Below are positions 1 to 64,000 of a stretch of 64,000 nt of DNA, one piece after another (positions within the stretch are counted from its first letter, which is position 1; each line of letters begins with the position of its first letter). This stretch comes from Nitrosospira sp. Nl5 (GTDB taxonomy: Bacteria > Pseudomonadota > Gammaproteobacteria > Burkholderiales > Nitrosomonadaceae). The notes under the pieces were generated by a model that ran no database searches, was not told the DNA's origin, and saw only the letters and a list, made by a program, of their open reading frames with translations. The position numbers were made by a program, and so were the translations under genes. Location of the stretch: contig NZ_FMVQ01000010.1 of the NCBI RefSeq assembly GCF_900102495.1, positions 1 through 64,000 of the forward strand, read 5' to 3'.

Positions 1-78
1 GAATGCAAATAGAATGAAAGTAGCGTTATCCTAACTCAGTCAATACCACCAGTATATTGGGGAAACCCTGGTTTTATA

Positions 79-95
79 CTAAGGGAAACCCTTAG
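79..95. repeat. Short perfect inverted repeat downstream of lpdA
   Basis: A 7-bp perfect stem (ctaaggg / cccttag) closes a 3-base loop. It lies about 150 bases beyond the lpdA stop codon, at the end of the long minus-strand operon. Neither side has a T-run, so it is not a convincing intrinsic terminator. It could be an RNA hairpin or a protein-binding site. A related gggaaaccct string occurs just before it, near position 60. Confidence 0.4.
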
Positions 96-243
96 ATGAT
101 AGGAAGTAGACATCTGGCGATATTGCAGTGGGTGCCATCGCATGGCCGGAGACGGAAAGTTGCCCCCCCATAAAAGCGGCCAACTGCGGGGATGACAGCG
201 GAAGGCCGTGTCTGGCGGCAGGAATGCAGGCTCAGCCCTCGGT

Positions 244-1698
244 CTATATATGAATCGCGCGTTTATCCACACCCAGCGCCGCTTCATGCAGCGCTTCCGA
301 TAACGAGGGGTGAGCATGAACGATGCGTGCGATATCCTCACTGCTGGCTGCGAATTCCATCGCCGTAACAGCTTCGGCAATCATTTCCGAAACGTAGGGG
401 CCGATCATGTGGATACCGAGGACGCGGTCGGTTCTTGCATCCGCCAGCACTTTGACGAAACCGCCCGTCTCGCCCAGGGCCCGCGCGCGTCCGTTTGCCC
501 TGAAGGGAAACTGTCCCGCTTTATATTGAATGCCCGCCGCTTTCAATTCCTGCTCGGTCTTGCCCACCCAGGCAATTTCCGGCGAGGTGTAGATCACCCA
601 TGGAATCGTGTCGAGATTTGCATGTCCAGCCTGACCCGCAATAGTTTCGGCAACTGCGACGCCTTCCTCGGATGCCTTATGCGCGAGCATGGGTCCCCGC
701 ACCACGTCGCCCACGGCATAGACGTTTGGCAGATTGGTTCGGCAACTGCTGTCTACTTCAATGTAACCTCGGTTATCCATTCTCAGCCCGGCATTCTCGA
801 CGCCCAGACCAGCGGTATTGGGAATACGGCCAACCGCGACGATCAGTTTGTCCACTTCCAGTTTTTGTGTTCCCCCCTGGGCATCAGCATATTCCAGGGT
901 AATATTTGTCCCGGCAGTTTCAACTCCGCTTATTTTGACGCCGGTTTGTATTATCAGACCTGATTCCCTGGTGAAGATTTTTCGCGCTTCCTTCGCCACT
1001 TGCTCATCGGCAGCCATGAGAAATCCGGGTAGCGCCTCAAGAATAGTGACTTCCGAGCCGAGCCTCCGCCACATGCTGCCCATTTCCAGACCGATCACGC
1101 CACCGCCGATCACACCCAGTCGCTTTGGCGCCTCCGTTAGCGCCAGCGCGCCGGTATTGTCCAGTATCCGCTCGTTGTCCACCAGGGCGAATGGCAATTG
1201 GCGCGGAGTTGAACCTGTGGCGATGATGATATGCTTTGCCTCGACGGTATCGGTCTGATCTCCGTTCTTCACTTCGACCCGCCATGTCATGTCGTTGCCG
1301 CTGTCACCATCTTCGCTATTCCCGAGCAGCGTTCCGCGCCCGTGCATCGAAGTGACTTTATTTTTTTTGAACAGCATGGCGACGCCGCCGGTAAAGTTCG
1401 AGACGATTTTATCCTTGCGGGATATCATTACGGGTACATCGATCGACAGCCCCTCCACGGTGATTCCATGCGCAGAGAACTTGTGTGCAGCACGCTCGTA
1501 ATTCTCCGAGGATTCCAGCAGCGCCTTTGACGGGATGCAACCCACGTTCAGGCAAGTGCCGCCAAGGCTGGGTCTGCCTTGCGGATTTTTCCATTCATCT
1601 ATGCAAACGGTATTAAGCCCCAACTGTGCGCAACGGATCGCGGCCACATAGCCGCCTGGACCCGCGCCGATTACCGCCACATCAAAAGATTGAGTCAT
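244..1698 (-). CDS. lpdA: Dihydrolipoyl dehydrogenase (E3)
   Basis: FAD-dependent E3 subunit that reoxidises the lipoyl group of 2-oxoglutarate dehydrogenase with NAD+. The 484-residue protein has the FAD-binding GAGPGG at 11-16, the redox disulfide in [13 protein letters not shown] (Cys49 and Cys54), a second nucleotide-binding GGGVIGLE near 200, and the catalytic HPSLSE near the C-terminus (His463, Glu468). Length and motifs are complete for the family. It is the last gene of the sdh-gltA-suc cluster, 78 bases after sucB, which makes a role with SucA/SucB likely; it may also serve pyruvate dehydrogenase. Confidence 0.96.
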
Positions 1699-1776
1699 GT
1701 TCTTTTTTATGAGAAAAGCGTGAGAAAGTGGAATATGAAAATGGGCGCTGCAAAGACGAGTTTACTGTTTATGCTG

Positions 1777-3072
1777 TCAGGCTTCCAGTAAAGGACTTAT
1801 CGGGTATTCCAGCGCCTCTTTCATTGCCACCAGAGAAAGTACCGCTTCGCGCCCGTCTATGATTCGGTGGTCATAGGATAGCGCGAGGTAATTCATCGGA
1901 CGAATCACGACCTGCCCGTGCTCGGCCACTGGACGCTCCTTCGTGGCGTGGATACCAAGGATGGCGCTTTGCGGCGGATTGATGATGGGAGTGGAGAGCA
2001 TCGAGCCGAATACACCGCCATTGGTGATTGAGAAGGTACCACCGGTCAATTCTTCAATGGTCAGTTTTCCGTCCTGCGCGCGTTTGCCGAAATCAGCAAC
2101 CTGCTTTTCAATTTCGGCCAGCGACAGGGAATCGGCGTCCCGGATAATGGGAACGACCAACCCGCGCGGGCTGCTTACGGCAATGCCGATATCATAATAG
2201 CCATGGTAGACGATGTCGTTCCCATCTATCGACGCGTTGACAATGGGAAATTTTTTCAGTGCCGCCACTGCCGCTTTGACAAAAAACGAGGTGAGACCGA
2301 GCTTGACCCCATGCTCCTTCTCGAACTTATCCTTGTAGCGAGCGCGCAAGTCGGTTATCGCCTGCATATTGACTTCGTTGAAAGTGGTCAGTATCGCCGC
2401 GGTGGACTGCGACTGCACAAGCCGCTCGGCAATGCGCGCCCGTAACCGTGACATGGCCACGCGTTGTTCAGGTCGATTACCACCGGGCGCAGCCACCGCC
2501 TCTACCGGAGCCGCTGCCGAAGCTTCCGGAGTTGGAGGGGAGGGTTGAGATTTGATTTCCACATGCGCGGCGACATCCTCTTTGGTGATCCGGCCGCCGC
2601 GCCCGCTACCTTTGATTGCGCCGATTTCTTCCGCATCGAGATTCGCTCGTGTCGCCATTTTACGGGCGGCGGGCATCATTTCCGGAGCGGACGCAGAGGT
2701 TGAAGCGGCTGCCGACCTAGGCTCCGCACCCTGTGGCGCTGAAGCAGGTTCCCCACTGGACGGTGCTGAAGCAGGCTCCGCATTCGAGGGGGTCGCGCCC
2801 GCAGCCGGGCTAACAGCCGCGGTTGAGGTTGCGGCCCCGGTGTCTATGGTGGCGATGGTTTCTCCGCCTGCAACTGTCGCCCCGTTGCCCTTGACGATTT
2901 TTGCCAGCATGCCTGTTGCCGGCGCCGGTAATTCCAGCACGACTTTATCCGTCTCGATATCCACCAGGTTTTCGTCGCGGTCAACACGCTGGCCCTCTTT
3001 TTTGTGCCAGGAAAGCAGCGTGGCTTCCGCCACCGATTCGGATAGTACCGGAACTTTGACTTCGACTAGCAT
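1777..3072 (-). CDS. sucB: Dihydrolipoamide succinyltransferase (E2 of OGDH)
   Basis: E2 core of the 2-oxoglutarate dehydrogenase complex, moving the succinyl group from lipoyl-lysine to CoA. In the 431-residue protein, the lipoyl domain is at 1-75 with the modified Lys43 in ETDKV. An Ala/Ser/Pro/Glu linker runs about 78-130, followed by an E3-binding domain ([14 protein letters not shown]) and a catalytic domain ending in SYDHRIIDG (His402, Asp406). I chose the ATG at 3072 because an AGGAGGT ribosome site sits about 9 bases upstream and the product then begins with the normal lipoyl domain. A longer in-frame opening reaching 3282 would overlap sucA by about 190 bases and is not credible. Confidence 0.95.
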
Positions 3073-3089
3073 GACGCGCAACCTCCTGG

Positions 3090-5933
3090 TTAAATTTTCT
3101 CGCGGAACGCCGCCGCTACCAATTCCTTCTGCTGGAAATTGTGTTTTGCCAGGTATCCCACCGCCGGGGATGCCGACGACGAACGCAACGCGTAGCCCAG
3201 AACTTGATCGGAACGCATGTGGCGCAGCAGATAGTGCTGGATGCGGTGCCAGGCCCCCTGGTTGCCGGGTTCCTCCTGGCACCAGAGTATATCTCCGGCT
3301 TGCGGATAGCGCTCGATTTCAGCCTGAAAATCATCATGTGGAAATGGGTACAATTGCTCGATACGGATGATCGCTACATCGTCTATCTTGTTTTCCCGCC
3401 GGTAAGCGAGCAGGTCATAATAAACCTTGCCGCTGCATGCAATGACGCGCCGCACTTTTTTTGGATCAATTTTTTCGGTTTCGGGAATCACGTTCTGAAA
3501 ACCGCCATCGGCGAGATCCGCAAGGCTGGATACCGATTCCTTGTGACGCAACATGCTCTTCGGACTCATGATGATCAACGGCTTGCGCAGCGGCCGCACC
3601 ATTTGCCGTCGCAGTATATGAAACATCTGTGCGGGTGTGGACGGAACACATACCTGGAGATTGTATTCCGCGCATAGTTGAAGATAACGCTCCAGTCGTG
3701 CTGAAGAGTGCTCCGGTCCTTGCCCTTCGTAGCCGTGGGGAAGCATCATAACCAGGCCGCACAGCCGCCCCCACTTGGCCTCTCCGGAAGCGATGAACTG
3801 ATCTATCACCACTTGGGCGCCATTGGCGAAATCGCCGAACTGTGCTTCCCAAACCACCAGTTCGTCCGGTTCGGCGGTAGCATAGCCGTATTCGAAACCC
3901 AACACCGCTTCTTCCGACAATACGGAATCGATTATCGCGAAATCTGGCTGCTCCGGCGAAATGTGGCGCAGGGGAATATATGTGCCTTCGTTCCACCGTT
4001 CCCGGTTCTGGTCGTGAAGCACGGCATGGCGATGAAAGAACGTTCCCCGTCCTGAATCCTGCCCTGAAATGCGTACGGCAAAACCCTCGTTCAGAAGCGC
4101 CGCGTAGGCAAGATTTTCGGCCATCCCCCAATCCAGCGGCAGCTTGCCTTCGCCCATCAGGCGACGGTCGGCAATAATCTTTTCCACGCGTGAATGCAAT
4201 TTGAATTTGGCGGGAATATCGGTGAGACGTGCCGCCAGATTCCGTAGTTCCGCCAGCTGCAGCCCGGTTTTAACCTTGACATCCCATTTGCCGCCCTTGA
4301 GGAAGGGAGCCCAATCCACCGCATGGGACGATTTGTAGCCATACAGTATGGTTTTGTTAGGATTGCGGCCTGCGTCCATATCATCGCGATAGGCCTTTAC
4401 CATCTGTTCAGCCTGACCGGCGCTGACGATACCCTCGGTTTCCAGTTTATCGGCGTAGAGCTTGCGTGTACCCGGATGCCGGCCAATGATCTTGTACATC
4501 AGCGGCTGCGTCACCATGGGCTCATCCTGTTCATTGTGACCGAGGGTGCGGAAACAGACCATATCCACGACCACGTCCTTATGAAACCTCATCCGGAAAT
4601 CAAGCGCGATTTCGGTCACCATGATGACAGCTTCGGGATCGTCACCGTTGACATGAAAAATCGGTGCTTCGATCATTTTCGACACGTCGGTACAATACAG
4701 CGTGGAACGGGTGTCCCGCGGGTCGGAGGTGGTGAACCCAATCTGATTATTGATAATGATATGCACCGTGCCGCCCGTACCATATCCGCGCGTTTGCGAC
4801 AAATTGAGCGTTTCCATCACGACGCCCTGGGCTGAATACGCGGCGTCGCCATGCAGCAGTACAGGCAGCACCAGGTTGCCCTCCCTGTCTTGCAGGCGGT
4901 GTTGACGGGCGCGCACCGAGCCCTGCACCACGGGGTCGACAATTTCCAGATGTGAAGGATTGAATGCCAGTGTCAGGCGCATGACTCCGCCGGGAGTGGA
5001 TACGGCCGAGGAAAATCCCTGATGATATTTGACATCGCCTTCAGTGAGTTCCTGTGCATGCTTGCCTTCGAATTCCTGGAACAGGTCGGCCGGCACCTTC
5101 CCCAGAGTATTGACCAGCACATTAAGCCGCCCGCGGTGCGCCATGCCGATAATCATCTGCTGGACGCCCATCTGGCCGGCGCGCTGCAGCAGATTATCCA
5201 ATAGCGGTATCAGGCTTTCGCCGCCTTCACCGGAGAAGCGTTTCTGCCCGACATAGCGGGTATGCAGATATTTTTCCAGGCCTTCCGCCGCATTGAGACG
5301 CTCCAGAATATGGCGTTTGTATTCGGCCGAGTAATCGGGCTGCGCACGCGGGCCTTCGATGCGGTTCTGTATCCAGCGTTTTTGCTCGGTATCGGCAATG
5401 TACATATACTCCACGCCAATACTGCCGCAGTACGTTTGCTGCAGCGTCCGCAAAATCTCCCGCAGCGATGCACGGGCTGGACCGATCAGGGAACCGGTGC
5501 CGAATACGGTGTTCATATCCGACTCGGTTAACCCGTAGTGGGATGGATTGAGTTCCGGAACGTACGGTTTTTCCTGATGTTTGAGAGGGTCGAGACTGGC
5601 ATGACGAACGCCGAGAAAACGGTAGGCATTGATTAACTGCAGTACCGATATCTGTTTGCGCTCTGTTACGAGATCACCCCTTTCCCGCACGGTTTCCTGG
5701 ACAACATCCTGACCGTCCCGGCGTGGATGCTCTTTTGCGAGACGAATGAACGATTCTATTACGGGGCGATGCGGCACATCGTGGGAGGCTTGTCCCTGCG
5801 TTGGCAATTTATCAAAATATCCGCGCCACTCCACTGCAACCGATGCGGGATTTTGCAGATAATTCTCGTAAAGCTCTTCGATGAACGGCGCATTTGCGAC
5901 GAACAGTAAAGAGTCCTCGAACAGCTGCTTCAT
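3090..5933 (-). CDS. sucA: 2-oxoglutarate dehydrogenase E1 component
   Basis: Thiamin-diphosphate E1 that decarboxylates 2-oxoglutarate and succinylates the E2 lipoyl group. The 947-residue length is normal for E1o. The N-terminus carries the conserved E2-contacting region ([16 protein letters not shown]). [10 protein letters not shown] and the [18 protein letters not shown] stretch with following NNQIGFTT form the cofactor site. The C-terminal half has the conserved [12 protein letters not shown]. It lies 33 bases downstream of gltA and 17 bases before sucB, so the three are presumably cotranscribed. A full OGDH matters in an ammonia-oxidiser-like genome, because autotrophs were long thought to lack this step. 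Confidence 0.96.
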
Positions 5934-5966
5934 ATGGTTAAAACCCCGTTGTTTGGCAAAGCCGAA

Positions 5967-7265
5967 TTATTTACGTAATGCAATTGGCACGACATCCCTG
6001 GTGACAGCGCCCGTATAGAGCTGACGCGGACGTCCTATTTTATACTCGGGATCGGAAATCATTTCGCTCCACTGCGCAATCCAGCCTACAGTGCGAGCCA
6101 TCGTGAATATGGCGGTGAACATCGAGATCGGAATTCCCAAAGCACGCTGGACAATGCCGGAGTAGAAATCGACATTGGGATAGAGTTTCCTGGAGATGAA
6201 ATATTCGTCTTCCAGTGCGATTTTCTCCAGCTTCAGCGCCAGCTTGAACAAACGGTCGTCATGCAACCCCAGTTCGCTCAACACCTCATGGCAGGTTTCG
6301 CGCATCAATTTTGCACGCGGATCAAAATTCTTGTACACACGATGGCCGAAGCCCACCAGTCTGAAGCTGTCGTTCTTGTCTTTAGCGCGGTCGATATATT
6401 CCCCGATACGCGAGTCGTCACCAATTTCCTCCAGCATGTTCAAGCAGGCTTCGTTTGCGCCGCCATGCGCTGGCCCCCATAAGCAGGCAATTCCGGCGGA
6501 AATGCAGGCAAACGGATTTGCGCCGCTGGAGCCAGCAAGGCGGACGGTGGAAGTGGAAGCATTCTGCTCGTGGTCGGCATGCAGAATCAGGATGCGGTCC
6601 AACGCCCGCGCCAATACCGAGTTGGGTTTATATTCCTCGGTGGGAGTGGCGAACATCATGTGCATGAAGTTCTCCGCATAATTCAGGCAGTTGCGCGGGT
6701 AGACGAAAGGCTGTCCGATATTGTATTTATATGTCATTGCGGTGATGGTCGGTAATTTCGCTATCAGGCGGAAAGCAGACAGTTCGCGGTGCGAGGCATC
6801 GGAAATGTCCATCGCATCGTGATAAAACGCCGATAAGGCACCGACTACGCCAACCATCACCGCCATGGGATGGGCATCACGGCGAAAACCGGTGAAGAAG
6901 CGCGCCAGTTGCTCATGAACCATGGTGTGCTCCTTGATGGTTTTGTCGAACGAGGCCTTTTGATTTCTGGTAGGCAGCTCCCCATTCATCAGCAAATAAC
7001 ATACCTCCATGAAATCGCATCGCTTGGCCAGTTGTTCGATTGGATAGCCGCGATAAAGCAGGATGCCCTTGTCGCCGTCTATGAAAGTTATTTTGGAACT
7101 ACTGCTGGCGGTGGAAAGAAAACCGGGGTCGTAAGTAAACATCCCGCTCTTGGCATGCAAAGTACGAATATCCACCACATCCGGTCCCATGCTGCCGGAC
7201 ATGATGGGAAATTCAAGCGGCTGGCGGTTATCGAGATTGAGAGTCGCCGTATGTTTTTTTTCCAT
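5967..7265 (-). CDS. gltA: Citrate synthase, type I
   Basis: Condenses oxaloacetate and acetyl-CoA to citrate. The 432-residue protein has the N-terminal extension typical of type I, NADH-sensitive hexameric enzymes. Active-site landmarks are [27 protein letters not shown] and [14 protein letters not shown], which hold the expected catalytic His residues; the catalytic Asp lies in the C-terminal third. It differs from the shorter type II synthase encoded at 17404-18573, which sits with prpB. It is preceded by sdhE (45-base gap) and followed by sucA, a common proteobacterial order. Confidence 0.96.
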
Positions 7266-7310
7266 ATTTGTCCCTATTATTTCTTCCCCCCCGATAAAAC
7301 TACGAGGGAA

Positions 7311-7544
7311 TTAAATTGTTTGCAAAAGATACAGTACGGGCTGAAGGTTGCTATCCTCCACTTCTTTTCTCAGCGCGATCATTTCCCACAAGTCATTATC
7401 GGGAAGATTCAGCAATGTATCAAATTGCCGCAGCCCTGTTTCGTCCAGCTGAACGTAATGTACATCCATGAAACGTTGCAGCACGATATCAAGCTCCAGC
7501 AAACCACGCCGGCAACGCCAGCGGGCGCGCTCCAGTTCCTTCAT
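7311..7544 (-). CDS. sdhE: SdhE flavinylation factor (YgfY family)
   Basis: Small assembly factor that promotes covalent FAD attachment to SdhA. The 77-residue protein carries the family RGxxE signature as RRGLLELD near residues 12-19, followed by the usual all-helical core ([12 protein letters not shown]). It lies only 7 bases from the sdhB stop codon and immediately upstream of gltA, the conserved position for this gene. Family identity is clear; the function is inferred from the family. Confidence 0.9.
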
Positions 7545-7551
7545 ATGTGCC

Positions 7552-8247
7552 TCATACTGTTCTTTTCACCATCATGTCCTTGATCTTGCCAATAGCGCGA
7601 GTTGGATTCAACCCCTTGGGACACACATCTACGCAATTCATGATGGAATGGCAGCGGAACAGCCGATACGGGTCTTCCAGGTTATCCAGCCGCTCGGCGG
7701 TAGCCTGGTCACGGCTGTCGGCTAGGAAACGGTATGCCTGCAACAATCCAGCGGGACCGACAAACTTATCCGGATTCCACCAGAATGAGGGGCACGCCGT
7801 GGAACAGCATGCACATAGAATACATTCATACAGCCCATCCAGTTCCGCCCTTTCTTCAGGGGATTGCAGCCGCTCGGTTTCCGGCGGGGGATCGTTGTTA
7901 ATGAGATAAGGTTTGATCGAGTGGTATTGAGTGAAGAATTGCGTCATGTCCACAATCAGGTCGCGAATTACCGGCAGCCCCGGCAGGGGGCGCAATTCCA
8001 CCGGTTCTCTCAGGGCAGAGACCGGTGTGATACACGCCAATCCATTGCGGCCGTTGATGTTCATCCCGTCCGATCCGCATACCCCTTCCCGGCAGGAGCG
8101 GCGCAGGCTCAAGCTATCATCAATAGACTTGATACGCACCAGCGCATCCAGCAGCATTTTGTCAGCTGGCTCCAGGTCGATATCGTAGTCCTGCATGTAA
8201 GGCTTTTCGTCCTTGTCGGGATCGAAGCGGTAAATAGAGAACTTCAT
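7552..8247 (-). CDS. sdhB: Succinate dehydrogenase iron-sulfur subunit
   Basis: Electron-transfer subunit of complex II. The 231 residues hold all three cluster-binding regions: [21 protein letters not shown] for the [2Fe-2S] centre, [12 protein letters not shown] for [4Fe-4S] and [17 protein letters not shown] for [3Fe-4S] together with the quinone-proximal region. Length is normal and no Cys is missing. It is unusual in being more than 4 kb from sdhA, with glgP and zwf between. The 146-base upstream gap could carry its own promoter, but I see no clear one. Confidence 0.96.
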
Positions 8248-8393
8248 GTCTGATACCTCGGTTAGCGGGCATTTACCAGGAATGTCGAGATTGTCCTAAT
8301 TCAGCACCAGGTAATTCTTGAAAAAGCCCTGCGAAAGCTGCAATAAAATCGCTGCCAAACTCGCTGCTGGAATATTTGGAACCGGCCAGGCAA

Positions 8394-10880
8394 TCACTGC
8401 TCGACAGGTACCACCGGCTTCGCGTCCCAAATCTGGTCGGCATATTGTATGACAGTACGGTCACTGGAAAATTTACCCATATGGGCAACATTCAGGATTG
8501 CCTTGCGCACCCATCGCTCCTGATCCAGATAAGCGAGCTCAACCTCTTTCTGGCAGGCGATATAGGAGGCGTAATCCGCCAGCAGCAGGTATTCATCGCC
8601 CTGATGTAAAAGCGAATCGATAATAGACTTGAAGCGGTCCGGTTCATCCGGCGAGAAAAAGCCTGAGCCGATCATATCGAGCACGGTCCGCAATTCGGTG
8701 TTGGCAGAGTAGATGTCCCACGGTCGATAGCCGTTCGCCTTCATCTTCGCGACACCCGCCGCATCGAGACCGAATATAAAAATATTGTCTTCCCCGACCT
8801 CGCTGCGAATCTCGATATTGGCGCCATCCGCAGTGCCAATGGTCAACGCGCCATTCAAGGCCAGTTTCATGTTTCCTGTACCGGAAGCTTCCGTACCCGC
8901 TGTGGAAATCTGTTCGGAGAGGTCCGCAGCCGGGATCATCTCTTCAGCGGTCGAGACATCATAATTAGGCATGAACACGACTTTTAGCCGACCTGCTGCC
9001 TTTGGGTCATTATTTACGATATCGGCGATATCATTAATAAGCTTGATGATGAGCTTGGCCTTGACATAGCCCGGCGCTGCCTTGCCGCCAAAAATTACGG
9101 TGCGCGGCACGCCGTCGGCATCGGGATGAAGACGGATGCGGTTATACAGCGTTACCACATGCAGCACATTGAGCAATTGGCGTTTGTATTCGTGGATGCG
9201 TTTGATCTGAACGTCGAACAGGGAATCCACGTTGACGTCCACGTTGAGGTTTTGCTTCAATATGTCGGCAAAATGTCTCTTGTTGGCGCGCTTCACGGCA
9301 GCGAACTCCTCGCAAAAGGAAGCATCCATGGCAAGCGGGACCAAGCGCTGCAACTGATTCAAGTCCTTGACCCAGCCGGAGCCTATGCGTGAGGAAATAA
9401 GTTTTGCCAGGCGCGCATTGGCTTGGTTCAGCCAGCGGCGCGGAGTAATGCCATTGGTTATATTAATGATCTTGCCGGGATAAAAACGGTCGAAGTCCGC
9501 GAATATGGTTTGCTTCATCAGTTCGGTGTGAATTTGCGCAACCCCGTTCACCTTGTGGCTGCCGACGATGGCCAAGTGCGCCATGCGGATTCGTCTTTCG
9601 CCCTCCTCGTCGATGATGGACATACGGCGCAATATTCCGGTATCGCCGGGATATCGGTGCATCACGTCCTTCAAAAACCTGCGGTTGATTTCGTAAATAA
9701 TTTGCAGATGCCGCGGCAGGACATTCTCAAACAGAGTGACCGCCCATGTTTCAAGCGCCTCGGGCATCAGGGTGTGGTTGGTATAAGCGAAGGTGCGGGT
9801 CGTGATGTCCCACGCTTTCTCCCAGTCGTGATGGTGCACATCCACCAGCACACGCATCAATTCCGCAATACCGATGGCGGGATGCGTATCGTTCAGCTGG
9901 ATAGCGACTTTGTCGGGCAACGCATCAAAATTATTTTGATGCTTGCTATAACGATAAAGAACGTCGTGCAGCGAAGCGCACACGAAGAAGTATTGCTGCT
10001 TCAGACGCAACTCGCGTCCCATTGCCGTGCTGTCATCGGGATAGAGCACCTTGGAAAGGTCTTCGGACGCGTTCTTATCCTCCACCGCCTTGACGTAATT
10101 GCCCTCGTTAAAATAGCGCAACTCGAAATCCCGCGTTGCCTTGGCCGCCCATAAGCGCATGTTGTTGACGGTATTGGTATCACAACCTGGAATGGGGGTG
10201 TCAAAGGCCATGGCCATCACGTCATCGGTATCTACCCAGTGGTAACGCGCTACGCCGTGCTCGTCTTCATACTGAACCACGCGGCCATGAAATTTAACCT
10301 GGTGCAACACTTCCGGACGGGGAAATTCCCATGGATTGCCATAACGCAACCAGTTATCAGGATGCTCGATTTGCCTGCCGTCTTCGATGCGCTGCGCAAA
10401 CATGCCATATTCATAGCGGATGCCATAGCCGTAGCCGGGCAGATTGAGCGTCGCCATGGAATCAAGGAAGCAGGCGGCAAGCCTTCCCAGACCTCCATTC
10501 CCGAGCGCCGCGTCGGGCTCTATTTCACGCACATCTTCCAGGTTGATTCCCAGTTCATTAAATGCCTGGCGGAATTGCTGGTCAAAGCCAAGGTTGTGCA
10601 CGCTGTTCATCAGCGTGCGACCCATCAGGAATTCCAGGGAAAAGTAGTAAACCCGTTTTGCATCGTTGATATAGTAGCTGCGCATGGTTTCCATCCACCG
10701 GTCGATCAAACGGTCGCGCACCACATAAGCTGCGGCGAAGAACCTGTCGCGATCGGTAGCGGTGATGGTGTCTTTTCCCACCGAGTAGATCAAACAGTTG
10801 GAGAGAGATTGCTTGATTGAATCCGCGTCGAAGCCGAATTTCTTATGCGTAAAATCGGATTCTTTTAAAAGTCTGAGCAT
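8394..10880 (-). CDS. glgP: Glycogen/maltodextrin phosphorylase
   Basis: Releases glucose 1-phosphate from alpha-1,4-glucans using phosphate and pyridoxal phosphate. The 828-residue protein is of normal length. It has the N-terminal GRTLMNSVHNLG and ALGNGGLGRLAACFLDS, the RIHEYKRQLLN region and the PLP-lysine motif EASGTGNMKLALNGAL. It lies 61 bases after zwf on the same strand, pairing glycogen mobilisation with hexose-phosphate oxidation. Its location inside the sdh genes is odd: sdhA lies upstream of zwf and sdhB lies downstream of glgP. Confidence 0.95.
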   Translation of the reverse strand: MLRLLKESDFTHKKFGFDADSIKQSLSNCLIYSVGKDTITATDRDRFFAAAYVVRDRLIDRWMETMRSYYINDAKRVYYFSLEFLMGRTLMNSVHNLGFDQQFRQAFNELGINLEDVREIEPDAALGNGGLGRLAACFLDSMATLNLPGYGYGIRYEYGMFAQRIEDGRQIEHPDNWLRYGNPWEFPRPEVLHQVKFHGRVVQYEDEHGVARYHWVDTDDVMAMAFDTPIPGCDTNTVNNMRLWAAKATRDFELRYFNEGNYVKAVEDKNASEDLSKVLYPDDSTAMGRELRLKQQYFFVCASLHDVLYRYSKHQNNFDALPDKVAIQLNDTHPAIGIAELMRVLVDVHHHDWEKAWDITTRTFAYTNHTLMPEALETWAVTLFENVLPRHLQIIYEINRRFLKDVMHRYPGDTGILRRMSIIDEEGERRIRMAHLAIVGSHKVNGVAQIHTELMKQTIFADFDRFYPGKIINITNGITPRRWLNQANARLAKLISSRIGSGWVKDLNQLQRLVPLAMDASFCEEFAAVKRANKRHFADILKQNLNVDVNVDSLFDVQIKRIHEYKRQLLNVLHVVTLYNRIRLHPDADGVPRTVIFGGKAAPGYVKAKLIIKLINDIADIVNNDPKAAGRLKVVFMPNYDVSTAEEMIPAADLSEQISTAGTEASGTGNMKLALNGALTIGTADGANIEIRSEVGEDNIFIFGLDAAGVAKMKANGYRPWDIYSANTELRTVLDMIGSGFFSPDEPDRFKSIIDSLLHQGDEYLLLADYASYIACQKEVELAYLDQERWVRKAILNVAHMGKFSSDRTVIQYADQIWDAKPVVPVEQ

Positions 10881-10941
10881 TGTTTATCTCCAGTTAAATT
10901 TGCGAGGTCTTCCAACCAAAATCCGGCAAAAATAGGCGATA

Positions 10942-12447
10942 TCAAAAAGCCTGCAAATCCGCCCCTTCCGGATCCAGGGAATGACGCCAGAACTGATCGT
11001 CACTGTCGAATAGCCGATAAGTGCCGCGCGGCCCCCAGCTGCCGGCGTGGTAGCCATTAATAAAATCGCGCTCCATCGCCCATACCTTGATAATGGGATC
11101 CACCGCGCGCCATGCCCATTCCACTTCATCAATACGCAGAAACAGCGAATGATCGCCTTGCATCACATCCAGCAGCAAGCCTTCGTAAGCGTCGTAGTCG
11201 GCCTCGCTGCTTTTGCGATAAGTGGCATCCAGGCTGATGGAACGGGTATGCAGGTCCAGCCCCGGAACTTTGACCTGAATTTCCATCTTCAGACAGTCAT
11301 TGGGCTGAATGCCCAGCATGATCCAATTCGGGTGCGATGACTCGCGATAGGTATGGCGCAGCAAATCCTGCGGCGGATTTTTGAAGCGGATGCAAATTGC
11401 CGAACTGTTTTCCGCCATACGTTTGCCAGTCCGTAAATAGAAGGGGACGCCGGCCCAGCGCCAGTTATCGATAAACAGCTTTAGCGCAGCATAAGTTTCG
11501 GTGGCGCTGTCAGGGGCTACGCCCGGTTCGTCCAGATATCCCGGAACGGACTTGCCGCCGATGATGCCGCTGGTATATTGCCCGCGAAAAGCGTGGGCAT
11601 GCACGGAGTTCTGCGTGATCGGCCGTATCGCTTTCAGTACCTTTACTTTCTCGTCCCGCAAGTGCTCGGCGGATAATGTTACCGGCGGTTCCATTGCTAC
11701 CAGGGCAAGCAGTTGCAACAAGTGGCTCTGGATCATGTCGCGCAGCGCACCGGCTCCCTCGTAATAATCAGCGCGCCCCTCGATACCCAGGGTTTCAGAA
11801 TGGGTAATCTGCACATGATCGATATAGTGGTTATTCCACAGGGGTTCCAGCAATATATTGGCGAAGCGGAACACCATTACGTTCTGTACCGTGCCTTTAC
11901 CGAGATAATGGTCGATGCGGTAAATCTGGGGTTCGTCCAGATGCCGGTACAAGCTTCCTTGCAAGGTCTGCGCGCTTAACAAGTCGTAGCCGAAAGGTTT
12001 CTCGATTACCACGCGGCACCAGCCTTTTTTCTGCTTGAGGAGGCCTATCACCCCGAGCTTGTCGATGATTGCCGGAAACTCCGATGGACGCACCGCCATG
12101 TAAAACACGACATTGGGGGAAAATTCGGGAGTTTCTTCCAGTACTTTTTGTAATTTTAGATATGCGTCACCGTCGCCAGGAGGATTGGGATGGTAATGCA
12201 ACCGGGCACAAAAGCGCTCGAACGCCTGCTCGTCGAGCCCATCGGGAAATTTGGACCGCAGCATATCCGTTACCTCTGCGATCCACTGCTCGTTGCTCCA
12301 CAGTTCCAGGCTGCAAGCGAGAATTGCCATTGTTTCCGGTAAACGCCTGGCGACTTCAAGCCGGAACAGTGCGGGGATTAGTTTACGCCGCGACAAGTTT
12401 CCCCCTGCTCCGAAGATAACCAGAACGCATGGCTCTATGGTTTTCAT
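10942..12447 (-). CDS. zwf: Glucose-6-phosphate 1-dehydrogenase
   Basis: First enzyme of the oxidative pentose phosphate route: oxidises glucose 6-phosphate and reduces NAD(P)+. The 501-residue product has the N-terminal nucleotide-binding FGAGGNLSRRKLIPAL (commonly GASGDLAxRKL in the family), EKPFGYD and the substrate-binding RIDHYLGKGTVQN. I chose the ATG at 12447, preceded by GAGGG, because the product then starts directly before the coenzyme fold; an in-frame ATG at 12564 would add 39 unconserved residues. The Asn and Ser in the GxxGxL loop may bear on NADP versus NAD preference. It is cotranscribed with glgP. Confidence 0.94.
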   Translation of the reverse strand: MKTIEPCVLVIFGAGGNLSRRKLIPALFRLEVARRLPETMAILACSLELWSNEQWIAEVTDMLRSKFPDGLDEQAFERFCARLHYHPNPPGDGDAYLKLQKVLEETPEFSPNVVFYMAVRPSEFPAIIDKLGVIGLLKQKKGWCRVVIEKPFGYDLLSAQTLQGSLYRHLDEPQIYRIDHYLGKGTVQNVMVFRFANILLEPLWNNHYIDHVQITHSETLGIEGRADYYEGAGALRDMIQSHLLQLLALVAMEPPVTLSAEHLRDEKVKVLKAIRPITQNSVHAHAFRGQYTSGIIGGKSVPGYLDEPGVAPDSATETYAALKLFIDNWRWAGVPFYLRTGKRMAENSSAICIRFKNPPQDLLRHTYRESSHPNWIMLGIQPNDCLKMEIQVKVPGLDLHTRSISLDATYRKSSEADYDAYEGLLLDVMQGDHSLFLRIDEVEWAWRAVDPIIKVWAMERDFINGYHAGSWGPRGTYRLFDSDDQFWRHSLDPEGADLQAF

Positions 12448-12616
12448 TTTATTTCCCTCGCATACGCGTTTCCTCAAGCGCCAAATGAAAAGTGTTTTCT
12501 TGTTTCGAACAAATACCGCGTCAACGTTTTTGTTCGACGCAGTTGACAAACAATACGATATCACTGGAACTTCGCATTTCTATCGAACTCCGCTCATCCG
12601 TAATGACTGGTTTTTG

Positions 12617-14377
12617 TTAATATGTTCTTGCCTTGGGGGGAAACGATTCCACTGTCAACGGTTTTAACCGGACCGGCTTGTAATCCAGCCGACGGCCTTC
12701 GCTGAAATACAAAGTATGCTTGAGCCACTTGTCGTCATCCCGCTTTGGGAAATCGTCGCGCGCATGGGCTCCACGGCTTTCAGTGCGCGCCTCGGCCGAT
12801 ATCATGGTAGCCACTGCTACTTCCACCAGGTTGTCCAGTTCCAGGGCTTCCACCCGGGCGGTATTGAAGACTCTGCTCTTGTCCCTGATCTCGGTGTGCT
12901 TGGCACGTTCCGCTAATTCGTCGACTTTTACCACGCCCTGCTTGAGCATGTCGGCGAAACGGAATACGCCACAATGCATCTGCATGGTTTTGCGGAGCGT
13001 ATCGCCGACTTGCGCGACACTCTCGCCACTCTTCTGACCGTCCAGGCGGGTTAGCCGCGCGAGTGCCTTGTCGATGGAATCCGCCGGTAACGGCTTGTGA
13101 TGCGTGTTCTTTTTTAAATCCTCGATTATCTGGTTGCCGGCAGCCCGCCCGAACACAAGTATGTCGAGCAGCGAATTGGTGCCCAGGCGATTGCCGCCGT
13201 GCACTGAAACGCAGGCGCACTCGCCTACAGCGTAGAAGCCTTGCACCACTTCCTCAGGCCCTGTTTTGTAAGGCGCAACTACCTGCCCATAAAAATTGGT
13301 CGGAATTCCGCCCATCATGTAATGCGCGGTGGGTGCCACCGGAATCGGCTCATGGATCGGGTCTGCATGCGCAAACTTCATGGCGATTTCACGAATGCCC
13401 GGTAACCGCATTTTGATCACATCCGCACCAAGATGGTCCAGTTTCAGCAGCAGATGATCGGCATCCCTGCCGCAGCCTCGTCCCTCCTTGATTTCCGTCG
13501 TCAGGGCACGTGATACAACATCGCGGCTCGCCAGATCCTTGGCGTGGGGAGCGTAGCGTTCCATGAAGCGTTCACCATCCTTGTTGAGCAGATAGCCGCC
13601 TTCGCCGCGCACCGCCTCGCTGATCAGTACCCCGACTCCATACACTCCTGTGGGATGGAATTGCCAGAACTCCATATCCTCCAGAGGAATGCCGCCGCGT
13701 GCCGCCATGCCGAGTCCATCGCCGGTATTGATGAATGCATTGGTGCTGGCGCTGAATATGCGGGCGCCACCGCCGGTGGCGAACAGTGTAGCCCTTGCCT
13801 GCAGCACCATGACTTCGCCGGTTTCCATATCCAGCGCCGTAATGCCGGATACATCGCCGTCTTCGTCGCGAATCAGATCCAGCCCCATCCATTCAATGAA
13901 AAACTGGGTATTGGCACGCACATTACGCTGATATAGTGTGTGCAGCATGGCGTGGCCGGTACGGTCGGCTGCGGCGCATGAGCGTGTCGCCTGTGCGCCG
14001 CCAAAGTTTTGCGATTGGCCCCCGAAAGGGCGCTGGTAAATTTTCCCGTTCTCGAGACGATCGAAAGGCATCCCGAAATGTTCCAACTCGTACACGACTT
14101 CGCTCGCCTGGCGGCACATGAATTCAATGGCATCCTGGTCGCCGAGATAATCGGAGCCTTTCACTGTATCGTACATGTGCCAGTGCCAGTTATCCTCGGT
14201 GACATTGCCCAGCGCCGCGGCAATCCCGCCCTGTGCGGCGACTGTATGGGAACGGGTGGGAAACACCTTGGACAACACCGCCACTTTAAGCCCCGCCTCC
14301 GACAATTGCAGTGCGGCACGCATCCCCGCGCCGCCGGCGCCGACAATCACGGCATCGAATTTTCTTCTGGCTATCAC
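12617..14377 (-). CDS. sdhA: Succinate dehydrogenase flavoprotein subunit
   Basis: Catalytic subunit of complex II with covalent FAD; oxidises succinate to fumarate. It has the Rossmann motif [10 protein letters not shown] at the N-terminus, the FAD-attachment [26 protein letters not shown], and the active-site region [18 protein letters not shown] give the GTG start whose bases overlap the sdhD stop (GTGA overlap, 586 residues). An in-frame ATG six codons earlier (14395) is an equally plausible start giving 592 residues. Longer openings up to 14686 run through sdhD and are rejected. sdhB does not follow; zwf does, after a 169-base gap. Confidence 0.94.
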
Positions 14378-14730
14378 ACCAGCTCCACCGCCCATAGAAT
14401 TTCCACAGCCCAAATGGTATAAAACAGCAGGGACAGTATGACCAATATCTGTAATGCCAGACGAATGCCGGTAGCGTGAACGTAATCCATCAGGATATTG
14501 CGCATCCCGATCCAGGCGTGCCAGAACAGACTGACAAGAAACAGGAAGGAGGCAATGCGCATCCACCGCTCGCTGAATATTGCTTTCCATGAAGCATAGT
14601 CGTGAGGCGGAGAAATCAGCAGCATTGCCACCAATAAAAGAACGAAGACCGCCATCACCACCGCTGTGACGCGTTGCGCCAGCCAATCCCGCAGGCCATA
14701 ATGCGCGCCGGTGACGATACGCCTCACCAT
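14374..14730 (-). CDS. sdhD: Succinate dehydrogenase membrane anchor
   Basis: Small hydrophobic anchor of complex II, 118 residues with three predicted membrane segments (roughly residues 18-38, 55-78 and 88-112). [14 protein letters not shown] at the N-terminus and the segment around [16 protein letters not shown] match the SdhD family; that His/Asp-rich region contributes to haem and quinone binding. The ATG at 14730 overlaps the sdhC stop by 7 bases and the gene's own stop overlaps the sdhA start, giving translational coupling of sdhC-D-A. Confidence 0.9.
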
Positions 14731-15101
14731 ATCACTACCGAGATCAGCAGCGTGAGAATAATCCCCGCGGCCAACACTATCTTGCTGCTTAAACGCGCCT
14801 GTTCCAGCGTGCCGCCATAATGCATGTCCAGTGCGAGAAAACGGATGCCGGCAAAGAAGTGGTGCAGGAAGAACCACAACGAAAGCATTAAGACAGCCTT
14901 GAATAGCGGGCTGGTCAGCAGAGATTCAACTCGGGCGTAGTCTTGTGGAGAATTCAGTAACATGTCAAAGCTGCAAAGGAGGAGAGGGATGCCCGGAAAG
15001 AATAACAGTGCGCCACTTACGCGGTGCAGCAGCGAAACCACAGCCGGTAGCGGTTGCCTGATTTCTGTCAAATCAAGATATTTTGGACGCTTTTTTTCCA
15101 A
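14724..15101 (-). CDS. sdhC: Succinate dehydrogenase cytochrome b556 subunit
   Basis: Larger anchor of complex II that binds haem b and quinone. The 125-residue protein has the family start region [30 protein letters not shown] (given here as two adjoining blocks), three membrane segments, and the haem-ligand region [17 protein letters not shown]. Translation appears to begin at a TTG (15101) preceded about 9 bases upstream by GGAGAG; no ATG lies nearby in frame. It is the first gene of the long minus-strand cluster, so its promoter should lie in the 391-base gap shared with mdh. Confidence 0.92.
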
Positions 15102-15492
15102 TTTTTCTGCTCTCCGGAACGAGTGTTTCTACATTCACGGATCAGTGTAGACCGTTATACTGAGCGGCACAACCGGCGTGCGCTCACAAATAAACCCTAC
15201 AATAAATCCGGTTTAAACCCGGGCTCATCCGAGGCGAACTTTGAATGCTGCCTAAATTGACAGCAAAGATGAATGTTTTTATAGTCCAGAGCGGTGTATA
15301 TGCCTGACGGGGATTTCTGAATAAATCCTCTTGCCAGCACGCCTCACACGAGTGGAAACGCGAATGCGAAGTGGATCACTCTCGTGGGATTGTTATACCG
15401 GTTTCGCTCATCCGTCGAGAGATCCCTCGCGCGCTTGGGAAAATCAACTCAGAAAATTTCTTGTATTGGCAATTTCCTACAGGAGCGCAAGA
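15102..15492. other. Divergent intergenic region between sdhC and mdh
   Basis: A 391-base stretch between two divergently transcribed genes, so it should hold promoters for both the sdh-suc cluster and mdh. I see no confident -35/-10 pair. A GC-flanked near-palindrome, ccggtttaaacccggg, lies at 15208-15223 and is a possible operator. An in-frame extension of mdh runs back to 15331, but it has no family similarity. Confidence 0.5.
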
Positions 15493-16476
15493 ATGAACCC
15501 TCCCATTCGCATCGCAGTCACGGGCGCCGCCGGCCAAATCGGTTACAGCCTGCTGTTTCGTATCGCCGCCGGCGACATGCTTGGCAAGCATCAGCCGGTT
15601 ATCCTGCAATTGCTCGATATACCCCAGTTACTACCCTCGCTTAAAGGCGTGGTAATGGAATTGGAGGATTGCGCATTTCCACTACTGGCCGGCGTCGTCG
15701 TTACTGATGACTCCAAGGTCGCTTTCCGTGACGCTGGCATCGCGATAATGGTGGGCGCGCGTCCGCGTTCCAAAGGGATGGAGCGTAAGGATTTGCTGGA
15801 AGCGAATGGCGCCATATTTACCATCCAGGGCAGGGCGCTGGATGAGGTTGCCCGCCGCGATGTAAAAGTTTTGATTGTGGGCAATCCCGCAAATACGAAC
15901 GCTTACATCGCAATGAGAAATGCGCCGGGTCTGAAACCGGAAAATTTCTCGGCAATGATGCGGCTGGATCACAATCGCGCTGTGTGGCAGGTCGCCACCA
16001 GGGTTGGAAAACCGGTTCTCGGCGTCAGAAAAATTATCGTTTGGGGCAATCATTCCGCCACGCAGTATCCGGACCTGAATCATGCCGAGATCGACGGCAA
16101 CAAAGCTACTTATCTCATTAATGATCCTGCATGGGTGGAAAACTATTTCATCCCCACCGTCCAAAAACGCGGTACCGTGGTTATTGAAGCCCGAGGGCTG
16201 TCGAGTGCTGCCAGCGCCGCAAATGCGGCCATCGATCATATCCATGACTGGGTTTTTGGCACGCGGGAAAATGACTGGGTATCCATGGGCATCCCCTCGG
16301 ATGGCAGCTACGGTATTCCCGAGGGCGTTATCTATGGCTACCCCGTCACCTGCCGGGGAGGCGGGTACAAAATCGTCCCTGATCTGGAAATAAGCGAATT
16401 CAGCAAAGTAAAAATGCAAGCGACTTATCAGGAGTTGCTGGAAGAGCGGGATTCCGTGAAGCATTTGCTCGGATGA
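15493..16476 (+). CDS. mdh: Malate dehydrogenase
   Basis: NAD-dependent interconversion of malate and oxaloacetate. The 327-residue protein belongs to the group with the cytosolic-type sequence common in betaproteobacteria. Features are [20 protein letters not shown] at the N-terminus, LLDIP at the end of strand two, GNPANTN, RLDHNRA and the catalytic-His block [12 protein letters not shown]. The ATG at 15493 has AGGAG 8 bases upstream; the in-frame extension to 15331 lacks such a signal. prpB follows after 35 bases, so mdh-prpB-prpC may be one transcript. Confidence 0.95.
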
Positions 16477-16511
16477 AACTATTCTCCACAGTGTAATATT
16501 GTTCCTCGCAT

Positions 16512-17411
16512 ATGATTTCGTCCTCCGCTGGTTATCGTTTTCGCGCCGCTCTTGGCGCCGAAAAGCCATTGCAGGTGGCGGGCTGTATCAATGCCTATTC
16601 CGCCCGCATGGCGGATCGCATCGGCTTCAGGGCGATTTACCTTTCGGGCGCCGGAGTCGCGGCGTCATCCCTGGGTCTTCCCGACCTCGCTATGTCGACG
16701 CTGGACGACGTGCTGACCGACGTACGCCGCATCACCGATATCACTGACACACCGTTACTGGTCGACGCGGATACCGGGTTCGGAAATGCTTTAGGTATCG
16801 CCCGCACGGTGAAATCGCTGATCAAATTTGGTGCGGGAGCGATGCACATTGAAGACCAGGTGCAGGTCAAGCGCTGCGGCCACCGCCCCGGTAAGGCTAT
16901 CGTCAGCCACGCGGAAATGACGGACCGCATCAAAGCTGCCGCGGACGCCAGGACCGACCCCGATTTTGTCGTAATGGCACGCACCGATGCGTTGGCGGTG
17001 GAAGGACTGCAAGCTGCGATAGACCGCGCGAGTCTCTATGTGGAGGCTGGCGCAGACATGATTTTTCCCGAAGCCCTGACTGAGCTGGACATGTACCGGC
17101 AGTTTGCCGCAGCGGTGAAAGTGCCCATTCTGGCCAACATGACTGAATTCGGTGTCACTCCCCTGTACACAATAGAGGAGTTGGCCCGCGTGGATGTTTC
17201 CCTGGTGCTTTATCCCCTGTCCGCATTTCGGGCCATGAATGCCGCTGCCCTACAAGTATATCGGGCAATACGCAACGAGGGCTCGCAGAAAAACGTGGTA
17301 GATATCATGCAGACCCGCGCCGAGCTATATGATTTTCTTGATTACCACGCATACGAAAAGAAGCTGGACGCCCTGTTTCCCGGCCTCTCTAAAAAGCCTC
17401 AAGATGAGTGA
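16512..17411 (+). CDS. prpB: 2-methylisocitrate lyase
   Basis: Cleaves 2-methylisocitrate to pyruvate and succinate in the methylcitrate cycle for propionate. The 299 residues are typical. It has the metal-binding VDADTGFGN (Asp85, Asp87) and the catalytic loop KRCGHR (Cys122), the variant found in methylisocitrate lyases rather than isocitrate lyases. Its stop overlaps prpC by 8 bases, so the two are translationally coupled. No propionate-specific regulator or propionyl-CoA synthetase is visible nearby. Confidence 0.94.
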
Positions 17412-18573
17412 AGCTATCCCAAATCCCGGCTCGAAAGCCAAGAAATCGGTCATGCTATCGGGCGTGGTGGCAGGCAATACCGCCATTTGCAGCGTCGGCA
17501 GGACAGGTAATGATCTACATTATCGCGGCTACGACATTCTGGATGTAGCCGATTCCTGTGAATTTGAGGAAATTGCCTATCTGCTGATTCACGAAAAGCT
17601 GCCTACGCTGGCGGAACTGGCTGCGTATAAGGAAAAACTGAGGAGCCTGCGCGACTTTCCCGCCGGCATTAAAACGATATTGGAAACGATTCCCGCAACT
17701 GCTCATCCGATGGATGTTATGCGTACCGGCGTCTCCGCATTAGGTACGGTGCTGCCGGAAGCAGAGAACCGTACTATTGCAGGCGGACGCGATCTGGCAG
17801 ACAGGGTATTGGCCTCTCTGGGGCCCATGTTGCTCTACTGGTATCACTATTCTCGTGATAACCGCCGAATTGACGTGGGAACCGATGATGATTCAATCGG
17901 TGGAAATTTCTTGCACCTGTTGCATGGTAAACCGCCGCCGCGGAACTGGTTGAAGGCAATGCACACGTCGCTGGTGCTATATGCCGAACATGAGTTCAAC
18001 GCTTCTACTTTTGCCGCACGCGTGATCGCCGGCACCGGCTCGGATTTTTATTCCGCCTTCACCGGCGCAATAGGTGCATTGCGTGGAGCGAAGCATGGTG
18101 GCGCCAACGAGGCCGCATTCGATATTCAGAAGCGCTACGATAATCCGGATGAAGCCGAAGCCGATATCCGCCGCCGCGTCGCGAACAGGGAAATCATTAT
18201 CGGATTTGGCCATCCGGTTTACACCGTCGCCGACCCGCGCAATCGCATCATCCGGGAAGTCGCAAGACAACTCTCTGTTAATGCCAGCGATATGAAGATG
18301 TTCGATATTGCCGCAAGGCTGGAAACGGTGATGTGGGACATCAAAAAAATGTTTCCCAACCTCGACTGGTTCTCCGCCGTAAGCTATCACATGATGGGCG
18401 TGCCTAGAGTCATGTTCACGCCACTGTTCGCAGTCGCGCGCACTAGCGGGTGGGCAGCGCACATTATCGAGCAGCGCCTGGACAACAAGATTATTCGGCC
18501 GTCGGCGAATTACGTCGGGCCGGATGATCGGGAATTTGTTCCGATTTCTGCACGCGACAGTCAGGCGGGGTGA
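17404..18573 (+). CDS. prpC: 2-methylcitrate synthase (type II citrate synthase)
   Basis: Condenses propionyl-CoA with oxaloacetate. The 389-residue protein lacks the N-terminal domain of the type I enzyme at 5967-7265 and shows [41 protein letters not shown] and [13 protein letters not shown], the PrpC-type pattern. The start chosen is the ATG at 17404, eight bases inside the prpB end; an upstream in-frame ATG would bury 25 residues in prpB. Type II enzymes often retain some citrate synthase activity. Confidence 0.93.
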
Positions 18574-18653
18574 CAAGAAAAAATAAAAGTAAGGTCAGGC
18601 GATGACTCGATGATCGAAGGTAACAATCGGAACCTATCCATTTCTCCAGGTAT

Positions 18654-18881
18654 TTACGACTTCTTACGCCATTTGTTGCCATCTTTTTCGTATTCGTGTT
18701 TCACCGCCGCCCAAGCTACCTTGTGCGCTGTTTCTTCGCGTGAAGCATGGCCCCTGCGTTCGGCGGGATCCCTATATTCATCCCAGGCATTATTGAAAGC
18801 CGCCCGGTATATCTCCTGGGCGTGTTTCGGCAGCACATCCCTGACATTGTCCGGAAGGTCTTCTAGCGTGTCGTATGGCAT
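18654..18881 (-). CDS. ChaB family protein
   Basis: A 75-residue protein with the ChaB pattern: MPY near the start, LPDNVRDVLPKHAQEIYRAAFNNAW (shown in pieces: LP-x-N-V, LPKHAQEIY, AFNNAW), and a basic C-terminus (KWRKKS). The ATG at 18881 has a clear AGGAGAG ribosome site. ChaB was named as a regulator of the Na+(Ca2+)/H+ antiporter ChaA, but its real role is uncertain and no antiporter is adjacent. It converges on prpC. Confidence 0.85.
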   Translation of the reverse strand: MPYDTLEDLPDNVRDVLPKHAQEIYRAAFNNAWDEYRDPAERRGHASREETAHKVAWAAVKHEYEKDGNKWRKKS

Positions 18882-19072
18882 GGCATCTCTCCTAAGCGGT
18901 GGTTGGCGGGCGATTTTTGGGGTGCAGGCAAGTTGCAGCTCGATGGCGGTTATTCTTCAACACTGAATTTCCGATCTCCTCAAAAATGTTGATAACATAT
19001 GTTTCCTGGTTTCTGCTTCGGCGATTATTACGAAAAACGATAAACGTGTCCCTCCTTATTCGCGTGCGCTCT

Positions 19073-21934
19073 CTATTCGGAGCGTGCATCGCTTAGACTT
19101 CCCGATGCGAGGTCCGGCTCTCCACACAGACGTAAGATTTCCGCGCGAGCGGCGTCCCGCAGACGAACGGTGGCCGCCCAGTCTTTCCCATCCGGCATGA
19201 TTGGCTTGCTGATGATAATGGTGATAGCTCCGCGGCGTGGAAACCAATGATCGGCGCGAAGAATGGAGCGGGTGCCACGAATGCTCATGGGCACTATCGG
19301 TACACCTGCCTCGGCCGCTACCACAAACGCGCCCATATGGAACGGTAACAAGCCTGGCATGCGGTTGAATGTGCCTTCCGGGAAAAATATCGGACAGCGG
19401 CCAGACTGCAGAGAGAGTGCCACCTGCTTTAATTCGTCCATACCGCGTTCCGGATCGAAGCGCTCGACGAAATCCGACCCAATATGCCGCAAATACACGC
19501 GCGAAACGATATTGTCCAGCAGCTCCCGCTTGGCCACAAAACTGAAATACCCCTTGGCACTGAATCCGCCTGGCAGGGCCGCGACGAGCATGATCCCATC
19601 AAGGTAGCTGGCATGGTTTGCCACCAGCACGCAAGGTGTCTTGCGGGGGAAATTTTCCAATCCGTGAACCACCAATGGAGTTCCTGACAAACGTGTGAGG
19701 ATCTGCGCGCTCCCGCGACTCACCGCCCAACCCCAGGCGGGACGGGGCAGCAGCGCGGTTGCCAGCCAGGTTGCCGGTGCCAGGAGGGAGAACAATGCCC
19801 ACACATACGCGGCGTAGAGAATGTCGGACGTCATCCTGCTGCCGCGGCGCAACTGAGGCAGCACACCAGCAAACGCCAGCCGGATCACCTGCCACCATAC
19901 CGGTCGCGGGGAAGCCACACCCTTTTCATACAGCTCACGGCAGGCTGCCCGACGGATCTTGCCACTTGAAGTTTTGAGCACACTATGGACGGGCGCCAGC
20001 ACGATGTCGTCTGCCGGCATTCCCAGCATATCCAGAGTCAGGGAATTGATTTGGCTACGCAATTCCTCACGCTTTCCGGAATCGGTATCGCGTACTTCGG
20101 CTAGAACCACCAGGCGCTCCGTGCCGGAAACTGGATCCGGGCTGCCAAAAACCGCGACGCACCCCTTGCGAATGCCGGCGATATTACCCACCGCCTCCTC
20201 CAGTTCATAGGGGTAGATATTGCGCCCGGCGCGGATAATGATGTCTTTTGCGCGTCCGGTCAGATAAAGATCACCTGCAGCGACATAGGCGAGATCGCCA
20301 GAATCCAGCCATCCGTCGTGGAACAACTGGCGATTCTGCTCAGGATTACGGAAGTAACCGCTAGTAGCGGACGGCCCTTTGAATTCCACGCGGCCTTCCA
20401 CCCGCTCGCCCACTTCATTGCTCATCGCGTCAACGATTTTGATCTGATGGCCGGGAAGCGGCGGGCCACAAGCCACGAAGCGCAGCGCATCCGCCTCCTC
20501 GCTGCCGGCCGGATCCGCCTGACCGGAACGCGTGAATTTATCCCGTTTAATACGATCGATCAGCGGTCCGCGCCCTGGCGGTGGGAAAGCCAGCCCTACT
20601 GAACATTCAGCCAGTCCGTATACCGGTGCAATCGCCTCCGGATGTAGCCCATAGCGGGCGAAGCGCTGCGTGAAGTTGACGATGGTCTCGGGACTTACCG
20701 GTTCGGCACCGTTGAAAGCCATGCGCCAACTAGATAGATCCAGTCCGTCGAGAGCATCGTCCGGAATCTTGCGCAGGCACAGCTCATAGCCGAAATTGGG
20801 GGATGCCGAAAGGGTGCCGCGGTGCCGATGGATTGCCCACAGCCAGCGCTCCGGCCGTGCCAGAAAGGTGATTGGCGACATCACTACCAAGGGGCAGGCA
20901 TAATACAGACTGCCCAGCCAGGCGCCGATCAATCCCATGTCATGATACAGCGGCAACCAACTGACAAACACGTCCGTGGAAGTGACCTGCGTCACCTGCC
21001 CCATCGCGCGGATATTGGCCAATAGATTGGCATGAGTCAAGGCAACACCCTTCGGGTTGGCGGTGCTGCCGGAAGTGTACTGGAGCAGCGCAATCTGCCC
21101 GGCCTGGTGAGGATATCCTGGCGCTTGCCGGGGAACGGACAGTTCGCCCGCGGTGACAACTGCGCCTAAGGTCTCCACCTGTGCCTGGAGCAGCCTCGCG
21201 GCAGGCCTCGCCTCAGGTACAGTAATCAGGATCACAGCAAGTGCGTTGGACAGAATGCCGGCATGCCGGCGCAGATGATCCTCGATTTGTGAGGCCCGAG
21301 CAGGTGGATAAATTGGCACGGGTACCCCGCCAGCCAGAAGCGCTCCAAAGAAGCAGCAGAAATAGTCGTGGCTGGTCGGTAGCATGATGGCCACAGACTG
21401 TTCGGGCTGCAACCCATATTCCAGCAGTCCCGATGCAATCTCCCGGGCGCTTTTCTGCAAGGCAGCGTAGGAGATTCCGGTTTCTTTGCCTGCTTCATCC
21501 AGCAATGTAATGTGCATCCGATGCGGGTGGGAGTGCACATGCCAATCAAGAACCTGCGGCAGAGTAAGCGCATCTGACGGTTCGGCTTGTGCCCGGACTG
21601 GGGCGTCACTCCGCTGCATTCCCTTCAGCGGCATCGCTGAGGGCACAGCAGTCAACACTGCTTGCAACAGGTCGCGCGGCGTTTCAGCATTGGCAAGCAT
21701 TTGTTCCGGTAGACTGATTCGGAAGATGCGCTCTGTGCGAGCGATCAGTTCCACGCGCCAGAGACTGTCAAAGCCCAGATCCCGCTCCAGGGAACTGTCT
21801 AGTGTTGCCGACATTTCTGCCCCGGAACGTGCGTGCAATTCCACTGCTAGCTGCCGCACGATTTCCAGGAGCACGCGGGCCGCATCTTCTTCCGTATTCA
21901 TTACCTGCTCTGTTGTCTGCTGCTGTTCAGTCAA
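19073..21934 (-). CDS. ACP - fatty acyl-AMP ligase - PlsC acyltransferase fusion
   Basis: A 953-residue, three-domain protein. Residues about 15-95 are an acyl-carrier domain with the phosphopantetheine site in LGFDSL (Ser57). Residues about 125-720 are an AMP-forming ligase with LLQYTSGSTANPKG near 281-295, SWLPLYHDMGLIGAWLGS, YLTGRAKDIIIRAGRNIYP and a C-terminal SSGKIRR lysine. Residues about 745-930 are a 1-acylglycerol-phosphate acyltransferase domain with NHASYLDG (HxxxxD) near 771 and FPEGTF. The likely job is to activate a fatty acid, load it on the internal carrier and transfer it to a lysolipid or similar acceptor. Translation may start at the TTG at 21934 (GGGAG upstream) or the ATG at 21901. 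Confidence 0.88.
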   Translation of the reverse strand: MTEQQQTTEQVMNTEEDAARVLLEIVRQLAVELHARSGAEMSATLDSSLERDLGFDSLWRVELIARTERIFRISLPEQMLANAETPRDLLQAVLTAVPSAMPLKGMQRSDAPVRAQAEPSDALTLPQVLDWHVHSHPHRMHITLLDEAGKETGISYAALQKSAREIASGLLEYGLQPEQSVAIMLPTSHDYFCCFFGALLAGGVPVPIYPPARASQIEDHLRRHAGILSNALAVILITVPEARPAARLLQAQVETLGAVVTAGELSVPRQAPGYPHQAGQIALLQYTSGSTANPKGVALTHANLLANIRAMGQVTQVTSTDVFVSWLPLYHDMGLIGAWLGSLYYACPLVVMSPITFLARPERWLWAIHRHRGTLSASPNFGYELCLRKIPDDALDGLDLSSWRMAFNGAEPVSPETIVNFTQRFARYGLHPEAIAPVYGLAECSVGLAFPPPGRGPLIDRIKRDKFTRSGQADPAGSEEADALRFVACGPPLPGHQIKIVDAMSNEVGERVEGRVEFKGPSATSGYFRNPEQNRQLFHDGWLDSGDLAYVAAGDLYLTGRAKDIIIRAGRNIYPYELEEAVGNIAGIRKGCVAVFGSPDPVSGTERLVVLAEVRDTDSGKREELRSQINSLTLDMLGMPADDIVLAPVHSVLKTSSGKIRRAACRELYEKGVASPRPVWWQVIRLAFAGVLPQLRRGSRMTSDILYAAYVWALFSLLAPATWLATALLPRPAWGWAVSRGSAQILTRLSGTPLVVHGLENFPRKTPCVLVANHASYLDGIMLVAALPGGFSAKGYFSFVAKRELLDNIVSRVYLRHIGSDFVERFDPERGMDELKQVALSLQSGRCPIFFPEGTFNRMPGLLPFHMGAFVVAAEAGVPIVPMSIRGTRSILRADHWFPRRGAITIIISKPIMPDGKDWAATVRLRDAARAEILRLCGEPDLASGSLSDARSE

Positions 21935-22547
21935 ATCTGATCTCCCTCGCGCACAGCGAGTTTCCTCACCTCAATCTCTGATCATGACCATATGATCCTG
22001 CATTACAACTTTCTTTATAGCACAGCGGCCGCCCGGGATTGAGTTCGTAAAATATTGCTGTAAGCAAGTAGATTGATGCTAGCACTCTCCTCGTAACTAC
22101 CCTCGCCTTCGTCGGCTGCACCCATCTTTTCCAAACGAATGCACCTATCGTGGGAAACATTGCAAGTCCCGATCCGCCTTTGCATATCGCAAGAGCAGTC
22201 GCATCGTAAAAACGCTTTACCACGCCTGGTACTACCGTCGATAGGGGGGGCAAGACTCGCGAAATATCTGTGCCGTTACTGGCAGCAGTGTGTGCGTTAC
22301 GCCGGCGGCGCACTGGAGGGGTGGACGAAGGGCAGGGGAGCAGGTTCGGAACGCGCGCTCTTCCATCATGGGAATGACGGTAGTACCAGGAGAAATAATC
22401 GAGAAGTGTATTCAGACGAGTACTGGATGAAGGCTCAACCCGGATAGGGCGACCACGGTACTATCATCAACGGCTCAGAATACCGAGGTTGCTTGCCGCT
22501 TACCTGTTACGGAGTCAGCCATCATAAATGGGGAATATTTCTGGATT

Positions 22548-22590
22548 CCCGCTTTCGCGGGAAAGACGGACTCTCTCTGTTGGATGTTGG
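22548..22590. repeat. Hairpin repeat, copy 1
   Basis: Begins with a palindrome: ttcccgc and gcgggaa (22546-22563) form a 7-bp stem with a 4-base loop. It then continues with a tail that is largely repeated in the copy at 22617-22658 (gaaagac..., ...ttggatgttgg versus gaagac..., ...tcggatggctgg). This looks like a small dispersed repetitive element of the REP type, common in proteobacterial intergenic DNA. Confidence 0.6.
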
Positions 22591-22616
22591 TGACTCACGG
22601 GGTAGTTCGTTTTCGG

Positions 22617-22658
22617 CCGCTTTCGCGGGAAGACAGTGATCCCTGTCGGATGGCTGGC
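22617..22658. repeat. Hairpin repeat, copy 2
   Basis: Second, slightly diverged copy of the element at 22548, in the same orientation, 69 bases downstream. The core ccgctttcgcgggaa is identical, but its left arm has changed (gccgc instead of cccgc), which weakens the hairpin. Its end abuts the presumed prpD promoter. Confidence 0.55.
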
Positions 22659-22676
22659 TCTATAGGTTGGCTGCTC

Positions 22677-22682
22677 TATAAT
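22677..22682 (+). promoter_or_regulatory. Consensus -10 box upstream of prpD
   Basis: A perfect TATAAT ends only 7 bases before the prpD ATG at 22690. If it is used as a -10 element, transcription would begin at or next to the start codon and the mRNA would be leaderless. The matching -35 region is weak. No ribosome-binding sequence precedes the ATG, which fits that idea. Confidence 0.4.
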
Positions 22683-22689
22683 ATGTGCC

Positions 22690-24141
22690 ATGTCGTCCCA
22701 CATCTCCAATATCCGTCCCCATCCCGATCAAGTGCTGGGAGACATTGCCGATTATGTCGTCAATCCCAGTGTTCTCAGCAGCCTGGCTTATGATACGGCG
22801 CGCAACTGCCTGATGGATTCTCTCGGCTGTGCGATGGAAGCGCTTACTTACCCGGCCTGCACCGGACTGCTCGGACCGCTTGTCTCGGGCACGATAGTGC
22901 CCAATGGCGCGAAAATTCCCGGCACCCTTTTTCAGCTCGATCCGGTACAGGCTGCGTTCAATATCGGTACCATGATTCGCTGGCTCGATTTCAACGATAC
23001 CTGGCTTGCTGCCGAGTGGGGCCATCCATCGGATAATCTCGGAGGCATACTTGCGGTGGCGGACTGGTGTGCACGTCATGCCGTGGCTAACGGGAAGAGG
23101 CCTTTCACTATGCGCGACGTCCTGAACTCAATGATCAAGGCACATGAAATCCAGGGTTGCCTCGCGTTGGAAAACAGCTTCAATAAAATCGGGCTGGATC
23201 ATGTGGTGCTGGTTAAGGTTGCATCCGTCGCGGTGGTGACGCATTTATTAGGCGGCAGCCGCGGGCAGATCATTGATGCGCTTTCGCAGGCGTGGGTGGA
23301 TGGACAACCGCTGCGTACCTACCGCCATGCGCCGAATACCGGCTCGCGCAAATCCTGGGCGGCGGGCGACGCCACCAGCCGCGCAGTCTGGCTCGCGCTG
23401 ATTACGCTGAAGGGAGAAATGGGTTATCCCTCGGCGCTCACCGCCAAAACCTGGGGGTTTTATGATGCGCTATTCAAGGGGCGGCCATTCAGCTTCCAGA
23501 GGCCGATTGCGCAGTGGGGCTCATATGTGATGGAAAATGTATTGTTCAAGGTTTCGTTCCCTGCTGAATTTCATTCCCAGACAGCGGCAGAATGTGCCCT
23601 GCAGATCCATCCCTGGGTAAAAGAGCGGATCGATGAGATCGATAAAATCACAATTCGTACTCACGAGGCGGCGGTCCGTATCATCGACAAGAAAGGGCCG
23701 TTGTACAACGCTGCCGACCGTGATCATTGCATCCAGTACATCGTCGCGGTAACGCTGATTTTTGGGAGGCTTACCGCTGCCGATTATGAGGATGCTGTGG
23801 CAAGCGATCCGCGCATTGACACGCTGCGCGCGAAAATCACTTGTGTCGAGGACTCGCGGTTTACCCGGGATTATTACGATCCCGAAAAACGCTCTATCAC
23901 CAACGGCATTACGGTGGAATTCAGGGATGGCAGCAAGCTGGATGAAGTCGTTGTGGAATACCCCATCGGTCACAAGCTTCGTCGTCACGAAGGCATTCCA
24001 CTACTGGAAGAAAAGTTTAGAACCAACCTCGCGCGCCGCTTCCCGGTAACGCAGCAAAAGGAGATAATTGACATCTGCCTGGACCAAATAAGACTGGAAG
24101 CAATGCCGGTTAACGAGTTTGTTGACAGTTTTGTAATTTAA
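22690..24141 (+). CDS. prpD: 2-methylcitrate dehydratase (MmgE/PrpD family)
   Basis: Dehydrates 2-methylcitrate to 2-methyl-cis-aconitate. The 483-residue protein matches PrpD in length and pattern: [11 protein letters not shown], the substrate-pocket block [27 protein letters not shown]-like [30 protein letters not shown], and [15 protein letters not shown]. It completes the methylcitrate cycle begun by prpB-prpC 4 kb away. It has been separated from them by the chaB-like gene and the ACP/ligase/acyltransferase gene. Downstream aconitase could hydrate the product. Confidence 0.93.
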
Positions 24142-24196
24142 CGTAGGCTCTGCTTTACCTGCTCACACCAAGCAAGTTGAGGCGCCTCAGTCCGCT

Positions 24197-25609
24197 TCAC
24201 TCTCCCTTTTCCCTTGATTGGCGGGGTTCGCTGCCCGCGGTATTTACATCGAGCAATATTTTCAGGGCCGCCAGCTTTACCTTCCATGATGAACCTGCCG
24301 CCGAGTCTGTCGATAACCCAGCCACCAATTGCCCGACTCCGTCAACTTGGGCGCGATCGCAAGTGAATAGGAAACGCTGCAACTCGTCACTATTCGTAAT
24401 ACCCGTGCGGCGCACGAATTCCGGATAATCCTCCCGCAAGTGCGCCGCGAGCCACGCCTGATCTATCCATTGCTTGGACTGGCTATAGCTGAAGCAGGTG
24501 CGTACCGCGATGTCCACGGCGTCGGCATTGCTCAGATTTTCAATGTTGTCATAACCCTCTCGCTCCAGTCTCAGTTCATGGGCATAGCTCATGCCCGAAA
24601 GCATGGAAAGCGGCAGCGCGCGATAGCTCTCTCCAAAGGTATTCCTCATTACCTTGAGCACAATACGTTCGATAGCCAGTAACGCGCGTTTTGGATAGAA
24701 ACCAAAGAAAAAGCTCAAAACGGGAAGCAGGCTAAGACTCGCAGGTATTGTTGACTCTGCTTCCTCAGAACTGCTCGCGGAATCCTCAATAGCAGATGAA
24801 TTTTCGGCGGACGAAAGCTTGGCGGCGGACGCAGATTCAGTGGAATCACCGACATGGGCAGAAGCTGACGTTTCATCGGATATGAGGTCGCCTGCGAAGA
24901 TGAAGTCGAAGGCGAAGGAGAGTACCAGCGCCAGTATACTGGCGACGATCATGCGGATGGTGCCATCAACAAAAGTATGGGAAGTCAGATCGAATGTGAA
25001 GTATGCACGTACGACTGAGCCAATGAAATAAATGTACGCGCCCAGGAAACCAAATTGGAAAGCAGTGAGACTTCGAGTGAGATGAGAGTAGTACGCATCC
25101 GGATTATTCTCGAACAATTCGACGAAAGGGCCCATTGTCATCATGTTTGCGCCAAGACTGAAATCAACACCCGTTTCCCCCGCCGAGGAAACAGGCTTGA
25201 ACAAAAGCAGGATGCAAGTACCGAGCAGCACGACAGTGGTGGTCAGCCAGACACTACCGCGATAGTTGCTGAAGGAAGCACGGCGCCCCATCCTTCTGCG
25301 GACTTCACCGCGACGTTCGAGTGGGACCTCACGCTGTAACCGTCTTTCCTTCCGGTTTGCCATGGTTTGTATATAACTTAAAGCGAGCGACGGCACTACC
25401 AGCACCGCCAGCAGCGTCATGATCAAATTATATTGAAAGAACACAGGGTCAAACCAGTGTGCGACGGCCCGGAAATCTCGGTACTCGACTCCTTCTGGTC
25501 CAAGGGCCGATTCCAGCCCAAGACCAACTATAAGAGATATCGGCACCAGAAATACGAGCCAGTCGTACCACGGCATATCCCACTGATGATTTCCCTCGTT
25601 CTGATCCAT
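24197..25609 (-). CDS. Multi-pass membrane protein of unknown function
   Basis: 470 residues, not recognised. Hydrophobic segments near 17-33, 56-80, 120-138, 183-203, 218-240 and 291-305 suggest about six membrane passes. An Arg/Glu-rich cytoplasmic-type loop (84-115) follows segment two. Residues 243-290 form a Ser/Ala/Glu low-complexity, acidic insert between segments five and six. The C-terminal 160 residues are soluble, with a Trp/Asp-containing helical region (EGYDNIENLSNADAVDIA, then SKQWIDQAWLAAHL). It starts 9 bases after the stop of the lipase gene, so the two form an operon and may act together at the membrane. Confidence 0.75.
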   Translation of the reverse strand: MDQNEGNHQWDMPWYDWLVFLVPISLIVGLGLESALGPEGVEYRDFRAVAHWFDPVFFQYNLIMTLLAVLVVPSLALSYIQTMANRKERRLQREVPLERRGEVRRRMGRRASFSNYRGSVWLTTTVVLLGTCILLLFKPVSSAGETGVDFSLGANMMTMGPFVELFENNPDAYYSHLTRSLTAFQFGFLGAYIYFIGSVVRAYFTFDLTSHTFVDGTIRMIVASILALVLSFAFDFIFAGDLISDETSASAHVGDSTESASAAKLSSAENSSAIEDSASSSEEAESTIPASLSLLPVLSFFFGFYPKRALLAIERIVLKVMRNTFGESYRALPLSMLSGMSYAHELRLEREGYDNIENLSNADAVDIAVRTCFSYSQSKQWIDQAWLAAHLREDYPEFVRRTGITNSDELQRFLFTCDRAQVDGVGQLVAGLSTDSAAGSSWKVKLAALKILLDVNTAGSEPRQSREKGE

Positions 25610-25618
25610 GCCCCTTCC

Positions 25619-26347
25619 TCAGGTGATGTCGTTTTCCGCCGCGGCGATCGCCTCGGTGGCAGCCCGAGTCCAGAAGTGACGGTGATCGTATGGCCGACCG
25701 GATCGGGTACTGGGAAAATCCAGGCTCCACCCGAGAAGTTCCACGTGGTCGGCGTGCACGACCCCGCGAAAGTTCCCCCATTGGGCGGAACCGACCGGCA
25801 CCATTCCATCATTGTCTTCCTGGATGACGCTCCCATAGGGACGAAACCAGAATGGAAGCTCATGAAGAGGGCGGCAACTGGCATAGGACGAATAGTCGAC
25901 ATCCTCACGGTCCGGAATGGGCATTTTTGCACGCGCATCGGGAGTGAGTTCGCGCAGCCCAGGGTTTCCGATATGCCGAATCCACATTGGAATCGGTCCA
26001 TGCGCCTGGAGAAACCACCGTGCCAGGGGTGAGCCCAGATGCGGCGTAGCGACTGTAAGCAGGCTCTTTACACGCCGGTCCGGATCAAGATAGGTAATCA
26101 GATACCTGGCATCGAGTCCTCCCATGCTATGTCCTACCAAAGCGAAGGCAGGTGCGTTACGGCGGAATAGCTGCCGCGAGAGCACCTCTGCGCGCTCAGC
26201 TATGGTACCGGCGGATGGCACTTCCGGTATGAGAGGGGCAATATGTATCCGGCGCAAGGCACGCTCTACACCACGAAAATACTCGATGGGTCCGCGGTGC
26301 GAAAAGCCAAGGAAACCATGCAGCAAGGCCAGTGTGGGAAGGGCCAT
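25619..26347 (-). CDS. Alpha/beta hydrolase, lipase-like
   Basis: A 242-residue serine hydrolase of the PGAP1/LipA-like class. It has the oxyanion-hole segment LLHGFLG near the start, the nucleophile elbow GHSMGG (Ser74), TPHLGSPLA typical of lipases acting on long-chain esters, an acid-containing NDGMVP, and the catalytic His in HADHVELLG. No signal peptide is visible, so it is probably cytoplasmic or membrane-associated. I prefer the ATG at 26347; a TTG at 26365 adds six residues. It is the first gene of a pair with the membrane protein 24197-25609. Confidence 0.85.
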   Translation of the reverse strand: MALPTLALLHGFLGFSHRGPIEYFRGVERALRRIHIAPLIPEVPSAGTIAERAEVLSRQLFRRNAPAFALVGHSMGGLDARYLITYLDPDRRVKSLLTVATPHLGSPLARWFLQAHGPIPMWIRHIGNPGLRELTPDARAKMPIPDREDVDYSSYASCRPLHELPFWFRPYGSVIQEDNDGMVPVGSAQWGNFRGVVHADHVELLGWSLDFPSTRSGRPYDHRHFWTRAATEAIAAAENDIT

Positions 26348-26668
26348 AAACAATGCTCGCTCCAAGCTAATCCATCGGATATCGGTACCGCAAAATATAC
26401 AAACCTAAAATAGGGGACCCCCCGCGCATTCGGCCCGGACAGCCACGTTTGCAGGAGCGTCACATTCCCTTTTCATATTATATGATTTTTTGGATTTGTG
26501 CGTTGTCGGCCAATGCTGACAACATCATCGTTACCGCCGCGGCAGGAGGCAGATAAGCATGGAAGTGGTTTCCCGTGGATGCTACGATGACAACCTTAAC
26601 GTACATAGCCGTTGATGGTCATAATTTGAAGTGGGAAATCCGAAAGCCAGGCTTAATTAAAAAGCGAG
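26348..26668. other. Divergent intergenic region, lipase / SDR
   Basis: A 321-base stretch that must hold promoters for both neighbours. It contains an AT-rich segment around 26470-26495 and an imperfect inverted repeat (ttgtcggc / gctgacaa, 26503-26522). I see no gene in it. Confidence 0.45.
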
Positions 26669-27439
26669 ATGAATAAAAATTACGACATTGCAGGTAAGAT
26701 AGCTCTTGTTACGGGAGCAAATCGTGGAATCGGCAAGGCAATAGTCGATGTTTTTCTGCATAACGGAGCAACGAAAGTCTATGCCGCGGTTCGCAATCCG
26801 GGCTCTGCTGCTCCTTTGGTTGAACGCTATGGAGACAAAGTCGTTCCTGTTTGCGTAGATTTGGCGAAGCCCGAGACCATTACAGCATTAGCTGAGGCAA
26901 CAAAGGATGCCCAAGTGGTAGTCAACAATGCGGGTGTGTTTATCGCGTCCACTCCGATGGACAGCGATGCTATCAATTCGCTCGAACTTGCAATGAAGAT
27001 CAATGTGTTTGGTCTTATTCGAATGGCGCAAGCCTTTGCGCCCGTTCTCAAAATAAATGGGGGTGGGGCGTTCGTGCAGCTCAACTCCGTTGCGTCGTTA
27101 AAATGCACCGCCAGTTTCGCGACGCATTCGGCTTCCAAGGCCGCGGCTTACTCGATCACACAGGCACTGCGTGAATTGCTGGGCCGGCAGGGCACAGCGG
27201 TTCTGAGCGTGCATCCCGGTCTTATCGCTACCGACATGAGTAGCGCCGCTGGGTTGGCGGGGCTTGCGGAGCCTCCATCGTTTGTTGCCGAAGGTATCGT
27301 CATCGCGCTGAAAGCGGGCGAGTTCCATCTCTTTCCCGACTCGATGGCGAGGCGAATCGGCAGTGCCTATCAGAGCTTTTCCGAAAGCGTGATTGAAGCC
27401 GATATTTCAGAATATGGCACGGATGAAGCGAAAAGCTGA
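26669..27439 (+). CDS. SDR-family oxidoreductase with substituted catalytic Tyr
   Basis: Classical short-chain dehydrogenase fold in 256 residues. It has the coenzyme motif TGANRGIG (15-22), NNAG (86-89) and catalytic Ser140 in LNSVAS. The active-site YxxxK reads HSASK here: the usual Tyr is His153 (codon at 27125-27127), Lys157 is kept. A single T-to-C change would produce this. The protein may therefore be weakly active, act differently, or be drifting. Substrate unknown. It stands alone on the plus strand, 123 bases before acnA. Confidence 0.85.
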   Translation: MNKNYDIAGKIALVTGANRGIGKAIVDVFLHNGATKVYAAVRNPGSAAPLVERYGDKVVPVCVDLAKPETITALAEATKDAQVVVNNAGVFIASTPMDSDAINSLELAMKINVFGLIRMAQAFAPVLKINGGGAFVQLNSVASLKCTASFATHSASKAAAYSITQALRELLGRQGTAVLSVHPGLIATDMSSAAGLAGLAEPPSFVAEGIVIALKAGEFHLFPDSMARRIGSAYQSFSESVIEADISEYGTDEAKS

Positions 27440-27562
27440 CATGAATGTCTTTGTGGTGGCGAATGAGCCTCGGGACGCGATACGTCGGGGAAACCCATCT
27501 TGATCTGTTGCAACGGGTTCCCGGCTTGCTCCATTTAGAAAATTATTTTGAAGGATATCACT

Positions 27563-30412
27563 ATGCCGCATAATCTGTTCAATACACTGAAAGAACTTCC
27601 CCTTTCCACCAGCAAGAAAGCAAAGTTCTATTCTCTTCCGGCCCTGGAAGCGGCCGGTGCGGGCAAAATTTCGCGGTTGCCGGTTTCCGTTCGCATCGTG
27701 CTGGAATCGGTCTTGCGCAATTGCGACGGCGAGAAGATCACTGAGGCGCATGTGAAGCGATTGGCCAGCTGGCAACCTAACGCTCCGCGGACAGATGAGA
27801 TTCCCTTCGTTGTGTCCCGGATTGTACTGCAGGATTTTACCGGAGTGCCGCTCCTGGTGGATTTGGCGGCGATGCGCGGCGTGGCAAAAAGAATGGGCAG
27901 GGACCCCGAACTTGTCGAACCGCTGGTGCCGGTTGATCTGGTGGTTGACCACTCAGTTCAGGTCGATTACTACGGTAACAACCAGGCGCTCGACCTTAAC
28001 ATGGAGATGGAATTCCGTCGCAACAATGAGCGCTACCAGTTCATTAAATGGGGGATGCAGGCGTTCGACACGTTCAAAGTCGTGCCGCCCGGAATCGGTA
28101 TCGTGCACCAGGTGAATCTGGAATATCTTGCCCGCGGCGTGCACCAGAAGAATGGCGTGGTGTATCCCGATACACTGGTAGGAACGGATTCTCATACCAC
28201 CATGATCAACGGCATCGGTGTGGTCGGCTGGGGCGTTGGCGGGATCGAAGCGGAAGCAGGAATGCTGGGACAGCCGGTTTATTTTCTTACTCCGGACGTT
28301 GTTGGCGTGAATCTGACGGGCCATCTGCATGCCGGTGTTACCGCCACCGACCTGGTGCTGACCGTCACCGAGATGTTACGCAAAGCCAATGTGGTGGGTA
28401 AGTTTGTGGAATTTTTTGGCGAAGGTACCACGTCGCTATCGGTGCCCGACCGTGCCACTATCGCCAATATGTCCCCTGAATACGGGGCCACCATGGGCTT
28501 CTTCCCGGTGGATGATGCCACCATCGAGTATTTCAGATATACGGGACGTACCGAGGAGGAGATCGCCGCGTTGCAATCCTATTTCCAGGCCCAGAGGCTG
28601 TATGGCATCCCCCGCAAGGGAGATATCGATTACACACGTGAACTGGAGCTTGATCTGGGCACGGTCACCCCTTCGCTGGCCGGGCCCAGGCGGCCACAGG
28701 ACCGAATTGAAATCGGAAACATAAAACACACGTTAACCGAGCTTTTTGCCAAGCCTGTTTCGGAGAACGGTTATGGCAGGGATGCCACAGCTATGGATCG
28801 CCGCTATTCAGTACGCGCTTGTGATGAATACGGCATGGATAGAGGGACTATCGCCGGTGATTCGAGCCGAAACACCGCTGCCGTGAGCCCGGGGACAGAA
28901 AGGAATATTACGGAGATGGTCAACAATCGTCCGATACTGGATATGGTCGAAGCTCCGTTGTGCATATCGAATGGTCCATTCGATCTGGGCCACGGCGATG
29001 TTCTGATTGCGGCGATTACATCTTGCACCAATACCTCTAACCCCAGCGTGCTGCTCGCTGCGGGACTGTTGGCAAAGAAGGCGGTAGAAAAAGGACTGAA
29101 GGTAAAGCGCCACATCAAGACATCGCTTGCACCAGGATCACGCGTGGTAACGGAATATCTTACCGCTACCGGCCTGCTGCCCTATCTTGAAGAACTGGGC
29201 TTTAATCTGGCTGGCTACGGCTGTACCACCTGCATTGGCAATTCGGGGCCGCTGTCGGATCCAATCGAGGAAGCCGTGGTGACGAATGAGCTGGTGTGCG
29301 CCGCAGTGCTCTCCGGCAACCGCAATTTCGAGGCGCGAATCCATCCCAACATTCGTGCCAATTTCCTCGCCTCTCCCCCGCTTGTCGTGGCATACGCCAT
29401 CGCGGGAACAATGCTCAGGGATTTGACGACTGAACCGCTGGGGCTTGGCGAGGACGGGAAGCCCGTCTGGCTGGGTGACATCTGGCCGAGCGAGGGCGAG
29501 ATCCATGGGCTGATGAAATTTGCCGCCAATGCGGAAGCATTCCGCCGGCTCTACAGCAATCTCACCCAGGATCATCCGTTGTGGAACGATATATCATCAG
29601 CTTCGGGGGAAGTATATGATTGGCCGAAATCCACGTATATTGCCGAGCCGCCGTTCTTTCAAGACTTTTCCATGCAGCCAGCCAAGCCGGATGGGATACG
29701 CAATGCGCGTGTACTAGGCATATTTGGTGATTCAGTGACGACCGATCATATCAGCCCGGCCGGAAGCATCAAGGATACTTCACCCGCCGGGGAATACTTG
29801 CTTGCAAGTGGCGTTCCAAAGTCTGATTTTAATAGTTACGGCGCGCGCCGTGGCAATCATGCTGTCATGATGCGTGGCACTTTCGCCAATGTGCGCATCA
29901 AAAACCTCATGATACCGGGCAGTGAAGGGGGTGTTACGCTACATCAGCCGGACGGTCGGCAAATGAGCATTTACGATGCGGCCATGAAGTATATTGAGGA
30001 CGGCGTGCCGACAGTTGTATTTGGGGGAGAAGAATATGGCGCCGGATCAAGCCGTGATTGGGCCGCGAAGGGAACCCAGTTACTCGGTGTCAAGGCAGTC
30101 ATCGCCAGCAGCTTTGAGCGCATACACCGCAGCAATCTTGTCGGCATGGGCGTGCTGCCGTTGCAATTCAAGGACAACGCCAGCACGCAATCGCTCGGCA
30201 TCAAGGGTGATGAGAAATTCGACCTTCGGGGGTTGGACGATATTCGGCCGCAGCAAAATGTGACGCTGGTAATTCATGGCAATGATGGTTCCCCCCGCGA
30301 AATCGATTTACTGAGCAGGATCGATACGGCTACCGAAGCGGATTATTATATGCATGGGGGCATATTACCTTATGTTTTGAGAGAGCTCATGGCGGCACCA
30401 AACGACGAGTGA
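27563..30412 (+). CDS. acnA: Aconitate hydratase A
   Basis: Interconverts citrate and isocitrate through cis-aconitate, using a [4Fe-4S] cluster. The 949-residue length fits AcnA/IRP-type aconitases. Cluster ligands are in [16 protein letters not shown] and [12 protein letters not shown]; other landmarks are [37 protein letters not shown] and [15 protein letters not shown]. The ATG at 27563 has AAGGAT seven bases upstream; an in-frame TTG at 27548 lies before that site and is less likely. It may also hydrate 2-methyl-cis-aconitate, closing the methylcitrate cycle with prpBCD. Confidence 0.95.
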
Positions 30413-30439
30413 CTTTCACCGCTATGCGACAAACCGGGC

Positions 30440-30494
30440 CTACACAGCGCGAACCAAGATCAGGGGGAGGGCGACTTTGGTTCTCGCTGTGTAG
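30440..30494. terminator. Strong hairpin between convergent acnA and Crp/Fnr gene
   Basis: Arms ctacacagcg-c-gaaccaa and ttggttc-t-cgctgtgtag pair over about 17 bp with a single mismatch around a 20-base loop. It sits 28 bases after the acnA stop and 14 bases before the end of the facing gene, the expected place for a bidirectional terminator. A T-rich tail is absent on the acnA side, so it may also work as an RNA-stabilising 3' structure. Confidence 0.7.
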
Positions 30495-30507
30495 TCCGGG
30501 GCTCTCC

Positions 30508-31284
30508 TCAGCTTACAGACCATATTTCTTTACTGACGTATCGCTTAGCCGCTACCGGAGCAGGATCAGAGACGGATGGATGGGGTAACAGACGCTCGTA
30601 CTCATTATTCACAACCCCATAACATTCACATACGGAATCTTCCATCTCTTCACGATCCACTATCGTGATATGGCCACGGCTGTACCGGATTGCTCCAACC
30701 GTTTGCAGTTTAAGAGCCGCCTGCGTCACGCTTTCCCGCCGAACGCCCAACATAACTGCTATTTGCTCGTGCGTCATTTGCAATTCATTGCCCGCCGATC
30801 GATCCAGGCTCATTAACAGGAAACGACATAGCTGTTGCTCTATATTGTGATGCCGATTACATATCGCATTCTGCGCGGTTTGCGTAATCAGCGCTTGCGT
30901 GTAATGCAATACCAGTTGTTGTAATTTACCGCACGAATCGAATTCGTTTTTCAATACTTTTGTCCCGATCCGGTAACCATTACCCCCACTTTGCACCACA
31001 ACCCCCGCCGGCATCACGCCGTCGCCCAAGAGAGAAGAAAGACCGGCAAGACCTTCGTTACCGATAATTGCAAGCCGCACTGAGGTGCCGTTTTCCACTT
31101 CATACACTGGTGCGACAATACTGGTGGTCGGAAAATATAAATGCGTGATGGGGGCGCCGGATTCATAAATTACATACCCCAATGGCATGGATATGAACTC
31201 AAGATACGGAAGAAGTCTCGCATAATCTTCCGTCGGCAGGGCCGCAAGAATCCGGTTTTGCTTCGGGCTTTGCAGTGGAAACAT
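30508..31284 (-). CDS. Crp/Fnr-family transcriptional regulator
   Basis: 258 residues with an N-terminal cyclic-nucleotide-binding-like beta-roll (about 15-130) and a C-terminal winged helix with the recognition region THEQIAVMLGVRRESVTQAALKL (shown as the HTH near 170-192). No Cys cluster of the FNR type is present at the N-terminus, so it is unlikely to be an Fe-S oxygen sensor; ligand unknown. The start has a perfect AAGGAGG upstream. It has about 30 extra C-terminal residues beyond the wing. It faces acnA and backs onto a long gene-poor region, which it might regulate. Confidence 0.88.
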   Translation of the reverse strand: MFPLQSPKQNRILAALPTEDYARLLPYLEFISMPLGYVIYESGAPITHLYFPTTSIVAPVYEVENGTSVRLAIIGNEGLAGLSSLLGDGVMPAGVVVQSGGNGYRIGTKVLKNEFDSCGKLQQLVLHYTQALITQTAQNAICNRHHNIEQQLCRFLLMSLDRSAGNELQMTHEQIAVMLGVRRESVTQAALKLQTVGAIRYSRGHITIVDREEMEDSVCECYGVVNNEYERLLPHPSVSDPAPVAAKRYVSKEIWSVS

Positions 31285-31611
31285 AATGAAAAACCTCCTT
31301 ATGTTAAGCTGTGTTGCCAGAGTTTATGCATCGACCATGACGCTATCAAGGCAAGTTAATTAAGACAAAGCAAGGTTCAGCAAGTTGCCACAGAACGTCA
31401 CCTGCCCCGCATATCTGTCCCGGCGTGTATTTATCCCGTTGCGTGCCTCCCGTCTAGTGGTGAATATGCTTACTACCTTCAGTACTTCCCGTACAGTCAT
31501 TGTTTAGAACTGTTCGGCTCGTGCTTCTTAATTTTAAGCATTTATCGTGCCAGATATAAAGTCCTTTTAAAACAACCTGTTACATAATAAGAAGAATAAA
31601 GGAGGGTATTA

Positions 31612-31773
31612 TTGTTGCTTCCCAGCAACACCGAATCCACGATATATCTTAACTACTTGAAAATCCAAAGGTATTCCGTGTCGTCAGATGGCGACGACGC
31701 TTATTTGACAGTCAATCAAGTAGTTAGCGTGTCTATTTGTGACTTGATCCAATCTTTGGATCTTTTGCCGTAG
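31612..31773 (+). CDS. Possible small protein, TTG start
   Basis: A 53-codon reading frame begins at a TTG five bases after a strong GGAGGG (31601-31606) and ends at TAG 31771. The translation (SNTESTIYLNYLKIQRYSVS early, then SSDGDDAYLTVNQVVSVSIC, ending CDLIQSLDLLP) looks protein-like, without the Arg/Pro bias of spurious frames here. A CATAAT at 31583-31588 could be a -10 box. No family recognised, and it has no internal Met. It could be a true small gene, a leader peptide or a decayed fragment. Confidence 0.3.
   Translation: MLLPSNTESTIYLNYLKIQRYSVSSDGDDAYLTVNQVVSVSICDLIQSLDLLP
31650..31726. repeat. 11-bp perfect inverted repeat, arms 55 bases apart
   Basis: The arm taactacttga (31650-31660) is matched exactly by tcaagtagtta (31716-31726). 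A smaller hairpin (gtcgtc / gacgac, about 31680-31697) lies between them. The whole could fold as a long-range stem-loop or be ends of a small element. It overlaps the possible ORF 31612-31773. Confidence 0.45.
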
Positions 31774-32077
31774 CAGAATTTGCAGCGAGCCTTGCTTTCG
31801 CTGTTTGCAAACGTAGAAATCTTAGCGAATGCCAAGGCCTGATGCGCTAGAATAAACCGTCCATCTTGTCCGCCAGCAATAAGTTGGCAAATTCGCTAAC
31901 AACCATTCAGGTAAACTTTTTTCTTTTCATTTGGGTAGCGCGTTATCAAAGATTGATTAAGACTGCAGGTTTGATAAACCTAAATCCGGCAGTTGACCGC
32001 TCATCTTTTAATTTAGCGCAATGATTCCATAAAGACTTTTTGTGTCATTTGACCTTCACCTATAAAGTGAGTTTGCT

Positions 32078-32197
32078 ACAGGGCGGATTGCGCGGTTTTT
32101 GCGGCGCATGGCGGCGTTACAACTCCTTGGAATGGAATGACCATTCCGCGTCGTTGCGCCTTGCCCTGCACCCCAAAAACCGCACACTCCACCCTGT
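32078..32197. mobile_element. MITE-like palindromic element
   Basis: About 120 bases bounded by 24-bp imperfect inverted repeats: left arm 32078-32101 starts acagggcgga, right arm 32174-32197 ends tccaccctgt; 21 of 24 positions pair. Inside, gcgcatggcggcg and cgcgtcgttgcgc pair imperfectly, and the centre has a ggaatg / cattcc palindrome. The whole can fold into one long hairpin. No coding capacity. The form fits a miniature inverted-repeat element or a large REP-type repeat; no target-site duplication is obvious. Confidence 0.55.
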
Positions 32198-32229
32198 CCA
32201 ACTGCCGAATTTAGGATAAAAGACTAAAC

Positions 32230-32820
32230 ATGATTCCATTTCGACGTGCCATCGTTCTGGGCATTTTGATAAGCGGTCTGTCTGGTTGTGTCATGTTCGC
32301 TCCCCGCCATCAGGTGACTCATCGTTATGAGCCCCCTACCGATCCTGCGGCAAGCGTCTGCCTGGACAAATGCACGCAGAAGCTGGAATCTTGCCAGCAA
32401 GGTTGCTCGTCTACTTATCAGTCATGTCTGAAACGCATTGAGCCCCTGGTGGAGCAGAGATATAACAAGGCGGTACAGCGTTATGAAGATGAACTCCATA
32501 CCTACCGCCGGCAGATGAATTCACGACATCTCGGTTGGGGCCGTGCCGGCTTGGGGTGGGGGCGCTCCGCCTGGGGTTGGGGCGGCTCGCCGTGGGGTTG
32601 GGGGTGGGGAGGGCCCTATTATGGCATGGGATATTCCTATCCTTTTTTTTACCGGCCACCACCGCCAGTCCCGCCGGATCGTAACAGGGAGTTTGACCGC
32701 TTGCGCTACGAACAATGTGAGGTCGAATGCGGGTGTCAATCGGTTCAGGATGCGTGTTTCTTAAGCTGTGGCGGGAGGAAAATAGTGGAAGAACGGTGCA
32801 TCGCAAACTGTCCCAAGTAG
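32230..32820 (+). CDS. Cys-rich, Trp/Gly-rich outer lipoprotein
   Basis: A 196-residue protein of unknown function. It has a lipoprotein signal ending in the lipobox LSGC (Cys20). The mature part has three zones: a Cys-patterned zone (CLDKCTQKLESCQQGC, about 44-59, plus CLKR), a helical Glu/Arg/Tyr zone (70-97), a Gly/Trp/Arg segment (about 100-135, GWGRAGLGWGRSAWGWGG) running into Tyr/Pro (YPFFYRPPPPVPP), and a second Cys-rich zone at the end (CEVECGCQ, CFLSCGG, CIANC). The paired CxxxC spacing suggests disulfides or metal binding in the periplasm. Confidence 0.75.
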   Translation: MIPFRRAIVLGILISGLSGCVMFAPRHQVTHRYEPPTDPAASVCLDKCTQKLESCQQGCSSTYQSCLKRIEPLVEQRYNKAVQRYEDELHTYRRQMNSRHLGWGRAGLGWGRSAWGWGGSPWGWGWGGPYYGMGYSYPFFYRPPPPVPPDRNREFDRLRYEQCEVECGCQSVQDACFLSCGGRKIVEERCIANCPK

Positions 32821-32923
32821 AAAACGCGCATTGAAATCGAGCAGAAATCCGGTTTACAGGTCGAGGTACCCCATTGCGAAAGTCTTGAATAGGACGTTCA
32901 TCAAATTTAGCATTGACTTCTGT

Positions 32924-33760
32924 TCAAATTCCAGCGGCTACCTCAAGATTATCTATCAGCCTGGTTTTACCCAGCCTGGCTGCTCCCAGCACGACCATAT
33001 CCTCATCGTCCGCCTGCACTGAAGCCAATGTGTCGCGTTGTCGCACGGCAATGTAATCAACCTCCCAGTCATAGCTACGAAGACTCTCCTTTGCTTTTTC
33101 TTCCATTTCATGAAAATTCCTGTTTCCGGCTTCTATTCCCTGCTTGATTTGAGATAAGGCTTGATATAAACGCACCGCCTTGGCGCGTTCCTCGTTTGAG
33201 AGATAGCGATTGCGGGAACTCAAAGCCAGATTATCAGATGCGCGTACCGTGTCGCCTGCGACGATATCGAGCGGCAGATTCAATTGCCTTACCAGTTCGC
33301 GTATGATGTGCAGTTGCTGATAATCCTTTTTACCGAACACCGCTGCCTGAGGTTGAACGATATTGAAAAGTTTCAGCACCAACGTTGCCACACCACGAAA
33401 AAATCCGGTACGGAATTCGCCTTCCAGCGTATTCGCTATCGGCGGCGGCTCCAGCATAAACTCCTGGGGCGATGGATAAAGGGCCTTCTCTTCGGGCGCG
33501 AATACTATGTCGACACCCCCATCTTTCAATAGCCGACAGTCATCCGCTAAAGCGCGCGGATACTGATCAAAATCCTCCGTCGGAGCAAATTGCAGGCGGT
33601 TAACAAAAATGCTTGCCACCACGCAACCCGCTTTTTGTTGCGCGATCCGCACCAGCGATAAATGGCCTTCATGCAGACTGCCCATGGTCGGAACAAAGGC
33701 AATGGAAGCCTGTCGCTTGAGGCGGCGACGCAAGGACCGGATGTCAGTGATAACCTCCAT
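32924..33760 (-). CDS. panC: Pantothenate synthetase
   Basis: Joins pantoate and beta-alanine with ATP to make pantothenate. The 278 residues include [16 protein letters not shown] (the MGxLHxGH nucleotide motif), [37 protein letters not shown] and SSRNRYLS. Where many homologues have VNPLQF, this has VNRLQF; I believe that is a frequent variant in betaproteobacteria. It begins 17 bases after panB and completes the pantothenate branch with it. Confidence 0.95.
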
Positions 33761-33777
33761 GCTAACCCCCGCTCCAA

Positions 33778-34569
33778 TCAGAATGCGTGTTCCGGTCCTG
33801 GAAACTCTCTGGCTTTGACCGCCGCGACGTAATTTTCCACTGCTTCATTGATGCTGCCAGCGTCGGTCATGAAATTCTTCATGAATCTGGCTTTCTTGCC
33901 GGAATAAAGACCTAGCATGTCATACAATACCAGCACCTGCGCGGAGCAATCCATGCCGGCGCCAATACCAAGGGTGGGAATAGTCAGTTTTTCGGTAACT
34001 TTTTTGGCAAGCGCGGCAGGGACGACTTCCATCAGGAGCATGCCCGCGCCCGCTTTTTCCAGAACTACGGCATCCTCCAATAATTGTTTTGCCTGGTGGT
34101 CAGTCTTGCCTTGTACCTTGTAACCCCCAAGCTGGTGTACCGACTGGGGTGTCAGGCCGATATGAGCGCAAACTGGGATTCCTCGGCGGGTAAGGAATTC
34201 AACCGTTTCCGCCATAATTGAGCCACCTTCGAGCTTCACCATATTCGCGCCCGCCGCCATGAGTTCGGCAGCATTCTCGAAGGTATCTTCCGGAGTGATC
34301 TGGGACGTGCCGAAAGGCATGTCGGCCATAATGAACCCTTTGCTTGAACCACGCACGACGCAACGGGTGTGATAAATCATGTCATCCAGCGTTACCGGCA
34401 GCGTACTTTCTTCGCCCTGCACTACGTTACCCAGGGAATCGCCCACCAGTAGAATATCGACACCGGCATTTTCAAGCAATGTTGCGAAACTGGCATCATA
34501 ACAAGTCAGGACCGCGATCTTTTCTCCATCATCCCGCATTTTTTGTAAAGCATCTTGCGTGGTACGCAT
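33778..34569 (-). CDS. panB: 3-methyl-2-oxobutanoate hydroxymethyltransferase
   Basis: First committed step to pantothenate: adds a hydroxymethyl group from methylene-THF to 2-oxoisovalerate. The 263-residue protein has [32 protein letters not shown], the metal and substrate region [22 protein letters not shown] and the C-terminal [21 protein letters not shown]. Normal length. First gene of a panB-panC pair, separated from the deoxynucleoside kinase gene by 117 bases. Confidence 0.96.
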
Positions 34570-34686
34570 AACAGACTCCTGGTATTGTGCATCAAAATAT
34601 TGGCACTAAAAAATAGCTTGATTGTCGCCAATGCCGCTGGTGGATATGTGAATATGAAATTGCGACTGCCTTACGCCTTCTGATGA

Positions 34687-35328
34687 TTAACTGCCGCGAT
34701 TGAAATATTCCCGAGGGCCGCGCATCTGCTCCACCTGTTGCAACAATAGATCAAAATCCTCCTGGCTATCAACAAAATTGAGATTTTCGCTGTTGATCAT
34801 CATTACCGGCGCATCTTCGTATTGATGAAAAAAACTGGTGTAACTGTCACTTAGGCGCCATAGATATTCCTCGGAAATGGTTTTCTCAAAAGCGCTGCCG
34901 CGCCGCTTAACCCGTTCCATCAAGGTTGCGGGGGAGGCCTGCAAATAAATTACCAGATCGGGCGTCGCCGCTTGGGGCTTCAGATGACGATAGATTTGCT
35001 GATACAGATCATATTCGGCATCACTGAGGGTAAGCCTGGCGAACAAATTGTCTTTTTCGAGCAGGAAATCGCTTACGGTCACTTTAGTGAACATATCCAT
35101 TTGCGCAAAGCCCTGTAGTTGATTAGCGCGCTGAAACAAAAAAAATAATTGTGTCGGGAGGGCATAACGCGGCATATCACCATAGAATTTTTCGAGAAAC
35201 GGATTTTCGGCCGGTTTTTCCAGCAGCAGCGTTCCGCTCAGGCAGCTCGCCATGCGCTGCGCCAAGCTGGTTTTTCCTGCGCCAATCGGGCCCTCGACGA
35301 CAATGTAGCGATATTTTTCCAGAGTCAT
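34687..35328 (-). CDS. Deoxynucleoside kinase (dAK/dGK type)
   Basis: Phosphorylates deoxynucleosides for DNA precursor salvage. In 213 residues it has the P-loop GPIGAGKTSLA near 14-24, the substrate-site Glu in LLEKPAENPFLEKFY, an Arg-rich lid segment (ERVKRRGSAFE) and LWRLSDSYTSFFHQYE typical of the bacterial family. Its ATG overlaps the folK stop by 4 bases (ATGA), a pairing often seen in betaproteobacteria. Which deoxynucleoside is preferred cannot be read from the sequence. Confidence 0.9.
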   Translation of the reverse strand: MTLEKYRYIVVEGPIGAGKTSLAQRMASCLSGTLLLEKPAENPFLEKFYGDMPRYALPTQLFFLFQRANQLQGFAQMDMFTKVTVSDFLLEKDNLFARLTLSDAEYDLYQQIYRHLKPQAATPDLVIYLQASPATLMERVKRRGSAFEKTISEEYLWRLSDSYTSFFHQYEDAPVMMINSENLNFVDSQEDFDLLLQQVEQMRGPREYFNRGS

Positions 35329-35831
35329 TTATTTTGCTCTCGCTCGATTCGTTGTCCCGCGCATACGGCCAATAATTCAGCAGCAGCACCGCGACCTGGA
35401 ATATGGCAGTCCGGCGCGATTTCCAGAAGTGGCTGCAACACGAATGCCCGTTGATGCATGCGTGGGTGTGGCAGGACCAGGCAGCGCTCGTCACATTGCA
35501 GATCATCATATATCAGCATATCCAGATCCAGTGTTCGCGGCGCATTTGGGTACGCACGCACACGTCCATGACAACGTTCGATCCCGAGCAAGGCTTTGAG
35601 CAGGTCATGCGGGGCGAGGCCGGTCTCGATCTGAGCAACGGCGTTGATGAAGTCAGGCTGATCCAGCCCTCCTATCGGTGCGCTGCGATAAAGTGAGGAA
35701 TGCCTCAACAGGCGGCTTGAAGGAAGCCGCGCCAGCTCGTCAAATGCCAACCGCACCTGGAGCGCGGGGTCATCCAGGTTACTGCCTAGCGCAATGAAAG
35801 CCTGGCAAATCAACTGCGATTCGCATGACAC
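35325..35831 (-). CDS. folK: Hydroxymethyldihydropteridine pyrophosphokinase
   Basis: Transfers pyrophosphate from ATP to 6-hydroxymethyl-dihydropterin in folate synthesis. The 168 residues contain ALGSNLDDP, the pterin-binding PDFINAVAQIET, and APRTLDLDMLIYDD with the two Mg-binding Asp, followed by LPHPRMHQRAFVL. Start is a GTG that shares one base with the pcnB stop (TAGTG), and its end overlaps the kinase gene; pcnB-folK-kinase is one tightly coupled operon. Confidence 0.95.
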   Translation of the reverse strand: MSCESQLICQAFIALGSNLDDPALQVRLAFDELARLPSSRLLRHSSLYRSAPIGGLDQPDFINAVAQIETGLAPHDLLKALLGIERCHGRVRAYPNAPRTLDLDMLIYDDLQCDERCLVLPHPRMHQRAFVLQPLLEIAPDCHIPGRGAAAELLAVCAGQRIEREQNK

Positions 35832-37237
35832 TATTTCACCACGTTCGCGACTGACCCGCCGGTGTCTGCCGTATCGCCAGACGCCGGTTTTTGGCGGCCA
35901 CGGCCTCTTCTACGCTTCTTTTGCGTTTCATCCTTGAGCAGCATGGCTTCGCGCTCCCCGGAACTGGCGCGCTGGAATGCTTCCCACCACTTGCCCAATT
36001 CCATGTCCACTTCACCACTCTCGCAACGCAGCAGCATAAAATCATACGCGGCGCGAAAGCGTGGATGCTCCAGCAGGCGAAACGGCTTGCGTCCTGATCT
36101 TCCGATAAAACGCGGCTGCATCGCCCAGATTTCCTGCATGATTGCGTCGTACCGGCGCGGAATAGCAAGTTTTTTATTTTGCGCCGCCAGCACATCGTTC
36201 ATTGCCTGATGCAGGGCAGGAAGCAATTTTTCGCCCGCGGTCTGACGGATATTCCATGCCGCGAGTACCTCGTGCCACAACAGAGCCGCGAACAGGAAGC
36301 CGGGAGAAACCGGTTTTTCCTGGCGAACGCGCTCGTCTGTTTTCTTGAGCGCGAGCGTGATGAAGCGCTCACCCAGAGGTTGTTCCAGTATCACGTCCAG
36401 CATTGGCAGCAAACCATGGTGCAGCCCACGAGTGCGCAAATCGATCACGCAGGCTAACGCGTGGCCGGACAGGAGCAGCTTCAACATTTCATCAAACAGC
36501 CGCGATGGCGGCACGTTCTGCAACAGGGGAGCGAGATCACCGATCGGCGCTGCGGTGTCCGCATCGATCTGCATATCGAGCTTGGCCGCGAGGCGGACTG
36601 CCCGCAGCATTCGCACCGGATCTTCGCGGTACCGTTGCAACGGATCGCCGATAATGCGCAAACGTTTTGCCTTGATATCGTCATAGCCATTCAGGTAATC
36701 CCAGATTTCTTCGCTGACGGGATTGAAGAATAACGCGTTGACAGTGAAATCACGCCGCTTCGCGTCCTCTTCCTGACTGCCAAAAACATTATCGCGCAGA
36801 AGACGCCCATGCTCATCCGCATGCGTGCTGACTGTCACGCCATCGTCCTCATCGGGGGATGTGCTGCCCCGGAAAGTGGAAACTTCCACTGTCTCGGCAC
36901 CGCACATCACGTGGACCAGACGAAAACGACGGCCGATAATGCGCGAACGGCGGAAAATGGCGCGCACCTCCTCGGGTGTGGCATTCGTGGCGACGTCATA
37001 ATCTTTCGGTTCCAGCCCCAGGAGCAAGTCGCGGGCTGCGCCACCCACCACGAAAGCGGAGTACCCTGCGTCCTGCAGGCCTGTTGTCACTTTCAGCGCA
37101 CAGGGGTTGATGTGATCGCGTGTAATGCCATGTTGCTTGCGCGGGATGATGTGCGCCCCAGCGGAAGGAAAGTAGGAAGAGGAAACAGGAACGGATGGGT
37201 TGCGGCTGAAAACCCGGTGGAGAAGTTTACGGATCAT
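35831..37237 (-). CDS. pcnB: Poly(A) polymerase I
   Basis: Adds 3' poly(A) tails that mark RNA for decay. The 468-residue class II nucleotidyltransferase has an N-terminal leader (1-50), the head domain with VVGGAARDLLLGLEPKDYDVATNATPEEV (split here for length: VVGGAARDLLLG, then KDYDVATNATPEEV), RRFRLVHVMCG, RRDFTVNALFF and the neck RYREDPVRMLRAVRLAAK. The C-terminus ends in a basic KKRRRGRGRQK segment likely to bind RNA. These features favour PcnB over a CCA-adding enzyme, which is shorter. Confidence 0.93.
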   Translation of the reverse strand: MIRKLLHRVFSRNPSVPVSSSYFPSAGAHIIPRKQHGITRDHINPCALKVTTGLQDAGYSAFVVGGAARDLLLGLEPKDYDVATNATPEEVRAIFRRSRIIGRRFRLVHVMCGAETVEVSTFRGSTSPDEDDGVTVSTHADEHGRLLRDNVFGSQEEDAKRRDFTVNALFFNPVSEEIWDYLNGYDDIKAKRLRIIGDPLQRYREDPVRMLRAVRLAAKLDMQIDADTAAPIGDLAPLLQNVPPSRLFDEMLKLLLSGHALACVIDLRTRGLHHGLLPMLDVILEQPLGERFITLALKKTDERVRQEKPVSPGFLFAALLWHEVLAAWNIRQTAGEKLLPALHQAMNDVLAAQNKKLAIPRRYDAIMQEIWAMQPRFIGRSGRKPFRLLEHPRFRAAYDFMLLRCESGEVDMELGKWWEAFQRASSGEREAMLLKDETQKKRRRGRGRQKPASGDTADTGGSVANVVK

Positions 37238-37447
37238 TACGAAATTTAGGGAATCCCTGAATAAGCCCGCGAGTTTACCAGCAGGGGCGCGACAATGGTT
37301 TTGTGGAATAGATTACACGCCAGGCGAGGGGGCGAATAGCCGATTCCCTTCGCCGGGGCGTGACAAGGCGGACCGGCAGCAGCCTGCCAGCGACACCATC
37401 CACGGAAGATTTATTTAGAGATTTCTTAGACAGCATCAAACTATGAA

Positions 37448-38233
37448 TTATACACCCGGCATCGTTTCAGGCACAAAATGACGCGCGCGCTCAACAATGA
37501 ATTCCTTCATATTACACTGATAAAGCGTTTCAAGATTGGCCCGGTTGAGCATCTCTTCCGCAGTCCCGGCAATAACGCGGCCATTATCGAACAGCATCAG
37601 AACATGATCGCAGAAGCGGCTCGCCCAGCCGACATCATGGAGCACCATCATGAGGGCGCTGCCTTGCCTGGCCAGTTCACTGAATAGCGCCATGGCGAGG
37701 AGCTGGTGACGCAGATCAAGGTGCTGCAGCGGCTCATCCAGCAAATAGCATTGAGGTGACTGGGCAAGCAACAACGCGATGCGCGCGCGCTGGCGCTCGC
37801 CGCCGGAAAGCGTGATAAGCGGACGACGGGCGAGACTGGTCAACTCCATGCGCTCAATCGCCTGCATGGCAATGTTCCGGTCTACGGCATCCTGGCCAAA
37901 CATGCTTTTGATATGAGGATATCGTCCGAGCAATACATATTCGTAAACGTTGCCCCAGAACTCGCCCGATTCTTCCTGCAACATGATGCCGAGATGGCGG
38001 CCAAGCTCCCGGCGCGACCAGGCTTGGAGCGCATTCCCTGCCACCATTACAGAAGGCGCATTCCCGTCATTGATATGGCGCAGGCCGCTCAAAGCATGGA
38101 TCAAGGTAGTCTTGCCACAACCGTTCTGCCCGAGTATGGCCCAGCATTCGCCGGGGTTGATGATCAGGCTCAAGTCGCTGCACAATATCTTGCCCGGATA
38201 TTGCAGGGTCAGGTTTCTGGTTTGTAAGATCAT
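37448..38233 (-). CDS. ABC transporter ATP-binding protein (FecE/BtuD-like)
   Basis: A 261-residue ABC ATPase with Walker A GQNGCGKTT (about 35-43), signature LSGGERQRARIALLLAQ, Walker B CYLLDEPLQHLDL and the switch His in LHDVGWASR. The overall sequence is closest in style to ATPases of iron-siderophore, haem or cobalamin importers. No permease or binding protein is adjacent: recG lies upstream and pcnB downstream. It is therefore an orphan whose partner subunits must be elsewhere. Confidence 0.88.
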   Translation of the reverse strand: MILQTRNLTLQYPGKILCSDLSLIINPGECWAILGQNGCGKTTLIHALSGLRHINDGNAPSVMVAGNALQAWSRRELGRHLGIMLQEESGEFWGNVYEYVLLGRYPHIKSMFGQDAVDRNIAMQAIERMELTSLARRPLITLSGGERQRARIALLLAQSPQCYLLDEPLQHLDLRHQLLAMALFSELARQGSALMMVLHDVGWASRFCDHVLMLFDNGRVIAGTAEEMLNRANLETLYQCNMKEFIVERARHFVPETMPGV

Positions 38234-38398
38234 CCTGAATCCGGTAGTTGCAGGAGGCTTACCACTGCGCTAAGGTCAAGTGATGCATAAAGTCCCGGTG
38301 GCCCATGGGGCTGTCAAAAATGGGTAAAAAATGAGCAGTCAACCGCCTGGTTTATTCCCCGTCAGGGCCGATTGCGGTATCGGCTGTCCTTGGGTTTT

Positions 38399-40474
38399 CT
38401 ATACCCGCAGGTATTCGCTTCCGTCCCCCAGCCAGCGTCGAAGATGATGTGTCGCGGCTTCCGGATGGTCGCGGAGTAATTCCTCGGCGACGGTACGGGC
38501 GGCATCAAGTAAACCCCCATCTCTCTCTAGATCGGCGAAGCGCAGCATGGGTACGCCGCTCTGGCGCGCGCCCAGGAATTCGCCGGGCCCGCGAAGCCGC
38601 AGGTCGTGGCGCGCGATCTCAAAACCATCGGTATGTTCGAAGATGATTTTGAGCCGCTCTTGCGCCGTTGCGGACAGGGGCTTCTGATACAGCAGTATGC
38701 ATATGCTTGCTTCCGCCCCGCGTCCTACACGGCCGCGTAGCTGGTGCAACTGTGACAGTCCCATGCGTTCAGCGTGCTCAATCACCATCAGGGAGGCATT
38801 GGGCACATCCACGCCCACCTCGATTACCGTCGTCGAAACCAGCAGTTGGATTTCACCTTGCTTGAATGATTCCATCACCGCGAATTTTTCCTGTGGTGAG
38901 AGCCGCCCGTGCACCAGCCCGATTTTCAACTCGGGAAAAGTCAGGCGCAATGTGTCATGAGTTTCCAGAGCGGTCTTGAGCTGCAAGGATTCGGATTCTT
39001 CAATCAGCGGACACACCCAGTAGGCCTGTTTTCCGTCATGGCAGGCTTCACGGATACGGCCGGTCACTTCATCACGGCGAGTATCCGCGACCAGCTTCGT
39101 CAGCACCGGCGCTCTGCCGGGGGGTAGTCCGTCTATTATCGACACATCCAGGTCGGCATAATAGCTCATGGAAAGTGTGCGCGGAATGGGTGTCGCGCTC
39201 ATCATCAACTGATGCGGCGCTGAGCCTGTTTTGGCTCCTTTCATTCTCAGGGCCAGTCGCTGATGCACGCCGAAGCGATGCTGTTCATCAATAACCGCAA
39301 GTCCCAGCCTGTCGAATTCCACCTGCTCCTGGAATAATGCGTGCGTGCCAATGGCAAGCATGGCGCTACCGTCGGCGATATTGGCGAGCATTATCTCCCG
39401 CTGCTTTTTTTTCTGATTCCCGGACAACCAGGCGATGGTAATACCCAGCGGTTCAAACAGCGGATCAAGCCAGCCGGAGAGTTTCCGGTAATGCTGTTCG
39501 GCGAGGATCTCGGTCGGGGCCATCAGCGCGGCCTGATAGTTATTCTCAATTGCCTGTAACACAGCCAATGTCGCGACAACCGTCTTGCCGCTGCCCACAT
39601 CCCCTTGCAGCAGCCGTTGCATGGGATGAGCGGCGGCCAGATCGCGGCTGATTTCGGCCCATGCTTTTTTCTGCCCGCCGGTGAGCCTGAAGGGCAGTGA
39701 TTTCAGCAGTGTTTTGGTCAGTTTGTTTTTCTTGGGCAGAATGAACGCGCTACGACTGCGGCGCTGGCGGTAATGCAAGCGCATGGAGAGCTGTTGCGCC
39801 AGTAATTCATCGAACTTGATGCGCTGCCAGGCTGGATGGGTGCGTTCCTGCAATAGTGAGGCCGAGGCATCCGGTAGCGGTTGATGTAAAAAAAATATGC
39901 TGTCCCTGAAATTTGGCAGCCGATAATGCTTCAAAAGCATGTCAGGCAGAATTTCCGGGAGATGGACGAGGTGCTTACCACTGTCCAGCGTCCGCCGGAT
40001 CAGTTTGCGTATTGTTTCCGAGGAGAGCCCCGCAGTGGTCGGATACACCGGCGTCAACGCATCGGCCAACGGTTCGCATTCACCCACAATGCGACACTTC
40101 GGATGAATCATTTCCGCGCCGAAAAAGCCCGGCCGCACTTCCCCTAACAAACGGACCCGCGTGCCGACCGAATATGCTTTCACCTGGCTGCCATAAAAAT
40201 TGAGGAACCGTATGAAGATCCTGCCACTAGAGTCTTCCACCTGGCAGACCAGTTGCCGCCGCGGACGGTACATGACTTCACTGTGGATGATGATGCCTTC
40301 AATCTGTACTGTCTTCTTTTCGGGCGCATCGTTGATGGGATAAAGATGTGTTTCATCTTCGTAGCGCAACGGCAAATGCAGCATCAGGTCGAATTCATTG
40401 GCGATGCCAAGTCTGGAGAGTTTTTCTTGTACTATCCCGCTCGCAAAAGAACTGTCACCGGTATTACACTTCAC
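38399..40474 (-). CDS. recG: ATP-dependent DNA helicase RecG
   Basis: Branch-migrating helicase acting on stalled forks and recombination intermediates. The 691 residues have the N-terminal wedge (OB) domain, motif I GDVGSGKTVVA, motif II as DEQHRFGVHQR, motif III MSATPIPRTL, and motif VI QLRGRVGRG near the C-terminal domain. Translation starts at a GTG (40474) with only a weak ribosome site. Complete and normal in length (about 690). Confidence 0.95.
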   Translation of the reverse strand: MKCNTGDSSFASGIVQEKLSRLGIANEFDLMLHLPLRYEDETHLYPINDAPEKKTVQIEGIIIHSEVMYRPRRQLVCQVEDSSGRIFIRFLNFYGSQVKAYSVGTRVRLLGEVRPGFFGAEMIHPKCRIVGECEPLADALTPVYPTTAGLSSETIRKLIRRTLDSGKHLVHLPEILPDMLLKHYRLPNFRDSIFFLHQPLPDASASLLQERTHPAWQRIKFDELLAQQLSMRLHYRQRRSRSAFILPKKNKLTKTLLKSLPFRLTGGQKKAWAEISRDLAAAHPMQRLLQGDVGSGKTVVATLAVLQAIENNYQAALMAPTEILAEQHYRKLSGWLDPLFEPLGITIAWLSGNQKKKQREIMLANIADGSAMLAIGTHALFQEQVEFDRLGLAVIDEQHRFGVHQRLALRMKGAKTGSAPHQLMMSATPIPRTLSMSYYADLDVSIIDGLPPGRAPVLTKLVADTRRDEVTGRIREACHDGKQAYWVCPLIEESESLQLKTALETHDTLRLTFPELKIGLVHGRLSPQEKFAVMESFKQGEIQLLVSTTVIEVGVDVPNASLMVIEHAERMGLSQLHQLRGRVGRGAEASICILLYQKPLSATAQERLKIIFEHTDGFEIARHDLRLRGPGEFLGARQSGVPMLRFADLERDGGLLDAARTVAEELLRDHPEAATHHLRRWLGDGSEYLRV

Positions 40475-40612
40475 CCCGTAGCCCTAAACCCGTAGTTGTA
40501 GCGAACTCACCATAAGGTGAATGTCGAATGAAAAAAAGTCCTTTCGGGTCATGCGCCCAGCTGAAAAAATGCGTGAAAAATGGGCGGAAGAAGGAAGGGT
40601 CAATCGCCAGAT

Positions 40613-40999
40613 TCAGGGTAGTACCATTACCGCGTCCATCTCCACCAACGCCCCGCGTGGAAGCGCCGCCACGCCTATCGCGGCCCGCGCCGGATACGGC
40701 GGACTGAAATAACCGGACATGATTTCATTCACCCTGTCAAAGTTTGCAAGATCTGTCAGATAGACATTCAATTTGACGATATCGCTCAAAGCACCGCCAC
40801 TCGCCGCGGCTACCGCCTTCAGATTCAAAAACACCTGCTGGATTTGTCCCTCGATACCCACCACCATCTGCATGGTAAACGGATCCAACCCGATCTGGCC
40901 GGAAAGATAGACCGTATTCCCGCCATCGACGCGTATCGCCTGAGAATAGGTGCCGATAGCCTGAGGCGCGTCGCCAGTTTGAATCGTCTGTTTTTTCAT
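40613..40999 (-). CDS. ridA: RidA/YjgF-family enamine deaminase
   Basis: Removes reactive enamine/imine intermediates made by PLP enzymes. The 128-residue protein has [14 protein letters not shown], the [12 protein letters not shown] turn, [21 protein letters not shown] containing the conserved Arg and the Glu of the active site. The ATG at 40999 has AAGGAG. It stands alone between recG and the divergent murA. Homotrimer expected from the family. Confidence 0.92.
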
Positions 41000-42584
<1,585 letters not shown>

Positions 42585-42646
42585 GATTATCCGGCGGCGC
42601 CTTAGGAGACAATCAGGGACAACCATTCCCTCATTAAACAGAGATC

Positions 42647-43825
42647 ATGAACGCATCTCATGACAAAACCGAGGTCGAGAAGGCGCCGACGTCCAACGTG
42701 GATGTGGTTGCGGTTGCCGTCGAAACGACCTCGGGTATTACACGTATTGCGCGAACAGGCGTGGGGGTGTGGATACTTGTATTACTTGCACTTGTCGCCG
42801 CGTTGCATCTGGCGCGCGAGCTCGTTGTTCCGTTGTTGTTTGGCATTCTCGTCAGCTATGCGCTACGCCCGGTGGTGGACTGGCTTGACCGTTGGCATAT
42901 TCCACGGGTTGTGGGAGCGGGATGCTTGCTGGCTGTTCTGGTCGGTGGCGTCTCCTGGCTGGTATTTTCGTTAAGCGGCGATGCCGCCGCAATGATCGAA
43001 AAGCTTCCCGATGCTGCGCGCAAGCTGCGTCACAGTCTGGTCACCGCGTATACCGGTAGCCCGACTGCGTTGCAGCACGTGAAGGAGGCTGCCGATGAGC
43101 TCCAGGGCGCCGCTGCTGACGCGGGTTTGAAATCAACCGGAAGCGGCACCGCTGTAATCGAAAAACCGGAGCCCATCGCTTGGTTGCGCAATTTCATGCT
43201 TGCGCAGTTTGCGTTGCTGGCGGCGTTTGCGGCGCAGGCTCCCATCGTGTTGCTGCTTACCTATTTCCTACTTGCATCTGGCACGCATTTCCGGCGTAAA
43301 CTGGTACAGTTTGTGGGGCCCTCTCTCACGCGCAAGAAGGACGCCGTGCGAATACTTGAGGAGGTGGACGCGCAGGTCCAGCGCTACCTGCTTGTGATGT
43401 TGATATCAAACACCTTGGTTGGGGTCCTTACCTGGCTCGCGTTTGAAATGCTTGGACTCGAGCACGCTGGCATATGGGGTGCAACCGCGGGGATATTGCG
43501 TTTTATTCCTTATCTGGGAACGGTGACGATTGCGCTGGCTAGCGGTGTGGCGGGATTTCTTCAGTTCGAGTCGCTTCCGCCTGCGCTGGGGGTAGCGGGT
43601 TCGTTCCTACTGATCGCAAGCGCTGTCGGGATGGTTTTCACCACATGGCTACAAGGCCGGTTTGCAGGAGTGAATCCTGCGGTTTTATTTATTGTGTTGC
43701 TTTTCTTTGCTTGGCTATGGGGCATGGCTGGACTACTGCTGGGCGCGCCATTGATCGCTATCGTCAAAGTGGTCTGTGATGGTGTTGAATCGCTCAAACG
43801 AGTCGGTGAACTGCTGGGGCGCTAG
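42647..43825 (+). CDS. AI-2E/PerM-family membrane transporter
   Basis: 392 residues of the AI-2 exporter superfamily: a hydrophilic N-terminus (1-40), two membrane spans (about 42-75 and 80-105), a soluble domain (106-185), then at least five spans in the C-terminal half with the conserved GxxxxLRFIPYLG-type region (GILRFIPYLGTVTIALASGV) and PLIAIVKVVCDG near the end. Members export diverse solutes or act as Na+/H+ antiporters; substrate not predictable. It probably shares a transcript with murA. Confidence 0.88.
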   Translation: MNASHDKTEVEKAPTSNVDVVAVAVETTSGITRIARTGVGVWILVLLALVAALHLARELVVPLLFGILVSYALRPVVDWLDRWHIPRVVGAGCLLAVLVGGVSWLVFSLSGDAAAMIEKLPDAARKLRHSLVTAYTGSPTALQHVKEAADELQGAAADAGLKSTGSGTAVIEKPEPIAWLRNFMLAQFALLAAFAAQAPIVLLLTYFLLASGTHFRRKLVQFVGPSLTRKKDAVRILEEVDAQVQRYLLVMLISNTLVGVLTWLAFEMLGLEHAGIWGATAGILRFIPYLGTVTIALASGVAGFLQFESLPPALGVAGSFLLIASAVGMVFTTWLQGRFAGVNPAVLFIVLLFFAWLWGMAGLLLGAPLIAIVKVVCDGVESLKRVGELLGR

Positions 43826-43924
43826 GCCAGAAAAAAATAATTGGGAGTTCTTTTCGTTGCACATTTTACGGTATGAGAATCAGGTATGTGCAAAAGGCGG
43901 AGCCGTCTATTTCGCTGCGCCGTT

Positions 43925-44596
43925 TCAGGAAAGCGTCATGGCCACACGAAATCCCAGATAACGCATCCGCTTTGATGTGTCAAACCAGTTGCATGCGGTA
44001 ACACGCATATCCTGCGGTCTGTGATTCCAGGAGCCGCCGCAAAACATGCGCTTTGCGCAATTGTCTTTCCAGCAGCTTTCCGTCCACTGCCAGACATTGC
44101 CCATCATATCGTACAAGCCGAAGGCATTGGGCTCGAAGCTGCCAACAGGCGCGGTTCTTCTGTTGTCCCATTCGGTGCCGCAACCATCGCAATTGGCATT
44201 CTTACGCCCGACATCGTTGCCCCAATAGTAATCGGTCGTGGTGCCGGCGCGCGTGGCGATTTTCCATTCTTCTTCACTCGGCAGACGGTAGGTTTTCCCC
44301 GTTTTGCGCGACAGCCATTGCACATAAGCTTGCGCATCATTCCAGCTCACATTGATCACTGGCCTGTTGCCGCGCCCCCAACCATTATCCGAAGGTTCGT
44401 ATCCGCCGCAGCCGCCTCCTTCAACGCACGCATTCCATTCATCAAAAGTCACAGCGAATTTACCGATGGCAAAGTTATTGCCCGGGATGGATACCAATTC
44501 AGGACAATCAGGACATGCTTTGCCCGATGCGTGTATCTCGGCAGAGGCCGTAAAGACAAAGACCAGGGCGAGTATGTATCGATAAACTGATTTCAT
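43925..44596 (-). CDS. Exported FGE/sulfatase-modifying-fold protein
   Basis: 223 residues with a signal peptide (about 1-23, cleavage after IHA) and an FGE-sulfatase fold: LVSIPGNNFAIGKFAVTFDEW, PVINVSWNDAQAYVQWLSRKTG, YRLPSEEEWKIATRAG, GLYDMMGNVWQWTE and a final GFRVAM. The copper-binding catalytic CxxxxC of real formylglycine-generating enzymes is absent; the equivalent region reads CGGSWNHRPQD. About a dozen Cys, often paired (CPDC, CDGC), suggest disulfides in the periplasm. It is more likely a structural or binding relative than an FGE. Confidence 0.85.
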   Translation of the reverse strand: MKSVYRYILALVFVFTASAEIHASGKACPDCPELVSIPGNNFAIGKFAVTFDEWNACVEGGGCGGYEPSDNGWGRGNRPVINVSWNDAQAYVQWLSRKTGKTYRLPSEEEWKIATRAGTTTDYYWGNDVGRKNANCDGCGTEWDNRRTAPVGSFEPNAFGLYDMMGNVWQWTESCWKDNCAKRMFCGGSWNHRPQDMRVTACNWFDTSKRMRYLGFRVAMTLS

Positions 44597-44838
44597 GAGT
44601 TCTATTTTGAAAAGCGGGTTAGGAAATTTTGCCGGATTATATCAATTCCTATACCAGCTACTTGCGCCAATTGTTAGGTTATACAGTGATGCAAAGGGGC
44701 GTAGCCGGCGCATACATGTTAGCCGATGCTGACCAGGTATGGGAGAGAAACTGTTTTTAGACGAGCAGGAGTTCCAGATGACTGGCCTGATAGAGCGACA
44801 AATCCGGCGCAGGTTCTAGCTGGATCACATCGCTGAGA

Positions 44839-45333
44839 CTACTTGGTCCCGATTCGCAGCACCATTTTGTCTCCTGATTGCAGCACATCCACCCTGCGCA
44901 AGAAGTTTTGTCCAAGCAGCGCCATGTCTCCAACGACGCCAACTCCTACACTGAGACCTTTCACTACGATACCTCCTGCTTCGACAGTCTGCCCCGATAC
45001 AATCTCGCCCATAATCGTACCGTTTGCGGTCGAAAAACTGGCAGGCATGCCACTCGGCAAACCGGCACTTCGCGCGATATCACGACCAATCGAAACCATG
45101 CTGGCTCCTGTATCCACCATAAAATCGACAGGATGGCCGTTGATTGAACCCCGCACATAGTAATGTCCGTCCCGCGATCTCGGGATGGTCACTTCCCCGC
45201 GGGCGAGATCCGCACTGGCCACGGCAATCGTCGGTTTCTGGCGGGCATCAAAATACAGGTAAATTGCACCGGAGATAGCAATCCAGACCGCCAGGGCAGT
45301 GATATGGCCCAGAGGAAGGCGGCTACCGGACAT
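44839..45333 (-). CDS. Membrane-anchored retropepsin-like aspartic protease
   Basis: 164 residues: one N-terminal membrane span (about 10-28), then a single retropepsin-like domain with the catalytic FMVDTGASMVSIG (Asp74), the flap-like NGHPVDF and LLGQNFLRR. It matches the TIGR02281-type clan AA proteases of proteobacteria, which need to dimerise because each carries one catalytic Asp. Active site faces the periplasm. Substrate unknown. Own promoter likely; it diverges from the FAD monooxygenase. Confidence 0.88.
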   Translation of the reverse strand: MSGSRLPLGHITALAVWIAISGAIYLYFDARQKPTIAVASADLARGEVTIPRSRDGHYYVRGSINGHPVDFMVDTGASMVSIGRDIARSAGLPSGMPASFSTANGTIMGEIVSGQTVEAGGIVVKGLSVGVGVVGDMALLGQNFLRRVDVLQSGDKMVLRIGTK

Positions 45334-45522
45334 GGAAGTGATAAGCGTGCATACTTGGTAAAATGAGTAAAAATCCTAATTTACAGAGAATTGCGTAGAA
45401 AAGCCATTGCCTTTGCAAACCGGCACAAGTCCGAGTTTGATACGATGGATTGTTAATTCCGGTTTCACAGCGTAGTCTTTGCCTGTTCCTGTTTTTCCTA
45501 CTCGTCCAGGAAGGAAATGGAA

Positions 45523-46767
45523 ATGGATACGGTGTCAGTGCGGTGTTGCATCGCCGGAGGCGGTCCGGCCGGCATGATGTTGGGGTTGCTGCTGGCTCGC
45601 GCCGGGATCGAGGTACTGGTGCTGGAAAAGCATGCAGACTTTCTGCGGGATTTCCGCGGTGACACGATTCATCCTTCGACGCTCGAAGTCATGCATGAAC
45701 TGGGGCTTCTCGAAGCGCTACTGAAATTGCCGCATCAAAAAGCGCCGCGGATTAATGCGCAGTTTGGCGAACTGGCGCTGACGGTGGCAGACTTCACTTA
45801 TCTGAAAGCCCGATGCCGCTTTATCGCTTTCATGCCGCAGTGGGATTTTCTTAACCTCCTTGCCGATCGGGCGGCACGCTATCCGACATTCCAATTGCGA
45901 ATGAATGCCGAGGTGACCGGGCTGATGGAGGAAGCTGGACGTGTCGTTGGGCTTCAGGTAGCGACTCCGGATGGGCCATTCGCCGTGCGCGCTGGTCTCA
46001 TCGTGGGAGCGGATGGCCGGCACTCCGTCGTACGCGCACGAGCGGATTTACAGGTCGAGGAATTTGGCGTGCCCATGGATGTATTGTGGTTCCGGCTCTC
46101 GCGGCGTTCGGATGACCCGGAAGATCCTGTTGGGCGTTTCGATATAGGCCGGATCTTCATCATGCTGAGCCGGGGCGATTACTGGCAGTGCGGCTTTGTG
46201 ATTCCGAAGGGGTCGGATGCGCAGATTCGCGAGCAAGGGTTGGCATCATTCCGTCATAGTCTGGCGGAGTTGGCGCCGTTTGTAGCCGACCGTGTTGGGG
46301 AACTTGGGGACTGGGAGGCGATCAAGCTTCTCTCCGTTCAGGTCGATCGGCTGCGCCAGTGGTACCGTCCGGGCCTTCTTTGTATCGGAGATGCGGCACA
46401 TGCGATGTCCCCGGTTGGGGGCGTGGGCATCAATCTGGCGATTCAGGATGCAATCGCCGCATCGAATTTACTGGCCGCGTCGTTACGCGAAGACTGCCTG
46501 CGCGTGGAGGACCTGCAGCGGGTTCAACAGCGCCGCGACTTGCCGACGCGCATGACACAGCGACTTCAACTCTTCCTTCAGAATCGCGTCATCACTCGCG
46601 TGCTGCATGGCGGCGGCTCACTCGTGCCACCACTCTTTATCCGGCGCCTGGCACGGTTTCCGTTCCTGCGCGGAATCCTTGCGCGGATCATCGGGATCGG
46701 ATTTCGTCCGGAGCATGTGAATACAGCCAGCGTATGGACTGATCAAGAAGCCGGCCGAGAGGGCTGA
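45523..46767 (+). CDS. FAD-dependent monooxygenase (aromatic hydroxylase family)
   Basis: A 414-residue flavoprotein with the dinucleotide fold CCIAGGGPAGMMLGLLLARAG (GxGxxG-type GGGPAG), VGADGRHSVVRARA (DG motif) and CIGDAAHAMSPVGGVGIN (GD motif), the three signatures of p-hydroxybenzoate hydroxylase relatives. The C-terminus has a basic, hydrophobic segment (FPFLRGILARIIGIGF). Substrate unknown; UbiH-like or polyketide-type hydroxylases are the nearest styles. I start at the second ATG (45523), which is 7 bases after AGGAAGGA; an ATG two codons earlier lies too close to that site. Confidence 0.85.
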   Translation: MDTVSVRCCIAGGGPAGMMLGLLLARAGIEVLVLEKHADFLRDFRGDTIHPSTLEVMHELGLLEALLKLPHQKAPRINAQFGELALTVADFTYLKARCRFIAFMPQWDFLNLLADRAARYPTFQLRMNAEVTGLMEEAGRVVGLQVATPDGPFAVRAGLIVGADGRHSVVRARADLQVEEFGVPMDVLWFRLSRRSDDPEDPVGRFDIGRIFIMLSRGDYWQCGFVIPKGSDAQIREQGLASFRHSLAELAPFVADRVGELGDWEAIKLLSVQVDRLRQWYRPGLLCIGDAAHAMSPVGGVGINLAIQDAIAASNLLAASLREDCLRVEDLQRVQQRRDLPTRMTQRLQLFLQNRVITRVLHGGGSLVPPLFIRRLARFPFLRGILARIIGIGFRPEHVNTASVWTDQEAGREG

Positions 46768-46805
46768 CGGAGATTTAACCTGTTCATATAATATACGAAT
46801 CCTTT

Positions 46806-46842
46806 CCGGTTTTGCTGCTCCCTCATATAAGGGGGAAACCGG
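46806..46842 (+). terminator. Possible terminator after the monooxygenase gene
   Basis: Nested inverted repeat: ccggttt (46806-46812) with aaaccgg (46836-46842), and an inner ccc/ggg pair. It lies 39 bases beyond the stop codon. No T-tract follows, so the terminator role is tentative. Confidence 0.4.
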
Positions 46843-46939
46843 CTACGATCAGGAAACACCTTCAGGCTGGGATTGATTTCGGTGTCGCCGTAAATCCGTG
46901 TGCTAGCGTACGAATCTTTTCGCGGCAATGTGTATCATT

Positions 46940-46957
46940 CAGCAATATTGATTGCTG
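46940..46957 (+). promoter_or_regulatory. Stem-loop in the leader of a small exported-protein gene
   Basis: cagcaat-attg-attgctg forms a perfect 7-bp stem with a 4-base loop. It ends 13 bases before the AGGAGG ribosome site of the next gene. It could be an operator, or an mRNA structure affecting stability or translation. Confidence 0.4.
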
Positions 46958-46981
46958 GATAAATTAAAACAGGAGGCAGCC

Positions 46982-47308
46982 ATGAAAATTACTTCCATAT
47001 TAACGGCAAAATCACTGGTGCTGGGGGGTAGCTTGATTTTCAGCATCACCAGCATGGGAGTCGTTCAGGCGAGGGAATGTGATATGCCGGATTCGATTGC
47101 TGCTGGTGATTCCGCAACCGTCAGGGACACTGACTGTGGACCCGGGGAGGGGGAAAAAAAGAAACAGCGGGCAACAAGCAGCATGAGTTCAGACAGTAAG
47201 CGGGACAATTCCCGATATAGCACCGACGGTACCGAAAGGTATACGGAAGACAATAAGAGGGACGAAGGATACAATGGTACAGGGCCCAAGCGCGAGGGCC
47301 GCTACTAG
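46982..47308 (+). CDS. Small exported protein of unknown function
   Basis: 108 residues. A signal peptide occupies 1-30 (cleavage likely after VQA). The mature part holds two Cys within a short acidic stretch (ECDMPDSIAAGD, DTDCGPGEGEKK) and then a highly polar, probably disordered tail rich in Ser, Asp, Arg, Lys, Tyr and Gly. The ATG at 46982 follows a perfect AGGAGG; an earlier in-frame ATG at 46952 lies upstream of that site and is unlikely. No family recognised. The strong ribosome site suggests high expression. Confidence 0.65.
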   Translation: MKITSILTAKSLVLGGSLIFSITSMGVVQARECDMPDSIAAGDSATVRDTDCGPGEGEKKKQRATSSMSSDSKRDNSRYSTDGTERYTEDNKRDEGYNGTGPKREGRY

Positions 47309-47362
47309 CAGAAGCCGCGGCAGACTGGACGATACAAACTTGGCCGTATCTATTCCTGAAAA

Positions 47363-49027
47363 TTACCGATTAATCGGCTTATACCTGATCCGCTTCGGTT
47401 TTGCGCCTTCCTCACCGAGGCGCTTCCGCTTGTCAGCCTCATATTCCTGATAGTTGCCCGCAAAGAATGTAACCTGAGAATTGCCTTCAAATGCAAGGAT
47501 GTGGGTGGCGATGCGATCGAGAAACCAGCGGTCGTGCGAGATGACCAGGACACAGCCGGCGAACTCCAGCAATGCATCTTCCAATGCACGCAAGGTTTCG
47601 ACATCGAGATCGTTGGAGGGCTCGTCCAGCAGCAGTACGTTACCGCCCGAGATCAGCATTTTCGCCAGATGAAGCCGTCCGCGTTCGCCACCGGAAAGGT
47701 TGCCGACAATCTTCTGCTGGTCGGCACCCTTGAAGTTGAAGCGGCCGATATAAGCGCGTGCGGGAGTTTCATACTTGCCGACAGTCAGCATGTCGTGGCC
47801 GCCGGCGATGGTATCGAATACGGTTTTGCCACTCTCCAGTGCATCACGCGATTGATCGACATGCGATATTTTTACCGTCGCGCCAATTGTTATCTCGCCG
47901 GAATCCGGCTGTTCTTTTCCTGTAATCATGCGAAACAGGGTGGATTTGCCAGCCCCGTTGGGGCCGATGATGCCGACAATGGCTCCGGGCGGTACGTTAA
48001 AGCTTAAATCATCTATCAGCAGGCGGTCGCCGTACGCCTTGGAAACATTCTTGAATTCGATGACCTCGTTGCCCAGCCTATCCGCCACGGGAATGAAAAT
48101 TTCCTGGGTCTCATTGCGTTTCTGGTACTCCTGCGAATTAAGTTCCTCGAAGCGGGCAATACGCGCCTTCGATTTTGCCTGCCGCCCCTTGGGGTTCTGC
48201 CGTACCCATTCGAGCTCTTTATGCAGCGCCTTCTGGCGTGCGGATTCGGTCGATTCTTCATGCTTCAGCCGATTTTCTTTCTGTTCCAGCCAGGAGCTGT
48301 AGTTGCCCTTCCACGGAATGCCGTGACCACGGTCGAGTTCCAGAATCCACTCGGCGGCGTTGTCGAGAAAATAACGGTCATGCGTGACCGCCACCACGGT
48401 GCCGGGGAAGCGGGTGAGGAACTGCTCCAGCCATTCCACCGACTCGGCATCCAGATGATTGGTGGGTTCATCCAGCAATAGCATGTCGGGCTTGGACAGC
48501 AGCAGCCTGCACAATGCCACGCGACGTTTTTCGCCACCGGACAGGTTTTTGATGATGGCATCCCATTCGGGCAGACGCAGTGCGTCGGCGGCGATTTCCA
48601 TCTGTTGGCCACTATCGCCCCCGCTAGTGGCAAGGATGGCTTCAAGCCGGACTTGTTCGGAGGCGAGTGCGTCGAAGTCGGCATCCGGCTCGGCGTACGC
48701 CGCATAGACTTCTTCCAGCCTTTGCTGGGCGCTGAATACTTCGCCCAGCCCTTCCTGCACGGCCTCGCGCACGTTCTGTCCGGGATCGAGTTGTGGTTCC
48801 TGGGGAAGATAGCCGATATTGAGATTGGGCATCGCCGTCACCTCGCCTTCGAAATCCTTGTCCACCCCCGCCATGATTTTCAGCACCGTGGATTTGCCCG
48901 AGCCGTTCAGGCCAAGCAGCCCTATCTTTGCGCCGGGGAAGAAACTGAGAGAGATATCCTTGAGTATTGTGCGCCGGGGAGGGACGACCTTGCCCACGCG
49001 ATTCATGGTAAGAACGTATTGAGCCAT
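47363..49027 (-). CDS. ettA: Energy-dependent translational throttle protein EttA
   Basis: Soluble ABC-F ATPase that binds the ribosomal E site and gates the first elongation cycles according to ATP/ADP. In 554 residues it has two ABC domains: Walker A GLNGSGKST near the N-terminus and GPNGAGKST near 350, signatures LSGGEKRRVALCRLLL and LSGGERGRLHLAKML, and the EttA-type linker arm with ARQKALHKELEWVRQNPKGR. No membrane segments. Convergent with the small exported-protein gene. Confidence 0.95.
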   Translation of the reverse strand: MAQYVLTMNRVGKVVPPRRTILKDISLSFFPGAKIGLLGLNGSGKSTVLKIMAGVDKDFEGEVTAMPNLNIGYLPQEPQLDPGQNVREAVQEGLGEVFSAQQRLEEVYAAYAEPDADFDALASEQVRLEAILATSGGDSGQQMEIAADALRLPEWDAIIKNLSGGEKRRVALCRLLLSKPDMLLLDEPTNHLDAESVEWLEQFLTRFPGTVVAVTHDRYFLDNAAEWILELDRGHGIPWKGNYSSWLEQKENRLKHEESTESARQKALHKELEWVRQNPKGRQAKSKARIARFEELNSQEYQKRNETQEIFIPVADRLGNEVIEFKNVSKAYGDRLLIDDLSFNVPPGAIVGIIGPNGAGKSTLFRMITGKEQPDSGEITIGATVKISHVDQSRDALESGKTVFDTIAGGHDMLTVGKYETPARAYIGRFNFKGADQQKIVGNLSGGERGRLHLAKMLISGGNVLLLDEPSNDLDVETLRALEDALLEFAGCVLVISHDRWFLDRIATHILAFEGNSQVTFFAGNYQEYEADKRKRLGEEGAKPKRIRYKPINR

Positions 49028-49422
49028 AGATGATGTAAGCGTAAATGAAATTACCGAGTTTAACCGATGGAGACGCTATATATGAAATCTTCGTAAAATT
49101 AACATGACGGATGTGTTGGGCTGTTTTCCGCTGTTCTCCATTCCCAAGCCATTCTGTTATAGCTCTTCCTTTTGTTCTTGATAGAGGCAGAGAATAAGGA
49201 GGATACTTGAATATTCGTATTCATTTTTCGTTTATAGTCTATGAGCCACCCTCGGTTCGATAGTTATCATGTACAGCATGTTCATTTATATGGCATGATC
49301 GGAAAGTGTTTATGCAACGCACATAACACCGAATCGCGGAGCCGATGCTTCCGATAAATTTCTGCGCGAAGCCGGCTCAGCCTCGGCTTTAATCATGCGC
49401 TTTTGCGGCTGAAATGGAGTGA
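49028..49422. other. Intergenic region, ettA / lipoprotein
   Basis: A 395-base divergent gap, AT-rich in its middle (about 49190-49300). It must hold the ettA promoter and that of the following lipoprotein. No coding frame of any credibility, and no clear repeat or RNA structure. Confidence 0.4.
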
Positions 49423-49755
49423 ATGATGCCGCTTTTCCTGAGAAATGCAGTTCTGTCAGCCGCGATGAGTGGATTGCTATTCGGCTGTGCAACCTCACAA
49501 AAAATACAGGTGGTTCAGCCTGGCGACCAGAATTTCTCCTGTAATGCCATCAAGGACGAATTAGGGAAGCTTGACAAGGCGCAAGAGGATATCGATTCCA
49601 AGAAGGGGGTTACGGGGACCAACGTTGCAGCCGCACTTTTTTGGCTTCCGGGCTTGGCGTATACGTATTACGACGCTGGAGAAGCTACGCGTTTAATCAG
49701 TGACAGGAAGAGTAGCCTTACTACCATCTATAACAACAAAAATTGCACATCATGA
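49423..49755 (+). CDS. Small lipoprotein
   Basis: 110 residues with a lipoprotein signal and lipobox LFGC (Cys22). The mature part has a short helical region (SCNAIKDELGKLDKAQEDIDSKKG), a hydrophobic Gly/Ala/Leu-rich segment (VTGTNVAAALFWLPGLAYTYYDAGEA) that may touch the membrane, and a C-terminal helix ending with a Cys. The layout resembles small glycine-zipper-like envelope lipoproteins, but no named family is recognised. Two adjacent ATGs could serve as start. Confidence 0.7.
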   Translation: MMPLFLRNAVLSAAMSGLLFGCATSQKIQVVQPGDQNFSCNAIKDELGKLDKAQEDIDSKKGVTGTNVAAALFWLPGLAYTYYDAGEATRLISDRKSSLTTIYNNKNCTS

Positions 49756-49826
49756 TGTGCGCTGCAAGCCGGTTGGTATGGTTATGGTTCAAGAAGCATA
49801 AAGGCACAAGCATTTCTTATGGTGCG

Positions 49827-50546
49827 CTATGTTGATGTGCCGCGAATGAGCCGTTCGGCGTTATCCCTGGTATCGTAGATGTTGATGGTGGGCTTCCCCT
49901 CCGCCGCTTTGCTCATGCGCGCCCGGATTTCGGCCGCCATCGCATTGTTGCGTTGTACCGCGGGGCGCGCTTCCATGGCTTCGAACCAGCGCATGAAATT
50001 AGGGAAAGTAGCGCGATCGACGCCGCGATCCTTATGTCCCTTGCACCAAGGGTAGGTTGCGATGTCGGCAATCGTGTATTCGTCGCAACCGAGCCACGGA
50101 CTTTTGCCCAGCCGGTTTTCCAGCACCCGGTACAGGCGCAGGGTCTCATTGTTGTAGCGATCCCGGGCGTACTGATTATCCCTGGCCTGGCCATTGAAGT
50201 GGTTGGCCTGGCCAAACATGGGGCCGATATGCGCTACCTGGAAGAATAGCCACTGCACCGTGTCATAGCGCTTGCGTGCATCAGTTGGCAAAAACTTGCC
50301 GGTTTTTTCCGCGAGATAAAATAGAATGGCGCCAGACTCCATCATTGTGTAGAGTCCACCTCCAGGTCCCTCTGTATCCACAATTGCGGGAATCTTGTTA
50401 TTGGGGTTGAGCCTTAAGTGTTCGGCCTTAAACTGATCCCCGGTCCCGATATTGATATCGATGTGCTGCCAATCGATTCCGGTTTCTTCAAGCATGAGCA
50501 TCACTTTCTGCCCGTTAGGCGTGGGACTCGAATGCAATTCGATCAT
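49827..50546 (-). CDS. Glutathione S-transferase, YfcG/YghU-like
   Basis: 239-residue GST of the nu class, disulfide-bond reductase type. The N-terminal thioredoxin fold has SSPTPNGQKVMLMLEE (the TPN motif that positions glutathione in YfcG), NNKIPAIVD (cis-Pro) and ESGAILFYLAEKTG. The helical C-terminal domain has YTIADIATYPW with the capping-box Asp. ATG at 50546 follows AAGGAGAG; an in-frame extension to 50609 is not supported. Substrate is likely glutathione-linked disulfides by family. Confidence 0.88.
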   Translation of the reverse strand: MIELHSSPTPNGQKVMLMLEETGIDWQHIDINIGTGDQFKAEHLRLNPNNKIPAIVDTEGPGGGLYTMMESGAILFYLAEKTGKFLPTDARKRYDTVQWLFFQVAHIGPMFGQANHFNGQARDNQYARDRYNNETLRLYRVLENRLGKSPWLGCDEYTIADIATYPWCKGHKDRGVDRATFPNFMRWFEAMEARPAVQRNNAMAAEIRARMSKAAEGKPTINIYDTRDNAERLIRGTST

Positions 50547-50768
50547 CTGTCTCTCCTTTATTATGAGCCGTGCGATCAAGGGAGCCATCGCCAGGCGATA
50601 CTCTTGCATTCCATCACGAACTCAAAGTTCTGACGTCTTTTTTATGGCCCACAGACTTTAGAGCAACTCCCAGGGGTTCCAATTCCTGAGAATTTATTTG
50701 CAGGCATGATTAAAAGATCAACTGACGTTTACCTTCAAGCCGTACCATCCATTGTAGGGGCGATTCAG

Positions 50769-51281
50769 CTACCGTTGTGCCGGCATGGAAACAAATCGCC
50801 GGAAACGCCGCTGGGCATACCGCCTGGCAACTGCCAAAGCCGGCGGCCGTAGGAGTTTATACAGGAAGCGCACGACCCACGTTCGGGCCAGCACAATGGC
50901 CACCGCCAAGAGCACGCTATACCCGCCTGCCATTACATCAAAAATGAAAGTACCGGCGGGAAAGAGCAAAAAGAGGAGCCAGCTTCGCTGCACCCAACCG
51001 CGTATTCTTTGCAGGATAATTAATTTTTTCTGCAAAATAGTTGTGTGACGCTTCCACAATTCAGGCATGGCAAGCGCCTCCAGGGACAACGTGGTGACGT
51101 AATCCGAATCAAACTGGATTGTCGTTCGTATGCCTCGCCGGTCATAAACTTTGCCCTGATAGGCGGAGGATGTGGAGGATACGGTTATGTCTCCTTCCGG
51201 TTCGGCGACCAGCGTCACGACTTGCATACCGCCCTCGCTGACCATCTTAATCACGTCTTGCAAATCGCGCCACATACGCAT
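50769..51281 (-). CDS. Unknown membrane protein, gene 3 of a three-gene unit
   Basis: 170 residues, not recognised. The N-terminal 90 residues are soluble and beta-rich, with GDITVSSTSS and RTTIQFDSDYVTTLSLEALA, then MPELWKRH. A membrane hairpin follows (about residues 93-135: SWLLFLLFPAGTFIFDV, then YSVLLAVAIVLARTWVV), and the tail is strongly basic. The start ATG at 51281 overlaps the stop of the preceding gene by one base (TAATG), so translation is coupled. The TTIQxDxDxxTxL block also occurs in that neighbour (its residues 267-279), which suggests a shared domain. Confidence 0.7.
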   Translation of the reverse strand: MRMWRDLQDVIKMVSEGGMQVVTLVAEPEGDITVSSTSSAYQGKVYDRRGIRTTIQFDSDYVTTLSLEALAMPELWKRHTTILQKKLIILQRIRGWVQRSWLLFLLFPAGTFIFDVMAGGYSVLLAVAIVLARTWVVRFLYKLLRPPALAVARRYAQRRFRRFVSMPAQR

Positions 51282-52267
51282 TATGATAATCTGCTCGCCA
51301 CCCCTCGCCCAACAGCCAGCACCAGCTCTTTGGCAATGGTAATCAAATCCTTCCAATGGCACAAAGCGGTAGTTACTCCCGCATTATGATAGGATAATAA
51401 ATCCGGGTGCTCATCCATGCAATTCAGATTCAAGCGGGTAATCACATCCCCATCTACCTGAATAGTCGTCTGCATGGCAATGACTTCCGTCCCTACTTCC
51501 CACACCTTCCGTATCAACAATAATTCACTATCTTTCACGGGCAACGGTGGAAGATTCTCATCACTCACGATCTCTGACCGGGTGTATTGGTTGGTCAGAA
51601 CCAATGTTCGCTCCAAATCAATTTTTTGACTCAATTCCACCACCGTATTGGATGTCAATTTCTCCCGGGGAATCTTTTTCAGCTCTTCGATCAATCCCTT
51701 CTCTTTTAGCCTGTTATCACGCCTGCATATCGCGCTGAACATCCCTTTAAGCATGTCGGCATTATCTTTAATACGCGGCAGAACAGAGAGCTGCCTATTC
51801 TCCAGGTATTCTTTTTTCTTGGGGTCTTCCAAAAATCGATCAGCCCAGGCACACATAATATCCAACGCACCAAATCCACCCAACTGCCACTCCACCGATG
51901 GCTGCACAACCAATCGCACCTTCTTGTCATCTTGCGTACTGTTGTCTATCTCTTCCTGCGTATAAAACCCCCCTCCGCGCCGCATATCGTTGAATTCCGC
52001 AGTTCCAAATTTTACAGTTCGGCTCTCTATTTGCTCATTTCCACTTTTCCGCAAAAGAAAACGGCAACGAGACAGCTCCATTTCTCTCAAGATTTCAAAA
52101 TATTCTTTACCAATATCTACCATGGCGTGCCGGAGGCTGGGCATTTTCTGCGCGGAAATTTTATCTTTTAAAATGGTATTGACCTCAATATTGAACAAAT
52201 CCTTGACAATATCCGTGAATTGCCCTGCAGCGCCCTCCATTTTGTCGGTAGTGTCTTTTTCCGCCAT
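51281..52267 (-). CDS. Unknown protein, gene 2 of a three-gene unit
   Basis: 328 residues, no family recognised and no signal peptide or membrane span. The N-terminal half is charged and helical, with MRRGGGFYTQEEIDNS near 95-110 and VVQPSVEWQLGGFGALDIMCAWADRFLED (centre 121-147). The middle (150-225) is Lys/Glu-rich. The end carries VIAMQTTIQVDGDVITRLNL with HPDLLSYH, the module shared with gene 3. The ATG at 52267 has AAGGAG. It lies 133 bases after gene 1. Confidence 0.72.
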   Translation of the reverse strand: MAEKDTTDKMEGAAGQFTDIVKDLFNIEVNTILKDKISAQKMPSLRHAMVDIGKEYFEILREMELSRCRFLLRKSGNEQIESRTVKFGTAEFNDMRRGGGFYTQEEIDNSTQDDKKVRLVVQPSVEWQLGGFGALDIMCAWADRFLEDPKKKEYLENRQLSVLPRIKDNADMLKGMFSAICRRDNRLKEKGLIEELKKIPREKLTSNTVVELSQKIDLERTLVLTNQYTRSEIVSDENLPPLPVKDSELLLIRKVWEVGTEVIAMQTTIQVDGDVITRLNLNCMDEHPDLLSYHNAGVTTALCHWKDLITIAKELVLAVGRGVASRLS

Positions 52268-52400
52268 GAGATGACTCCTTGGAAATAATCTTTTTCGTAA
52301 ACTTCAACCCGTTACAATGGAAGAAGCCACATCATCTGAGCCATCTGCTGGTTCCAGCAAACGATGTTGTGACCTCAAATGATCTTGTGGCTGGCCAGGA

Positions 52401-52829
52401 TTACGTCCCGCCCCCACCGACACTTTCGGATTGCCTGGCGCGCTTTTGAGTATTGACAGCCTCCAGAATGTCGCCGACGGCTTTAACCAGGGCGAGCAAG
52501 GTTTGCACGTTCTGATTTACAATTTGCTGCGCACTCTTGATGCGCTCCATATGGTCGTCGCGGATGCTGGCATAGATCGCATCCTTGGCAAACACCTCAT
52601 CCATAACCGTCATTATGTCGCCGTCAATCAGGTCGATCGTGCTGAGAATGGCTTTGGCATTCTGATAATTTTCGGAACGGGTTTCGTGAGTCGTGTCATC
52701 TTCGGTAACGCTGCTCTGACTGATAGTCACATCGCCTACAGCCGTGACCACCTTTAACGTTGTCAGATTCTTTACCGCATTTTCAATCTTGTCATACAAC
52801 TCATCAAATGAAGTCTTTGGGTCGGCCAT
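52401..52829 (-). CDS. Unknown small protein, gene 1 of a three-gene unit
   Basis: 142 residues, acidic, soluble and predicted mostly helical with a beta-hairpin near 26-40 (VVTAVGDVTISQSS). That hairpin resembles the VVTLVAEPEGDITVSS of gene 3. STIDLIDGDIMT (63-74) weakly resembles the TTIQxDGDxxT block of genes 2 and 3. The C-terminus is a Gln/Ser/Gly tail ending in GGGGT. The ATG at 52829 has a perfect AAGGAG. Function unknown. Confidence 0.7.
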   Translation of the reverse strand: MADPKTSFDELYDKIENAVKNLTTLKVVTAVGDVTISQSSVTEDDTTHETRSENYQNAKAILSTIDLIDGDIMTVMDEVFAKDAIYASIRDDHMERIKSAQQIVNQNVQTLLALVKAVGDILEAVNTQKRARQSESVGGGGT

Positions 52830-53160
52830 TTTGTATCTCCTTGATTTGCTAACCGCTTACACGGGAAGATAAAAGATGAGGTGGATTGCAGCCTCAATCC
52901 CAAGCTACCTCAAAAATGTGACTAGGTCAAATGCATAGATATTTTATGCCTACGAGGGAGAATGGGAGAAAATATGGTTTAATTCGAAAACAGGCGCTGC
53001 CACTGTCCTTAGTGTTCGCCGAGGATTTCCAACTGTGGAAACGCGTGGCGCGCTGCAAGTTCAGGAGGCGGCGATAGTCAGTGCAGCCTGCATTATTCCT
53101 TTGCACTTACAAAAGATTCTGGCAGTTCGAAGAGCATGATTAAACGCTTAGATTCTTCTA
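52830..53160. other. Divergent intergenic region, three-gene unit / djlA
   Basis: A 331-base gap that should carry the promoter for the three-gene unit (minus) and djlA (plus). An AT-rich patch lies around 52930-52990. I see no gene or strong repeat. Confidence 0.4.
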
Positions 53161-54006
53161 ATGCCTGGAGCGAAGGCCAGTTATTTCGCTCACTATGACC
53201 TACTTTTTTTCACATTATCCGCAGGAATTCCCTTGTTTAAGATAATTGGAGTTTTATTAGGCTATTACTTCCTGGGTATTTTCGGCGCGTTCGTCGGATA
53301 TCTCGTGGGAAGTTTTATCGATCGTTACAGAGCTTATGGGATGGGCGCCATTAATCCGCTCACGAATGCCCATCGCCAGACAGTTTTTATTGAAACCGTT
53401 TTCATTTTGATGGGAAAGCTTGCCAAAGCGGATGGGCATATTTCTCAAGACGAGATTGATCATGTTGAAAACTTCATGCAGAAGCTGGGGATGTCGTCGG
53501 ACCATCGGCAGCTGGCAATTGCCCTGTTTAAGCAGGGAGCATCGCCGGATTTTGATGTCGAGTCCAAGCTGAAAGAGTTTATGGCGGTTTGTGGACATAC
53601 GAACAGCCTGAAGCAGATGCTGCTGATTTATCTTATCGTCATGGCGCTTTCTGATGGGGTGCTGGATGCGGCCGAGGAGGGTTTGCTAAAAGATTTTGCT
53701 CTGCATTTGGGCTACGATCAGTCTGCGTTCCAGCAACTGCTGCGCATGGTGATAAACCAGTCCCATTTTGCCGGTGGTCAAGCAACCTCCGCCACTGCTT
53801 TGGATGACGCTTATAAAGCGTTGGGCGTAAGTAAGGAAAGCAGCAATCAGGAAATCAAGCGTGCTTATCGAAAGCTGATGAGCCAGTATCATCCCGATAA
53901 ACTCATGGGGCAGGGCGTTCCGGAAGACATGATTTCGATGGCTACCGCACAAACGCAGGAAGTACAGGCCGCATATGACCTGATTAAAAAGAGCCGCAAT
54001 ATGTAG
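53161..54006 (+). CDS. djlA: DnaJ-like membrane co-chaperone DjlA
   Basis: 281 residues in the DjlA order: one N-terminal hydrophobic, Gly-rich membrane segment (about 18-52), a TerB-like helical domain (70-195) with AKADGHISQDEIDHVE, and a C-terminal J domain (about 215-281) with YHPDKL (His244-Pro-Asp). The J domain stimulates DnaK ATPase. Two cysteines only. It has a weak ribosome site at 53161, and no closer in-frame ATG would keep the membrane segment. Confidence 0.9.
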   Translation: MPGAKASYFAHYDLLFFTLSAGIPLFKIIGVLLGYYFLGIFGAFVGYLVGSFIDRYRAYGMGAINPLTNAHRQTVFIETVFILMGKLAKADGHISQDEIDHVENFMQKLGMSSDHRQLAIALFKQGASPDFDVESKLKEFMAVCGHTNSLKQMLLIYLIVMALSDGVLDAAEEGLLKDFALHLGYDQSAFQQLLRMVINQSHFAGGQATSATALDDAYKALGVSKESSNQEIKRAYRKLMSQYHPDKLMGQGVPEDMISMATAQTQEVQAAYDLIKKSRNM

Positions 54007-54178
54007 GCAGCAAAGATTGATGGCGCACGGGATTTTATCAGTATATGGCTTGAGCAGGCGCGCCTGTTTGCCCCGCATCATCACACTATCCTGCGCATCC
54101 CGGCGCCTGTAAACCCCCCGGGGTCGCGCAGAAAAGATATACCCACCCGCTAACCGTGATTCTTACGCGCCGGCCGCA

Positions 54179-54901
54179 TCACAATATCCCGTCGGCACTA
54201 GGAGGGCATGCACGCAGCCGCTTCTTTACATGATTGTAGGATATCGGTGAGTCAATCGCGCGGTGGGCCGATGCAACACCCTGCATTAATCGTTGCTGAA
54301 AGGGCTTCAGCACTCCTTCCGCCCACGGCTGCAAGTCGGCTTGCGCCTGAGTTCTGGATGCATAGTAACGTGGCTGGGAAAAAGCGCGCCGCAAAGGATC
54401 TTCCAGCAATTTTGCACCGATGCGGAAGTGGGACTTCCAGGCAGATACATGCTCGAGTTCGTGTTCACGAACAATGTTTTTTCTGCAACTATCCTGAAGC
54501 TCCCGAGCGAGATAAACCCGCATTGCCGAAAATCCCATTTTTACTGAAACATCTGGCACCATGCAGGTTTGTCCCACAGGGCTGATGCCCCACCGGGGTT
54601 TAATTTCGTAGCTGAATGTCGGTTCAGCCTGTGTCAGGCCATACACGTTATGATGCGGATCACTGGTCTTGCCCGATAGCGATTTAAGGGATTTCAAGGT
54701 GTGTGAGCTGTTTTCGGAAGCAGCAATGTCCATGAACGTAACCACTACCGCAACGGTCTCACCCAGCTTTATGCATGCAGTCCTGAATTCGTCATTGCTA
54801 GCCCAGGCCGCATCGTTTTGCATCAATAGCAGCAATACCAGCGAGGGGAAAAAAAAGTGTATCCGGGTTCTGTAACCCCGCTCTTGCAACATCGGTTTCA
54901 T
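54179..54901 (-). CDS. Exported HExxH putative metalloprotein
   Basis: 240 residues with a signal peptide (hydrophobic core about 14-30, cleavage near AWA, residue 34). A zinc-type motif HELEH occurs at 147-151 inside VREHELEHVSAWKSH; the third metal ligand may be His158. Three further Cys (43, 113, 139) may form disulfides. The family is not recognised with certainty; it resembles secreted proteins annotated as DUF922-like, but the match is weak. It is isolated: djlA converges and the transporter operon lies upstream on the same strand. Confidence 0.65.
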   Translation of the reverse strand: MKPMLQERGYRTRIHFFFPSLVLLLLMQNDAAWASNDEFRTACIKLGETVAVVVTFMDIAASENSSHTLKSLKSLSGKTSDPHHNVYGLTQAEPTFSYEIKPRWGISPVGQTCMVPDVSVKMGFSAMRVYLARELQDSCRKNIVREHELEHVSAWKSHFRIGAKLLEDPLRRAFSQPRYYASRTQAQADLQPWAEGVLKPFQQRLMQGVASAHRAIDSPISYNHVKKRLRACPPSADGIL

Positions 54902-55005
54902 TTGGCAAGATCGATCGTCTGCAAGCTACGGCCCATAAATTCTCCTGCAGGGAGTGGGTATAAACAGGGCCGGATGCGGGCAGACCCCTCACGGCTTATA
55001 GCGGC

Positions 55006-56115
55006 TTATAGCGTTAATGGTTTTACGTACCCGGTCATTTCGAAGTAGCCTCGGCCGGCATGTTTGCCATCACGGGTAACGGTCACCGCGCCTTCCCAAT
55101 AGACTGCGTCGGCCGATTGCCGGGAGTCGAGTTCCTGATCATCCTGCAAAGGGGTAAGCAGCCATACCGTCGCGCCAGTTTGAATCCGCATTTCCACGGG
55201 ATAGGTGGCATTTGTGTGGGGGGAGCGCCAGGTGCGCTGTGGTGCAAAGGTCACCTGCTCCGGTTCGAATAGTGTGAAGCGGCCGGACGCATCCCGGATG
55301 CCGGCATACGCCCACACTTTACTCCCATCTTTGCCGCGTATTTGAAAAGCCATCAGGGCGGAGCCGTCGTCCAGATTGGCGCCAACCCAATCCCATCCTT
55401 CGGCTGCCGGATCGAGATAGGCGGTGGACCACTCGTGGTCGAGCCAGGCAACGCCCTTTACAGCAGCTTCCTTGCCATTGCGGATGACGGTTCCCATAAC
55501 TTGTAGCTGTGGTTCACTGTAGTAATAGCTGGCTTGTTCCGGCTGTGGTCCTTTGCGGGAAAAACCGTTGTCGTCCTGCAGCATCGGCGCCTGGGTAGGC
55601 GCCAGCGACAAGCGCAGCGTAAAGTCATCCGCCTTTATGCTTGTCTGATAGTGTCCATTTTCCTCGCGCAGCATATACCAATCGCCCAGTTTCACATCGG
55701 TATTGCCTTCCTTGGTATAGGCCAGGCCCAAACCCTCGCGTGCGCTTTTTTGATCCTGCAGTAATTTACCGACAGCAGGATCGGACAGCGCCACGTGCGC
55801 AATGATGAGTTGTTTGGGAGCAAAGCGGCTCGGATTGGCCCGGTCGTGTTCGGTTGCCACGCGAAAAAAAGTGATCTGGAAGCCGAGCGGTTTTTTGTCA
55901 GGAGTTTCCAGCCAGCCCGTTACATACCACCATTCGTTACGGAATTCCGGATGAGCGCCAAAATCATGCGGAAAGGTGAGCGGTACGCCCTGAATCACTT
56001 GAGAAAAGCGGGGTGGCGCAGCGAAGACGCACGTGGCGACGACGCAAGTCACAACAAAAAACGTGACAAAAAAATTCAGCGATCGTGTCAACAAGCTCTT
56101 GAGTTTGAAGATCAT
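55006..56115 (-). CDS. AttH/CrtC-type lipocalin-like exported protein
   Basis: 369 residues with a signal peptide (about 1-32, cleavage after VFA). The mature protein is the double lipocalin-like domain of AttH and hydroxyneurosporene hydratase: HPEFRNEWWYVTGWL, FQITFFR, WYMLREENGHY, GVAWLDHEWST and GYVKPL at the end. In this family such proteins commonly accompany an FtsX-type ABC exporter, exactly the context here, where the permease gene ends 59 bases upstream. I start at ATG 56115, just before the signal; an in-frame extension to 56205 adds a non-signal leader overlapping the permease gene. Confidence 0.85.
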   Translation of the reverse strand: MIFKLKSLLTRSLNFFVTFFVVTCVVATCVFAAPPRFSQVIQGVPLTFPHDFGAHPEFRNEWWYVTGWLETPDKKPLGFQITFFRVATEHDRANPSRFAPKQLIIAHVALSDPAVGKLLQDQKSAREGLGLAYTKEGNTDVKLGDWYMLREENGHYQTSIKADDFTLRLSLAPTQAPMLQDDNGFSRKGPQPEQASYYYSEPQLQVMGTVIRNGKEAAVKGVAWLDHEWSTAYLDPAAEGWDWVGANLDDGSALMAFQIRGKDGSKVWAYAGIRDASGRFTLFEPEQVTFAPQRTWRSPHTNATYPVEMRIQTGATVWLLTPLQDDQELDSRQSADAVYWEGAVTVTRDGKHAGRGYFEMTGYVKPLTL

Positions 56116-56173
56116 CAAGCGCCCTCGCTCGTGAGAACAACCGGTATGAACGGGATTACACTGGAAAAATGCA

Positions 56174-58741
56174 TTACCAATCCTCCCGTACCGCACGTAT
56201 TGCATTGCCCGAGACCGCGCGGCGTCCCGCCGCGAGCGCGGCCATAGCGGCCGATGCTATCAACACCAGCGCTGCCGCCAGCAGCCCTTTCCATGGGAGA
56301 CTCAACTGCATGGTCCAGTGGAATGACTGGGGATTCACGATAAAGACAAGAATCAGGCTGATGCACCAGCCGAGCGTGAACCCGAGCACAGTTCCAAGCG
56401 TGGTCAGCAGACCGCCTTCCACCGCCAGCATACCGAGGATCTGGCGGCGTGTCATGCCGATATGGCGCAACATGCCGAATTCCTTGGTGCGGGCCAAGGC
56501 TTGCGCCGAGAAGCTGGCTGCCACCCCCAGCAATCCTATAATGACCGCAACGCCTTCCAGCAAGTAGGTTATCGCAAAGCTGCGGTCAAAAATTTTCAGG
56601 CTTAATGCGCGTATTTGACCGGGCTCGGAAAACTCGAGCACATTACCGAACGGCAAGCTCTTCATCGATTTCATCATCTGTTCGGGCGTCACTCCCTTTT
56701 GCAGCCAGAGCGCAGCATCGTTCACATGCCGATCGCCGGTCAACGCCTGATAATCCGCCAGTTGCATTTGTATCGCGCCGAATTGCCGCCCGTAGTCGCG
56801 CCACACGCCAGCGACAATGAAGCTTGGGGCGGGAACGGCTATTGGCAAGGTTACTTGCTTGCCTGGCGTATAACCATATAGATCAACCATCGCTTCAGAT
56901 ACCCAGATCACCATCGCATTCCTCGGAAGCAGGGCGGGGGCAATCGCGTCATCCGTCATCGGTAACGTATTGCCCGGATCACTCATGTCAATGGGACGCG
57001 CGATTAACGCGATGCTGGGACGGCTGGGATCGAGCATCAGTTGCGATGAGCGAGAAAAGTCCACGCGGGCGATACCGGGTACGCTCGCAAGCGCTTTCAT
57101 TTCATCCGGCGTGAGCCCGCGCGCATCTCCGCTCGTGGCTGTCCGCAAATACAAATCGGCCGGAAGGATGTGTTTCAGCCAATCGTCGACCGACACGCGA
57201 AAACTCGCAACCATGATCGCCATCGCCACCATCAAGGTAAAACTTGCCAGCACCCCACTCAAAGCGATGGCAGCCTGATTGGGAGCATTGGCCAGGCGTG
57301 CCAACGACAGCGTGGCGAGTATCGACGCGACAGTGCCGGGCTTGCGCTTGGCGGACGCGGGCGATAGGGCAGAGAAAATCAATGCTGAAAGACGTGGCAT
57401 GAGGACGATGCCGCCGGTCAGTAATTGCGCTATCGCGAGATAGCCGAAGATCGGCAAATCGAAAACCGGCGGTAGTTGAGTAAACAATATTCCCGATGCC
57501 AGGCAAAGCAAGCCGGGCCAGGGCGTGGCCAGTTTTGAGAGCGCGGCATCTTCGCTTCCGGATTTGAGTGCCGGGGCGGGATTAGCTGTCGCAGCTTCCC
57601 AGGCGGGAGCGGCGCTGCCCAGCAGCGTGATGCCCAGTCCCAGAATAAAAAAGAGGATGGCCGCCAGCGGGTCAAAACGCACTTCAGGTTTCACCGCAGT
57701 AAAGAAGCCGCCGCCGAGGTCTCCGCCGAAATAATGCAGAGCGGTAGCGGCGGTGACATAGCCAAGGGCAAGTCCGGCGAGCGAGCCGATGGCGCCGAGG
57801 ACTGCTCCCTCGAATAAAATTTGCTTCAGCAACTGCCCACGCGTTAATCCAAGCACCCGCAACAACGCGAATTGATGGCGGCGCCGGACGACCGATAGAG
57901 CTTGGGTCGACAATACCAGAAACGTACCGGTAAATAGAGCCACCATGGCGAGCATGTTCAGGTTGACGCGATAGGCGCGCGACATATTGGCGATACGCGC
58001 CTCCTGGTCGGCGGTTTCCGTAACCAAATATTGCCCGCGCTGCGCCAGTTCCTGTTCAAGTGCCGCTTTGAATGCGGCACGATCGCTGCCCGGCATCAAT
58101 TTCAATTCAATGCGCGACAGTTGGCCGATTCGCTGGAAGCGCCACTGGGTAGCGCCGACATCCATCACTCCGATACGTTGTCCGGCACGCGCTCGCCGCA
58201 GACTGCCTGCAATCCGCAGCGTAATAGTTTGCGTGCCGACGCGGAGTTGCAAGGGGTCGCCTTGCTTTACCCCCAACCACTCCATTGCGGCGGGAGAGAG
58301 GAAAATGGCATCGTCCCCTAGGATGTCGAATAGCTTGTCTTCAGCCGGAATCCCGATCAGGTCCGGTGCCATGACTGAAGCGCGAAATATATCCAACCCG
58401 AGAATTTTTAAGGTGGCATCTCTTCGCTCATGCAAATTGCCTGGAATGGCGACATCGAGTTCCAGTACCGGATTGGCAAGTTCAACATGATCATGCTGCG
58501 CCAGCATGGGATAAAGGGACTCGTCAAACGTCGCTCGCGGGCCACGCACTTCCAAGTCGGACTGGCCGGAAAGACTTCTGGCGGCGGCGGAAAATTCATT
58601 GAACGCGGCAGTGTTGATCAGATGAATTGTATACCCGAGCGCTACCCCGAGCGCGATGGCAATGATAGCCACGGCAGCCTGCACCAGATGCGCTTTCCAT
58701 TCGCCCAATAATAGCCAGCGGGACAGCATACCGCTCCTCAT
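56174..58741 (-). CDS. FtsX-type ABC transporter permease
   Basis: 855-residue large permease with two copies of the FtsX/MacB-type core. It has an N-terminal span (about 20-42), a large periplasmic domain, a first set of four spans with the conserved block FALLRVLGLTRGQLLKQIL near 290-310, a middle periplasmic domain and a second set with FGMLRHIGMTRRQILGMLAVEGG near the C-terminus. Layout matches YbbP-like exporters. Its start overlaps the ATPase gene by 4 bases. Together they probably extract lipids or lipoproteins from the membrane, with the AttH-like protein as receiver. Confidence 0.9.
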   Translation of the reverse strand: MRSGMLSRWLLLGEWKAHLVQAAVAIIAIALGVALGYTIHLINTAAFNEFSAAARSLSGQSDLEVRGPRATFDESLYPMLAQHDHVELANPVLELDVAIPGNLHERRDATLKILGLDIFRASVMAPDLIGIPAEDKLFDILGDDAIFLSPAAMEWLGVKQGDPLQLRVGTQTITLRIAGSLRRARAGQRIGVMDVGATQWRFQRIGQLSRIELKLMPGSDRAAFKAALEQELAQRGQYLVTETADQEARIANMSRAYRVNLNMLAMVALFTGTFLVLSTQALSVVRRRHQFALLRVLGLTRGQLLKQILFEGAVLGAIGSLAGLALGYVTAATALHYFGGDLGGGFFTAVKPEVRFDPLAAILFFILGLGITLLGSAAPAWEAATANPAPALKSGSEDAALSKLATPWPGLLCLASGILFTQLPPVFDLPIFGYLAIAQLLTGGIVLMPRLSALIFSALSPASAKRKPGTVASILATLSLARLANAPNQAAIALSGVLASFTLMVAMAIMVASFRVSVDDWLKHILPADLYLRTATSGDARGLTPDEMKALASVPGIARVDFSRSSQLMLDPSRPSIALIARPIDMSDPGNTLPMTDDAIAPALLPRNAMVIWVSEAMVDLYGYTPGKQVTLPIAVPAPSFIVAGVWRDYGRQFGAIQMQLADYQALTGDRHVNDAALWLQKGVTPEQMMKSMKSLPFGNVLEFSEPGQIRALSLKIFDRSFAITYLLEGVAVIIGLLGVAASFSAQALARTKEFGMLRHIGMTRRQILGMLAVEGGLLTTLGTVLGFTLGWCISLILVFIVNPQSFHWTMQLSLPWKGLLAAALVLIASAAMAALAAGRRAVSGNAIRAVREDW

Positions 58742-59433
58742 CTGCGTTGCAGCGAATTTGCCGGGTGTGCCGCATCCTCTGGACGGAGTCCATTTTTTGT
58801 CAGGACCAGTACCCTGTCCGCGGTCGCCGCAGCTGCATGGGAATGGGTGACGATAATGCCCGATGCGCCGTTCGCCTTGATTTCCCCGCGCATTAACATG
58901 AGGATATCATGTGCGGTATCTGGATCGAGGTTGCCGGTGGGTTCGTCGGCCAGGATCAATTTAGGGCAATGCACTAACGCCCTGGCGATCGCGACGCGCT
59001 GCAATTCGCCGCCCGACAGCTGGCGCGGGAAGTGCTGCGCCCTGCCGTGCAGGCCGACCGCGCCCAGCATTTGCTCAGTACGATCTTCAGTATGTTTCCG
59101 GGAGGCGCCGTTCAGCAGCAAAGGTAGGGCTATGTTCTGCCTCAGTGTCAGGTGCGGCAGGATATGAAACGCCTGGAAGACAAAGCCGAACTCTTTGCGT
59201 CGCAGCCGTGTTGCAGCATCGTCATCCAATGACGACATAGCAGTGCCGCCGATCAGTATCTCACCCGTATCTGGCGTATCCAAACCAGCGATCAGATTCA
59301 ACAATGTCGATTTGCCGACACCGGACTCGCCCATTACCGCCACATACTCGCCAGCACCCAGGGTGTAGGAAAGATCGGCCAGCACTTGCCGTCCGTTCAC
59401 ATACGATTTGTTAATACCGCGCAGTTCCAGCAT
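58738..59433 (-). CDS. ABC transporter ATP-binding protein (LolD/YbbA-like)
   Basis: 231-residue ATPase with Walker A GESGVGKST, the Q-loop FVFQAFHILPHL, signature LSGGELQRVAIARALVHCP and Walker B LILADEPTGNLD, typical of the LolD/MacB mechanotransmission group. First gene of an operon with the FtsX-type permease (4-base ATGA overlap) and the AttH-like protein. The C-terminus has an extra charged tail (GLRPEDAAHPANSLQRR). Confidence 0.93.
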   Translation of the reverse strand: MLELRGINKSYVNGRQVLADLSYTLGAGEYVAVMGESGVGKSTLLNLIAGLDTPDTGEILIGGTAMSSLDDDAATRLRRKEFGFVFQAFHILPHLTLRQNIALPLLLNGASRKHTEDRTEQMLGAVGLHGRAQHFPRQLSGGELQRVAIARALVHCPKLILADEPTGNLDPDTAHDILMLMRGEIKANGASGIIVTHSHAAAATADRVLVLTKNGLRPEDAAHPANSLQRR

Positions 59434-59889
59434 ATTGATTCAACTAGCGGCCGATGCGCAGAACAGCGCAACTGGCGGTAGAACCGGCAATAACGCGAAT
59501 TGCACGCAATCATCCAGAAGAAAAAGTCCTATTGTAACTGCGTTAAGGCTTAGCCGTTTGAGTATGGGGAGCACTCAGCATTACGATCGATGCAAACGGA
59601 ACGGATTCGACCGCATCGACCGGCGGGTGCAGAAATCCTTCCCTTTGTAATCAGGTTGGTTTATCTTGTTCTTAAGAGCTGCCAGAAGCACGATGATTTT
59701 TGCGGGGGCCCGCCCTGTTATCTGGCTGAATCCGCTGGTGGGAAAGGCTCGAACGAGGCATGGTACCGCGACATACAGATTTAGACTTGACTTGGTCACA
59801 CAGGCATCAAACGTAGTTCTATTATGAAACCGTGCTGTCCAGCTGCATGCTAATGGACCGCGCAACATAAACATCGGGAGGAAACAGTC
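59434..59889. other. Intergenic region, transporter operon / HPF-CSD gene
   Basis: A 456-base divergent gap. It should contain promoters for both sides. A minus-strand opening runs through it, but it is mostly antisense to the HPF-CSD gene and looks spurious. I see no conserved RNA or strong repeat. Confidence 0.4.
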
Positions 59890-60450
59890 ATGAAATCCCT
59901 GCTGCAAATCACTACACGCGATGTTCCTCATTCTGAAGCACTGGAAAGCCACATTCGCCAGAAAGCTGAAAAGCTGGAAACGTTCTATCCGAATATCATG
60001 GGATGCCGGGTGGTGGTCGAGATTCCCCACAAGCACAAGCACCAAGGCCGTGCGTTCAATGTGCGTCTCGACATTACCGTGCCTGGCAACGAACTGGTGG
60101 TTAACCGTGAGGCGGATGAGGATGTATATGTCGCGCTGCGCGACGCATTTAACGCCGCCAAGCGACAGCTCGAAGACTACGGCCGCCGCCAGCGTGGCGA
60201 GATCAAGACGCACGCGCCGATATTGCGCGGCAGAGTGACGCGCGTGATTGCCGAGGAAAGTTATGGCTTCATCGAGACGCCCGACGGGCAGGAACTATAC
60301 TTTCATCGCGATAATCTCGCGGAGAATAATTTTGACAAATTGGCAGCAGGCAGCGAGGTGCGGTTTCTCGAGGATATCGGCAGCGAGGGCCTTCAGGCAA
60401 AACGTGTGAGTACCGGAAAACGTCACGCTGCAGGAGGAGGGTCAGAATAA
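59890..60450 (+). CDS. Ribosome-hibernation factor fused to a cold-shock domain
   Basis: 186 residues. The N-terminal part (about 1-105) is a ribosome-associated inhibitor/HPF (S30AE) domain: PHSEALESHIRQKAEKLETF, RVVVEIPHKHKHQG and DEDVYVALRDAFNAAKRQLEDY. Residues about 112-178 are a cold-shock OB domain with RGRVTRVIAEESYGFIETPDGQ and YFHRDNL, the RNP-like motifs. The ATG at 59890 has GGGAGGA. The protein probably binds the 30S subunit and RNA under stress, and is distinct from long HPF, whose C-terminal domain dimerises ribosomes. Confidence 0.9.
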   Translation: MKSLLQITTRDVPHSEALESHIRQKAEKLETFYPNIMGCRVVVEIPHKHKHQGRAFNVRLDITVPGNELVVNREADEDVYVALRDAFNAAKRQLEDYGRRQRGEIKTHAPILRGRVTRVIAEESYGFIETPDGQELYFHRDNLAENNFDKLAAGSEVRFLEDIGSEGLQAKRVSTGKRHAAGGGSE

Positions 60451-60789
60451 GCAACGGCAGATTCAGATTTCTGCTCCATTCCGACTTTCCATTTTCGCCC
60501 CTATAAGGCGAACGGGGATTCTTGCGGTACATGCTGCGGGATTTGCGACGCGGGAGTGGAGGCAGCGCGGGGAACCGGCACGAGCAAAAGCGGGATCGAG
60601 CACCGGTTTTCGATTTGCCGGATATGTTCGGGGAAAACGCTGCAACGCCTTTTGCCCGCCCGGTGAGCGATGGAAGGCATGCAGTATCGGGGAGGATGGA
60701 GGTCGGGAGAAGGTGAATCTCTCCCTTCCGCAGCCTCGATCTCTATGCCGAATGGTCAGCATGAGGTTTACGAATAACGATGGTCTTTC
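60451..60789. other. Intergenic region, HPF-CSD gene / pncA
   Basis: A 339-base gap between two plus-strand genes. A 6-bp inverted repeat, gggaga (60705-60710) and tctccc (60720-60725), lies near the pncA side. No convincing small gene. Confidence 0.4.
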
Positions 60790-61374
60790 ATGATAGTCAC
60801 ACTTGATTCCGGTGATGCTCTGATTCTCGTCGATGTGCAGAACGATTTTTTGCCGGGCGGCAGCCTTGCCGTGCCTATGGGTAACGAAGTTATTCCGATA
60901 CTCAATCGTTACATCTCACTCTTCCATGCTCATGGTCTGGGGATTTTCGCTACCCGCGATTGGCATCCCCCGGACCACTCTTCTTTTCTGGAACAAGGAG
61001 GCGCGTGGCCCCCACACTGTATTGCAGCAACACCAGGGGCAGCCTTCCCCGCCAGTCTTGAATTTCCTTGCGATACCCAAATTATTTCAAAAGCGACGAA
61101 TAGGGGGAAAGATGCCTACTCCGGCTTTGACGATACCCAGCTTGAACCCTTGCTGAAGTGGTCCGGCATTGGTCGTGTATTTATCGGTGGGCTCGCGACG
61201 GAGTACTGCGTGCTGAATACCGTAAAGGATGCCTTGGAGTATCGTTATGTGACGTTTGTACTCGAGGATGCCGTCCGTGCGATGAATATAAGCACAGATG
61301 ATGGCAGGCAAGCGCTGGAAGAAATGACGCGTCTTGGTGCGATTCCCATCCGCTTCGAATCGCTCGCAGCATGA
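60790..61374 (+). CDS. pncA: Nicotinamidase
   Basis: Hydrolyses nicotinamide to nicotinate for NAD salvage. The 194-residue protein has the catalytic triad expected of PncA: Asp15 in LVDVQNDF, Lys101 in IISKAT and the nucleophile Cys140 in LATEYCV. The metal site is DWHPPDH (Asp57, His59, His63). Its end overlaps pncB by 4 bases (ATGA), so the pair encodes successive steps. Confidence 0.95.
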   Translation: MIVTLDSGDALILVDVQNDFLPGGSLAVPMGNEVIPILNRYISLFHAHGLGIFATRDWHPPDHSSFLEQGGAWPPHCIAATPGAAFPASLEFPCDTQIISKATNRGKDAYSGFDDTQLEPLLKWSGIGRVFIGGLATEYCVLNTVKDALEYRYVTFVLEDAVRAMNISTDDGRQALEEMTRLGAIPIRFESLAA

Positions 61375-62708
61375 ATCCGCTTTCCAGTCCTCTACTGACT
61401 GATCATTATCAGCTTACAATGTTGCAGAGCTACATCGAGCAAGGTATGGAAGAGCGCGCAGTGTTTGAATTCTTCGTCCGCAAGCTGCCACCTGGACGAA
61501 ATTTCATGGTTGCGGCCGGGCTGGAACAAGCTCTTGATTTCCTCGAAAAGCTGGAATTTTCGGCGGAAGAATTGGCTTGGCTCGCCCTGCGTTTCCGCCC
61601 TTCGCTTATCACGTACCTTGAGCAGTTTCGTTTTCATGGCGACGTTCATGCCATGCCGGAAGGAACCATATTTTTTCCGGATCAGCCTATCCTGCGGATA
61701 ACGGCAGCGCTGCCCCAAGCCCAACTGGTCGAATCGCGGATCATGAATCTGCTGCATTTCGAAACATTAGTTGCCTCCAAGGCTGCTCGCTTCGTAATGG
61801 TGGCGCCGGGTAAATTGCTGGTGGATTTCGGCATGCGCCGTGCACACGGGGCGGAAGCGGCGCTACTTGCGGCGCGGGCGAGCTATCTGGCGGGATTCTC
61901 CGGCACCGCCACTGTTTTGGCCGGTGCGCTATATGGCATCCCATTGTTTGGCACGATGGCGCATTCCTACATCCAGGCGCACCAAGATGAAGCCACCGCC
62001 TTTGAGCATTTCGCACGCTGCTATCCGGATAATGCAGTTTTGCTGATTGACACCTATGATACGGAAGCCGCCGCAGCCAGGATTGTCGCTTTGAACCGAA
62101 AACTTTATGCGGGTGGTATCAGCGTCGAAGGCGTACGGCTGGATAGCGGCGATCTTGGAGCACATGCGCTGCGCGTGCGCCAGATACTCGATGAAGGCGG
62201 CCTGGAAAAGACGACTATTTTTGCTAGCGGCAACCTGGATGAATACCGGCTGCATGCGTTGTTGTCGTCCGCTGCCCCCATAGACGGCTTTGGCGTGGGC
62301 ACTGCTCTGGATGTGTCGAGCGATGCGCCCTCGCTGGATTGTGCCTACAAGCTGCAGGAGTATGGCGGCAAGCCACGCCGTAAACGCTCGGAGGGCAAGG
62401 CTACCTGGCCGGGGAAAAAACAGGTATACCGCAGCTATGGCGTTAATGGCCGCATGTCTGGCGATATTGTGGCGCTGGAGGAAAATGATTCTCATGACGG
62501 TCAGCCGCTCCTCATCCAGGTCATGCAGGACGGCCGGCGTATCCAGACGGACGTCACGCTGGATCAAACGCGCCAACGGACATTGGCGGAATATGCACGC
62601 CTGCCGGAACCAATGACCACTCTTGAGACCGCCCCAGCTTATCCAGTAGTAATTTCCGCGGCATTGCAGGCGTTGGCTAGCCAACTGGATGCTGGACACG
62701 CCGCTTGA
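61371..62708 (+). CDS. pncB: Nicotinate phosphoribosyltransferase
   Basis: Makes nicotinate mononucleotide from nicotinate and PRPP. The 445-residue protein has LLTDHYQLTMLQSYIEQGM at the N-terminus, FEFFVRKLPPGRNFMVAAG, DFGMRRAHGAEAALLAARA containing the phosphorylatable His, GTMAHSYIQAH, LIDTYDTEAA and GVRLDSGDLGA. It belongs to the shorter, nadD-associated class rather than E. coli-length PncB alone. Coupled to pncA. Confidence 0.95.
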   Translation: MNPLSSPLLTDHYQLTMLQSYIEQGMEERAVFEFFVRKLPPGRNFMVAAGLEQALDFLEKLEFSAEELAWLALRFRPSLITYLEQFRFHGDVHAMPEGTIFFPDQPILRITAALPQAQLVESRIMNLLHFETLVASKAARFVMVAPGKLLVDFGMRRAHGAEAALLAARASYLAGFSGTATVLAGALYGIPLFGTMAHSYIQAHQDEATAFEHFARCYPDNAVLLIDTYDTEAAAARIVALNRKLYAGGISVEGVRLDSGDLGAHALRVRQILDEGGLEKTTIFASGNLDEYRLHALLSSAAPIDGFGVGTALDVSSDAPSLDCAYKLQEYGGKPRRKRSEGKATWPGKKQVYRSYGVNGRMSGDIVALEENDSHDGQPLLIQVMQDGRRIQTDVTLDQTRQRTLAEYARLPEPMTTLETAPAYPVVISAALQALASQLDAGHAA

Positions 62709-62935
62709 TCCGGAGAAATAAAAACTGTGCTTGTTTCCGTTATGATTGCAGTACCGAAACTGATTGCCTCCGATTCCGGTGTACACGCTCCGCCATTTGC
62801 GTTTTTCCCGCCCGCGTACGTAGCTGGAATGTCGACGCTTGTTGATGGTTCGGCCCTATTGAATGTGAACATTTTCAGGATATAAAATATTTTCAACAAT
62901 TTGAAGGACGTGAAAAAGAAAGAGCGAAAGGAGAG

Positions 62936-63166
62936 ATGATGCGACATTTAAGTGCGATTAAGTGTTCGATTAAAGATCGAAATGCCCGATTTGTGGCGTT
63001 CGGGGTTGCCCTTATCGTCGGCTCCTGCCTTCTGGCAATTAATCAGGGAATCCCGTTTCTCCTTGGAGAACCGATGACGCCGGGACGCTGGATTTCGGCT
63101 TTTGTCACCCCCATCGTTCCGTTCTTTGTTAGCTGTCACGGCCAGGGAATGAAGAAAGCGGACTAG
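62936..63166 (+). CDS. nrtS: NrtS-like small membrane protein (nitrate/nitrite transport)
   Basis: 76 residues with two membrane spans (about 18-40 and 48-66) and the pattern FGVALIVGSCLLAINQG and APxVPFFVSCHG-type end (FVTPIVPFFVSCHG) seen in the NrtS nitrate/nitrite transporter family. It follows AGGAGAG at a good distance, with two adjacent ATGs. NrtS was described in cyanobacteria as a bispecific nitrate/nitrite transporter made of small subunits; in a nitrifier-like genome, nitrite movement would make sense. Identity rests on sequence pattern alone. Confidence 0.6.
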   Translation: MMRHLSAIKCSIKDRNARFVAFGVALIVGSCLLAINQGIPFLLGEPMTPGRWISAFVTPIVPFFVSCHGQGMKKAD

Positions 63167-63396
63167 TAATGCGCTTTGCAATTGGTTGGACTAATAAAAG
63201 CGATGGATTGTTGTGTCAGGCTAAGTGTAAACACAGCGATAGTTGAATCTATCGCGAGGATGTGCAACAACGCCTGACGCGAAAAGCCACGTTTTTAGGT
63301 TCAATCAATTGCGAAGCACACCACTAAGTTCTTGTTTTTTTCTTATCGGGAGCGCAACTGATAGTTGATCGACGTCATTTGATTATTGGCCCCCAC

Positions 63397-63897
63397 CTAT
63401 TCGTAACGTAGAAATTCTTCTGCCAAGGAGTCGGCGCCATAACGCCTGATCAGTACTTCGATCTCCGCAAGCAAGGCGTCGTCCTCGTCATCTTCTAAAA
63501 CGCCGTCACCGACCAGCTTGGCAGGCAAGCCGCCGGCAATGGCGTTTTTTACCGTCTCAAGAGTGGGTGGATTTTCCCGGTTCTCGTCATTGATTACAGC
63601 ATCAATTACCCGGGAAAGCGGCTCGCTGGCCATATGCTGCGCAAAGTCAATGGCGACGGCATCTTCGCCAAACTCATCAATCAGCGCCTCCAGTTCATCA
63701 AGCAGTGATGCGTCGATATCAAAGTGGTGCAGGTGCTCCGTCTCGCTGAGTGCGGAAGGTAGCAGGCCAGTGATAAAACTACGTACCGTAGCAAGCGTTA
63801 CAGGTTGTTCGGCATCCGGGTCATTGACCTGGCTTTCTATCAGTGCAGACAAGTTTGGACTGACGCGTGTGGCGATATCAACAGGATTCCGGATCAT
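63397..63897 (-). CDS. Acidic protein with two internal repeats
   Basis: 166 residues, acidic and probably all helical, not recognised. Two halves align: residues 18-87 (VNDPDAEQPVTLATVRSFIT, LLDELEALIDEFGEDAV) and 95-165 (INDENRENPPTLETVKNAIA, LLAEIEVLIRRYGADSL). The shared pattern is P-x-TL-x-TV, then a G-LP turn, then a helix ending in a Tyr/Phe-Gly-x-D. Such duplication suggests a pseudo-dimeric helical bundle. No signal or membrane span. A weak ribosome site precedes the ATG at 63897. Confidence 0.65.
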   Translation of the reverse strand: MIRNPVDIATRVSPNLSALIESQVNDPDAEQPVTLATVRSFITGLLPSALSETEHLHHFDIDASLLDELEALIDEFGEDAVAIDFAQHMASEPLSRVIDAVINDENRENPPTLETVKNAIAGGLPAKLVGDGVLEDDEDDALLAEIEVLIRRYGADSLAEEFLRYE

Positions 63898-64000
63898 GGC
63901 CTTATCCTCATATGAAATGCTCTGGTAGCGCTGGTCGGTATAGGAAGCTCGCGCTCGTTAACGAATCGCATTCATTGCAATGCTACATCTGGTTTCTTCA

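Follow-up and report, generated by a model that had tools for sequence, protein, structure and literature searches.

Three adjacent minus-strand genes in the window (the whole 64,000-nucleotide stretch of the Nitrosospira sp. Nl5 genome analyzed here) raise the question of whether their products, which we call g1, g2, and g3, form a dedicated set and, if so, what kind of assembly they may build. An earlier note on this DNA had proposed a soluble pair and a membrane partner built on one module, possibly a sensor or effector assembly at the membrane. Re-reading of the sequence confirmed the coordinates, strand, and adjacency given there, and the AAGGAG sites before g1 and g2 and the TAATG junction between g2 and g3 are all present (Table 1). 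By a hydropathy rule, the window proteins g1 and g2 have no hydrophobic spans and g3 has two (residues 102 to 120 and 122 to 140) followed by a basic tail, in keeping with the soluble and membrane roles that had been assigned to them. The same rule gave at least two spans in 12 of 19 rows of g3 homologues, one span in 5, and none in 2, so that by this rule the two-span hairpin is seen in part of the homologues. Across eight chosen relatives and the window, the g2-g3 gaps range from -4 to 15 and the g1-g2 gaps from 5 to 24, except for 133 in the window and 292 in locus L008. Promoter and terminator counts showed no excess over shuffles.

Table 1. Positions in the window of the three genes, their ribosome sites, the parts of their modules, and the inserted DNA
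Feature	Coordinates	Strand	Description
g1	52401..52829	-	142 aa, soluble, acidic, pI 4.6; homologues in alignment A8
g2	51281..52267	-	328 aa, soluble; homologues in alignment A7
g3	50769..51281	-	170 aa, membrane partner; start overlaps g2 stop as TAATG; homologues in alignment A9
AAGGAG ribosome site of g1	52837..52842	-	7 nt ahead of g1
AAGGAG ribosome site of g2	52275..52280	-	7 nt ahead of g2
g1 module, residues 4-137	52419..52820	-	alpha1, beta1, inserted beta hairpin, beta2, beta3, long alpha2 in the predicted model (pLDDT 80.8; strand assignment by our reading)
g2 module, first half, residues 11-33	52169..52237	-	alpha1-beta1, from the model and hhalign against the g1 N-terminus
g2 insert, residues 34-261	51485..52168	-	mostly helical in the model; residues 76-127 with pLDDT <50
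g2 module, second half, residues 262-327	51287..51484	-	TTIQVDGDVITRL hairpin and alpha2 with H294
g3 module block, residues 50-86	51024..51134	-	TTIQFDSDYVTTLSL through H79 and past; blastp and hhalign
g3 two-span hydrophobic hairpin, residues 102-140	50862..50978	-	hydropathy
Insert DNA	50566..53193		no blastn match at the site in seven relatives compared

Scans with Pfam, NCBIfam, and PADLOC returned nothing of weight for g1, g2, or g3 of the window, which agrees with the earlier failure to place them in any family. In PADLOC-DB 2.0.0, the sole match up to E = 1 was to g1 at E = 0.04, with zero for g2 and g3. Seven weak g1 matches came from PHROGs, the best being phrog_23460 (E = 5e-4), a family without function; this match and the Acid_PPase and SpoOE-like Pfam matches were set aside as weak library matches. 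When 22 g1 homologues (E up to 0.1) and 23 g2 homologues (E up to 10) were scanned against Pfam, no family matched more than one member, and two single-member matches appeared at E of ~2e-4. A sequence search of solved structures gave nothing below 0.3 for the g2 or g3 profiles and one match below E = 0.01 for each g1 profile, in both cases a short helical match to chains of engineered spike protein. We rejected these coronavirus spike segments (E = 1e-7 with alignment A2 and 0.0044 with A8), as they cover merely 21 to 24 positions of the helical end. Finally, a search of the open-access literature under narrow terms (accessions, and YbaB fold or paralogue plus membrane) found no description of the set.

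The relationship among the three proteins emerged from profile comparison. As single sequences, the g2/g3 block is detected by blastp at E = 3e-4, and the other pairs are weak (E = 0.034 for g1-g3 and 1.4 for g1-g2). With alignments of 19 to 23 homologues per protein, hhalign gave P = 4.8e-7 for g2-g3, 1.2e-6 for g1-g2, and 6.6e-4 for g1-g3; none of 200 column shuffles reached the observed score for any of the three pairs, and reversed profiles scored far below it. The block that the earlier note had read in g2 and g3 is thereby statistically supported, and its fainter echoes in g1 correspond to a module shared with both partners, with the exception of one N-terminal echo discussed below. The profiles align over one region, the TTIQxDGDxxT hairpin with its following helix. 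Within it, G70, D71, and H93 of g1 are each invariant (22 of 22 rows), as are the hairpin glycine and aspartate and the helix histidine in g2 (23 of 23); the g3 equivalents are kept in 19 of 19 rows for the first aspartate, 17 of 19 for both the glycine and the second aspartate, and 15 of 19 for the histidine.

Cross-detection by HMM (cut-off of E <1e-3, with Z set to 5000) linked g2 to each of the other proteins: the g1 model found 10 of 23 g2 sequences, the g2 model 4 of 22 g1 sequences, and the g3 model 8 of 23 g2 sequences. At that cut-off it fails between g1 and g3, and the g2 model found no g3 sequence (best E = 0.022). Compared separately from the hairpin region, g1 and g2 also align at their N-terminal ends (P = 2.5e-5; 0 of 150 shuffles). 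This N-terminal part of the module was also looked for in g3 by profile comparison and was not found: against g1, the g3 N-terminal end gave P = 0.33, with 8 of 150 shuffles reaching the score, and against g2, 56 of 150 shuffles did so. The echo noted earlier between g1 VVTAVGDVTISQSS and g3 VVTLVAEPEGDITVSS is consequently unsupported. As judged from these alignments, the three proteins share one module and descend from it at least in part.

The same gene order occurs in Azospirillum, Sphingomonas, Acetobacteraceae, relatives of Beggiatoa, and a Nitrosomonadales genome, so that the trio is found together in distant Proteobacteria. The g2 relative in a genome of the same family has 69% identity (L002, the same record as the Nitrosomonadales MAG L008). 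Using tblastn, we found seven Azospirillum plasmids with a match, and in all five that were opened, g1, g2, and g3 (their identity checked by alignment) stand in the same order right after ParA and ParB genes; one representative set is that of Azospirillum brasilense Sp7, a tractable laboratory strain. A profile search of genome contigs with the g2 alignment A1 yielded 13 loci, eight of the Azospirillum type (one of these labelled Roseomonas genomospecies 6) and one each from a Nitrosomonadales MAG, Sphingomonas natans, an Acetobacteraceae MAG, a Beggiatoa MAG, and a Proteobacteria MAG. All 13 Azospirillum-type loci that were read carry the three genes. The set is sparse in genome searches: it was found in 2 of 101 relatives including the window genome, in 1 of 398 genomes of the phylum sample (the window genome itself), in 6 of 385 genomes from the class of the Sphingomonas genome and 1 of 7 from its genus (that genome included in the first count and alone in the second), and in 10 of 42 from the order of the Beggiatoa genome, again including that genome. 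In each of seven source genomes that were searched in full, there is a single g2. Phages gave no g2 match, and viral contigs none for A1 or the g1 alignment A2.

To score gene order, HMMs from alignments A4 to A6 (eight members each) were run on 27 loci, several of which are model members or near them. The g1 and g2 genes are adjacent and co-oriented in all 27 loci (the contig of L044 begins within g1), and g3 lies beside g2 in 23 of the 27, with E no higher than 6e-4. Locus L048 was left out of the g3 count since the HMM match there is g2 itself; a g3-like frame is visible by eye at 6589-7029 on the minus strand, with a weak model score of 3.6 bits. The 14 loci found after the first models (L044 to L057, all via g2) all have an adjacent g1, and 10 of them have an adjacent g3. 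The gene after g2 in L050, L052, and L055 is other than g3. When eight genomes were searched with the g3 alignment, each proved to have the gene, and in the genomes of those three loci (G903, G888, and G927) it resides on a different contig (E = 1.9e-17, 6.3e-18, and 7.2e-28, respectively), where the frames read in L134 to L136 have no g1 or g2 near them. That g3 is kept even when it is not beside g2 is, in our view, the strongest indication that the three proteins form a set. Pairwise divergence is likewise correlated, with Mantel r values that partly mirror shared species history of 0.92 for g2-g1 (22 genomes), 0.88 for g2-g3 (19), and 0.85 for g1-g3 (18); 0 of 1,000 permutations reached the observed r for each pair. 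Conserved order, unlinked g3 in three of three genomes, and correlated divergence all speak for the dedicated set proposed earlier. It is well supported that two soluble proteins and one membrane protein, built on one module, make up a dedicated, co-inherited set; these findings speak neither for nor against the sensor or effector role suggested earlier. This conserved set is undescribed in the literature searched and is missed by curated libraries.

Two genes near the unlinked g3 frames were recorded in passing. Beside g3 in L136 lies a 914-aa predicted membrane protein (4708-7452) with a GQRRMGKTSLL motif, which we take to be ATPase-like, preceded by a gene with what is presumably an HTH-like start. 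In L134, the gene at 4614-6098, presumably a RarA-like ATPase, holds in-frame runs of the short peptides ARVPGH, ARVPGD, and ARVPGN, as if small repeats had spread within the coding sequence.

In the window, the set is flanked by a GST gene and a TerB-DnaJ gene, which are neighbors in all 22 other genomes of the genus. The distance between matched ends of these two genes is 89 to 454 bp in the 22 genomes versus 2,617 bp in the window, and the blastn matches of the seven relatives compared end at 50557-50565 and resume at 53194-53224. None of the 22 genomes has g2. The simpler reading is that the set is a 2.6-kb insert acquired in this lineage, since the alternative needs 22 losses. A search of the window for tRNAs found none, and no repeat stands out at the insert edges, where there are short, chance-like pairs only.

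Neighbor genes vary between lineages and, for that reason, give little help on function. A small J-domain protein (Pfam DnaJ) is encoded directly after g3 in L051 (9234-9680) and L053 (6861-7307), and the TerB-DnaJ gene adjoins g1 in the window. A J-domain link to the set was nevertheless dropped, because the TerB-DnaJ gene adjoins the GST gene in 22 of 22 same-genus genomes without g2 and is thus an ancestral neighbor. Proteins alike by eye (IHQMQMSFV...) precede g1 in L050 (8235-8786) and L054 (6654-7199), and that of L050 has no Pfam match. The product of a further window gene (54179-54901, 240 aa) has a signal-like start, contains an HELEH motif, and drew no match from Pfam.

With the aim of relating the module to known folds, we compared AlphaFold2 models of g1 and g2 with solved structures. 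The g1 model (pLDDT 80.8) is predicted to run as a helix, five strands, and a long helix, and the g2 model (a modest pLDDT of 70.8, with residues 76 to 127 unreliable) as a helix, a strand, a long helical insert, two strands, and a helix. Foldseek against the PDB gave no significant match, the best E being 0.12 for each of the models, and the g1 model drew no match at E = 0.001 when compared with viral folds. In a second-look aligner, the four top structures for g1 are all YbaB proteins (1j8b, 1ybx, 3f42, and 1pug, with Z of 6.6, 6.2, 6.0, and 6.0), 1j8b aligning over 88 of 92 residues and the next row falling to 4.5; these values, with a best of 6.6 and rmsd of 5 to 7 Å, lie below the Z of 8 under which a match can be a common arrangement. 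For g2, Escherichia coli YbaB (1pug) comes first (Z = 6.3, 88 of 94 residues aligned, model range 5..324), Helicobacter pylori HP0035 (3f42) second (6.2), and Rv3716c (5yrx) fifth (5.0), again with Z below 8 throughout. Between these rows stand an iron-binding protein (5.4) and a BAR protein (5.1), both helical and unrelated; helical rows of the BAR and ferritin-like kinds were returned for the g2 insert.

These five structures are the ones named in the available portion of a YbaB review, which describes the topology alpha1-beta1-beta2-beta3-alpha2 and a homodimer shaped like tweezers that binds DNA (PMC9610160). By our reading, both predicted models follow this order, with extra material after beta1, namely, a beta hairpin in g1 and a helical insert of about 228 residues in g2. 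The YbaB/EbfC family (PF02575) would therefore share with g1 and g2 its element order and the best-aligned solved structures. It also shares acidity: g1 proteins have a pI of 4.4 to 5.2 and 60 proteobacterial YbaB proteins one of 4.6 to 6.8 (median, 5.1). Acidic charge as a case against DNA binding was dropped; since those YbaB proteins are acidic too, the acidity of g1 decides nothing on this point. The set differs from YbaB/EbfC in its insert after beta1, in forming a unit of three paralogues, of which one has a membrane hairpin, and in having no significant profile similarity. Compared by hhalign with 30 YbaB sequences, g1 to g3 gave P of 0.02 to 0.24, and with 62 sequences, P of 0.12 to 0.29, with the score reached by 18 of 60 shuffles for g2, 7 of 60 for g1, and 1 of 60 for g3; we consequently dropped sequence homology to YbaB. 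PF02575 is absent from the Pfam matches of the window proteins (E up to 1), the 22 g1 homologues (0.1), and the 23 g2 homologues (10). The same model finds YbaB in 97 of 101 genomes, and the single match in the window genome is on another contig. The set may work like YbaB, but given the negative profiles and the lack of a PF02575 match, we do not file it as a member. A likeness of g1 and g2 to YbaB at the level of the fold only is plausible rather than proven.

We consider the chances about even that the three related modules build a heteromeric scaffold resembling YbaB, with g3 as its anchor in the inner membrane. The module would most likely have the YbaB/EbfC-like order alpha1-beta1-beta2-beta3-alpha2; g1 would be a near-bare module with a beta hairpin after beta1, g2 the same module, into which about 228 residues of helical character are inserted after beta1, and g3 probably the beta2-beta3-alpha2 part followed by the two-span membrane hairpin and basic tail. 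Under the positive-inside rule, a basic tail past the hairpin fits a cytoplasmic C-terminus. Because the hairpin and tail come after the module, the g3 module should face the cytoplasm. There, the three modules may pair via their beta sheets, like the subunits of a YbaB homodimer, into a mixed scaffold that g3 would anchor to the inner membrane, with the long helices of g1 and g2 holding a cargo, either DNA or a partner protein. The YbaB-like fold and the ParA-ParB neighbors in one lineage suggest DNA. A partner protein is suggested by EspL of Mycobacterium tuberculosis, which has a predicted YbaB-type domain and, in the available part of its description, stabilizes other proteins, a precedent for a role beyond DNA (PMC6319747). 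EspL differs in being a single protein of the ESX-1 system.

Other readings of the set deserve weighing. It is possible, though rather unlikely, that the resemblance to YbaB is coincidental and that the module has an alpha-beta fold of its own, in which case g1 and g2 might form a ligand-binding or chaperone pair and g3 their membrane receptor. The absence of a significant Foldseek match, the negative comparison with YbaB profiles, and the pattern of invariant G-D and H that g1 and g2 have as their own speak for this reading, but solved YbaB structures head both second-look rankings, and the predicted order of elements matches theirs. A more specific form of the scaffold, in which g1 and g2 would clamp DNA and g3 would fix the clamp, making a portable membrane tether for nucleoid or replicon DNA, seems unlikely to us.

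We hold as distinctly unlikely that the genes are an accessory conflict cassette of the phage defense or toxin-antitoxin type, with g3 as a membrane effector restrained by g1 and g2. The sporadic occurrence (2 of 101 relatives, counting the window genome, and that genome alone among the 398 of the phylum sample), the clean 2.6-kb insertion at an otherwise constant site, and the neighbors that change between loci would all suit such a cassette. Against it count the lone PADLOC match up to E = 1 (g1, at E = 0.04), the lack of matches to g2 in phages and to A1 and A2 in viral contigs, the full trio in 13 of 13 Azospirillum-type loci, and the three genomes in which g3 sits on a separate contig, an arrangement that a self-contained cassette would seldom show. 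Very improbable, in our assessment, is a part in replicon partition, whereby the set would work in Azospirillum with the ParA-ParB pair. That pair is directly upstream of g1 in each of the five annotated Azospirillum plasmid loci that were opened (from a total of seven), but the association is confined to one lineage, and no such pair was seen outside Azospirillum among the neighbors listed (by eye, with 10 proteins scanned against Pfam). A gene that we take to be Mrp-like, with a P-loop, stands some kilobases from the set in L050 and L055.

The membrane-anchored scaffold remains our preferred reading of a conserved three-component system that is now defined and comes with a structural hypothesis open to test. 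If the fold holds, it would show that a plain nucleoid-protein module can be divided by an inserted domain and brought to the membrane to form a hetero-assembly.
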